Assembly: GCA_002862305.1 (NCBI GenBank)
Contig: PKCS01000022.1
Location: forward strand, 1-39,989
Reading direction: 5' to 3'
Length of the DNA stretch: 39,989 nt
Origin: Phycisphaerae bacterium
GTDB lineage: Bacteria > Planctomycetota > Phycisphaerae > Phycisphaerales > SM1A02
The position numbers were made by a program, and so were the translations under genes. Positions 1 through 39,989 of this stretch are shown here, in pieces. Below the pieces are notes generated by a model. It was not told the DNA's origin, did no database searches, and was given only the letters and a program-made list of their open reading frames with translations. Each line of letters opens with the position of its first letter. Position 1 is the stretch's first letter.

Positions 1-596
1 GAACAGGTGGCCTCGACCTCCGGGAGCAGGTGGCTGGAGAGCAGCACCGTCCGATCACCGGCCATGCTCCGGAGCAGCTCCCGGAAGGCGACCTGCTGGA
101 CGGGATCAAGCCCCACGGTGGGCTCGTCCAGGACCAGCAGCGGCGGATCCGCGACGAGGGCGGCGGCCAGGCCGGTACGCTGTCGGAAGCCACGGCTGAG
201 GGTGCCGATCAGCCGCCGGCGGTCCTCGAGCAGTCCGCAGGAGGACAGGGCCCGCTGGATCCCGTCGTTGAGGGCCGCTCCGCGGAGGCCGTGCAGTCGT
301 CCCCGGAAGGCGAGGTACTCCTCCACCCTGAGCTCGGGGTAGAGGGCGTTGGACTCGGGGAGGTAGCCGACCTGGCGGCGGACCCCCGCCGGGTCATGGT
401 TGACGTCGACGCCCCCGACGGACAGCGAACCGGACTCCGGGGGGGCCAGTCCGGCGATCATGCGGATCGTGGAGCTCTTCCCCGCCCCGTTGGGACCGAG
501 AAAACCACAGACCACTCCGCTGGGGACCACGAAGGACAGTCCGTCGACCGCGACGTTCGAGCCGTAGGTTCTGGTGAGTCCGGTTGCGTTGATCAT
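1..596 (-). CDS. ABC transporter ATP-binding protein, 3' end outside window
   Basis: Nucleotide-binding subunit of an ABC transporter, probably the drug/lipid/ABC-2 exporter type; it would hydrolyse ATP at the cytoplasmic membrane for a partner permease lying beyond the left edge. The visible 198 residues contain Walker A (GPNGAGKS, residues 34-41), the signature region as LSRGFRQR in place of LSGGQ, Walker B (LLVLDEPT) followed by GLDP, and the H-loop histidine in LLSSHLLPE. The ATG at 596 begins MINATGLTRTYG, the usual beta-strand start of this family; an in-frame GTG at 608 would add only four residues. The gene is read from the reverse strand and lacks its last roughly 100 codons. The LSRGFRQR form with DEPTVGLDP is typical of gliding/Nat/CcmA-like exporter ATPases. 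The substrate cannot be told. Confidence 0.93.
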   Translation of the reverse strand, partial: MINATGLTRTYGSNVAVDGLSFVVPSGVVCGFLGPNGAGKSSTIRMIAGLAPPESGSLSVGGVDVNHDPAGVRRQVGYLPESNALYPELRVEEYLAFRGRLHGLRGAALNDGIQRALSSCGLLEDRRRLIGTLSRGFRQRTGLAAALVADPPLLVLDEPTVGLDPVQQVAFRELLRSMAGDRTVLLSSHLLPEVEATC

Positions 597-659
597 CGAG
601 CCGTGCACCTGGAGTGATGGAAGAGCCAGACGAAGTCTAGCACCGGTGGGGATTGGCTG

Positions 660-699
660 TTGCTTGGGGACTGACCCTAGAACTACACTGGAAGGGAGG
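660..699 (+). promoter_or_regulatory. Candidate sigma-70 promoter and ribosome binding site of the GAF/receiver gene
   Basis: TTGCTT at 660-665 and TACACT at 684-689 are separated by 18 bases, an acceptable housekeeping promoter. GGGAGG at 694-699 lies 8 bases before the ATG at 708 and is a strong Shine-Dalgarno site. The start predicted from the -10 box would fall close to the Shine-Dalgarno, so the leader would be very short, or an earlier -10 such as TAGAAC at 678-683 is used. Confidence 0.35.
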
Positions 700-707
700 T
701 CACGGAC

Positions 708-2078
708 ATGGCAGACCAGCACCCGAGAATCCTCCTCATCGGCACCGACCTCGAACAGGCCCAGCGTGATCGTCTCGAGGAGTACTTCGAGATCGTGGAG
801 GTCAGTCGCGCGGACCAGGCCATCGAGGAGCTGCTGCACGACCAGCAGGGAGCCCTGGCGTTCGGACCGGGATCGGTCCCGGGCAGCGACCGGGTTCGCG
901 AGCTGCAGGTCCGCGTGGACGAGGTCGACCAGGTCGGGGGGGAACTGCTCGAGCTGGATGCCGAGCGGATCTCCCCGCTCGATCTCGCACAGCGACTGCA
1001 TCTGCTCGAGGAACGGGTGTCCAGCGGCCTGCTCCAGCTGTTCGGGTGGCGGCACTTCGAGGTCCGGCTCCTCGACCGCGAGACGCGCAAGCTTGAGCTG
1101 GTGATCTCCAAGGGGATCTCCCCGCTGCCGGTCGGCCACGTGATCCACGCCGAACTCGAGCACAACGGCATCTCCGGACTCGTCGCGGCGAGCGGTCGCA
1201 GCTACATCTGCCGGGACAGTCGGGGGGACCGGACCTACGTCCACGGCATGGAGGGTGGTCGCAGCAGCCTGACGATACCCCTCCGACTCCATGACCGGGT
1301 GATCGGGATCCTCAACGTGGAGAGCCCGGATCCGGATCGCTTCAACGACGAGGATCGGCTGCTTCTCGAGCTCTACGGTCGATACGCGGCGATGGCGGTC
1401 AACATCCTGGACATGCTCATCGTGGAGCGCTACACGACCAACATGCAGCTGTCGAGCAACGTGCTCTCCGAGCTCGAGTCACCCATCCACCGGATCGAGC
1501 AGGAGGCCCGGGAGATGATCCAGGAACACGACACCGATCCGGTGCTGGTGTCGCACCTCGAGAGCATCACCGAGTCCCTGGCGGCCATGCGGGCGCGGAT
1601 ACAGAGCTGCACCTCGGGACCGCAGACCATCCTCGGCGCGGAGGACGTCATGCACCAGGAGCAGCTGGAACCGATCCTGGCGGGACGTCGGGTGCTGGTC
1701 GCGGACGACCAGGCGGAGGTCCGGCAGACCATCAGGGCGGTGCTGGAACAGCGGGGATGCGAGGTGGTGGTCAGCCCGAGCGGCACGGATGCGATCGAAC
1801 GCATCGGGCTCGAGGCGGAGTCCGGAACCCGGTTCGACCTCGTCATCTCGGACGTCCGGATGCCGGACCGCAACGGATACGAGGTCTTCAGGTCCGCGAA
1901 GGACCACGACTCGGAGGTGCCGGTCATCCTGATGACCGCGTTCGGCTACGACCCCCACCACTCCATCGTGCGCTCGAGCCAGGAGGGGCTGCACTGCTTC
2001 CTCTTCAAGCCGTTCCAGGCCGAGCAGCTCCTGGAGGAGATCTACAAGGCCCTGGTGCTCGACGCCCCCGGGGAGTGA
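708..2078 (+). CDS. GAF domain / degenerate histidine-kinase helix / receiver domain protein
   Basis: Cytoplasmic signalling protein of 456 residues. Residues 1-55 resemble half a receiver fold (PRILLIGTDLEQ). Residues about 85-237 form a GAF domain (FEVRLLDRETRKLEL through IGILNVESPDPDRFNDEDRLLLELY). Residues 240-300 are helical and match the histidine-kinase dimerisation helix, except that Ser254 stands where the phosphorylated histidine should be (SNVLSELESPI). No ATPase domain follows. Residues 327-450 are a complete receiver with the acidic pair D333/D334, phospho-acceptor D382 in SDVRMPD, T410 and K434. The protein could therefore receive phosphate but not make it, and it has no DNA-binding output domain. 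It is a single gene with a good ribosome binding site, and its 3' end faces prmC. Partner kinase and ligand are unknown. Confidence 0.85.
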   Translation: MADQHPRILLIGTDLEQAQRDRLEEYFEIVEVSRADQAIEELLHDQQGALAFGPGSVPGSDRVRELQVRVDEVDQVGGELLELDAERISPLDLAQRLHLLEERVSSGLLQLFGWRHFEVRLLDRETRKLELVISKGISPLPVGHVIHAELEHNGISGLVAASGRSYICRDSRGDRTYVHGMEGGRSSLTIPLRLHDRVIGILNVESPDPDRFNDEDRLLLELYGRYAAMAVNILDMLIVERYTTNMQLSSNVLSELESPIHRIEQEAREMIQEHDTDPVLVSHLESITESLAAMRARIQSCTSGPQTILGAEDVMHQEQLEPILAGRRVLVADDQAEVRQTIRAVLEQRGCEVVVSPSGTDAIERIGLEAESGTRFDLVISDVRMPDRNGYEVFRSAKDHDSEVPVILMTAFGYDPHHSIVRSSQEGLHCFLFKPFQAEQLLEEIYKALVLDAPGE

Positions 2079-2104
2079 CCGCCGGGTGCCACCCACCACC
2101 GGGT

Positions 2105-3205
2105 TCAGGACGTTCTTCGAGCGAACAGCATCCTCGGCAGGTCCTCGTGATCGGGTTCGATCCCCAGCTCGTCGTACGCCCCGAGCCGGCGGGCCTCCTC
2201 GAGGACCTGGTCGGCCGAGGCGGTCGCCAGCTCGACCAGCAGCAGTCCACCGGGCGCCAGCCAGTCCGGGGCCGAGTGGAGGATGGGACGGACGAACTGC
2301 AGCCCGTCTGCACCGCCACGAAGCGCGCGGGCCGGCTCGTAGTCCCTGACGTTCCGGTCGAGCGCCTCGTACTCGGCGTCGCTGACGTAGGGCGGGTTGG
2401 CGCAGATCACGTCGAAGGTCCCCCGTTCGGAATCGGCCAGCGGGTCGAACAGGGAGCCCTCCCGGAACTCGATGAACCCCTCAACCCCGTGGGTCCCGGC
2501 GTTCCGGGCGGCCAGGCGGAGGATCTCGGGATCGATGTCCGTGGCGACCATCCTCAGCTCGCCGTGGCGATCGGTCGGGGTGGACGACTCGACGACCTCG
2601 GCCGGCCGGGATGACGAGGGACCCCGCTGGTTCAGGTCGAGGTCGAAGACCACGTCCTCGTCGGATCCGGAAGCAGGGTCCGGTGGTGGGTCCGTCGGGG
2701 GGGGCGCGGATCGCTGGGAGATCGGGCCGCGACGCGTGGAGTCGAGCAGGGCCAGCAGGCTGATCCCGATGCAGCCGGTGCCGGTGCACAGGTCCAGCAG
2801 CGTCCACTCCCGATCGAGTCCCCGATCCCTCAGCTCACCGAAGGCGCGATCGACCAGGAGCTCCGAGGAGGGCCTGGGGATCAGGGTCACCGGCGAGACC
2901 TCGAACTCGCGGCCGTGGAACGGCCAGCTTCCCACGAGGTACTGGACCGGTTCGTGGGCGCCGGCGCGGGCGACCAGCGCTCTCAGGGTGGCCAGCTGCT
3001 CGGCGGTGGGTTCGTGGTCCGGGGTCATGTACAGCCGGAGGCGATCGCAGTCCAGGACGTGGGCGAGCAGGAGCTCCGCGCAGACCCGGGGGGAATCGAC
3101 GTCCCGGTCCCCCAGGTAGTTGCGGATCCAGTCCAGGAGCCGGCGCACGGTCCAGGGCGCTTCACGGGTGGTCGAGGGGGGTTCTGGCTGCGATGAAGGG
3201 GGCAT
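2105..3205 (-). CDS. prmC: Peptide chain release factor N5-glutamine methyltransferase PrmC (HemK)
   Basis: SAM-dependent enzyme that methylates the glutamine of the GGQ loop of RF1 and RF2 to speed translation termination. The N-terminal helical RF-binding domain (VRRLLDWIRNYLGDRDV, then PVQYLVGSWPFHGREFEV) precedes the Rossmann methyltransferase domain, with motif I LDLCTGTGCIGISL and the catalytic NPPY motif in VICANPPYVSDAEY. At 366 residues it is 70-80 longer than usual. The excess is a low-complexity Pro/Ser/Asp-rich insertion of about 55 residues between motif I and the acidic motif VATDIDPE. Upstream of the ATG there is no Shine-Dalgarno, but TAGGAT (reverse strand, 3220-3215) ends 9 bases before it. 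The usual neighbour prfA is not here. Confidence 0.95.
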   Translation of the reverse strand: MPPSSQPEPPSTTREAPWTVRRLLDWIRNYLGDRDVDSPRVCAELLLAHVLDCDRLRLYMTPDHEPTAEQLATLRALVARAGAHEPVQYLVGSWPFHGREFEVSPVTLIPRPSSELLVDRAFGELRDRGLDREWTLLDLCTGTGCIGISLLALLDSTRRGPISQRSAPPPTDPPPDPASGSDEDVVFDLDLNQRGPSSSRPAEVVESSTPTDRHGELRMVATDIDPEILRLAARNAGTHGVEGFIEFREGSLFDPLADSERGTFDVICANPPYVSDAEYEALDRNVRDYEPARALRGGADGLQFVRPILHSAPDWLAPGGLLLVELATASADQVLEEARRLGAYDELGIEPDHEDLPRMLFARRTS

Positions 3206-3214
3206 GGACCGGAG

Positions 3215-3220
3215 ATCCTA
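3215..3220 (-). promoter_or_regulatory. Candidate -10 box of prmC
   Basis: TAGGAT on the reverse strand ends 9 bases before the prmC ATG, so transcription would begin within about 3 bases of the start codon. No ribosome binding site is visible. It belongs to the set of near-leaderless starts seen in this window. Confidence 0.35.
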
Positions 3221-3302
3221 GCACCTCAGACGGGTGGGACCCCAGCCCGTTATCATGCGCAGTCCGCGAAATGTCCCAACCCGAGGAACCACAGGACCCG
3301 TG

Positions 3303-3743
3303 ATGAAGCACCTGGAACATGCAGAGAGGGAGGCCCGCACGTCGGGGGTGTTCGGAGCGATCACCCTGGAGTCGGCCTCGGGATCGCCGGCACTGGTCTG
3401 CGAGGCGGCGGGAGCGGCCGCCCCGGCGCACTACACCCTCCGGGAGGAGGACGGCAGGATGTTCGTGGGACTCGAGACCAGGGACCGATGGCTGAGCGAG
3501 TCGGTGGAGGCCGACGTGATGCACACCGGGGATTCGCTCGAGGAGCTCGTCGAGGAGGAACTGGCGGAGCTCGGGCTCAGCATCTCCGAACTCGCCGTCC
3601 AGCACTTCCGTGACGACAGCCTCTGCTACGTCTTCCGGACCCCCCTTCCCGAATCATCGGGCCCGCAGGAGGTCGCCTCGTGGCTGCTTGCCTACGAGGC
3701 CGCCTTCCGGGAACTCGGCGACATGAGCGACGACGAGGCATGA
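3303..3743 (+). CDS. Conserved-looking small protein of unknown function
   Basis: A 146-residue acidic soluble protein without signal peptide or membrane segment. I do not recognise the family. The alternation of strands and helices (TSGVFGAITLE, HYTLREEDGRMFVGLETRDRWLSESVE, CYVFRTPLPE, SWLLAYEAAFRELGDM) is loosely like the YbjN/secretion-chaperone fold, but this is a guess. I chose the ATG at 3303 because the protein then begins MKHLEHAEREA; the longer reading from 3234 adds 23 arginine- and proline-rich residues of promoter-like DNA, including TATCAT near 3250. Its stop codon overlaps the start of the next gene (ATGA at 3740-3743), so it is probably co-transcribed and translationally coupled with the glycosyltransferase and may assist it. 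Confidence 0.75.
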   Translation: MKHLEHAEREARTSGVFGAITLESASGSPALVCEAAGAAAPAHYTLREEDGRMFVGLETRDRWLSESVEADVMHTGDSLEELVEEELAELGLSISELAVQHFRDDSLCYVFRTPLPESSGPQEVASWLLAYEAAFRELGDMSDDEA

Positions 3744-5311
3744 GCAAGCAAAGGACGAAGCACCAGAGCAGGGATGGCTCCGAGGAAGAAGAAGTCATGT
3801 CACCTCGAGTTCTCATGCTTGGCTGGGAGTTCCCGCCCTTCATCACCGGAGGCCTGGGCACCGCGTGCTTCGGGCTGACCAAGGCCCTGGACCGCCTCGG
3901 GGTCGAGACGACCTTCATCCTCCCGAAGTCGACCCCGGTCAAGGACGGCTCCCACGTGCGCCTCATCAGTCCGGGCGACGCGGCACGCCGGCTGCTGCAG
4001 GCCGAGGGCGGGGCAAGGCCGGAACCGAAGCCGACGCGGTCCGCCCCGAAGGCGGTCGGGGTGACCCGGACCGAGATCGAGGAGTTCGAGACCATCAACC
4101 AGCAGATGGTGGAGACCGAGGTCCACTGGGACCGCACCACGATCGAGGAGCCGGGCCCGGGGGTGTACAGCAATCTCTACGAGGAGCTCTCCCCGAGGGT
4201 CCAGCAGCTGATGCGGGAGACCGGGCTGGACATCGTCAAGCTGCGCTCGATGGTGCATTCGGGCGAACTCGACTCCAGCCTCGACGACATCGACCTCGCG
4301 CTCTTCTCGGCGCTGCCGGAGGCGGGCCCGCCCCGGCACGAGGACGCGATCGAGATCAACGAGAAGTCCGCCAACAGCGCCGACTACTCCGGGGACCTGG
4401 TCGGGCAGGCCGAACGCTACGCCAGGTTCTGCAGCACCATCTCCCGGAACGTCGACTTCGACGTGATCCACGCCCACGACTGGCTGACCTACCCCGCCGG
4501 ACTCGCGGTCTCGCGGATCTCCGGCAAGCCCCTGGTGGTCCACGTGCACTCCACGGAATTCGATCGTTCCGGGGAGCACGTCAACCAGAGCGTCTACAAC
4601 ATCGAGCGACGGGGGATGCACGGCGCCGCGAGGGTGGTGGCGGTCAGCCAGCTCACCAAGGGGATCATCGTCAACCGCTACGGGATCGACAACCACAAGG
4701 TCAACGTGGTCTGGAACGGGATCGACGTGGATCCCGCCACCAGCGAGGAGACCCACATCAGCGGCAAGGACCAGCTCGTGCTGTACTTCGGCCGCATCAC
4801 CCTGCAGAAGGGTCCCGAGTACTTCATCGCCGCCGCGAAGCGGGTGCTCGAGATCATGCCCCAGGTGAAGTTCGTGGTCGCGGGGTCCGGGGACCTCGCG
4901 GAGCGGATGATCAGGATGGCCGCCGAGATGGGCATCGGGCACAAGGTCCTCTTCACCGGCTTCCTGCGGGGCAAGGACATCGACCGGGTGTTCTCCATCG
5001 CGGACCTCTACGTGATGCCCAGCGTGTCGGAGCCCTTCGGGATCGCGCCGCTGGAGGCGATGAGCCACGACGTTCCGGTGCTGATCAGCAAGCGCTCCGG
5101 AGTCAGCGAGGTGCTCAGCCATGCCCTCAAGGTGGATTTCTGGGACATCGACGACATGGCCAACAAGATCATCGCGGTGCTGCGCCACAGCCCACTCAGC
5201 AAGGCGCTTCGGGACGGCGGCCGCTTCGAACTGCAGAGAATCACCTGGGACGGGGCTGCCCGGAAGTGCGAGCAGATATACAATGAGCTGGTCGCGGACA
5301 CCGTTGCCTAG
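3740..5311 (+). CDS. Glycogen synthase-like glycosyltransferase (GT4/GT5 type)
   Basis: Retaining GT-B glycosyltransferase, probably making alpha-glucan or a related polysaccharide from a nucleotide sugar in the cytoplasm. The N-terminal half opens with RVLMLGWEFPPFITGGLGTA, the starch-synthase-type donor loop, and includes DVIHAHDWLTYPAG. The C-terminal half has YFGRITLQKGPEYFIAAA and the catalytic E-x7-E motif in EPFGIAPLEAM. Between the first strand-helix unit and the DVIHAHDW strand there is an acidic, poorly conserved insertion of well over 100 residues. Start choice: the ATG at 3740 overlaps the previous stop as ATGA. The ATG at 3797 begins directly at MSPRVLML and has GAGGAAG upstream, so it is a serious alternative. 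No branching enzyme or phosphorylase gene is adjacent. Confidence 0.85.
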   Translation: MSKQRTKHQSRDGSEEEEVMSPRVLMLGWEFPPFITGGLGTACFGLTKALDRLGVETTFILPKSTPVKDGSHVRLISPGDAARRLLQAEGGARPEPKPTRSAPKAVGVTRTEIEEFETINQQMVETEVHWDRTTIEEPGPGVYSNLYEELSPRVQQLMRETGLDIVKLRSMVHSGELDSSLDDIDLALFSALPEAGPPRHEDAIEINEKSANSADYSGDLVGQAERYARFCSTISRNVDFDVIHAHDWLTYPAGLAVSRISGKPLVVHVHSTEFDRSGEHVNQSVYNIERRGMHGAARVVAVSQLTKGIIVNRYGIDNHKVNVVWNGIDVDPATSEETHISGKDQLVLYFGRITLQKGPEYFIAAAKRVLEIMPQVKFVVAGSGDLAERMIRMAAEMGIGHKVLFTGFLRGKDIDRVFSIADLYVMPSVSEPFGIAPLEAMSHDVPVLISKRSGVSEVLSHALKVDFWDIDDMANKIIAVLRHSPLSKALRDGGRFELQRITWDGAARKCEQIYNELVADTVA

Positions 5312-5347
5312 CGACCCCGAGAAGCACCGAGCCAGAGCAGTCACGAG

Positions 5348-8300
5348 ATGTCAGTCTTCTTCAAGCGCAGGCAGCCGAGCTCCCCGGTCGAGTCCGCCCG
5401 GGAGACCCCGGATCCGCCGACCAGGCGATCCCCGCTGGATCCCGCGCTCGAGGAGCGGGCGGTGGCCCACGGGCGCACCTTCCTCGCCCATGCAAGGGCG
5501 GGCCGGACCGGGATCCTCAGCAAGGGCTTCTGGTCCGACAAGCTGATGGACCTCTCGATGAAGGACGAGGCCTTCAAGGTCCAGCTGTTCCGGTTCGTGG
5601 ATGCGTTCCCGATGCTCCGCACCCCCGAGCAGGTCCACGAGCACCTCACGGACTACCTGTCGCAGCCGGGGGTCACCCCCCCGCCGGGCTTCGAGCTCGG
5701 GGTCAGGGCCGGCGGGCTGGCCAAGGGGCTCATGACCCGGACCTTCTCGAACCAGATCACCTCGATGGCACGGAAGTTCATCGCGGGGACCGAGTCGACC
5801 AGCGCCCTCCCCCAGCTCGAGAAGCTCTGGAAGAACGGCCTCGCCTTCTCGGTCGACCTCCTCGGCGAGGCCTGCGTGAGCAACGCGGAGGCCGAGGACT
5901 ACCGAAGCAAGTACCGGGACCTGGTGGAGAACCTCCCCGGGATGGTGGCGGCCTGGCCGGCCAATCCGCTGCTCGAGAACGACCACCTCGGGGCGATACC
6001 GAGGACCAACGTGTCGATCAAGATCTCGTCGCTCTTCGCCAACACCGACCCCATCGACTTCGAGGGATCGGTCCGGGGCCTCGAGGAGGCGGTGACCCCC
6101 CTGCTGGAACTCGCGAGCAGGAACGACGTCTTCATCAACTTCGACATGGAGCAGTACGCCCTCAAGGAGATCACCCTCGAGCTGTTCATGCGATGCTGCG
6201 AGAAGATCGACTTCCACGCGGGCATCGCGATGCAGGCCTACCTGCGATCGGGGGACCGGGATGCGGCGAGGCTGGTCGAGTGGTCGAAGCGGACCGGGCG
6301 ACAGGTCTCGGTGCGGCTGGTCAAGGGTGCCTACTGGGACTACGAGACGATCAACGCGGAACAGGAAGGCTGGCCGGTCCCGGTGTGGAGCCACAAGCCG
6401 GACACCGATGCCTGTTTCGAGCGTATGAGCTCCACGTTCATCGACGCCACCCCGCGGACCCGCGGGGAGGGCGGGGTCAAGCTCGCACTGGGCTCGCACA
6501 ACGCACGCTCGATCGGCACCGCGCTGGCGCAGCTCGAACGGGCGGACCTGCCCCCCGAGGCGCTCGAGCTCCAGATGCTCTTCGGCATGGGTCAGGAGCT
6601 CAAGACCGCCTCGACCGAGATGGGACTTCGACTCAGGGAGTACGTGCCCGTGGGCGAGATGATCCCGGGAATGGCCTACCTGGTGCGCAGGCTCCTCGAG
6701 AACACCTCGAATGAATCGTGGCTGAGGGCGGGGTTCCTGGACAACGCCTCCGAGGCCGACCTGCTCCGCTCTCCGCATCGCGGGTTCGAGAACGACCCCG
6801 GGGTGGACCGGATCGAGCGGGCGCCGGAACGCCACCAGCTGTCCGGGACGGTCCCGGAACTCGGGGGTGGACGACCGTTCTTCAGCGAGCCGATGCGCGA
6901 CTTCTCCGAGGCCGGCGCCCGGGACCGCTTCGGTGAGGCGGTTCGAGCCGCGGAGGTCCCGGACCCGCCCACGGACTGCAGCCTCGAGGAGGTCGACCGG
7001 GCGATCGGCGACCTGCACGCCTTCTTCCCGACCTGGTCGGGCACCCCCCACCTGGCCAGGGCCGAGGTGTTGATGAGGGCCGCGGACCTGATGCGCCGGC
7101 GACGGGACGAGCTCTCGGGCATCGTGATCCGCGAGAACGGCAAGACCTGGCGGGATGCGGACGCCGAGGTGTGCGAGGCCATCGATTTCTGCGAGTACTA
7201 CGCGAGGGAGGCGCACCAGCTCTTCGCGCCGCGTCGCCTCGGTCGGTTCATCGGCGAGATCGACGAGGTCTGGAACCAGCCACGGGGGGTGGCCGCGGTG
7301 ATCAGCCCCTGGAACTTCCCCTTCGCGATCTGCGCGGGCATGTGCACCGCGGCCCTGGTCACCGGGAACGTGGTCGCCCTCAAGCCCGCGGAGCAGACGC
7401 CGGGCACCGCCCGGGTGCTGGTGGACCTCCTGCGGCAGGCGGGCCTGCCCGAAGGAGCGATCCGCTACCTGCCGGGTCCGGGGGAGACGGTCGGGGCCTC
7501 GCTGGTGCGCGACCGGAGGATCTCGCTCATCGCCTTCACCGGGTCCCGGGAGGTCGGCCTGGACATCATCGAGGCGGCGGGGCGCACCGATGAGGGACAG
7601 GGACACGTGAAGAAGGTCGTCTGCGAGATGGGCGGGAAGAACGCGATCATCATCGACGCCTCGGCCGACCTCGACGAGGCGGTGCTCGGGGTCCGGCAGT
7701 CCGCGTTCGGATTCAGCGGGCAGAAGTGCTCCGCCTGCAGCAGGGTGATCGTGGTCGACAGTGCCCACGACGCGTTCCTCGACCGGCTGGTGGAGAGCAC
7801 CAGGACGCTGGTGATCGGCGACCCGGTGGATCCGGGAACCGACGTGGGGCCGGTGATCGACGCGGAGGCGGCGGCCAAGATCACGTCGTTCATCGAGCTG
7901 GCGGGGTCGGAAGGAACGATCGAATGCAGCCTGCCCGTCCCGGATGGACTCCCGGAGAAGGTCGGCATGCCCTACGTGGGGCCGACCATCGTCAGCGGGA
8001 TCACCCGGGATGACCGGCTGGCCACCGAGGAGATCTTCGGTCCGGTGCTGGCGGTGATCCGGGTCCGGGACTTCGACGAGGCGCTCGAGGTGGCCAATCA
8101 CACCAGCTACAAGCTGACGGGTGGGGTCTACAGCCGGAAGCCGTCGCATCTCGATCGGGCTCGACGCGAGTTCAGGGTCGGCAACCTCTACCTCAACCGC
8201 GGCATCACCGGGGCCCTGGTCGGCCGCCAGCCGTTCGGGGGCTTCGGCATGAGTGGAGTGGGCAGCAAGGCGGGCGGTTCCGAATACCTGCTCCAGTTCG

Positions 8301-8359
8301 TCGAGCCGAGGGCCTGCAGCGAGAACGCGATGAGACGCGGTTTCGCCCCCGGACTCTGA
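5348..8359 (+). CDS. putA: Bifunctional proline dehydrogenase / L-glutamate gamma-semialdehyde dehydrogenase PutA
   Basis: Oxidises proline to glutamate in two steps, with FAD then NAD+, feeding electrons to quinone at the inner membrane face. The 1003 residues hold a proline dehydrogenase barrel (about 100-470; FDMEQYALKE, RQVSVRLVKGAYWDYE, LGSHNARSI) and an aldehyde dehydrogenase domain (about 550-990; ISPWNFPFAI, AFTGSREVG, VCEMGGKNAI). The catalytic Cys794 lies in SGQKCSACSR and the closing motif is RQPFGGFGMSG. There is no N-terminal ribbon-helix-helix DNA-binding domain, so it is the bifunctional rather than the autoregulatory form; length fits that class. It begins 36 bases after the glycosyltransferase with only a weak ribosome binding site. 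The reverse strand here is also open for about 1000 codons, which is a codon-bias shadow. Confidence 0.97.
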   Translation: MSVFFKRRQPSSPVESARETPDPPTRRSPLDPALEERAVAHGRTFLAHARAGRTGILSKGFWSDKLMDLSMKDEAFKVQLFRFVDAFPMLRTPEQVHEHLTDYLSQPGVTPPPGFELGVRAGGLAKGLMTRTFSNQITSMARKFIAGTESTSALPQLEKLWKNGLAFSVDLLGEACVSNAEAEDYRSKYRDLVENLPGMVAAWPANPLLENDHLGAIPRTNVSIKISSLFANTDPIDFEGSVRGLEEAVTPLLELASRNDVFINFDMEQYALKEITLELFMRCCEKIDFHAGIAMQAYLRSGDRDAARLVEWSKRTGRQVSVRLVKGAYWDYETINAEQEGWPVPVWSHKPDTDACFERMSSTFIDATPRTRGEGGVKLALGSHNARSIGTALAQLERADLPPEALELQMLFGMGQELKTASTEMGLRLREYVPVGEMIPGMAYLVRRLLENTSNESWLRAGFLDNASEADLLRSPHRGFENDPGVDRIERAPERHQLSGTVPELGGGRPFFSEPMRDFSEAGARDRFGEAVRAAEVPDPPTDCSLEEVDRAIGDLHAFFPTWSGTPHLARAEVLMRAADLMRRRRDELSGIVIRENGKTWRDADAEVCEAIDFCEYYAREAHQLFAPRRLGRFIGEIDEVWNQPRGVAAVISPWNFPFAICAGMCTAALVTGNVVALKPAEQTPGTARVLVDLLRQAGLPEGAIRYLPGPGETVGASLVRDRRISLIAFTGSREVGLDIIEAAGRTDEGQGHVKKVVCEMGGKNAIIIDASADLDEAVLGVRQSAFGFSGQKCSACSRVIVVDSAHDAFLDRLVESTRTLVIGDPVDPGTDVGPVIDAEAAAKITSFIELAGSEGTIECSLPVPDGLPEKVGMPYVGPTIVSGITRDDRLATEEIFGPVLAVIRVRDFDEALEVANHTSYKLTGGVYSRKPSHLDRARREFRVGNLYLNRGITGALVGRQPFGGFGMSGVGSKAGGSEYLLQFVEPRACSENAMRRGFAPGL

Positions 8360-8388
8360 GCCCCGGGCACGGGACGCCGGGCTGCGAG

Positions 8389-8394
8389 TACACT
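8389..8394 (+). promoter_or_regulatory. Candidate -10 box of the TauE/SafE gene
   Basis: TACACT ends 9 bases before the ATG at 8404 and no Shine-Dalgarno follows, so the mRNA would start within about 3 bases of the codon. No convincing -35 is seen. Confidence 0.35.
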
Positions 8395-8403
8395 CGACGC
8401 CCA

Positions 8404-9273
8404 ATGGAGTTCGACCTCGCCAACATCCTGATCACGGGGGCCATCGGCCTCGCCGGGGGCCTGCTCGGCGGCCTGCTTGGGATCGGGGGATCGATCGTCG
8501 TGATCCCCATGCTCGGGTTCGCCTACGGTCCCAACCAGCAGCTCTACCAGGCGACCGCGATGATCATGAACGTCGTGGTGGGCGCCAGCGCGACCCTCAA
8601 GCACCACCTGAAGGGGGCGATCCAGCTTCGGCTGGTGGCTCGCCTGATCCCCGCGGCCCTGGTCGGGATCCTGGGGGGGGTGGCGCTCAGCAACGCGATC
8701 CCCCCACTGCCGTTGCAGCTGCTCTTCGCCGTGTTCCTGGTCTACATCGGGCTGCGCGAGGCGTGGACGGCGTACGGCCCCGGCCGTCGCGACGAGCCGC
8801 GGGAGGGACGGGAGTCCACGGGCAGGGTCGCCGGGGTGGGCGGGTTCACGGGACTCCTCGCCGGCCTGCTGGGCATCGGGGGGGGGATCGTGATCATCCC
8901 CCTGCTCAAGCGATTCTGCAGGATGGAGATGAAGCAGGCCATTCCCGCCAGCTCGGCGACCATGCTGGTCACCGCGACGGTGGGCGCCACGTACAAGAAC
9001 CTCACGCTCCCGGAACTCATGGCCCCGGACGGGACCCCCCTCCGGATCGCCGAGAGCCTGGGACTGGCGGCGGCGATGGTCCCGACGGCCTTCCTCGGGA
9101 GCTACGTGGGGGCCGGCCTCATGCATCGGCTCCCGATGGGACTGATCAGGAGGATCTTCGCGATCCTGATCCTCCTCGCGGCGGCCAGGATGGCGTCCTC
9201 GGCGTGGACCCAGATGAAGGCGACACCGGCCGCCGGGATCACGCTGGCCGCGGAGTCGGCGGTCACTCGCTGA
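8404..9273 (+). CDS. TauE/SafE family sulfite/anion permease
   Basis: Polytopic inner-membrane protein of 289 residues, the usual size of TauE/SafE (former DUF81) exporters of sulfite, sulfoacetate or related organic anions. It has the internal duplication typical of the family: GGLLGGLLGIGGSIVVIPML near the N terminus and GLLAGLLGIGGGIVIIPLL in the second half, separated by a charged loop (YGPGRRDEPREGRES). About eight membrane segments can be drawn. The ATG at 8404 leads straight into the first hydrophobic segment and follows the possible -10 box TACACT. The 3' end overlaps the oppositely oriented DUF1573 gene by 11 bases. Nothing nearby concerns sulfur, so the transported substrate is open. 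Confidence 0.9.
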   Translation: MEFDLANILITGAIGLAGGLLGGLLGIGGSIVVIPMLGFAYGPNQQLYQATAMIMNVVVGASATLKHHLKGAIQLRLVARLIPAALVGILGGVALSNAIPPLPLQLLFAVFLVYIGLREAWTAYGPGRRDEPREGRESTGRVAGVGGFTGLLAGLLGIGGGIVIIPLLKRFCRMEMKQAIPASSATMLVTATVGATYKNLTLPELMAPDGTPLRIAESLGLAAAMVPTAFLGSYVGAGLMHRLPMGLIRRIFAILILLAAARMASSAWTQMKATPAAGITLAAESAVTR

Positions 9274-10432
9274 CCGGGCTCGCGCCGGCCGGGGAACGCA
9301 CCGAGATGAAGGCGGGAACCACGATGTCCGCACGGTTGCTGGCTCGGATCGTCAGCGGGAAGTAGTACATCCCCTCCGGCTTGTCCGGATCGACGGTGAA
9401 GCGATAGGTCGTCGCGAGTTCGTCCTCCGACTCGAGGATCTCCTGCGAGGCGATCTCCACCGTGATCCCGGGTTCGTCGGTGGTCGCGGAGACGATTGGT
9501 CCGGTCAGGCTCGCCTCCCGGGAGGAATGGACCTTCTCGATGCTGCCACCGGGGGGCGTGCGTCCGAGGTTCAGCATGTAGGACTTCAGCTTGAACCGTC
9601 GGTCGATGTCGAGCGCACTGTTGCGGTGGCGCAGCAACACCTCGACCAGCGGGGCGTCCTCCCGGTCGGTCTCGACGACCACGTAGCGCTCGTATCGTCC
9701 ATCGGGTTGCCGGTAGTCCTCGATGTCGTAGACCAGGAGGTGCTGGACGCGAGGGCCTACGGTGGCCTCCTTGCTGGCTCCATAGAGCGGAGGGCGGCCC
9801 TGGACGGACAGCACCCGGAAGGGTTGCCGGTCGAGCGAGGACACCATGAGGGTGCCGGTCTGGTTGACCACGGCGTTGCTGTTGGGATCGTTGGGCTCCC
9901 CCACGGTATTGATGTACTGGGGCCGGATCCGGACCGGACGGGAGACCTCGGCGGTGCCGTCGAACTCGAGGAGCTTCGAATAGCCCTCGACCAGGACCTT
10001 GATCCGGGTGGTCTTGCGACCGACCGAGTTCTGGGGGTCCAGCTGGGCCTCGAGGGTCACCTTCCCACCCGGGGGGATGGTCTGGCCGTCGAGGCTCCTG
10101 GTGGTCGTGCAGGCACAGCTTGACTGGACGGTGACGATGGTCAGGGGTTCGTTGGAGATGTTCTCGAGCTCGACGGATCCGTCGACGGGGGTCTCGGGAT
10201 CGGTCGTCCCCCAGTTCAGGATGCTGGGGATCACCCGGATCGGGGGGATGGCATCCCTGGCCTGGCCGGAGATCTCGCCGGCGGGGCCGGGAGCCGCCGT
10301 CGAATCCGAGCCGGGCGAGGCATCATTCGAGGACCCTTCGGAACAGCCCTGGAACAGTCCGAGGACCAGCAGGAGGGACCAGAGCACGGCTCCGGAGGCG
10401 ATGGATGGACTCGAGCTGGGTGGCATCTTCAC
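9263..10432 (-). CDS. DUF1573 domain lipoprotein
   Basis: Secreted lipoprotein of 389 residues, probably anchored in a membrane facing the periplasm. The signal peptide runs to a lipobox LFQGC with the lipidated cysteine at residue 30, followed by a Ser/Gly/Pro-rich linker. Residues about 70-145 form the immunoglobulin-like DUF1573 domain (NWGTTDPETPVDGSVELENIS, SSCACTTTR, IPPGGKVTLEAQLD). The remaining 240 residues are beta-rich and may hold further Ig-like modules. DUF1573 proteins are common in Planctomycetota and Bacteroidota; their role is unknown. The GTG at 10432 is chosen because GGAG lies 7 bases upstream; an ATG at 10426 would lose two residues. The gene overlaps the TauE gene tail to tail by 11 bases. 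Confidence 0.85.
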   Translation of the reverse strand: MKMPPSSSPSIASGAVLWSLLLVLGLFQGCSEGSSNDASPGSDSTAAPGPAGEISGQARDAIPPIRVIPSILNWGTTDPETPVDGSVELENISNEPLTIVTVQSSCACTTTRSLDGQTIPPGGKVTLEAQLDPQNSVGRKTTRIKVLVEGYSKLLEFDGTAEVSRPVRIRPQYINTVGEPNDPNSNAVVNQTGTLMVSSLDRQPFRVLSVQGRPPLYGASKEATVGPRVQHLLVYDIEDYRQPDGRYERYVVVETDREDAPLVEVLLRHRNSALDIDRRFKLKSYMLNLGRTPPGGSIEKVHSSREASLTGPIVSATTDEPGITVEIASQEILESEDELATTYRFTVDPDKPEGMYYFPLTIRASNRADIVVPAFISVRSPAGASPVSE

Positions 10433-10633
10433 GTGTTCTCTCCGATAAGGTGTCCCAGGGGACTGGATCGCGGCCGAGCGGATGGACCGGCTGAACTAGG
10501 CTGAGCGTTCAGGAGCGTGCTTTTTACCAGCGATCCGCGACGAATGGGCTCACCGTCCGGCCCTGCGGGCCTGCAGGGGGCAAAAAAGAGTCAAATACTA
10601 GGCCTTCATCCTTTCCCCGGGGCCCTGATACAT

Positions 10634-10639
10634 TACTAT
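10634..10639 (+). promoter_or_regulatory. Candidate -10 box of the intergenic small RNA
   Basis: TACTAT, preceded by a partly overlapping TACATT at 10629-10634, ends 5 bases before the first hairpin of the proposed RNA. That places a start at about 10645-10646. The -35 position holds only a poor match (ctttcc at 10611-10616). Confidence 0.4.
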
Positions 10640-10644
10640 TGTCT

Positions 10645-10841
10645 GTGAGGAATGAGAGCCTCACGACGCCCAGCGTCATCCGACTCCCCTTCATTCATCA
10701 CTGAATGGGACCCACGAATCACAGGCCACTCGGCGACTCTGCCCCTGCATCGAGTCCGCCAGGGCCGGGCATCCAGCAGGATGCCTTCACGGACCCTTTT
10801 CCCTCCCTCCGCCCCCGGCCTTGTGCCGGGGGTCTTTTTTT
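10645..10841 (+). ncRNA. Putative structured small RNA, about 195 nt
   Basis: The 496-base gap between the DUF1573 gene and the thiolase gene holds no credible protein but a chain of perfect hairpins on the + strand. They are GTGAGG/CCTCAC (10645-10664), GACGC/GCGTC (10665-10677), CATTCA/TGAATG (10692-10707), a long interrupted stem 10732-10760 (GGCG, ACTC and TGC pairing with GCA, GAGT and CGCC), and GGCATCC/GGATGCC (10768-10785). The chain ends in an intrinsic terminator. A -10-like TACTAT sits just before the first stem. The C-rich single strand 10800-10810 (ccctccctcc) could pair with Shine-Dalgarno sequences. It does not look like SRP RNA, tmRNA, RNase P or 6S RNA to me, and no known riboswitch is recognised. 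It could instead be an attenuator leader of the thiolase gene. The existence of the RNA is inference; the hairpins are seen. Confidence 0.5.
10812..10841 (+). terminator. Intrinsic (rho-independent) terminator
   Basis: An eight-pair GC stem, CCCCCGGC with GCCGGGGG around the loop CTTGT, is followed by TC and seven T residues. This is the clearest intrinsic terminator in the window. It reads rightward and lies 87 bases before the thiolase start, so it ends a transcript that begins in the gap itself. Confidence 0.9.
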
Positions 10842-10916
10842 CACCGTGGGCGAGCGTGGCCCCTCACGGGAACCCCGGGACCCCCGGGACCCCCAGCCAC
10901 GCCATGCGGGCCCGTC

Positions 10917-10922
10917 TACACT
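10917..10922 (+). promoter_or_regulatory. Candidate -10 box of the thiolase gene
   Basis: TACACT ends 6 bases before the ATG at 10929; the six bases between are all G. Transcription would start at or next to the A of the ATG, giving a leaderless mRNA independent of the small RNA that terminates upstream. Confidence 0.4.
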
Positions 10923-10928
10923 GGGGGG

Positions 10929-12131
<1,203 letters not shown>

Positions 12132-12144
12132 CGCGAGCACCCGC

Positions 12145-13473
12145 TCAGGGCATGCGCGCGATCTTCTCGAAGCCGTCCCCGAAGGCGGCCACCAGGGCAT
12201 CGATCTCGACCTCGGTCATCGGGGTCGACATCATCGCGGTGCAGGTGTTGATCATGATGAAGCCCGCCTCGAAGAGGTGGTCGAGCAGGGCCGAGAGCCT
12301 TGCCCCCTCCTCGGGCGAGAGATAGGCCTCGCGGAAGTTCCGGGGCGGCGTTTCCTTCATGTGGACCCGCAGTATCGAACCCGCTCCGGTCACGCAGGCC
12401 CTGGCACCCGTCGCCCTCGCTGCCTCGGTGATCCCGGTCCGGGCGCGCTCGCTGAGTGCGTTGATCCGCGCCACCGCCGTCTCGTCGAAGTCCAGCATCG
12501 CCACGTGCCCCGCGACCATGCTGATCGGGTTCGCGGAGAAGGTCCCGGAGTGCGGAAACAGGTAGCGGCCGCCGTTGGGGTCCATGACGTCCATGACATC
12601 CGCCCGCCCGGCGACCGCGCCGACCGGGAACCCCCCGCCGATCATCTTGCCCATCGCAGTCAGGTCGGCCTGGATCCCGTAGTGGCTCTGCAGCCCCCCG
12701 TACTCGGACCGGAAGGTGATCACCTCGTCCAGGACCAGCAGCGAGCCGTTCGCGGTGGTCCAGTCCCGGATCGCCCGCATGAAGCCGGGCTCCACGGGGT
12801 TGAGTCCGACCCGGTGGGGCATCGGGTCCAGGACCACCCCGGCGATCTCCTCACGATGCTCGTCGAGCAGTGCGAGGGCCCGCTCGACGTCGTTGAAGGG
12901 GAGGATGACCACGTTGTCGAGGGATGAGTCCGGGGTGCCGTGGACCAGGGGCACCGTGTTCGGTCGCTCGGCGCTTCCCCAGTTCTCCGGCTTCGGGGTC
13001 TGGCTGACCTCGGCGTAGTCGTACCCGCCGTGGTAGGCACCCTCGATCTTCGCGATCCGGGGTCGACCGGTGAAGGCACGGGCCGCCTTGATCCCGACCA
13101 TGATCGCCTCGGTCCCGGAATTGACGAAGCGTATCTTCTCGAAGCCCGGACTCCTCGAGCAGAGGTGCTCCGCGAAGGCGACCTCGGATTCGGTGGCCAT
13201 CATGTAGGCGGTCCCGCGCTCGAGCTGCTCGGTCACCGCCCGAACGATCGGTGGATAGGCGTGGCCGTGGATCAGGGAGGCCATGTTGTTGGAGAAGTCG
13301 ATGCGGGTGGTCCCGTCGAGGTCGGTGATCCGGCAGCCCTCGCCACGAGCGGCGTAGGCGGGGTGGGGCTTCCTGAGCACCGTGTTCCGGCTGACGCCTC
13401 CCGGGAGCACTCGTTGGGCCCTCGCGAAGAGCTCCGCACTCTGACTCGCTGCCTGTTCGGTCTGGATGCTCAT
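12145..13473 (-). CDS. Class III aminotransferase, glutamate-1-semialdehyde-mutase-like (probable beta-amino acid or beta-aminoacyl-CoA transaminase)
   Basis: PLP enzyme of 442 residues. It carries NSGTEA (118-123), YHGG (147-150), the PLP-ring aspartate D249 in LLVLDEV and the Schiff-base lysine K276 in MGKMIGGG, followed by HSGTFSANP. Overall it resembles HemL (glutamate-1-semialdehyde 2,1-aminomutase). However, close relatives of HemL also include beta-phenylalanine aminotransferases and Kat, the 3-aminobutyryl-CoA transaminase described from Candidatus Cloacamonas. In an operon with a 2,3-aminomutase and CoA-transferase, a role in removing the beta-amino group is the better reading; heme synthesis is unlikely because no hem gene is present. 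It is the last gene of the operon. Its ATG overlaps the preceding stop (ATGA) and has GGAGGAA 7 bases upstream, so it may also initiate on its own. An open extension upstream in the same frame is a shadow. Confidence 0.9.
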
Positions 13474-14150
13474 GACGACGTTCCTCCATGATGGACCTCG
13501 GCGGGAAGCACCGGCGCACCGGTACGCTCCTGAAGGGTAGGCAGGTCGACCCCGGGACCGAGCTCCACGACCCGGAAACCGCCCGGGGTCACGTCGAGAA
13601 CCGCGAGGTCCGAATACACGCGATCGACCACGCCACGACCGGTCAGGGGGTAGGTGCACGCCTCGACCAGCTTGGGGTCGCCGGTCTTCGTGCAGTGCTG
13701 GGTCATGACGAAGACCTGCTTCACCCCCGCCACCAGGTCCATCGCACCCCCCACCGCGGGGATCGCGTCGGGGGCTCCCGTGGACCAGTTCGCCAGGTCC
13801 CCGGTGGCGGAGACCTGCATGGCGCCCAGCACGCTGAGGTCGAGGTGCCCGCCGCGGATCATCGCGAAGCTGTCGGCATGGTGGAAGTAGGCGGCGCCCG
13901 CGTTGGCGGTGACGTGCCGCTTGCCCGCGTTGATGAGTTCGGGGTCCCCTGCGCCCTCCTCGGGAGAGGGCCCCATGCCGAGCAGCCCGTTCTCGGTGTG
14001 GTAGATGAAGGTACGACCCTCGGGGACGAACCGGGCGACGAGCTCGGGGATCCCGATGCCGAGGTTGACGTAGGAACCGTCGGCGATGTCCTGGGCGAGG
14101 CGCCTGGCCATCTGCTCGCGGGTCCATCCGAGGGTGGTTGCCTGGCTCAT
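13470..14150 (-). CDS. pcaJ: 3-oxoacid CoA-transferase subunit B (PcaJ-like)
   Basis: Beta subunit of a family I CoA-transferase that moves CoA from succinyl-CoA to a 3-oxoacid. The 226 residues include the catalytic glutamate E53 in HTENGLLGMGPSP. Also present are the family stretches FHHADSFAMIRGGHLDL, TGDLANWSTG, IPAVGGAMDLV, HCTKTGDPKLV and CTYPLTGRGVVDRVYSDLAVLDVTPGG. As I recall them, these are nearer to 3-oxoadipate CoA-transferase PcaJ than to acetoacetate-specific ScoB/AtoA. The start at 14150 overlaps the stop of the A subunit by four bases (ATGA) and has GGAGGGAG 10 bases upstream; the stop overlaps the aminotransferase start. No other pca genes for aromatic ring cleavage are nearby, which suggests the 3-oxoacid comes from another source. 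Confidence 0.94.
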   Translation of the reverse strand: MSQATTLGWTREQMARRLAQDIADGSYVNLGIGIPELVARFVPEGRTFIYHTENGLLGMGPSPEEGAGDPELINAGKRHVTANAGAAYFHHADSFAMIRGGHLDLSVLGAMQVSATGDLANWSTGAPDAIPAVGGAMDLVAGVKQVFVMTQHCTKTGDPKLVEACTYPLTGRGVVDRVYSDLAVLDVTPGGFRVVELGPGVDLPTLQERTGAPVLPAEVHHGGTSS

Positions 14151-14857
14151 GGGTAGCTTGCTCCCTCCGCGACCAGCCGCGACTCGTGAACCGGGTCGGC
14201 GACCTCCAGCACGCGGTCCACGAAGATCCCCGGGGTGACGATCGTCTCGGGGTCGATCGCCCCGGGCTCCAGGACCCTCGCGGCCTGCACGATGGTGACG
14301 TCGGCCGCGGTGGCCATGATCGGGGCGAAGTTCCGGGCGGTCTTGTTGTAGAGCACGTTGCCGTGGGTGTCCGCGGTCGCACCCTTGATCAGGGCGTAGT
14401 CGGCGGTGAGGCCGTGCTCGAGGACGTACTCGCGTCCATGGAACTCACGGGATTCCTTACCCTCCGCCAGGGGGGTCCCCACCGCGGTGGGCGTGAAGAA
14501 GGCGGGGACGCCCGCGCCGCCGGCGCGGATCCGCTCCGCCAGGGTCCCCTGGGGGACCAGCTCCAGCTCGGTGAACCCCTCCCGATAGAGCTCGGGAAAG
14601 ACCGTGGAGTTCAGGGTCTTGGGAAAGGAGCAGATCACCTTGGTGACGCGGCGCTCCTTGAGCAACGCGGCAAGCCCCACCTCACCACTCCCGGTGTTGT
14701 TGCTGATGATGGTCAGGTTGGAGGCCCCCTGGTCGATGAGGGCATGGATCAGCTCGACCGGGCTGCCGGCCTCGCCGAATCCCCCGACCATGATGCTGGA
14801 CCCGTCGGGGATGTCCGCGACCACCTCGGCCGCGCTGGCTGCCCGCTTGTCGATCAT
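14147..14857 (-). CDS. pcaI: 3-oxoacid CoA-transferase subunit A (PcaI-like)
   Basis: Alpha subunit, 236 residues, forming a heteromer with the B subunit encoded immediately downstream. Family motifs are SIMVGGFGEAGSPVELI, LTIISNNTGSGEVGLAALL, VPQGTLAERIRAGGAGVPAFFTPT, LAEGKESREFHGREYVLE, NVLYNKTARNFAPIMATAA and IVTPGIFVDRV. The CSFPKTLNSTVFPELYREG segment resembles PcaI rather than ScoA, where a different sequence stands at this point. The start ATG overlaps the aminomutase stop as ATGA and there is no Shine-Dalgarno before it (ccagatcaacggttgcgg), so translation probably depends on ribosomes finishing the aminomutase. The physiological substrate is inferred from the neighbours: a 3-oxoacid or beta-amino acid made by the aminomutase route. 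Confidence 0.94.
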   Translation of the reverse strand: MIDKRAASAAEVVADIPDGSSIMVGGFGEAGSPVELIHALIDQGASNLTIISNNTGSGEVGLAALLKERRVTKVICSFPKTLNSTVFPELYREGFTELELVPQGTLAERIRAGGAGVPAFFTPTAVGTPLAEGKESREFHGREYVLEHGLTADYALIKGATADTHGNVLYNKTARNFAPIMATAADVTIVQAARVLEPGAIDPETIVTPGIFVDRVLEVADPVHESRLVAEGASYP

Positions 14858-16332
14858 CCGCAACCGTTGATCTGGGGCATGGAACTCACGGGCATCGCCG
14901 GAGCCTTGCCATCCTCGGTGACCCGCGTGTAGTCGAAGAGGCCGGCCTCGTCGAAGAGGACCCGGTCCGCGTAGTCGTCGAACCACACCGCGTCGGGATT
15001 CCGACCGACGATGCAGACCTTGCCCCGGTCGGGGGCGTCGGCCGCGTTGCGCAGCAGCTTGAAGATCACCACGCCGTTCTCGGCCCCCTTGAGGCCGGGA
15101 ATGGGCTCGTTGGTCACCGCATTCACCTCGGTCTTGCCCTTGTAGTGGGTGATCGAGAGCCGTGCGTGGTTCTCGATGCCGGAGAGGCCCTTCTGGGACT
15201 CGTTGAGCGTCTGCCATGCGGTCTCGATGGGGACGTTGAACGCCTTGTACGCGACGATGTCCCGCCCGCAGAAGAAGTAGTGGTTCTCCCCGCCCATCCG
15301 CTTGAACTCACGCTGGAGGATGCGGAGGGCCTTGTAGTCGTCGTTGACCCCCTTGATGATCGGGGACTGGTTCTCGACCGTGAGCCAGCCGCGGGAGATC
15401 AGGCCGCGCATCGCCTCCCAGGTGTCGGGGACCCACTGCAGGAAGCCCTTCTCGTCCTTCACGTAGTTCCCGTCGTCGTCCTTGGCCAGGATCTCGTCGG
15501 GATGCTCGAAATGGAGCATGAAATGCAGGCCCACCTGCGGGTAGGTCTCGTGGAACCGATCCAGCATGTCCAGGAACGGGCCGTCGAACCGCTTGGGGTA
15601 GAAGGCCATTTCCTTGGTGCCGATCCGGATCGACTCGATGCCGGACTCCGCGAGGGCCGAGAGCCAGGCGGCGATCTTCATGTTGTTGAGCACCATCGGG
15701 TCACCGCCGGAGAGGAGGATCTCGCGAAGCTTCTCGCGACCGGTCTCGGGGTGCAGGCCACCGTTCTCCTCGACCAACCGGTTGTGCTCGAGGATGTACG
15801 CGGTCACGTCGGGGATCTTCGCGAGCCCCTTCTTGGCCACGGTGCCGTCGTGTCGTTCGACCTCCTTGCGGGCGATGAGCTCCTCGCGATAGCAGAAGCG
15901 GCAGTGCGCGGAACAGGTGGAGACGACGTACATCAGCCCCATCTCGTACTTGTGCAGGAGGCCCTCCACCGGGCTGTAGTCCATCTGGTTGCCGGGGTCC
16001 TCGGAGCCGGCCATGTCCATGGTCTCGTCCGCGCTCGGCTTCACGATCCGCTTGATCGGCTCGCTCTTCTGTGCGAGCTCGAAGTAGTGGCGGGTGATCT
16101 TGACCGGCATGCGCTTCTCGACGTCCCGATCCGTCCCCTTGAGCACCCGGAGGCTCACGACCTCGTCGTTCGAATAGAAGGACATCATGTCCTCGGGAGC
16201 ACGCTCGTTGAAGAACGGCGCGAGACCGGTGACGATCTCCCGTTCATGGCGAGTCTCCTCGACGGTCTCCAGGAAGGCCTTCTCACGCTCGGTCTGGGTG
16301 TAGGTCGCTTTGGTTCGCACGATGTACTCCAT
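14854..16332 (-). CDS. Radical SAM 2,3-aminomutase (KamA family; lysine/glutamate 2,3-aminomutase-like)
   Basis: Moves the amino group of an alpha-amino acid from C2 to C3 using SAM, a [4Fe-4S] cluster and PLP. The 492 residues carry the cluster motif CSAHCRFC (Cys140, 144, 147), the SAM-binding GGD at 209-211 in LLSGGDPMVL, and a probable PLP lysine K400 in HYKGKTEV. The protein is longer than typical KamA (about 415) and far longer than EpmB (about 340); it has inserts such as KDDDGNYVKDEKGFLQWVP. At the two sites where lysine 2,3-aminomutase holds the substrate side chain with aspartates, I read Arg357 and a threonine, which would favour an acidic substrate; that alignment is from memory. 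It is the first gene of the operon. I chose the ATG at 16332; the GTG at 16395 lies upstream of the predicted transcription start. Confidence 0.9.
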   Translation of the reverse strand: MEYIVRTKATYTQTEREKAFLETVEETRHEREIVTGLAPFFNERAPEDMMSFYSNDEVVSLRVLKGTDRDVEKRMPVKITRHYFELAQKSEPIKRIVKPSADETMDMAGSEDPGNQMDYSPVEGLLHKYEMGLMYVVSTCSAHCRFCYREELIARKEVERHDGTVAKKGLAKIPDVTAYILEHNRLVEENGGLHPETGREKLREILLSGGDPMVLNNMKIAAWLSALAESGIESIRIGTKEMAFYPKRFDGPFLDMLDRFHETYPQVGLHFMLHFEHPDEILAKDDDGNYVKDEKGFLQWVPDTWEAMRGLISRGWLTVENQSPIIKGVNDDYKALRILQREFKRMGGENHYFFCGRDIVAYKAFNVPIETAWQTLNESQKGLSGIENHARLSITHYKGKTEVNAVTNEPIPGLKGAENGVVIFKLLRNAADAPDRGKVCIVGRNPDAVWFDDYADRVLFDEAGLFDYTRVTEDGKAPAMPVSSMPQINGCG

Positions 16333-16368
16333 CCTTGAGTGGGGGATGCGGAAGGGAACCGGTACAGG

Positions 16369-16433
16369 TTGCAGCCTCTGTAACGAATCGTACACTGGGA
16401 AGGTTCGTTTGGAACAGATTATTCAATCGGAGG
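16369..16433. promoter_or_regulatory. Divergent promoter region with inverted repeat, candidate RpiR operator
   Basis: Between the aminomutase operon and the regulator, a rightward promoter can be drawn as TTGCAG (16369-16374), 16 bases, TACACT (16391-16396). A leftward one can be drawn as TTCCAA (16414-16409), 16 bases, TACGAT (16392-16387). The perfect inverted repeat AACGAA (16382-16387) / TTCGTT (16404-16409), centres 22 bp apart, overlaps both. A dimeric HTH protein bound here would cover both promoters on one face of the helix. GGAGG at 16429-16433 is the ribosome binding site of the regulator, 6 bases before its ATG. Confidence 0.5.
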
Positions 16434-16439
16434 CCGTAA

Positions 16440-17267
16440 ATGTCGATAGAGGAACGGATTGCGTCAGCCGGAGTGCGGCTGACCCCAACCGAACGTCGCA
16501 TTGCGGAAACGGTTCTCCAGGATCCCACGCAGCTGGCCTTCGGAACCGTATCGGACCTCGCTGGCCGGGTGCCCACGAGCCCACCCTCCATCGTCCGGTT
16601 CGCGGCGAAGCTGGGGTTCGACGGCTACGCGGACCTGCAACGCTGGGCACGGGCGCAGGTCGCGAACCAGCTGGCGACCCCGGCCCAGCGGATCCGACGT
16701 CCCGAAGGGTCGCAGGCCGATCTTGAAGGGCGCGTGCAGGGGGCGGTCGGCGCCACCCTCGCCACCCTCGACCAGGCGACCCTCGCGCACCTGGCCGGAC
16801 CGCTGGTCACGGCCGAACGCATCGGGATCCTCTCGGGGGAGACCTCGCAGGCGGGAGCCCACGTGCTCCTGAGCGGTCTCTCGATGATCCGGGACGGCGT
16901 CCGCCTCATCGAACAGCACAACTTCGGACGGGACCTGAACGGGGCGACCACCCGGGATGCGGTGGTGGTCTTCGACTTCGCACGCTACCGGCGCAGCTCG
17001 ATCTCGGCCGCCCGGGCACTGCACCGACTGGGGATCCCGCTGGTGGCGATCACCGACAGTCCGCTCTCCCCCCTGTCCCGGCTGACCGAGCATCGCTGCG
17101 AGCTGGAGGTCCCGGCGGTCGGTCCCTTCGACAGCTCGCTGACTGCGGTGCTCGCCGCGGAGCTGCTGGTGCTGGAGGTGGCGGAGTCCCTCGGGCCGTC
17201 GGTGAGGGAGCGCATCGACCGACTCGAACGGTTCTGGGACGAGACCGGGACCTTCCTTGCCGAATAG
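16440..17267 (+). CDS. RpiR/MurR family transcriptional regulator (HTH + SIS domain)
   Basis: DNA-binding regulator of 275 residues. Residues 1-80 form the RpiR-type helix-turn-helix (RLTPTERRIAETVLQDPTQL, then PPSIVRFAAKLGFDGYADLQRWAR). Residues about 120-260 form a SIS domain (ERIGILSGETSQAGAHVLLSGL, AVVVFDFARYRRSSISAARALHRLGIPLVAITDS). SIS domains usually bind phosphosugars, although RpiR proteins near amino-acid and inositol genes are known. The gene is divergent from the aminomutase operon with only 107 bases between starts and has a strong GGAGG site. It is therefore the likely regulator of that operon and of itself, possibly responding to a pathway intermediate. Its 3' end faces the membrane-protein gene at 17306. 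Confidence 0.9.
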   Translation: MSIEERIASAGVRLTPTERRIAETVLQDPTQLAFGTVSDLAGRVPTSPPSIVRFAAKLGFDGYADLQRWARAQVANQLATPAQRIRRPEGSQADLEGRVQGAVGATLATLDQATLAHLAGPLVTAERIGILSGETSQAGAHVLLSGLSMIRDGVRLIEQHNFGRDLNGATTRDAVVVFDFARYRRSSISAARALHRLGIPLVAITDSPLSPLSRLTEHRCELEVPAVGPFDSSLTAVLAAELLVLEVAESLGPSVRERIDRLERFWDETGTFLAE

Positions 17268-17305
17268 CAGCGATCCCTGCGCCCGACCACGTATGGGGGG
17301 AGCAC

Positions 17306-17899
17306 TCAGGAGGAGCGTCCCGGGAGGAGCTTGAATCCTGCCTTCCGCAGCCGCAGCAGGATGTAGCCCGGCCAGACCAGGTGGAGTCCGATGTCGAGGA
17401 TCCCCAGCAGGAGGACCAGCAGGAGTCCGGTCTCGACGTACACCAGCCGGATGACGTCGAAGGAGGAGAACAGCGAGAACACGAAGAGCACGGACGACAG
17501 CGCCGCCCAGAATGGCAGCAGCCTGAAGGCCAGGGGGCGGCGTACCACCACGCACCAGCCCAGGGCGAAGGCGGCGAGTGAAATCAGCACCCTGGCCCAG
17601 GAGAGCATGGCCATCCACCACAGGGGGGGCAGGCCCTCGACGATGCCCTTGACGATCTTGCCCTCCGCGTACTGACCGACGCTGAGCAGTCCACCGGAGA
17701 CCACGTTGAAGAACTTCCCGATCTTCATGTCCGACGAGCTGGAGAGCACCTGCTCTCGGAGCGAGTCGAGTTCCGTGGCCACCCCCCCCATCAGCAGGGC
17801 GAATCCCGCGTTGAAGAGGCCGAGGAGTATCAGCATCGTGGCCATGACCGGGATCCAGCACTGACAGGGGTTCGAGTCGCTCGAGTCGTGGTTCGGCAT
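17306..17899 (-). CDS. Membrane protein of unknown function
   Basis: A 197-residue protein with about four membrane segments: VMATMLILLGLFNAGFALLMGG near the N terminus, SWARVLISLAAFALGWCVVV, LPFWAALSSVLFVFSLF and ETGLLLVLLLGILDIGLHLVW. A soluble stretch (ATELDSLREQVLSSSSDMKIGK) lies after the first segment and the C-terminal end is basic. I do not recognise the family; similar small multi-pass proteins of unknown role are common in Planctomycetota. The ATG at 17899 has GGAAAGG upstream and lies 3 bases beyond the stop of the ATP-grasp gene, so the two form an operon. Confidence 0.75.
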   Translation of the reverse strand: MPNHDSSDSNPCQCWIPVMATMLILLGLFNAGFALLMGGVATELDSLREQVLSSSSDMKIGKFFNVVSGGLLSVGQYAEGKIVKGIVEGLPPLWWMAMLSWARVLISLAAFALGWCVVVRRPLAFRLLPFWAALSSVLFVFSLFSSFDVIRLVYVETGLLLVLLLGILDIGLHLVWPGYILLRLRKAGFKLLPGRSS

Positions 17900-17902
17900 G
17901 TA

Positions 17903-18571
17903 CTACCTTTCCGCCGTCCTGCCGGACGGCCTGGCGGCCTGGGATTCCTGGAGGGTGATCCGACAGTCGATGGCGACCACCGAACCCTCGACGGTGGTGA
18001 CCAGCGGATCGACCTCGAGGTCGGTGGCTCCCCGGGCTTCGGCGAGGGAGGCGATGCGGGTGACCGCTTCCACCAGGGGACCATGGAAATCCGGGTCGAG
18101 ACCGGTGGAACGCACGATCCCGGCCACGGCCTCGAGGTCGATCGGGGGCGTGGCCCCGGGAGGACCGAAGCGGACCGAATCCACCGAGGCCGGGGTGTCG
18201 GGGAGCTTCCTCGAGGCGGCGAGTCGGAGCGTTCGGACGCCGTCGAGGCCTGCGGTGATCGAGAGGTGGAGCTCGTCGACGACGTTGACCGGGACCTCGA
18301 CCAGAAGTTCACTGACGGGGATCCCATGCGTGCCGAGAGCGAGCATCCGTCGCGCGGTTGCCACGGCTGCCTGGGGGCTGCTGACCATTTCCACGCCTCC
18401 GGCGGCCCCGAGGTCCTCGACCAGCGCCTGGATCTTCATGATGGCCCGGCCACCGAGATCCAGGAGGGCCTGCTCGGCCTCCTGGGGCGACCGCACCAGG
18501 ATCCCCCGGGGGATGCGGACCCCCGCTTCGCCGAGCAGGGCCTTCCCTTGGTGTTCATGGAGTCTCGCCAC
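17903..18571 (-). CDS. Stand-alone ATP-grasp domain related to succinyl-CoA synthetase beta subunit
   Basis: The 222 residues match only the N-terminal ATP-grasp half of SucC. RLHEHQGKALLGEAGVRIPRG corresponds to the SucC start LHEYQAK, GRAIMKIQALVEDLGAAGGVEMVSS to the lysine strand, and LEVDPLVTTVEGSVVAIDCRI to the SucC metal-binding segment EINPLV. The usual asparagine of that segment is aspartate here. The C-terminal CoA-ligase domain is absent, and the DNA after the stop is occupied by a membrane-protein gene, so this is not a simple frameshift. No sucD is nearby. The GTG at 18571 is chosen to match the family start; the frame stays open to 18700. The role is unknown: it may be a regulatory or degenerate protein, or it may use another partner. 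Confidence 0.7.
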   Translation of the reverse strand: MARLHEHQGKALLGEAGVRIPRGILVRSPQEAEQALLDLGGRAIMKIQALVEDLGAAGGVEMVSSPQAAVATARRMLALGTHGIPVSELLVEVPVNVVDELHLSITAGLDGVRTLRLAASRKLPDTPASVDSVRFGPPGATPPIDLEAVAGIVRSTGLDPDFHGPLVEAVTRIASLAEARGATDLEVDPLVTTVEGSVVAIDCRITLQESQAARPSGRTAER

Positions 18572-18751
18572 GTGTTGGGTCCATCCTTCAGGTCGCGGGC
18601 CATTCGTCGCCGGGTGCTCCAATGCTACGACAAGCGTGAGGCGCCCGCCACAAACGGAGGGCGGCGGGCGCTGGCGGAAGCGGGATGAGGTTCGTACCAT
18701 CGTGCTCCATGCATACCAGCGGACCGAAGGGTCCGGGTCAGGAGACCATCA

Positions 18752-19312
18752 GTGAAGGCAAGTGATCTCAGGAACGGGATGGCGATCAAGATCTCCGGTC
18801 AGGTCAACATCATCAACAACACCGAGCACGTAAAGCCCGGGAAGGGACCTGCGTACGTCCAGGTCAAGGTCAAGAACATCGAGACCGGATCGGTCGTGGA
18901 GAAGAGACTGCGTTCCGTGGAGGAGGTGGAGCAGGTCAACCTCGACCGACGACCCATGGAATATCTGTACAACGACAGCTCGGGCTACGTCTTCATGGAC
19001 GGCGAGACCTACGACCAGGTGACCCTCTTCGAGGACCTCGTCGGGGACCAGATGGGATTCGTCAAGGCCAACACCGAGATCACGGTGATGTTCTGCGAGG
19101 GTCGCCCGGTCTCGGTGGAGCTCCCGAAGGTGGTGGACCTCGAGGTGTCTGACACCCCACCCGGCATCAAGAACGCCACCGCCACCAACCAGCTCAAGGA
19201 AGCCACTCTCGAGACCGGTCTCCGTACGCGGGTGCCCCCGTTCATCAACATCGGGGACGTGGTCCGGATCTCGACCGACGACGGTTCCTACAACCAACGG
19301 GTCAACGACTGA
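18752..19312 (+). CDS. efp: Elongation factor P
   Basis: Binds the ribosome between the P and E sites and relieves stalling at polyproline stretches. The 186 residues include the KOW-like N-terminal domain with the conserved loop EHVKPGKGPAY, lysine 31 at the tip, then the two OB-fold domains (FMDGETYDQVTL; KNATATNQLKEATLETG, VPPFINIGDVVRISTDDGSY). Lysine at the tip is the residue modified by EpmA/EpmB in gamma-proteobacteria, but no epmA is present in the window. The start is GTG with GGAG 9 bases upstream. Transcription may start near TACCAT around 18697. Several neighbours encode Pro-rich proteins (for example the lipoprotein at 20152), consistent with a need for EF-P. The 3' end overlaps the VTT-family gene by 11 bases. 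Confidence 0.97.
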   Translation: MKASDLRNGMAIKISGQVNIINNTEHVKPGKGPAYVQVKVKNIETGSVVEKRLRSVEEVEQVNLDRRPMEYLYNDSSGYVFMDGETYDQVTLFEDLVGDQMGFVKANTEITVMFCEGRPVSVELPKVVDLEVSDTPPGIKNATATNQLKEATLETGLRTRVPPFINIGDVVRISTDDGSYNQRVND

Positions 19313-20162
19313 CGTTCGTCCCCGCGGGCGGCGCGCCGGGAGGCTGCTCCTTGAGCACGTTCCCGAGGGCGGCCTTGCCGATGCGGGCAAGGATGACGAA
19401 GACGACGACCAGCAGGGCCGCGCCGATGAGCAGTGGCCAGATCCCCTTCTCGCTCACGAATCCCTGGAGGTCGGCGGAACCGGTGGCCGCCGCGGCGGCC
19501 GCGAAGCCGCAGGCGATCGCGGTCCGGGGAGTCATGCCCAGCAGGGTTCCCAGCAGGTAGGGACCGATCCGGACACCGCCTGCGGACATTGCGAGGTTCG
19601 TGAGGCTGAACGGGGAGTTCGGCGGGATGCGAACGAGGGTCACCACCCCCAGCGTCTTCCAGAAGCCCTCGTCGACGAATGCATGGCGGATCGCCGACCA
19701 TTGGGGATTTCGATCGATCCAACGCACCACGGAATCCCTCGAGACGACCCGGCAGATCCCCCACCCGATCGCGGCTCCACCGGTGAAGCCGATCAGGGCC
19801 GCGGGGACCCCGACCCAGAAGCCGAAGATCCAGCCCCCGAGGATCGCCTGCGCGTAGGTGGGAAGCACCCCGAACCCGCAGCTCAGCGCGAAGAGGGAGG
19901 AATAGACGAGCACGGCGAGCAACGGCACCGATCCGGACTCCGGACCCAGGACTGGCCCGTCGAAGCCAAGCAGCCAGTCCCCGATGGCGGCGATCTCCGA
20001 GAGGGCCCAGAAGCCCATCAGGACCGGTGCGAGCGCCCAGGTGAGGCCGAGCGCCGCGGATGCGACCAGTCGGACCCGCGAGACTCGGTCCGGGGCACCG
20101 GATGGACTGGGCGCAGGGGTCAACGCTGCCTCCCCCCCGGATGGAGCGGGATCACGACGCAT
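19302..20162 (-). CDS. TVP38/TMEM64 (VTT/DedA-like) membrane protein
   Basis: Integral membrane protein of 286 residues. After a Pro/Ser-rich N-terminal tail there are about six hydrophobic segments. These include LVYSSLFALSCGFGVLPTYAQAILGGWIFGFWVGVPAALIGFTGGAAIGWGI split by the VTT re-entrant motifs, then VTLVRIPPNSPFSLTNLAMSA and GTLLGMTPRTAIACGFAAAA. The R-x-P-x-x-P-F motif after VTLV is the family hallmark. Members are thought to move lipids or small carriers across the membrane. The ATG at 20162 overlaps the lipoprotein gene by 11 bases and is preceded by GGGGG; a longer reading to 20237 would overlap it by a further 75 bases. Confidence 0.88.
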   Translation of the reverse strand: MRRDPAPSGGEAALTPAPSPSGAPDRVSRVRLVASAALGLTWALAPVLMGFWALSEIAAIGDWLLGFDGPVLGPESGSVPLLAVLVYSSLFALSCGFGVLPTYAQAILGGWIFGFWVGVPAALIGFTGGAAIGWGICRVVSRDSVVRWIDRNPQWSAIRHAFVDEGFWKTLGVVTLVRIPPNSPFSLTNLAMSAGGVRIGPYLLGTLLGMTPRTAIACGFAAAAAATGSADLQGFVSEKGIWPLLIGAALLVVVFVILARIGKAALGNVLKEQPPGAPPAGTNVSR

Positions 20163-20685
20163 CCCCCGACAACGGCTCGGGATCGGGCTCGGGCTCGGGA
20201 TCGGGGAGGTCGACCAGGGGATCCGGGTCGGCGCCAACCCCGATCGGGGATTCCGGCATGGACGGCTCGATCGCGGTCGGCGAGAGCAACGCGCGGACCT
20301 GCTCGAAGTAGAGATCGAGCTGGGCGGCGCCCTTCACCGGGATCACGGTGTTGCGCACGGTGCCGGTGATCGCGGGTGGCTCGGTCCGCTCGAGCACGAA
20401 CTGCAGGTCGTAGGTCTCGACCTGCCGGACCGGTTCGAGCTGCGGCTGGTGGTAGTCCCGCTTGAGTCGTCGGTGGATCTCCAACCGGTCGTAGTTGCCA
20501 TCGATCCAGACGTCATTGGACATGATCGTCCAGTCCGAGTAGTCGGGGAACCGGGCGGCGGCCACCATGACCGTCCAGACCTGCTCCGGGGTCCGGTCGG
20601 GGAACACCGCGGTCTTGGTGGTGCAGCCCGCGAGCAGGACGAGCGTGGCGAGCAGGGTCCCGGCGGTGCTGTGGGTTGCGGACAT
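20152..20685 (-). CDS. Lipoprotein with acidic Pro-rich tail, unknown function
   Basis: A 177-residue secreted lipoprotein. The signal peptide ends in a lipobox LLAGC with the cysteine at residue 21. The central domain (FPDRTPEQVWTVMVAAARFPDYSDWTIMSNDVWIDGNYDRLEIHRRLKRD) is followed by beta-strand-like sequence and then a tail rich in Asp-Pro and Glu-Pro pairs (PDPLVDLPDPEPEPDPEP). I do not recognise the domain. The ATG at 20685 is preferred over the ATG four codons earlier because GGAGG lies 5 bases before it. It lies between acylphosphatase (49 bases after that gene's stop) and the VTT gene, on the same strand. Confidence 0.75.
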   Translation of the reverse strand: MSATHSTAGTLLATLVLLAGCTTKTAVFPDRTPEQVWTVMVAAARFPDYSDWTIMSNDVWIDGNYDRLEIHRRLKRDYHQPQLEPVRQVETYDLQFVLERTEPPAITGTVRNTVIPVKGAAQLDLYFEQVRALLSPTAIEPSMPESPIGVGADPDPLVDLPDPEPEPDPEPLSGDAS

Positions 20686-20733
20686 CAGGGCCTCCATCCG
20701 TCACGGAAGGGTCTGGTGCTCATATCGGTGCAA

Positions 20734-21051
20734 TCAATTCCGGACGATTCGAAAAGAGCGAAACTCCTCGAGGGAACCCGGTTTCACTTCGACGATATCC
20801 CCGATGCCGCTGCCGAACGAGCCTCGGGCGCGCAGGATGACGCGGTCCACGGCCTGGGCGGGGCCGAGCAGGTGCGCGCGGACCGTTCCATCGGGCTCGT
20901 TGCGGACCCATCCCCGGACCGCCGCGTCCTCGGCGTGTCGCTGGAAGGTGGCACGGAAACCGACCCCCTGCACCCGACCGCTGAACAACACCTCCCGGCG
21001 GACCACGGGATCGGCTGCCCGGGACGATCCGGAACGAGGAACGGCGGTCAT
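20734..21051 (-). CDS. acyP: Acylphosphatase
   Basis: Small enzyme hydrolysing acyl phosphates such as acetyl phosphate and carbamoyl phosphate. The 105 residues comprise a 15-residue N-terminal tail and the alpha/beta sandwich with the phosphate-binding loop GRVQGVGFRATFQRHA (catalytic arginine within) and GWVRNEPDGTVRAHL containing the catalytic asparagine. The ATG overlaps the yebC stop (ATGA at 21048-21051), so the two are coupled. The same frame is open across yebC, but only the downstream part from 21051 has family similarity. Confidence 0.92.
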   Translation of the reverse strand: MTAVPRSGSSRAADPVVRREVLFSGRVQGVGFRATFQRHAEDAAVRGWVRNEPDGTVRAHLLGPAQAVDRVILRARGSFGSGIGDIVEVKPGSLEEFRSFRIVRN

Positions 21052-21791
21052 GCCTCGAGGGCTTCCACGGGTATCTCCGCGTTGTGGTAGACCGCCTGGA
21101 CGTCGTCGTGATCCTCGAAGGCATCGACGATCCGGAGGATCTGGCCCGCGGTCTTCACGTCGCACGGCACGGTGTTCTGTGGGGACCAGGTGATCCCTGA
21201 GCTCTCGATGGGGACCTCGCTGGACTCGATGGCCTCCTTGAGCCGCAAGAAGTCGGCCGGGGGGCAGGTGATCTGCCACATCCCCTCCTCCTCGACGACG
21301 TCTTCGGCGCCAGCTTCGAGGGCGAGCTCCATGAGTGCCTCCTCGGAGACCGCATCGGAGTTGATGAAGAACTCGCCCTGGTGGTCGAACCCGAACGAGA
21401 CGGAACCGGTCTGGCCGAGCTTTCCGTTGTTCTTGTCGAAGAGCGATCGGATCTCGGGGGCGGTCTTCTGGGGGTTGGCGACGAGGGTGTCGACGATCAA
21501 GGCGACCCCGGCCGGGCCGTAGCCCTCGTACCTGATCTCCTCGTAGCGTTCGGCGGAGCCATCGAGTCCCGCGCCCTTCTTGATCGCCTTGGCGATGTTG
21601 TCCTTGGGCATGTTCTCCGACTTGGCCGCCTCGATCGCGTATCGGAGACTCACGTTGTACTCGGGGTCTGCGCCACCCTGCTGGGCGGCCACGATGATGG
21701 CTCGGGAACACCGCGACCAGATCTTCCCGCGCTTGGCGTCCTGGCGCCCCTTGCGATGCTTGATGTTCGCCCATTTGCTGTGGCCGGCCAC
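21048..21791 (-). CDS. yebC: YebC/PmpR family protein (TACO1-like)
   Basis: Widespread 247-residue protein first described as a transcriptional regulator and now linked to translation, easing ribosome stalling at polyproline like EF-P. The N terminus MAGHSKWANIKHRKGRQDAKRGK is the family signature. NMPKDNIAKAIKKG, RYEEIRYEGYGPAGVALIVD, GSVSFGFDHQGEF and ITWSPQNTVPC follow in the expected order, and the length is typical. The start codon is GTG with AAGGAG 8 bases upstream. It lies 24 bases after the HhH/H1-like gene and overlaps acyP. The presence of both yebC and efp in this window, next to genes for Pro- and Lys-rich low-complexity proteins, fits a translation-support role. Confidence 0.96.
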   Translation of the reverse strand: MAGHSKWANIKHRKGRQDAKRGKIWSRCSRAIIVAAQQGGADPEYNVSLRYAIEAAKSENMPKDNIAKAIKKGAGLDGSAERYEEIRYEGYGPAGVALIVDTLVANPQKTAPEIRSLFDKNNGKLGQTGSVSFGFDHQGEFFINSDAVSEEALMELALEAGAEDVVEEEGMWQITCPPADFLRLKEAIESSEVPIESSGITWSPQNTVPCDVKTAGQILRIVDAFEDHDDVQAVYHNAEIPVEALEA

Positions 21792-21815
21792 GGTGGAAGC
21801 TCCTTGTCTGTCCTG

Positions 21816-22958
21816 TCAGCGGGTCTTACGGACTGCCTTCCTCGAGGCCTTCTTCTTGGCCGCCTTCTTGGTGGTCTTCTTGGACGCCTTCTTCGCGGTC
21901 TTCTTGGCGGTCTTCTTGGCCGCCTTCCTGGTGGTCTTCTTGGTGGTCTTTTTCGCAGCCTTCTTCGCGGTCTTCTTGGCGGCCTTCTTGGCCGTCTTCT
22001 TGGCGGCCTTCTTGGCGGCCTTCTTCGTGACCTTCTTCGTGGCCTTCTTGGTGACCTTCTTGGTGGCCTTCTTCGTGGCCTTCTTGGTGGCCTTCTTGGC
22101 CGCCGACTTCCGGGCGGCCTTCTTGGAAGCGGTCGAGGCTGCCTTCGTGGTGGCCGTCCGCGGCTTCGACCTGGAGGCGTCCTTGCGAGACTCGGCCGTG
22201 TTCGTTGCCGCAGCCGGCGATGGGGCGACCGCGCTCGGGGCATCGGACGCGGCGGACGAGTCACCGTCGGCCGGGTCCCCCTCGCCGGGGGTCGCGGCGT
22301 AGAGCACCAGCTTGGGCCGGGGGGTCGAGCGCTTGGCGGGCTTGGGGGCCTTGTCCACGAAGCAGCGGAGCGCGTCAGAGACCGAGTCGCCGTCCTGGCT
22401 CTTGACCTGCCGAGACAACCAGGACGAGGCTTCCGCGGAGTCCACGACCTCGCTGAACACCTTGGCGTCGACCATGAGGTCGACCAGCCGGTCGTCCACC
22501 GGGATCAGGTGCACGCCAAAGCACCTCTGGAGCACCCGCGCGGAAACGTAGGGGGGGATGCCCTCCAGTCCTTCCATGAAGGCCTTGGACTCCCGCTTGC
22601 CCTTCTCCGCGAGGTGGTCGAGGCTCACCGCGTGCTGGTCGAGGTAGATCGACTGCAACGAGAGCTTCAGGCGCTGGGCCCGCTCGAGGGCAAGTGGGTA
22701 CCTGGTGCCGATCAAGCCCGCGATCTCGTTGGGCAGCGAGACCCGAAGCTCGTTGAAGTCGACGATCGAGCCCATGACCTTGCGCATCGCGTCGTCGGCC
22801 TGCTTGGTCGTCGATTCCCAGAGCAGGTAGCTGAAGACCATGACCGCGATGGGGTCACGGGGGGAGGCATGCTCCCCGGCGGAGGGCAGCCCCTCCGAGG
22901 AGCCCACCTTCTTCATGAACCTGGTGAGTTTTCCGGCATCTGCGACTCCACTTTTCAC
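21816..22958 (-). CDS. Helix-hairpin-helix (endonuclease III-like) protein with histone H1-like lysine-rich tail
   Basis: A 380-residue protein in two parts. Residues 1-200 are globular and helical. LEGIPPYVSARVLQRCFGVHLIPVDDRLVDLM resembles the helix-hairpin-helix plus catalytic Asp segment of endonuclease III glycosylases: D155 sits where the VDTH aspartate lies, but the lyase lysine of the hairpin is missing and there is no Fe-S cluster. Residues 205-257 form an Ala/Pro/Ser/Asp linker. Residues 258-380 are a tail of AAKK, TKKA, TKKV and AKKT repeats like eukaryotic histone H1 and bacterial H1-like proteins, and should bind DNA or RNA. The gene starts inside the rbfA stop (ATGA at 22955-22958), so it belongs to the nusA-infB-rbfA operon, where truB often stands. 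A nucleoid or DNA-repair role, or rRNA binding, is possible. Confidence 0.75.
   Translation of the reverse strand: MKSGVADAGKLTRFMKKVGSSEGLPSAGEHASPRDPIAVMVFSYLLWESTTKQADDAMRKVMGSIVDFNELRVSLPNEIAGLIGTRYPLALERAQRLKLSLQSIYLDQHAVSLDHLAEKGKRESKAFMEGLEGIPPYVSARVLQRCFGVHLIPVDDRLVDLMVDAKVFSEVVDSAEASSWLSRQVKSQDGDSVSDALRCFVDKAPKPAKRSTPRPKLVLYAATPGEGDPADGDSSAASDAPSAVAPSPAAATNTAESRKDASRSKPRTATTKAASTASKKAARKSAAKKATKKATKKATKKVTKKATKKVTKKAAKKAAKKTAKKAAKKTAKKAAKKTTKKTTRKAAKKTAKKTAKKASKKTTKKAAKKKASRKAVRKTR
21830..22190 (-). repeat. Coding repeat of AAG-rich units (lysine/alanine/threonine tail)
   Basis: The H1-like tail is encoded by imperfect 9-15-base units such as aagaaggccaccaag on the reverse strand, giving a strongly purine-biased strand across about 360 bases. 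Codons vary enough (gcc/gcg/gct, acc/acg) that the units are not identical. This suggests selection on the protein repeat rather than recent DNA slippage. Confidence 0.7.
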
Positions 22959-23386
22959 TGGTCGGTGGCCTCCATGTTGTCGACGACCGGACGCTCCTCG
23001 CCACCGCTGAGCAGTGACTCGATGCGGGCCTGCCGCTTGAGTGACTTGTCGAGTTCGAAGCGGATCCTGGGGATGCGCCGAAGCCTCGTGGCTTGCTGGA
23101 CCTCGCGACGGAACCGTCCGTTCGCGGATGACAGTCCCCGGAGGACCCTCGACTCGTACTGCTCGGGAAGGACCGAGATGCGGATCAGGGCGTCGGCCAG
23201 GTCCGGGGAGACGTCGACCTCGGTGATCGAGACCAGCCCCCTGATCCGTGGATCCCCCAGGCCGCGCGAGAGGGCGCCCTGGACCGCGTTCCGGATGGTC
23301 GAGGCGACCTTCGACACGCGGATGCCGTCGGACTGCCCGTCGTGGATGCCGGGGGGAAGCTTGGATTTCCGGTTGGCTGGTCTCAT
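22955..23386 (-). CDS. rbfA: Ribosome-binding factor A
   Basis: Small KH-like protein that helps mature the 5' end of 16S rRNA and the 30S subunit. The 143 residues include RVSKVASTIRNAVQGALSRGLGDPRIRGLVSITEVDVSPDLADALIRISVL and the C-terminal RRIPRIRFELDKSLKRQARIESLLS, both family hallmarks. An extra N-terminal 15 residues (MRPANRKSKLPPGIHDG) is basic. It starts 7 bases after the infB stop with no clear Shine-Dalgarno, implying coupling to infB. Its stop overlaps the start of the HhH/H1-like gene. Confidence 0.95.
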   Translation of the reverse strand: MRPANRKSKLPPGIHDGQSDGIRVSKVASTIRNAVQGALSRGLGDPRIRGLVSITEVDVSPDLADALIRISVLPEQYESRVLRGLSSANGRFRREVQQATRLRRIPRIRFELDKSLKRQARIESLLSGGEERPVVDNMEATDQ

Positions 23387-23393
23387 GGCTGGC

Positions 23394-26210
23394 TCAAAGG
23401 GTCCTTGCTACCTCGACCGTCTTGTAGCACTCGAGCACGTCCCCGACCTTGATGTCGTCGTAACCCTCGATCTTCATGCCGCACTCGACCCCGGACTTGA
23501 CCTCCTTGGCGTCGTCCTTGAATCGCTTCAGCTGCTCGAGGCGGCGATCGCTCTCCACGACGATCCCGTCGCGGGTGACGCGAATCTGGAGGTTCCGTTC
23601 CATGGCGCCGTCGGTCACGTAGCAACCGGCGATCATTCCCACCTTCGAGATCTTGAAGACCTCCCGGACCTCGGCATGGCCCTTCACCTCGAGCTTCAGC
23701 TCCGGATCGAGCAGCCCGGCCGCCGCGCGTTCGACGTCGTCGGTGAGGTCGTAGATGACGTCGTACAGGCGGAAGTCCACCCCCCGTTGCTCCGCGAGGG
23801 CGCGGGCCTTGGAGGAGGTCGTCACGTTGAAGCCGACCACGATCGCCCCGGAGGCCTCGGCGAGCGAGATGTCGCTCTCGTTGATCCCACCGACCGCGGA
23901 ATGCTTGACGACCACCCGGACCTCGTCGGTGCTGATCTTCGGGAGGATGTTCTTGAGCGTCTCGACCGATCCCTGCACGTCGGCCTTGAGGATGAGCGGA
24001 AGCTCCCTCGCGCCCTCCTCCTTGATGCGATCGAAGATGTTGTCGAGGGTGACCTTGGGCTGCGCGAGGCTCTGCTCGCGGCTGAGCCGCCTGCACTCCT
24101 CGGCCGCGCTCTCGGCGGCCTTGAGGCTGTCCACCACGTAGAACTTGTCACCCGCATCGGGGACCTCGTCGAGTCCCGACAGGGCGATCGGGGTGGATGG
24201 ACCGGCCTCCTTCACCCGGGCCCCGTGGTCGTCGACCATGTCCCGGACGCGGCCGAAGCCCCGGCCCGAGACGATGAAGGAACCGGTCTGGAGCTGGCCT
24301 TCCTGGACGAGGACGCTGGCCACCGGGCCGCGACCCTCCTCCACGTTCGCCTCCAGGACGGTGCCCTCGGCGTTCCCGGCGAAGTCCGCCTTGAGCTCCA
24401 GGAGCTCCGCCTGGTAGTCGAGGATGTCCAGGAGTTCCTGGATCCCGTCGCCCTTGATGGCGCTGGTCTTCACCACTTCCGTGGTCCCGCCCCACTCCAC
24501 GGGATTCAGTTCGTGCTCGGCGAGCTGCCCGAGGATGCGCTGCACGTTGGCGTCGTCGGCATCGGGTCGGTCGATCTTGTTGAGTGCGACCACGATGGGC
24601 ACTCCCGCGGCCTTCGCGTGGTTGATGGACTCGATGGTCTGGGGCATGACCCCATCGTCGGCGGCGACCACCAGGACCACGACGTCCGTGACCTGAGCGC
24701 CTCGTGCTCGCATGGAGGTGAACGCCTCGTGCCCGGGGGTGTCGATGAAGGTGACCAGTCGCTCGCCCTCCCCGGCCTTGACCGGTACCCGGAACGCACT
24801 GGTGGCCTGGGTGATGCCCCCCGCCTCGCCCTCGGCGACGTTCGCGTTCCGGATCTTGTCCAGCAGCGAGGTCTTGCCGTGGTCGACGTGGCCGAGGATG
24901 GTCACCACCGGGGAACGCGATCGCTCGTCGGTCCGCTCCCGGGTCTCGAACTGCTGCTCGATGACCTGTGCCGCCGACTTCATCTCCACGACCTCGAGTT
25001 CGATGTCGAAGTTCGCCATGATCTCGTGGGCCTGTTCGGTGGCGATCGTCGAGTTGATGCTGGTCATCTCCCCGAGCAGGAAGAGCTGCTTGAGGATGTC
25101 GTTCGCCTTCACTCCGGTGGCGGCCGAGAGCTCCTTGATGCTGATGGGTTCGGTGACCTTCACCGGTCCCTCGGGACGCTGGGTCACCTGCTGGCGGCCG
25201 CCGCGCTTCTTGGCTCGGTCCTGCCGATGGCGCTTGAAGAACCCGCCGGCCGAGCTGAGCCGACGATCACGCTCGAGCAGGTCCTGGTCGCGCCAGTTGC
25301 CCCGGCCCTCGTCGGCCTGCGAGCCCCCGGCACCCTGGAAGCTGCGGCCGGAGCGTCCGTCGCGACGACGATCCGACCGGTTCCTGCGGTCCCCGCCTCG
25401 TCCCTCGCCGTCGCCGCCGCGGCCGTCCCGACGACGGCCGGTGGCGCCACGCCCGCGTTCGGTCGGGGGTGCATCGGGAATGTTCATGTCCCGGACCCCA
25501 CCACCGGTCCGGGGGCCACCGGTCTGGTAGCCGCGGGGATCCATTCCATCCTGTCCACGGGGAGGACGTGGTGCCCGCGGGGGAGCGACGGGATCCGGCT
25601 GCTCGACACGGACCACCACCGGTCCGGACAGCTTGACCTTCTTCTTCTCCGTGAGCTTGGTCCCGGCGGGCGAGACGACCTCCGGCCGCTTGGGGACGTT
25701 CATGACCGGCGATTCGGTGGACTCCCGGGGACCGTCGTCGCCGGGGCCCTCCGCCGAGCCTTCGGACGCATCGGTAGCCGGGGGCGGGTCGGAGTCGACC
25801 GGGATCGCCGTGGCATCACCGGTGCTCGAACTGGTCGGAGCGGTGGCGGTGGTCGATTCGGCGGCAGGCTCGTCGGTGGTGGCGACCGGGGCGACGTCCG
25901 TCACGGTGGCGCCCGCATCCCCGGCGGCGGCCTTGGGCTTGGCCTTGGTCTTGGCCTTGGCACGCTTGGGGGCCTTCTTCCTGGCCGCGGCGACGTCGAC
26001 GGGGGCCGCGGTCTCGACGGCGGTTGATTCACCGACCCCGCCTCCGAACCACTCGCGGACGGTCACGGACAGCCCGACCGAGATCGCGGACATGTGGTTC
26101 GTGATGTCGGGGATTCCCTCAGCCTGGCACTTGGACACGATGTCCTTGCTGGAGACACCGAGCTCCTTCGCCAGTTGATGGACTCTTTTCACCGAGGTCT
26201 TCTTAGCCAC
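23394..26210 (-). CDS. infB: Translation initiation factor IF-2
   Basis: GTPase that brings initiator tRNA to the 30S subunit. The 938 residues begin with an IF2-N module ([24 protein letters not shown], 10-33). A low-complexity Ala/Pro/Lys-rich part and then an Arg/Gly-rich part (about 60-340, [18 protein letters not shown] type) follow. Next come a second IF2-N module (357-410), G1 GHVDHGKT (440-447), G3 DTPGH (490-494), G4 NKID (544-547) and the SAIKGDGIQ motif. After these come domains II, III and IV, ending [18 protein letters not shown]. Switch I reads [10 protein letters not shown] where GGITQHIGAY is usual. The start is GTG with AGGAG 7 bases upstream, 24 bases after the nusA stop. 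Confidence 0.98.
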
Positions 26211-26234
26211 GTGGTTTCTCCTGTGGGAGTGGGA

Positions 26235-27695
26235 TCACCCTTCAGACTGCTCCGGGTCGGCCTCGGCGCCCTCGAGGGCACCGTCGGGATCGGTTTGGTG
26301 CGCGGGCTCCGCGTCATCGGAGGCGGCGTCGGGCACGGGGACGGGTTCGGCGGGGACGGCCGGGGCCGGGCCGCCGCCGAGGATGTCCGAAGCCCGGGAC
26401 TCGACGTCGGGGTCCTGGACCTCGCCGGCGCCGTCCCCGAGGATGCCGGAGGTCGCCTCCGCCTCCGCGGCACGAAGGGCTTCCTGCTCCTCGCGCTCGC
26501 GTTCCTGCTGCTCGGCGACCTCCTTGGCTCTGATGGAGGCGGACTCCACGACCTGCGCGGCGAGCTCCGGTGACATCTCCAGTTCGGCCTGAAGCGCCTC
26601 CTCGCCGATCTCCTCGACGTCGAACACGCTGATCATCCCCAGCGCGCCCATCCGGTCCAGCATCTCGTCGGTCACGCCCTCGAGCGGACGGACGGTCTGC
26701 TCGAGGATGTCCAGCCCCTTCTGGAACTCCGGGGGGGTGAGGATGTCGATGTCCCAGCCGGTCAGCCTGGCGGCGAGCCGGACGTTCTGCCCCCGGCGAC
26801 CGATGGCCAGGGAGAGCTGGTCCTCGCGCACGATGATCGTGGCCCGACCGAGTTCGAAGCAGAGGCTGACCTCCTCGACCTCGGCGGGCTTGAGGGCGTT
26901 GGCGATCAGGATCTGGCTGGACTCGTTCCAGCGGACGATGTCGATCTTCTCACCCCCGAGTTCGTCGACGATGTTCCGGATGCGGCTTCCGCGGACCCCG
27001 ACGCAGGCCCCCACCGCGTCGACCTTGGAGTCGATCGAGCTGACCGCGAGCTTGGTCCGGAACCCGGGTTCGCGGGCCATGGCCTTGATCTCGATCACCC
27101 GTTCCGAGACCTCGGGGACCTCGGCCTCGAAGAGACGCCGGATGAACTCCGGGTTCCCGCGGCTGAGGACGATCTTCACCTGGTTTCCCGCATCGCGGAC
27201 ATCGAGGATCAGGCAGCGCACGCGGTCCCCGGGCTGGAACTGCTCGCCAGGAATCTGCTCGGAGCGGGGCATGAACCCCTCGGCGCGATCGATCTGCACG
27301 ACCAGCGCGCCACCCTCGTATCGCTGGGCCACCCCGGTGACGATCTCACCCTGCCGCTTGGCGAACTCGTCGAGCAGGCTGTTGCGCTCGTCCTCGCGGA
27401 ACTTCTGGATCATCACCTGCTTCGCGGTCTGAGCGGGGATGCGGCCGAGGGTCTCGAGCGGGATCAGCTCGATCTCGCCCTGCTCGCCGTCGATGCCCTC
27501 CTCGAGGTTCCGCCAGATCGAGATCACTCCCGACTCGCGGTCCATCCTGCAGCCGAACTCCTCGGTGTCGAGGGAGTTGAAGTGCTTCCGTGCGGCGCTG
27601 ACCATGGCCTGTTCGAGGTCGCTGATGAGCAGCTCGCGATCGATGTTCCGGTCACGGGCGATTGAGTCGAGGATGCGAAGCGTTTCCGAGTTCAT
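26235..27695 (-). CDS. nusA: Transcription termination/antitermination factor NusA
   Basis: Binds RNA polymerase and nascent RNA to control pausing, termination and antitermination. The 486 residues contain the N-terminal polymerase-binding domain (1-110), an S1 domain (115-180, GEIVTGVAQRYEGGALVVQI), KH1 with GVRG (233-236) and KH2 with GRRG (299-302). A helical region (DEMLDRMGALGMISVFDVEEIGEEALQAEL) and an acidic Ala/Glu/Pro tail (about 415-486) follow. There is one Rad51-like helical repeat instead of the two acidic repeats of E. coli. The ATG at 27695 gives the family start MNSETLRILDSIARDRN with AAGGTGG upstream; a 55-residue open extension upstream is leader DNA. rimP, the usual upstream gene, is absent: a 392-base hairpin-rich gap lies there. 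Confidence 0.96.
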   Translation of the reverse strand: MNSETLRILDSIARDRNIDRELLISDLEQAMVSAARKHFNSLDTEEFGCRMDRESGVISIWRNLEEGIDGEQGEIELIPLETLGRIPAQTAKQVMIQKFREDERNSLLDEFAKRQGEIVTGVAQRYEGGALVVQIDRAEGFMPRSEQIPGEQFQPGDRVRCLILDVRDAGNQVKIVLSRGNPEFIRRLFEAEVPEVSERVIEIKAMAREPGFRTKLAVSSIDSKVDAVGACVGVRGSRIRNIVDELGGEKIDIVRWNESSQILIANALKPAEVEEVSLCFELGRATIIVREDQLSLAIGRRGQNVRLAARLTGWDIDILTPPEFQKGLDILEQTVRPLEGVTDEMLDRMGALGMISVFDVEEIGEEALQAELEMSPELAAQVVESASIRAKEVAEQQEREREEQEALRAAEAEATSGILGDGAGEVQDPDVESRASDILGGGPAPAVPAEPVPVPDAASDDAEPAHQTDPDGALEGAEADPEQSEG

Positions 27696-28087
27696 CGGGG
27701 TCCACCTTGTGGTTCTGTTGTGTTGACGAGGTTGCCTGGTTGCCGTGTTGTCCGGTGCGCGAGCACCTTTGGTCGAGAGAAGACGGGGGATCCCGAAGAA
27801 CGCCGCAAGCCACGGACGCGGAACGCGCTCGTGGCTCACCCATTCAATGCCCGGAGGCATGATCCAGAATCCGTGGTGCCGCCGTCACATCATGGACAGC
27901 ACTCCGCGGCGAAAGGCGGTGAATCCGCCTCCTGGATCGACTGTGGTTGGTGGAACGTGGTCCTGATCATCGGACGCCTTGCACCTTTGCAGTCAGAGAA
28001 CGAGCGAGCGAAACGTTCGGGACGGTTCCCGAATCGGAGATGATATCCAATGCGCCCCTGAACGGCAATCAATCGGACTCGGTCCGG
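27696..28087. other. Gene-free gap upstream of nusA with several hairpins
   Basis: No convincing ORF or tRNA lies in these 392 bases. Perfect inverted repeats are GGTGC/GCACC (27754-27767, loop GCGA on the + strand), AGCCACG/CGTGGCT (27808-27836, with an inner CGCG/CGCG stem and GAA loop), CATGAT/ATCATG (27858-27894), AGGCGG/CCGCCT (27914-27930) and TTCGGGA/TCCCGAA (28016-28033). The last lies after the fliM stop and is followed on the reverse strand by only TTT, so it is at best a weak fliM terminator. The others may form a structured nusA leader. No clear promoter is seen. Confidence 0.5.
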
Positions 28088-29149
28088 TCAGGACGGGTTG
28101 GAGGGGGGTTCAGGGGCGACAGGCGGGATTTCCCGCCCCGGTTCGGGGCTGGGGATTCCGTCCAGGATCCGGACGGCGCTGCTGCCCCGGTGATGCCCGA
28201 GGGTGCCGGTGAACTTCGGCGAACCTCCCACGGACACCACGACCGGCTCCCCGGCGGGCTTCTGGGTGGTGATGAGGTCACCGACCTGGAGCTGGCGGAG
28301 CTCCTCGAAGGTGATGGAGGTGGAGGCCAGGGTGACCTCGAGATCGAGGGCGGCCTCGGAGAGTCCCTGCTCGATCATCGTGCGGACCGTGCCCCCGGAC
28401 TCCTCCCGGGAGTTCACGAACCAGTTCTGGGTGTTGAAGTCCTCGGTGAGGGGCTCGATCACGTTGTAGGGCAGGCAGAGCTTCATGGTGCCCGAGCGCC
28501 CGCCCATCCGGACCTCGAAGCCGATGACGACCACCACCTCGTTGGGGGGGACGATCTGCACCAGCTGGGGATTGGTCTCCATCTCCCCCAGGAGGAACCC
28601 GAAGTCGTCGATCGCCGCCCAGGCGTCGTTGAGCGGCTGCATTCCGCGCTCGAGGATCCTGCGGACCAGCCGCATCTCGATCATGGTCATCGGACGCTGC
28701 GGCACGAAGAGGTCCCGGGTGTTCCCGCCCATGAGGCGGTCGAGTATCGGGTAGATGATCAGCGGGCTGATCTCGAGGCAGAACTGCCCGTCGAGGGGGT
28801 CCCCGGAGATCAGGCTGAAGCAGGTCGGGTTCGCGAGACTGGAGAGGAACTCCGAGTAGGTCATCTGCTCGGCCTGCTCGACGCGCACCTCGACGATGGT
28901 GCGGAGGAATCCCGAGAGCGAGGCCCCGAAGTTGCGGGCGAACGCCTCGTGCAGGGTCTGGAGGGACCGCATCTGGTCCTTGCTGATGCGTTCCGGACGC
29001 TTGAAGTCGTAGCTCCGGATCTCCACCGTCTCGTTCTGGCGGCGGTGGCGGGAGAAGATCTCGCGGGGGTAGAGGATCCCCTCGTCCCCGGGTGCGGCGT
29101 TCTCGATCACGTCGGCATTCGCCAGGGGGTCGGGATAGGTGTCAGCCAT
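28088..29149 (-). CDS. fliM: Flagellar motor switch protein FliM
   Basis: C-ring component that sits between FliG and FliN and in most bacteria receives phospho-CheY. The 353 residues match the middle CheC-like domain (FSRHRRQNETVEIRSYDFKRPERISKDQMRSLQTLHEAFARNF, SLSGFLRTIVEVRVEQAEQMTYSEF, SLISGDPLDGQFCLEISP, RLMGGNTRD). They also match the C-terminal FliN-like domain (ALDLEVTLASTSITFEELRQLQVGDLITTQKP), followed by a Pro-rich tail. The N terminus (MADTYPDPLANADVIENAAPGDEG split) lacks the LSQ-x-EIDALL CheY-binding peptide normally found there. No fliL, fliN or other flagellar gene adjoins it. A sigma-28-like -10 CCGATAA lies just upstream. Confidence 0.95.
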   Translation of the reverse strand: MADTYPDPLANADVIENAAPGDEGILYPREIFSRHRRQNETVEIRSYDFKRPERISKDQMRSLQTLHEAFARNFGASLSGFLRTIVEVRVEQAEQMTYSEFLSSLANPTCFSLISGDPLDGQFCLEISPLIIYPILDRLMGGNTRDLFVPQRPMTMIEMRLVRRILERGMQPLNDAWAAIDDFGFLLGEMETNPQLVQIVPPNEVVVVIGFEVRMGGRSGTMKLCLPYNVIEPLTEDFNTQNWFVNSREESGGTVRTMIEQGLSEAALDLEVTLASTSITFEELRQLQVGDLITTQKPAGEPVVVSVGGSPKFTGTLGHHRGSSAVRILDGIPSPEPGREIPPVAPEPPSNPS

Positions 29150-29157
29150 GTCGATGC

Positions 29158-29164
29158 TTATCGG
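29158..29164 (-). promoter_or_regulatory. Sigma-28 (FliA)-like -10 element of fliM
   Basis: CCGATAA on the reverse strand matches the FliA -10 core GCCGATAA and ends 8 bases before the fliM ATG. A TCAAG upstream could be the -35 but is about 2 bases farther away than the usual spacing. The start would lie within a few bases of the ATG. Confidence 0.3.
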
Positions 29165-29284
29165 AAGGCAGCGGCCCGCTGCTTGAACGTCTCTTGCCCG
29201 TGGACGGCCATTCCGTCACGCGGACCCACCGGGATAAGTCATCCGGAGCCGGTCTTGTTCAGCATCCTCGGGGGAAGCTCGACG

Positions 29285-29290
29285 TAGACT
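29285..29290 (+). promoter_or_regulatory. Candidate -10 box of the membrane-anchored protein/DsbD/DUF4286 operon
   Basis: TAGACT ends 6 bases before the ATG at 29297, predicting transcription from the start codon itself. No Shine-Dalgarno is present. The in-frame GTG at 29291 would lie upstream of that start. Confidence 0.4.
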
Positions 29291-29296
29291 GTGGGC

Positions 29297-30025
29297 ATGG
29301 CCTGGCTGATCCCGACCATCCTCCTCCTGACCCCCCTCCCGGGGGTCCAGAACAGTGATTCAAGCGCCCTCGGGGCCTCGGAGGCGCCTCCGGTGCTGGA
29401 GGCGATGCTGGTCAGCTCTCGTCCCAAGATCCGGCCCGGGGAGTGGTGCACCCTTGCGTGGGTCCTCGAGGCCCCGGACGGGGAATCGGTGGTGATCGGC
29501 CCCCCCGACGACGGGATCATGCCCCAGCCCGGCACCGAGCAGACGGACACCCGACTTCGCTGGCTCACGGACGAGGACGGCTCCTTCAGCCTGATCCCGG
29601 ACCTGCTCTCGGTCCAGTGGCCGAACACCGTGGAGGTCGAGGGTTCGGAGCGAGGCGGCATCCAGCTGCCCCAGACGATCTTCATCCCGGTCAAGGCGGG
29701 TCCGGAGAGCATCGTGGGGGAAGCGGTCATTCGATTCGCACTCGAGGGGGTGCGCCTCGGGGGGGAACCCGCCGACTTCCTGATCGAGGAGGAGGTGACG
29801 GTGGAGGTCGTCCATCCCACGGATCCCAACGCCACGGACATGGAGGGCGTGAACCCGATGATCTTCACCACCTGGCGCGGGGAGCTGCCCGACTGGAGCG
29901 TGCGCGACACGACCCCGTCCAAGCCCCGCAAGCCCGCGCCCCCGGCGATCTGGCTGGTCTTCATCATCCCGCTGGGCATCGTCCTGCTCGCGCTCACCTG
30001 GGCGTTCGCCACCAAGAGGATGTGA
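29297..30025 (+). CDS. Secreted, C-terminally membrane-anchored protein of unknown function
   Basis: A 242-residue protein with a signal peptide (MAWLIPTILLLTPLPGVQNS), a beta-rich extracytoplasmic domain of about 190 residues and a C-terminal membrane segment (PPAIWLVFIIPLGIVLLALTWAFA) ending in TKRM. The domain contains RPKIRPGEWCTLAWVLEAPDG and FIPVKAGPESIVGEAVIRFALEGV, similar in layout to the immunoglobulin-like alpha domain of DsbD or to BatD-type proteins, but with a single cysteine. Its stop overlaps the start of dsbD (TGATG), so it is co-transcribed and probably works with DsbD in the envelope. I do not recognise a named family. The ATG at 29297 is chosen because of the -10 box upstream; GTG 29291 is the alternative. 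Confidence 0.75.
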   Translation: MAWLIPTILLLTPLPGVQNSDSSALGASEAPPVLEAMLVSSRPKIRPGEWCTLAWVLEAPDGESVVIGPPDDGIMPQPGTEQTDTRLRWLTDEDGSFSLIPDLLSVQWPNTVEVEGSERGGIQLPQTIFIPVKAGPESIVGEAVIRFALEGVRLGGEPADFLIEEEVTVEVVHPTDPNATDMEGVNPMIFTTWRGELPDWSVRDTTPSKPRKPAPPAIWLVFIIPLGIVLLALTWAFATKRM

Positions 30026-32091
30026 TGCAGTCGCGGCGCAAAGACACTAGGCTGCAGGAGCGATCTGGCCCCCGGAGTCCCCGCTTGCCAACCACCCGAC
30101 CCCACCTCACCATCGCGACGTTGGTCGCCCTGAGCGCCGTCCCCGCGGCGTCCGGCCAGGGGTTCGACCTGGACTCGCTGGGCCAGACCAGCTTCGGGGA
30201 CAGCCGCGACGTGGTGTCCGTGGCCTTCGAGCCGACGACGACCGAGGCCGTCCGGGGCGGGACCGTCTCCGTCGAGGTGGTCTTCCAGATGAAGGACGGC
30301 TGGCACATCTGGCCTCAGGAGGGCGGCGCCCCGCAAGGCAGCACGGTCTTCGACGGGGCGGAGTGGACCGCGATCGACGTGGTGGAGGCCGAGGGGCTCG
30401 TCATCCGCTCGATCAGCTGGCCCGAGACCCACGAGGTGCCGGTGGACCTGGGTTTCGGCCCCGCCGACTACGCGGTGTTCGAGGGCCGGGCGGTGGCCAC
30501 GGTGGAGCTCGAGGTGTCCGGGGACGCCCCCGCGCGTTCCTCGATCACGCTGTCCGCCTACTTCCAGGCCTGCGACGACTCGACCTGCCTCGCGCCCACG
30601 TTCGATCCCCCCACCGGGACCCTCGAGTTCACCGTCGCGGGGGCGACGCTGTCCTCCTCGAGCAGCGCGCCCGTCGGAACCCCCGCCACGGAGCAACCGG
30701 TCGGGTCCGGGACCGAGGCGTCCGGCGGATCCGCTCCCCCTCCGATCCGCGGTTCCGGCACCTCGTTCTTCGGACTCGAGCTTCCCGAGCTCGGTGGGAC
30801 CGGCGGGGCGATCATCCTGATCCTGCTGGGCATCGCAGGCGGGTTCATCCTGAACCTCACCCCCTGCGTGCTCCCCGTCATCCCCATCAAGGTCATGACG
30901 CTCTCGCAGCACGCGGCCACCCCCGGCCGGGCGCTCACCCTGGGACTCTGGATGGCGCTCGGGGTCTTCGCCTTCTGGCTGGCCATCGGGCTCCCGGTGG
31001 TCTTCTTCGCCTCGGTCACCGATCCCTCGCGGATCTTCGGCATCTGGTGGGTGACCTTCGCCATCGGGGTGCTGATCGGGGTGATGGGGATCGGGATCAT
31101 GGGCCTGTTCACGCTGTCCCTTCCCCAGTCGACGTACATGATCAACCCCCGCGCGGACAACGCCTGGGGGTCGTTCCTCTTCGGCGTCATGACCGCGGTG
31201 CTCGGGCTTCCCTGCTTCGGGTTCGTGGCGGGGGCCCTCTTCGCCGGGGCCGCGACGCTGCCCCCGATCGTGACCCTCTTCATCTTCGGATCGATCGGCA
31301 TCGGGATGGGCGCTCCCTACCTGGTGCTCGCGGCGTTCCCGCGGCTGGTCGAGAGCATTCCGAGGACGGGACCGGCCAGCGAGCTGGTCAAGCAGGTCAT
31401 GGGTCTGCTCCTCCTTGCGGCCGCGGCGTACTTCATCGGTTCCGGCCTGATCGGCCTGGTCGCGGAGCAGCCGTGGATGTCGAAGCTGCTCCACTGGTGG
31501 GCGATCGCCATCGCGCTGGTGCTCGCCGGCGGCTGGCTGACCCTGAGGACCTTCCAGATCACGCCACGCTGGGTGCCGCGGACCGGCTGGACGCTGGTGG
31601 CGGTCGCGCTGGCGTTCGTGCCGACCTGGTACTCCGTGCGGGCGACCGAGAAGGCCCGGGTGACCTACGAGGCCTTCGAGGAGGCGAGGCTGCAGAGCGC
31701 GGGACGCTACCTCACGAACGTCTGGAACCCCTACGACCCGATCACCTTCGAGGCGGCGCGGGAGGACGGCAAGGTGGTGGTCGTGGACTTCACGGCCGAG
31801 TGGTGCATCAACTGCAAGGCGCTGAAGGCCGGGGTGCTGGACGTGGACCCGGTTCGTCGACGGCTCGCGGAGGACGACCGGATCGTGATGTTCACCGCCG
31901 ACAACACCTCCCGGAAGGCCTACGGCTGGGAACTCATGAGGGAGATCGGCCAGACCGGGATCCCCCTGCTGGCGATCTGGTCCCCGGAGGACGCGGCGAA
32001 CGACCCCTGGCAGTCGACGGCCTACACCGCGAGCCAGGTGATCGAGGCACTCGACCAGGCGGAATCCACGGTCCCCGGGGCGGGCGGTTGA
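30025..32091 (+). CDS. dsbD: DsbD-type thiol:disulfide interchange protein
   Basis: Carries reducing power from cytoplasmic thioredoxin across the inner membrane to envelope proteins. The 688 residues follow the full DsbD order. First is a signal peptide (about 1-45). The alpha domain (about 50-195) comes next, with KDGWHIWPQEGG and the cysteine pair in CDDSTC. A Ser/Gly/Pro linker leads into eight membrane segments with the redox cysteines in NLTPCVLPVIPIK and GLPCFGFVAG. The C-terminal thioredoxin-like gamma domain has WCINCKALK. The long basic N-terminal stretch before the hydrophobic core (MQSRRKDTRLQERSG) makes the exact start uncertain, but the TGATG overlap with the previous stop supports it. 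Its own stop overlaps the DUF4286 start in the same way. Possible clients are cytochrome c maturation and disulfide isomerases, none of which is in view. Confidence 0.93.
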   Translation: MQSRRKDTRLQERSGPRSPRLPTTRPHLTIATLVALSAVPAASGQGFDLDSLGQTSFGDSRDVVSVAFEPTTTEAVRGGTVSVEVVFQMKDGWHIWPQEGGAPQGSTVFDGAEWTAIDVVEAEGLVIRSISWPETHEVPVDLGFGPADYAVFEGRAVATVELEVSGDAPARSSITLSAYFQACDDSTCLAPTFDPPTGTLEFTVAGATLSSSSSAPVGTPATEQPVGSGTEASGGSAPPPIRGSGTSFFGLELPELGGTGGAIILILLGIAGGFILNLTPCVLPVIPIKVMTLSQHAATPGRALTLGLWMALGVFAFWLAIGLPVVFFASVTDPSRIFGIWWVTFAIGVLIGVMGIGIMGLFTLSLPQSTYMINPRADNAWGSFLFGVMTAVLGLPCFGFVAGALFAGAATLPPIVTLFIFGSIGIGMGAPYLVLAAFPRLVESIPRTGPASELVKQVMGLLLLAAAAYFIGSGLIGLVAEQPWMSKLLHWWAIAIALVLAGGWLTLRTFQITPRWVPRTGWTLVAVALAFVPTWYSVRATEKARVTYEAFEEARLQSAGRYLTNVWNPYDPITFEAAREDGKVVVVDFTAEWCINCKALKAGVLDVDPVRRRLAEDDRIVMFTADNTSRKAYGWELMREIGQTGIPLLAIWSPEDAANDPWQSTAYTASQVIEALDQAESTVPGAGG

Positions 32092-32402
32092 TGGGGTACC
32101 GGTACACGGTCCGGGCCAGCTTCGAGGACCCGCGGGTCGCATGCGAATGGATCGAATGGCTGGCCGGCGGGCACTGCCGGGAGGTCATCGAGGGCGGCGC
32201 CATCCGTGCCGAGGTGTTCCGGCACGAGGGGGACGACCCCACCGTCGAGGTCCGGTACGACTTCCCGGACCGCGCGGCCTTCGAGGCCTACGAGCGACGT
32301 CACGCCCCACGCCTCCGGGAGGAGGGCCTGCTCCGCTTTCCCGTGGAACGGGGCATCGCCTACCAGCGTAGCTGCGGCGAGGTCGTTCACTCCGAGGACT
32401 GA
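32091..32402 (+). CDS. DUF4286 family protein
   Basis: A small 103-residue protein resembling the DUF4286 ferredoxin-like family: YRYTVRASFEDPRVACEWIEWLAGGHCREVIEGGAI at the N terminus matches the family pattern of a strand, a helix containing WLEWM and a following HIPEV-like segment. VEVRYDFPDRAAFEAYERRHAPRLREEGL is the second repeat of the fold. Function unknown; likely a cytoplasmic dimer related to dimeric alpha-beta barrel proteins. The start codon shares an A with the dsbD stop (TGATG), implying coupled translation. The last 16 bases overlap the opposite-strand O-antigen ligase gene. Confidence 0.88.
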   Translation: MGYRYTVRASFEDPRVACEWIEWLAGGHCREVIEGGAIRAEVFRHEGDDPTVEVRYDFPDRAAFEAYERRHAPRLREEGLLRFPVERGIAYQRSCGEVVHSED

Positions 32403-34792
32403 CGGAGGAACTCCAGCCGTTGTTCGTAGCCGACCCGCTGCGGCTCCGGGTAACGCACCAGGGGGTCGAGTCGCAGCCGTCGATCGACGAGGAGCGCCCG
32501 TTCCAGCGCGGCCGCCTCGGCAACCCGGTCGTCGCCGCGACGAAGCGCCTCCACCAGGCCCGCATGAAGGCGGGGATCACCGGGATGTTTCAACAGCGCG
32601 AGTCGGAACGCCTCGGCCACCGGCTCCCATGAACCGTCGGGATCGAGCTCCGCCAGTGAACGCTCGATCCAGGCGGAGGTGATCGCGCCCTGGACGGGGG
32701 CGCCGGCGGATTCCAGCCGACGTGCCCGGGCGAGGGCCTCCAGCAGCAGGGCCGCCCGCTCGTCCCGGGGGGTCCCGGGTTCGGCGGACAGCTGCCGGAG
32801 CTGGTCGATCGAGGCCCAGGCCGGCACCAGGTTGCGGGGGTGGAGGTCCCAGCAGGCGACCAGTCGCTCGACCACCTCGCGACGCAGCTCGGGGGCGAGG
32901 AGCCGGAGGAGGTCGGCCGCGATGAGGGAGGGATCGTTCGAACCGGGGGCCAGGGTGGAGATCTGCTCGAGGGTCAACTGCGAGGGATCGGTGAATCGGG
33001 TGGCCTCGGCCAGCACCTGGTCCAGCGCCTCCATCCTGGAGATCGGGGCCAGTGAGGAGGGCGGCTGGCGGAAGGCCTCCCGGAACCCGGCCGCGGAACG
33101 CAGGGGCTGGGCGGCCGCCTCGAGGCGGGAATCGACCTCGAGCTGCGGACGTACGCAGGCAACGAAGAGCCCCACTCCACAGAGCACCGGCACCAGCGCG
33201 ACGAAGGGGTCGCTGGCGTGGAGGATGCGGCCACGGGCCACCGAGAGGGCGCCGAGCACCCCCCAGGCGAGGGCGACGGTCCCCGGATTCACGAAGAGCA
33301 GGTCGAGCACCGACAGCGAGAGGAGCGTCGCGGTGGTGGCGCCCAGCATCCACGACACCGCGGGACCGCCACGGGCGTCGAGGACTCCGCGGGCGCAGAG
33401 GAACACGACCAGGGCGACGAGGACCCCGAGCAACCTCAGGAGGAGCAGCTGGGGGGTGAGTGATCCCTGCTCGAGGCTCATCGCGAGGTAGCCCGCGACG
33501 GCGATGGCGAGGAGGAACAGCAGCGACTGGCGAGGGAACACCACTCCGGGGATGAACCGCGAGGCCCCGCAGCGGAACGCCAGCAGCAGGAGCAGGCAGA
33601 TCCAGGTGCTTCCGAGCACCCCCAGCGAGACCAGCCAGTCCGCGATGACGTTGTGGACGCTGGCCGGCTCCTCCGGGCTCAACGCGGGACGCACCGCGAG
33701 GAAGGCGGACTGGAATCCGTCGGGTCCGATCCCGATCAGCGGATGCTGCACGATCAGGGAACTGGCACCCAGCAGGTACTGCCACCTGAAGAGCAGGCTC
33801 AGCTCGCCGCCCAGGGCATCCGCACCCAGCAGGCCTCGCACGAGGACCGCCCCCAGGGTGATCGCGAGCGCGGCCACGGCCAGGACCCCCGCCAGGCGGA
33901 ACCCGCGATCGCGGAGGCGGGGAACCAGGCGGGGCGCCACGCCCACCACCAGCCCGAGCAGGACCGCGCCGATCGCGCCCTTCGATCCGTTGACGAGCAG
34001 CATCACCAGGAATCCCCCGAGGGCCAGCATCCAGAGCAGCCACCGTGCGGTGCGCGGCGTTCCCGCCGCGTGGTCGCGATCACCTCCACCCCGGCTCCCC
34101 CCGGTGGCCAGCAGGGAACCGACGCCGAGCACGAGCCCGATCGCCATCAGTCCGCTGAAGAGGTTGGCGAGCCCGAACCAACCGGTGGCCTCGGGTTGGA
34201 CCAGACGGCGTTCGTAGAGTCGGGCCTTCGCGGACCCGGGCTCCCAGCCGAAGCCCGCGAGCATGGCCTCGCGATTGGCGTTGAAGTAGTCGACCAGCGC
34301 GGGGTGCTCGATGAGCAGCTGTCCGGCCCCCCGGATCACCAGCATCCCGAGGACCCCGAGGAACCCGGCCAGGACCATCGATCGGACCCCGGGGGCGCGG
34401 CAGGCGTGGGCCAGCACCACGCCCACGGACACCGCCGCGAACCAGTCGACCCCGAGCCAGAAGGCGGTGGCATCGGCGCGACCGTGCAGCACGATCGGCA
34501 CCAGGGGAAGCAGCCAGAGCAGGAGCAGCCCACGGTCGAGTCCGCGCCCGGAGAATCGCTCCCCCAGCAGGACGAGGGTCCCCGCCAGCAGGATCCAGAT
34601 CGAGCACAGGGCCGAGCCACCGGGACCGAGCCCGAACCAGGGGACGGGCTGGGCGAGGGGATCGACGTCGAAGGAGGGGTCGGGGGAGATCATCACCAGG
34701 CAGCGGAAGGCGACCAGCCCGAGCAGCGCGGCGGCCCCGATCGGGACCAGGGCGCTTTCAGCGGGATTGGAGGTTCCGCCCGACTCAGTCAT
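32387..34792 (-). CDS. O-antigen ligase/polymerase-like membrane protein with long C-terminal domain
   Basis: An 801-residue inner-membrane protein. About a dozen membrane segments fill residues 1-540. The O-antigen ligase (WaaL/Wzy_C) core is visible as FRWQYLLGASSLIVQHPLIGIGPDGFQSAF followed by PASVHNVIADWLVSLGVLGS. That is the family pattern of a tryptophan, then HPLxGxGxxxF, then a histidine in a loop before the next membrane segment. After a last segment near CVRPQLEVD there are about 250 soluble residues, helical and Arg/Leu/Ala-rich, perhaps tetratricopeptide-like. It would join or polymerise undecaprenyl-linked sugar chains in the periplasm. The start overlaps the end of the WecA-like gene by 8 bases, so the two are in one operon. 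The 3' end overlaps the DUF4286 gene. Confidence 0.85.
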   Translation of the reverse strand: MTESGGTSNPAESALVPIGAAALLGLVAFRCLVMISPDPSFDVDPLAQPVPWFGLGPGGSALCSIWILLAGTLVLLGERFSGRGLDRGLLLLWLLPLVPIVLHGRADATAFWLGVDWFAAVSVGVVLAHACRAPGVRSMVLAGFLGVLGMLVIRGAGQLLIEHPALVDYFNANREAMLAGFGWEPGSAKARLYERRLVQPEATGWFGLANLFSGLMAIGLVLGVGSLLATGGSRGGGDRDHAAGTPRTARWLLWMLALGGFLVMLLVNGSKGAIGAVLLGLVVGVAPRLVPRLRDRGFRLAGVLAVAALAITLGAVLVRGLLGADALGGELSLLFRWQYLLGASSLIVQHPLIGIGPDGFQSAFLAVRPALSPEEPASVHNVIADWLVSLGVLGSTWICLLLLLAFRCGASRFIPGVVFPRQSLLFLLAIAVAGYLAMSLEQGSLTPQLLLLRLLGVLVALVVFLCARGVLDARGGPAVSWMLGATTATLLSLSVLDLLFVNPGTVALAWGVLGALSVARGRILHASDPFVALVPVLCGVGLFVACVRPQLEVDSRLEAAAQPLRSAAGFREAFRQPPSSLAPISRMEALDQVLAEATRFTDPSQLTLEQISTLAPGSNDPSLIAADLLRLLAPELRREVVERLVACWDLHPRNLVPAWASIDQLRQLSAEPGTPRDERAALLLEALARARRLESAGAPVQGAITSAWIERSLAELDPDGSWEPVAEAFRLALLKHPGDPRLHAGLVEALRRGDDRVAEAAALERALLVDRRLRLDPLVRYPEPQRVGYEQRLEFLRQSSE

Positions 34793-35918
34793 CGCCCGGC
34801 TCCGGGGAGGGGCCGAGTCCGCGTTCGAGCAGGGCGAGCCCGGCCAGGAGCACCAGGGTGGCCGCCACGAGCAGCAGCGCGAGCACGGGCGTGACGGAAC
34901 CGAGCACCAGCCCGTTCACGCCGGTGGCCACGGTGATGGCCCAGATGACCAGCACCGCCTGGCGGGTCGAGAGCCCGTGGCCGACGAGTCGATGGGAGAA
35001 GTGCTGCTGGTCCCCCACGAAGGGACTCCGGCCCTGCAGGCTGCGGAGCACGACCACGCTGGTGAAGTCGTACAGCGGGACCGCGAGGACCACCAGGGGC
35101 ATGAACACCCCGTACCAGGCGGTACCGAGGGCGTACTCGGGATCCCCCGCGTCGACGAACGTGATCCGTACCGAGGCGACCGCGATCAGCCAGCCGATGA
35201 CCATCGAGCCCCCGTCGCCCATGAAGATCTTCGCGGGGGGGAAGTTGAAGACCAGGAACCCGAGCTGGGCGCCCGCCAGCAGGGCGAGGGAGATCGAGAT
35301 GAAGTACTGGTCGTTCAGCAGCGTCGCGACCATCAGGACCAGGGCGACGATGGTCCCCACCCCCGCGGCGAGCCCGTCCATGTTGTCCAGGAAGTTGAAG
35401 GCGTTGGTGACGACCACCAGCCAGAGGATCGACAGGGTGCAGGAGGCGATCCAGCCCAGGGGGCCGAACCCGTCGAGCAGGTGGAGCAGTCGCACGTCGA
35501 AGAACAGCACCAGCATCCCGGCGATCAGCAGCTGCAGCACCAGCTTGAGCGAGGCCGGCTGGGCGACGCGGTCGTCGACCAGTCCCATGACGTGCAGGAC
35601 CAGGCACGAGGAGATGATCGCGACCCAGGTCCCGGCCTGGTCGAGGATCCTGAGATTGACCGCCCCGGCGACGGAGGGATCCTCCGGCGGACTGATGGTG
35701 GCCCACAGGTAGGCGACGCCGACCGCGAGCGGGAGGACCGCGGCGAGGAAGATGGCGATCCCCCCGATGTTGGGAACCGACCTCAGCCGCTTCGCATGAC
35801 CCTCCGATCCCGCGGAATCGAGCATGCCTCGTCGCCTCCCGGCGCGTACCAGCCACCAGACCAGCGGGGCGCTGGCCAGGAAGCCGATGGGGATCGCGAG
35901 GAGGATGAACGCAAGCAT
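34785..35918 (-). CDS. WecA/MraY-type undecaprenyl-phosphate sugar-1-phosphate transferase
   Basis: Transfers a sugar-1-phosphate such as GlcNAc-1-P from a UDP-sugar to undecaprenyl phosphate, starting surface glycan synthesis on the cytoplasmic face. The 377 residues include about eleven membrane segments and the MraY/WecA motifs: the early KRLRSVPNIGGIAIF, then GLVDDRV with the acidic pair, NAFNFLDNMDGLAAGVG, and FNFPPAKIFMGDGGSMVIG. The motif pattern fits WecA/Rfe/TagO rather than MraY because there is no peptidoglycan context. It leads the operon with the O-antigen ligase-like gene, supporting surface-polysaccharide assembly. AAGGTGG lies 7 bases before the ATG. Candidate -10 TACCAT is about 30 bases upstream and overlaps an inverted repeat. 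Confidence 0.92.
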   Translation of the reverse strand: MLAFILLAIPIGFLASAPLVWWLVRAGRRRGMLDSAGSEGHAKRLRSVPNIGGIAIFLAAVLPLAVGVAYLWATISPPEDPSVAGAVNLRILDQAGTWVAIISSCLVLHVMGLVDDRVAQPASLKLVLQLLIAGMLVLFFDVRLLHLLDGFGPLGWIASCTLSILWLVVVTNAFNFLDNMDGLAAGVGTIVALVLMVATLLNDQYFISISLALLAGAQLGFLVFNFPPAKIFMGDGGSMVIGWLIAVASVRITFVDAGDPEYALGTAWYGVFMPLVVLAVPLYDFTSVVVLRSLQGRSPFVGDQQHFSHRLVGHGLSTRQAVLVIWAITVATGVNGLVLGSVTPVLALLLVAATLVLLAGLALLERGLGPSPEPGDD

Positions 35919-35943
35919 CTGGGACCACCTTCGAGGAGGGCAA

Positions 35944-35966
35944 CCGAATGGTAAGGGTTCATTCGG
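35944..35966 (-). promoter_or_regulatory. Inverted repeat over the promoter of the surface-glycan operon
   Basis: CCGAATG and CATTCGG are a perfect seven-base inverted repeat with a nine-base spacer. On the reverse strand the spacer and right arm contain TTACCATT, a possible -10 (TACCAT) about 30 bases before the WecA-like start. It may be an operator, or a simple hairpin at the base of the divergent gap. Confidence 0.35.
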
Positions 35967-36045
35967 ATCGAGACCCCCGATGGCCGCAGGAAAGGGTGAG
36001 GGGGGGGAACGGGAACGGAATCCGGTCGGGCACCGACCCAGCTGC

Positions 36046-36051
36046 TAGGCT
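36046..36051 (+). promoter_or_regulatory. Candidate -10 box of the LOG gene
   Basis: TAGGCT ends 6 bases before the ATG at 36058, predicting a leaderless mRNA; no Shine-Dalgarno is seen. A six-pair hairpin GGTCGG/CCGACC (36024-36038) sits where the -35 would be. Confidence 0.4.
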
Positions 36052-36057
36052 GCGTCG

Positions 36058-36645
36058 ATGCAAACCATGACCGTCTTCTGCTCGGCTTCCTCGGGGATCG
36101 ACCCCGTCTTCAACGTCGCGGCTCGTCGGACCGGGGAGGTGCTCGCGGAACGTGGCATCGAACTGGTCTACGGAGGAGGTGCGGTCGGGTTGATGGGCGA
36201 GACGGCCCGCGCATGCAAGGCGGCGGGGGGACGCGTGACCGGGGTGATCACCCAGCACCTCCTTGACTCCGAGCAGGGCTGGACGGGCTGCGACGAACTG
36301 CTGGTGGTCGAGACCATGCAGGAGCGGAAGCGGGAGATGATGGACCGCGCGGAGGGCTTCCTCACGCTTCCCGGGGGACTCGGGACCTACGAGGAGTTCT
36401 TCGAGACGCTCGTGGCCAGGCTGCTCGAGGAGCACCGGAAGCCGATCGGGGTGCTCAACGACCGGGGGCATTTCGACCCCCTGAGGGAGATGTTCACCCA
36501 CGGGATCGAACACCGGTTCATCACCCGACCGACCCTGAGGCTCGTGCACTTCGGCACGGATCCGGCGGAACTCGTCGACGAGCTGGTGCGGACCGAGACG
36601 GTGGAGATCGACCCCGAGGAGTTCTACCCCTCCAAGAGCGACTGA
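36058..36645 (+). CDS. LOG family protein (cytokinin-activating phosphoribohydrolase type)
   Basis: A 195-residue Rossmann-fold protein of the LOG family, whose studied members release free base from nucleoside 5'-monophosphates (cytokinin riboside monophosphate in plants and actinobacteria, AMP in vitro). The signature LPGGLGTYEEFFE is intact and is preceded by the conserved ETMQERKREMMDRAEG. ELVYGGGAVGLMGETARA is the nucleotide-binding glycine loop. Often mis-annotated as lysine decarboxylase. A second ATG at 36067 is possible. It is followed after 29 bases by lpxI, which appears to have its own -10 box. Confidence 0.93.
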   Translation: MQTMTVFCSASSGIDPVFNVAARRTGEVLAERGIELVYGGGAVGLMGETARACKAAGGRVTGVITQHLLDSEQGWTGCDELLVVETMQERKREMMDRAEGFLTLPGGLGTYEEFFETLVARLLEEHRKPIGVLNDRGHFDPLREMFTHGIEHRFITRPTLRLVHFGTDPAELVDELVRTETVEIDPEEFYPSKSD

Positions 36646-36661
36646 CCCCGGCGGCTGCGGG

Positions 36662-36667
36662 TATCCT
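36662..36667 (+). promoter_or_regulatory. Candidate -10 box of lpxI
   Basis: TATCCT ends 7 bases before the ATG at 36675, again predicting transcription from the start codon. No Shine-Dalgarno is seen. Confidence 0.35.
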
Positions 36668-36674
36668 GTGGCCG

Positions 36675-37526
36675 ATGTCGGAACCGATTGGAATCATCGC
36701 GGGCGGCGGACAGCTGCCGATGCTCATCGCGCGGGGGATGCGGAAGGCCGGCCGGGAGGTCTGCGTGATCGGGCTGCGGGGGCACTGCTCCGAGGCGATC
36801 CTCGAGGAGGCCGACCGAAGCACCACCGCGGGAGCCCTCAGGATCGGCGGCTGGATCAGGGCCTGCCGCCGCTTCGACGTCCGGGAGGCGGTCCTGGTCG
36901 GGAAGGTCGACAAGGCCGGCATGCATGCGCCGTTCCGACTGCTGAGCAACCTCCCGGATCTGGCGACGATCAACATCTGGTATCGTCGGCTGCGCGACGA
37001 CCGCCGCTCGGCGCCCCTGCTTCGTGCGGTGGCGGACGCGCTCTCGGAGAAGGGAATCAGCCTCATCGACTCCACCACGTACATCAAGGAGCACCTCGCG
37101 GAGGAGGGCGTCATGACCGACGCACGACCGGCGTCGCACCTGATGCAGGACGTGGCCTTCGGCTGGGGGATACTCCGGCAGACGGTCGAGCTGGAGATCG
37201 GCCAGGCGATCAGCGTCCGCGAGCGGGACGTGATCGGGGTGGAGGCGATCGAGGGGACGGATCGACTGATCCAGCGCAGCCACGAACTGTGCCCGCGGGG
37301 CAACTGGACCCTCCTGAAGACCGCCAGCTCGAACCATGACATGCGGACCGACGTCCCGACGATCGGGCTGCAGACGATCGAGCGGATGAAGGCCTGCGGG
37401 GGGCGGTGCATCGCGGTGGGCGCGGGCCGGGTGATCCTGCTCGACCGACCGAAGGTCATCGAGGCCGCCAACCGGGCGGGCATCACCATCGTCGGCATCG
37501 GCGCGGACGGCCCCGGCATTGACTGA
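36675..37526 (+). CDS. lpxI: UDP-2,3-diacylglucosamine diphosphatase LpxI
   Basis: Hydrolyses UDP-2,3-diacylglucosamine to lipid X in lipid A synthesis, the alternative to LpxH used by alpha-proteobacteria, Planctomycetota and others. The 283 residues match the DUF1009/LpxI layout: an N-terminal domain with GIIAGGGQLPMLIARGMRKAG, then VLVGKVDKAGM, DSTTYIKEHLAEEGVMT, the middle RDVIGVEAIEGTDRLIQR and the C-terminal KTASSNHDMRTDVPTIG followed by AVGAGRVILLDRPKVIEAAN. Its presence means the organism probably makes lipid A and has an outer membrane. The TTG-started methyltransferase gene overlaps its last 8 bases. Confidence 0.96.
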   Translation: MSEPIGIIAGGGQLPMLIARGMRKAGREVCVIGLRGHCSEAILEEADRSTTAGALRIGGWIRACRRFDVREAVLVGKVDKAGMHAPFRLLSNLPDLATINIWYRRLRDDRRSAPLLRAVADALSEKGISLIDSTTYIKEHLAEEGVMTDARPASHLMQDVAFGWGILRQTVELEIGQAISVRERDVIGVEAIEGTDRLIQRSHELCPRGNWTLLKTASSNHDMRTDVPTIGLQTIERMKACGGRCIAVGAGRVILLDRPKVIEAANRAGITIVGIGADGPGID

Positions 37527-38121
37527 GCGCCCCTTCGTCTCGAGGGCGGGAGCCAAGCTCGACCACGCGCTGGATGCATTCGGGTTCGAGGTCTCTGGAC
37601 TTCGTTGCGCGGACTTCGGATGCAACGTGGGCGGATTCACCGACTGCCTGCTCCAGAGGGGTGCCCGGGGCGTGGTCGCGATCGACACCGGCTACGGGGT
37701 GCTGGCCTGGAAGCTGCGCAACGACGACCGGGTGGAGGTCAGGGAGCGGACCAACGCCCTGCACGCGGATCCCCCGGACGAACCCCTCGACCTGGTGGTC
37801 ATCGACCTTGCGTGGACCCCCCAGCGGCTGGCCCTGCCCGCCGCCCGGGGGTGGCTGGCGGGCACGGGGCACGTCATCTCCCTCGTCAAGCCGCACTACG
37901 AGCTCGGGGAGGATCGGCGGCACCTTCTGGAGGAGGGCTTCCTCCCCCAGGAACTGGCGCCGGAGGTGCTCGGGGAGACGCTCGAAACGATGGGGGAACT
38001 CGGATTCGAGGTGCTGGGAAGCACGCAATCCCCCCTGGTCGGGGGCAAGAGTTCGAGGAAGCGGGGAGTCCCGGGAAACATCGAGTACCTGGTGCTCCTG
38101 AAACCCACCACGAAGGGGTGA
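37519..38121 (+). CDS. TlyA/FtsJ-like RNA methyltransferase lacking the S4 domain
   Basis: SAM-dependent methyltransferase of 200 residues. It begins directly with FVSRAGAKLDHALDAF, the linker motif that in TlyA follows the N-terminal S4 RNA-binding domain. The FtsJ fold follows: ADFGCNVGGFTDCLLQRGA (SAM loop), VVAIDTGYGVLAWKLR, DLVVIDLAWTPQRLALPAA and HVISLVKPHYELGEDR. These give a K-D-K-type catalytic set, with K13 of SRAGAKL as the first lysine. TlyA 2'-O-methylates 16S and 23S rRNA in mycobacteria and others; here the roughly 60-residue S4 domain is missing. The start is TTG at 37519, overlapping the lpxI stop; no other start gives family sequence. Target RNA is unknown. Confidence 0.85.
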   Translation: MTERPFVSRAGAKLDHALDAFGFEVSGLRCADFGCNVGGFTDCLLQRGARGVVAIDTGYGVLAWKLRNDDRVEVRERTNALHADPPDEPLDLVVIDLAWTPQRLALPAARGWLAGTGHVISLVKPHYELGEDRRHLLEEGFLPQELAPEVLGETLETMGELGFEVLGSTQSPLVGGKSSRKRGVPGNIEYLVLLKPTTKG

Positions 38122-38173
38122 GTCCGTCCGCCCGGGAGGCCCTTCGACCCCGGCGAAACAGCTGAAAATGAGG

Positions 38174-38274
38174 TAGAATGGGAGATCGGAAACCGAGCCG
38201 CGGAACGGACCCGCGGCCCCGGCAATCGATCGGCCGGAAGACCCCGGACGGCCCACGGAACCCACGCGCACGCC
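38174..38274 (+). promoter_or_regulatory. gyrA promoter -10 and structured leader
   Basis: TAGAAT at 38174-38179 is a good -10 box; no clear -35 is seen. The predicted start near 38186 is the first base of a small hairpin TCGG/CCGA (38186-38196). It is followed at once by a perfect seven-pair hairpin GCCGCGG/CCGCGGC (38197-38217) and a GGCCG/CGGCC repeat farther on. The leader would be about 90 bases long, unlike the leaderless genes nearby. Confidence 0.45.
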
Positions 38275-39989
38275 ATGCCCGAAGTCAGCGACAACCTCCC
38301 CCCCTCCGACCCCGGCGAGGGTACCGCCACCGCGGACGGGGACGTGCCGAGGGATCGCATCGTCGACCTCGAGATCGACCGCGAGCTGCACGACTCCTAC
38401 CTGACCTACGCCATGAGCACCATCATGGATCGGGCGCTCCCCGACGTCCGGGACGGGCTCAAGCCCTCGCAGCGACGGATCCTGGTCGCGATGCACGACC
38501 TGAACCTGACCCCCGGTCGCAAGCACATCAAGTGCGCGAAGATCGCGGGCGACACCTCGGGCAACTACCATCCCCACGGCGAGAGCGTGATCTACCCCAC
38601 GCTGGTCAACATGGGCCAGGACTGGAAGACCCGCACGCTGCTGGTGGACAAGCAGGGCAACTTCGGGTCGATCGAGGGGGACCCCCCCGCCGCGATGCGA
38701 TACACCGAGGCCCGGATGACGCACGCGACCATCGCCATGCTCGAGGACATCAAGTCCGAGACCGTGGACTTCCGACCGAACTACGACGACCGACTCATGG
38801 AACCGGTGGTGCTGCCCGCCAAGTTCCCGAACCTGCTCTGCAACGGATCGAGCGGAATCGCGGTCGGCATGGCCTCCAGCATGCCCCCACACAACGTGTC
38901 CGAGGTCTGCACCGCGATCATCGCGGTGCTCGAGGACCCCGACATCGACGTCCAGGGGCTGCTCGAGATCATGCCGGGCCCGGACTTCCCCACCGGAGGG
39001 ACGATCGTGGGCCGCCGCGGCATCGTGGAGGCCTACGCCACCGGACGTGGTCGGGTCACGGTCCGCGGCAAGGTCCGTCACGAGGAACGGAAGGGTCGCG
39101 ACTACCTGGTGATCGAGGAGATCCCCTACCAGGTGGTCCAGTCGAACCTGCTGGAGAAGCTCGCGATCGAGGCGGGCAAGGACGGACGGATCCCCGACAT
39201 CGCGAACATCCACAACCACTCCGGCCGCACCGCGCAGACCCGCATCCTGGTCGAGCTCAAGCGGGGCGCGGATCCCTCGGTGGTGGAGCGGCAGATCTAC
39301 CGGTTCACCCCCCTGCAGTCCACCTTCTCGATCATCAACATCGCCCTGGTCAACAACCGACCGCGAACCCTCTCCGTCAAGCAGTTGATCCAGTGCTGGA
39401 TCGACCATCGTCGCGAGGTGATCCGGCGCCGCACGGAGTACCTGCTCCGCCGCGCGCGGCAGGATGCACACAAGCTGGAAGGCAAGATCTACGCGGTCTG
39501 CGACATCGAGGAGGTCATCAAGCTGATCCGGGCCAGCAAGACCCGGGAGGAGGCGATCCGGCGACTCCAGGAACGCGCCTTCAGGATCCCGCCCGACCAC
39601 GAGCACGCAGGCGAGATCCCCTCGCGACTGATCGAGGCCTCGAACGAGGGTGACGGGGTGCTGCTGACCCACGTCCAGGCGGAGGCGATCGGGGCCCTGC
39701 GGCTGATCCAGCTGGTCGGACTCGAGATCGAGACCCTGACCGCGGAGCTGCGGAAGCTCCACGACGAGATCGAGGACTACGAGTCGATCCTCGCGAGCGA
39801 GGAGCGGGTGCGGGGCATGATCCGCGACGACTGCCGGGAGATCGCGGAACGCTTCGGGGACGATCGCCGCACCACCATCGAGGAGGGCGACGCGGACGAC
39901 CTCGAGATCGAGTCGCTCATCCAGGAGCACGACGTGGTGGTCACGATCTCCCACGAGGGCTACGTCAAGCGGCTCCCGGTCGACACCTA
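38275..39989 (+). CDS. gyrA: DNA gyrase subunit A, 3' end outside window
   Basis: Breakage-reunion subunit of the type IIA topoisomerase that supercoils DNA. The visible 571 residues cover the winged-helix and tower domains: [29 protein letters not shown], catalytic Tyr143 in [28 protein letters not shown] and the coiled-coil start. An acidic N-terminal extension of about 30 residues precedes the usual start. In the quinolone-determining segment the sequence is [10 protein letters not shown] (99-108): Ser104 equals E. coli Ser83, but E. coli Asp82 and Asp87 correspond to Glu103 and Pro108. ParC is not excluded because the C-terminal domain, which distinguishes the two, is beyond the edge. gyrB is not adjacent. 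Confidence 0.93.

Follow-up and report, generated by a model that had tools for sequence, protein, structure and literature searches.

Lysine 2,3-aminomutase (KAM) binds the side-chain ammonium of lysine through two aspartates (Asp293 and Asp330), and glutamate 2,3-aminomutase has lysine and asparagine at the two corresponding sites. A further KAM residue, Arg116, is presumably a ligand of the PLP phosphate. Our literature search for papers naming the substrate residues of both KAM and the glutamate aminomutase found none. A review describes the radical SAM enzyme IdnL4 as probably a glutamate 2,3-aminomutase, although no such activity was observed in vitro (PMC11284099), and a study on lysine fermentation describes a HemL-like enzyme as an acyl-CoA beta-transaminase that is active on thioesters (PMC3149608). 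The same search, with most subscription papers outside its reach, found no report of a 2-aminoadipate 2,3-aminomutase and no relevant paper that brings together a 2,3-aminomutase and either aminoadipate or 3-oxoadipate.

Here, we analyzed a stretch of 39,989 nucleotides from a Phycisphaerae bacterium (contig PKCS01000022.1; hereafter the window). It carries the gene of a KAM-like radical SAM, PLP-type 2,3-aminomutase (positions 14854 to 16332, minus strand; 492 amino acids, stop codon included in the coordinates), which probably converts L-2-aminoadipate to 3-aminoadipate.

Family, fold and substrate-site residues

None of the curated NCBIfam aminomutase models scored the window protein at or over its own cut-off. 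The scores were 97.6 bits (E 7e-28) with TIGR00238 (KamA family radical SAM protein; cut-off 199.2), 84.8 bits with TIGR04468 (arginine 2,3-aminomutase; cut-off 600), 80.6 bits with TIGR03821 (EpmB; cut-off 369.3), 80 bits with an AblA-like NCBIfam model (cut-off 396), 77.4 bits with TIGR04368 (glutamate 2,3-aminomutase; cut-off 650) and 69.4 bits with TIGR03820 (lysine 2,3-aminomutase; cut-off 525.4). Judged from its sequence by all the curated models tested, the protein is outside the lysine, glutamate, arginine and EpmB families, whose members it resembles by fold and motifs. A sequence search of solved structures (E 0.001) returned KAM (2a5h) as the sole relative. The AlphaFold2 model of the protein (mean pLDDT 71.7, pTM 0.77) aligned with 2a5h over 319 residues (Z 24.1, rmsd 5.1), thus the KAM fold is present; the second-best fold family was RlmN (Z 12.6).

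The substrate-site residues were placed by profile-profile alignment (50 family rows against 8 KAM-type rows), which covers up to residue 377, and by a multiple alignment (MAFFT) of 43 chosen protein rows, in which the residue numbering of 2a5h was checked. In the former (27% identity over the aligned part), Arg357 lay opposite KAM Asp293 with no gap nearby, and the latter was in agreement. Thus, the proposal of the first-pass annotation that an arginine occupies a KAM aspartate site was borne out, and the gap that it feared might shift Asp358 into register did not appear. Asp358 is off by one in both alignments and is ruled out as the counterpart of Asp293. All 50 family rows of the profile alignment had Asp at this position; beyond the cassette family it was not kept, being replaced by Gln in one homolog (L230) and by Pro in a rhizobial plasmid protein (L236), both of which kept the Arg. 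The Fe-S cysteines and the PLP lysine had also been read as kept, and the 43-row alignment matched Cys140/144/147 with KAM Cys125/129/132 (CxxxCxxC cluster motif), Lys400 with the PLP lysine Lys337 and, in addition, Arg149 with the carboxylate arginine Arg134.

Assignment of the second aspartate site is less certain. The loop in question is shorter than in KAM; MAFFT assigned Ser393 to the Asp330 site, and KAM-like proteins whose loop is just as short (L195, L202, L204 and L208; D-x-x-x-G-K) assigned Thr395. The residue would be non-acidic either way, with an uncertainty of two positions. The threonine suggested earlier for this site therefore stands as a non-acidic residue and, by the short-loop relatives, as Thr395, with Ser393 given by MAFFT. 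In the 43-row alignment, E. coli EpmB had Asp and Glu at the two KAM aspartate sites.

The Asp293 site was occupied by Arg in 16 and by Asp in 27 of the 43 chosen rows. All 16 Arg293-type rows had Met, Leu or Thr at the site of KAM Arg116 (Met in the window protein), and all 27 Asp293-type rows had Arg there. Because the loss of Arg116 covaries with Arg at the Asp293 site, Arg357 may itself be a ligand of the PLP phosphate; it could compensate for the lost Arg116, in which case it would be uninformative on the side chain of the substrate. The predicted model does not decide the role of Arg357, because its pLDDT is below 50 at residues 356–361 and 396–399, that is, in both substrate-site loops.

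Gene cassette and its distribution

The aminomutase gene heads an operon on the minus strand. It is followed by genes for 3-oxoacid CoA-transferase subunits A (PcaI/ScoA family; 14147 to 14857) and B (PcaJ/ScoB family; 13470 to 14150) and for a HemL-like class III aminotransferase (12145 to 13473; PF00202), which we propose to be a beta-amino acid transaminase. All three junctions of this operon in the window are 4-base ATGA overlaps. A PcaF-like thiolase gene (10929 to 12131) lies on the plus strand, convergent with the operon, and a gene for an RpiR-family regulator (16440 to 17267; PF01418 and PF01380), also on the plus strand, is divergent from it. The PcaIJ/PcaF-like partners named in the first-pass annotation were confirmed by curated models: the two transferase subunits reached 334.1 bits with TIGR02429 (cut-off 128.5) and 294.4 bits with TIGR02428 (cut-off 243.55), and TIGR02430 (pcaF) was the best of 44 models for the thiolase, though at 566.9 bits just under its cut-off of 597.

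Relatives of the aminomutase were encoded in 373 of 458 candidate stretches of genome contigs, and the best 80 of these 373 (73–86% identity, gene sequences all distinct) were kept. Judged by their record titles, they came mostly from Phycisphaerales or other Planctomycetota, together with three Verrucomicrobia bins (L073, L088 and L108). The motifs NHYFxCGRD and SITHYxGKTE were present in all 80 kept relatives. A further 30 loci agreed with them in these motifs; 26 were the same DNA as among the 80 and one was the window itself, leaving three added loci. Downstream of the aminomutase, PcaI was found in 79, PcaJ in 76 and the aminotransferase in 71 of the 80 loci, and wherever one of them was missing, under 1.5 kb of the contig remained. 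A thiolase gene was present in 53 loci; 10 of the loci without it had over 5 kb in which it could have stood. The regulator occurred at the same place in 42 loci; since 28 of the 38 loci without it offered 1.6 kb or more for it, it does not count as a constant member of the cassette. In an all-against-all comparison of reading frames, the commonest family outside the cassette was a protein kinase, seen in 11 of the 80 loci, many of which are short. The occasional neighbors (kinase, ABC transporter, sigma factor and oxidoreductase), each in few of the 80 loci, gave no functional hint. A proline dehydrogenase/aldehyde dehydrogenase gene, which lies nearby in the window, was near the cassette in only 3 of the 80 loci, 41 of which reach far enough on both sides.

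The cassette is conserved mainly in Phycisphaerales. In the window's own genome family (101 genomes, including that of the window), 47 genomes had some aminomutase match, and in 35 of those 47 the match was to a close member of the family (E of 1e-100 or lower). In the phylum of one of the Verrucomicrobia bins (L073, Spartobacteria by its title), 3 of 240 genomes matched at E 1e-60; two were the genomes of L073 and L108, and the third had a 48% homolog without the cassette. No relative was found in the viral contigs searched with the aminomutase family, and no glutamate or arginine 2,3-aminomutase over the curated cut-off was detected in 11 genomes and 14 controls. Outside the cassette family, Arg at the Asp293 site was found in a Mesorhizobium protein (64% identical), in L230 (48%), in a paralog (L031), in the rhizobial plasmid protein L236 and in actinobacterial proteins of Rhodococcus and Nonomuraea. 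In a tree of the 43 chosen proteins, one branch (support 100/99) split the Arg293-type from the Asp293-type proteins; the trait columns were kept in, and L031, EpmB and L236 were on long branches and of unsure placement. It should be noted that Arg293-type enzymes also occur in biosynthetic-looking loci.

Partner enzymes and candidate substrates

The Asp293-to-Arg change and, independently, the gene partners make it likely that the substrate of the aminomutase is acidic. This suggestion of the first-pass annotation thus gained support on two sides, with the reservation that the loss of Arg116 covaries with Arg357. As a set, the partners would break a beta-amino acid down to two CoA esters. Among solved chains, the thiolase was closest to 8gqh (476 bits) and 1ulq (465 bits), neither of which is named PcaF, followed by PcaF 6pca (457 bits). 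Among its best 40 of 1397 plasmid records, near-copies included, 28 were annotated as pcaF, paaJ or beta-ketoadipyl thiolase, 9 as thiolase family only, and 3 were unannotated. Thermus thiolases adjoining a benzoate-CoA ligase were equally close to the window thiolase. The nearest solved relatives of PcaI were acetoacetate-type transferases. Five plasmid neighborhoods of close PcaI matches were inspected; pcaF stood in the same row in three of them, one had an unnamed thiolase, and one had a DUF1338 gene and no thiolase in the stretch. For the aminotransferase, the best solved match was 6k8h (named just class III aminotransferase), followed by ForI and glutamate-1-semialdehyde aminomutases, and the beta-transaminases 4ao9 and 2yku were among the top 15 solved matches.

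An independent case was found on a plasmid of Mesorhizobium sp. 113-3-3, where the genes of an aminomutase, the ferredoxin FdxA, an aminotransferase and a two-subunit CoA-transferase stand in a row. The aminomutase and the aminotransferase were 64% and 60% identical, respectively, to those of the window, and the CoA-transferase was barely alignable with the window PcaIJ. Its beta subunit was 81% identical to a subunit encoded within a Chelatococcus pca operon, 79% to one from a pca operon of Methylocella, and 68% to a Phyllobacterium subunit directly before pcaF. The reading frame of the alpha subunit lacks both ends and is not in the gene table, and this subunit may be damaged in strain 113-3-3. 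The alpha-amino acid that would give 3-oxoadipate after a 2,3-shift and transamination is 2-aminoadipate. Two different CoA-transferases accompany the same aminomutase and transaminase; that both transferases point to 3-oxoadipate is the strongest argument for 2-aminoadipate, although it comes from one plasmid only.

The sequence, the order of the genes, their conservation, the fold match and the residue alignment are observations; the substrate, the direction of the reaction, the order of the steps and the role of Arg357 we infer as follows. The 4Fe-4S cluster and SAM would generate a deoxyadenosyl radical, the substrate would be bound to PLP (whose lysine is Lys400) in imine form, and, like in KAM, its amino group would shift from C2 to C3. 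Arg357 and a hydroxyl residue (Ser393 or Thr395) would bind the distal carboxylate at the place where the two aspartates of KAM bind the ammonium of lysine. The HemL-like transaminase would then turn 3-aminoadipate into 3-oxoadipate, PcaIJ would form 3-oxoadipyl-CoA, and the thiolase would cleave it to succinyl-CoA and acetyl-CoA. In an alternative order, transamination would come after CoA transfer.

Were lysine the source of 2-aminoadipate, the cassette would be expected to occur together with genes for making 2-aminoadipate, and this expectation was tested in the 101 genomes. A lysine-dehydrogenase-like gene was counted in 60 genomes (E 1e-69 or better, 8 weaker matches excluded) and lysine 6-aminotransferase in 30 (E 1e-80; 18 over the curated cut-off). 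The nearest solved chain of the lysine-dehydrogenase-like protein was 3abi, which we take to be lysine dehydrogenase. The NCBIfam lysine dehydrogenase models gave no match with the first such protein, and its gene adjoins, by eye, an apparent NADH dehydrogenase subunit, an uninformative neighborhood. No significant enrichment was observed for the lysine-dehydrogenase-like gene (23 of 35 cassette genomes vs 37 of 66 others, p 0.40), for lysine 6-aminotransferase (13 of 35 vs 17 of 66, p 0.26) or for either of the two (26 of 35 vs 40 of 66, p 0.19). Nine of the 35 cassette genomes had neither gene, including three that are 96–98% complete (G005, G039 and G070). 2-Aminoadipate, which the first-pass annotation had named as an intermediate of lysine breakdown, is favored by the 3-oxoadipate-type partners, whereas the lysine-to-aminoadipate genes were not enriched and Arg357 may have another role.

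Because the lysine-to-aminoadipate genes are not significantly linked to the cassette and are absent from those nine genomes, glutamate is a live rival, if an unlikely one. It is likewise acidic and needs no upstream pathway, which fits the nine genomes. Its product 3-aminoglutarate would be converted to 3-oxoglutarate, which would be activated and cleaved, or decarboxylated to acetoacetate for the SCOT-like transferase and the thiolase; the acetoacetate-type relatives of PcaI agree with this. However, the thiolase is nearest to pcaF, the Mesorhizobium transferase is closely related to pca-operon enzymes, the 77 bits with TIGR04368 fall far short of its cut-off (650), and glutamate breakdown needs no such route.

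We consider it quite unlikely that the same cassette logic serves another substrate, for example leucine (through beta-leucine to isobutyryl-CoA and acetyl-CoA), 2-aminopimelate or a neutral amino acid. An aminomutase, a beta-transaminase, a CoA-transferase and a thiolase would suit any beta-amino acid, and the biosynthetic-looking loci of some Arg293-type enzymes count in favor of this reading; but, PLP binding aside, a conserved Arg in place of Asp makes little sense if the side chain is neutral, and the partners resemble 3-oxoadipate enzymes. Lysine itself, which would pass through beta-lysine and 6-amino-3-oxohexanoate to 4-aminobutyryl-CoA, is improbable. Here, Arg357 would replace Arg116 at the PLP phosphate, in line with their covariation without exception in 43 rows, and Asp358, invariant in the 50 family rows, or another acid would bind the ammonium. 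Against this, Asp358 is one position out of register and gives way to Gln or Pro elsewhere among the Arg293-type proteins, the partner enzymes point to a dicarboxylate, and the KAM model TIGR03820 gave 69 bits against a cut-off of 525. An EpmB-like lysine aminomutase modifying EF-P, brought to mind by the efp gene close by in the window (18752 to 19312), is hardly credible and was rejected, given 81 bits with the EpmB model (cut-off 369), efp near the cassette in 3 of 80 loci (71 with room on at least one side) and catabolic partners.

Comparison with known systems

Returning to 2-aminoadipate, we lean slightly towards regarding the enzyme as the first 2-aminoadipate 2,3-aminomutase, within a family of radical SAM aminomutases with Arg at the Asp293 site. 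It would join lysine/aminoadipate breakdown to the lower beta-ketoadipate pathway, and its partner would be one 3-oxoadipate CoA-transferase in planctomycetes and a different one in a rhizobium. If true, the small set of radical SAM 2,3-aminomutases would gain one more substrate, lysine-derived 2-aminoadipate would reach central metabolism without 2-oxoadipate or glutaryl-CoA, and a gene unnamed by the curated NCBIfam aminomutase models would join a catabolic operon of many marine planctomycetes. The enzyme would also be a source of beta-amino dicarboxylic acids. Confirmation by an assay would establish an enzyme activity not described before, together with a new route by which an amino acid enters a pathway normally used for aromatic compounds.

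With KAM/AblA (2a5h), the window protein shares the fold, the CxxxCxxC motif and the equivalents of Arg134 and Lys337; it differs in having Arg, Ser/Thr and Met in place of Asp293, Asp330 and Arg116, and in its CoA-pathway partners. With glutamate 2,3-aminomutase (TIGR04368), it shares a basic residue in place of Asp293, whereas that enzyme has Lys and Asn and the window protein Arg and Ser/Thr at the two sites. The lysine fermentation of Candidatus Cloacamonas with Kat likewise combines a 2,3-aminomutase, a HemL-like class III transaminase and a thiolase; there, three more enzymes precede the transaminase, which takes 3-aminobutyryl-CoA and acts on thioesters only, (PMC3149608). The window, by contrast, has another type of aminomutase and a PcaIJ-like CoA-transferase. 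Finally, the CoA-transferase and thiolase families are shared with the lower beta-ketoadipate pathway (PcaIJ and PcaF), in which 3-oxoadipate comes from an aromatic ring, whereas in the window it would come from an amino acid.

Paired substitution at the Arg116 and Asp293 sites

In the chosen alignment of 43 proteins, Arg116 of lysine 2,3-aminomutase (PDB 2a5h numbering) was lost together with the change of Asp293 to Arg in all 16 Arg293-type sequences, and both residues were retained in each of the remaining 27. The window aminomutase (14854-16332, reverse strand) has Met131 at the Arg116 site. The loss of Arg116 and the replacement of Asp293 by Arg thus form a linked pair, which needs a structural explanation.

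Related aminomutases in other gene settings

Arg293-type aminomutases were also encoded on plasmids of Sinorhizobium medicae (locus L236, 6001-7080, forward strand) and Rhodococcus sp. DK176 (L238, 6662-7978, forward strand). Next to the former are two genes resembling those of ATP-grasp ligases, one for an aspartate-semialdehyde dehydrogenase and one for an AblA-like paralogue, and the locus has a biosynthetic appearance; the latter lies in a cluster of AMP-binding, ATP-grasp, N-hydroxylase-like and saccharopine-dehydrogenase-like genes. A homologue (48%) occurs without the cassette in genome G498 (L230, 9012-10424, reverse strand), between thrS-like and cysS-like genes (both named by eye), and has Gln at the site of window Asp358. 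A distant paralogue in genome G002 (L031, 1210-2595, reverse strand), with VERDTG and an SAFPGK lysine motif, resembles proteins of the actinobacteria Rhodococcus and Nonomuraea.

Flanking genes, cassette orientation and a plasmid PcaI relative

The window cassette is flanked by a PutA-like gene (proline dehydrogenase plus aldehyde dehydrogenase; 5348-8359, forward strand), whose product scored below the PutA equivalog cut-off, and by efp (18752-19312, forward strand), whose product retains the PGKG lysine. Each was found close to the cassette in 3 of the 80 named loci, and the proximity of efp to a KamA-type gene is therefore probably due to chance. In three loci (L051, L053 and L063), the regulator-to-thiolase block is oriented opposite to that in the window, with the proline dehydrogenase and efp flanks (5348-19312 in the window) in the same place and direction, as if the cassette had been inverted as a single unit between constant flanks. 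The closest PcaI relative on a plasmid (65%) was found on Tistrella mobilis pTM2 (L231). Aldehyde dehydrogenase and DUF1338 genes lie near this relative; DUF1338 members include an enzyme of 2-oxoadipate breakdown.
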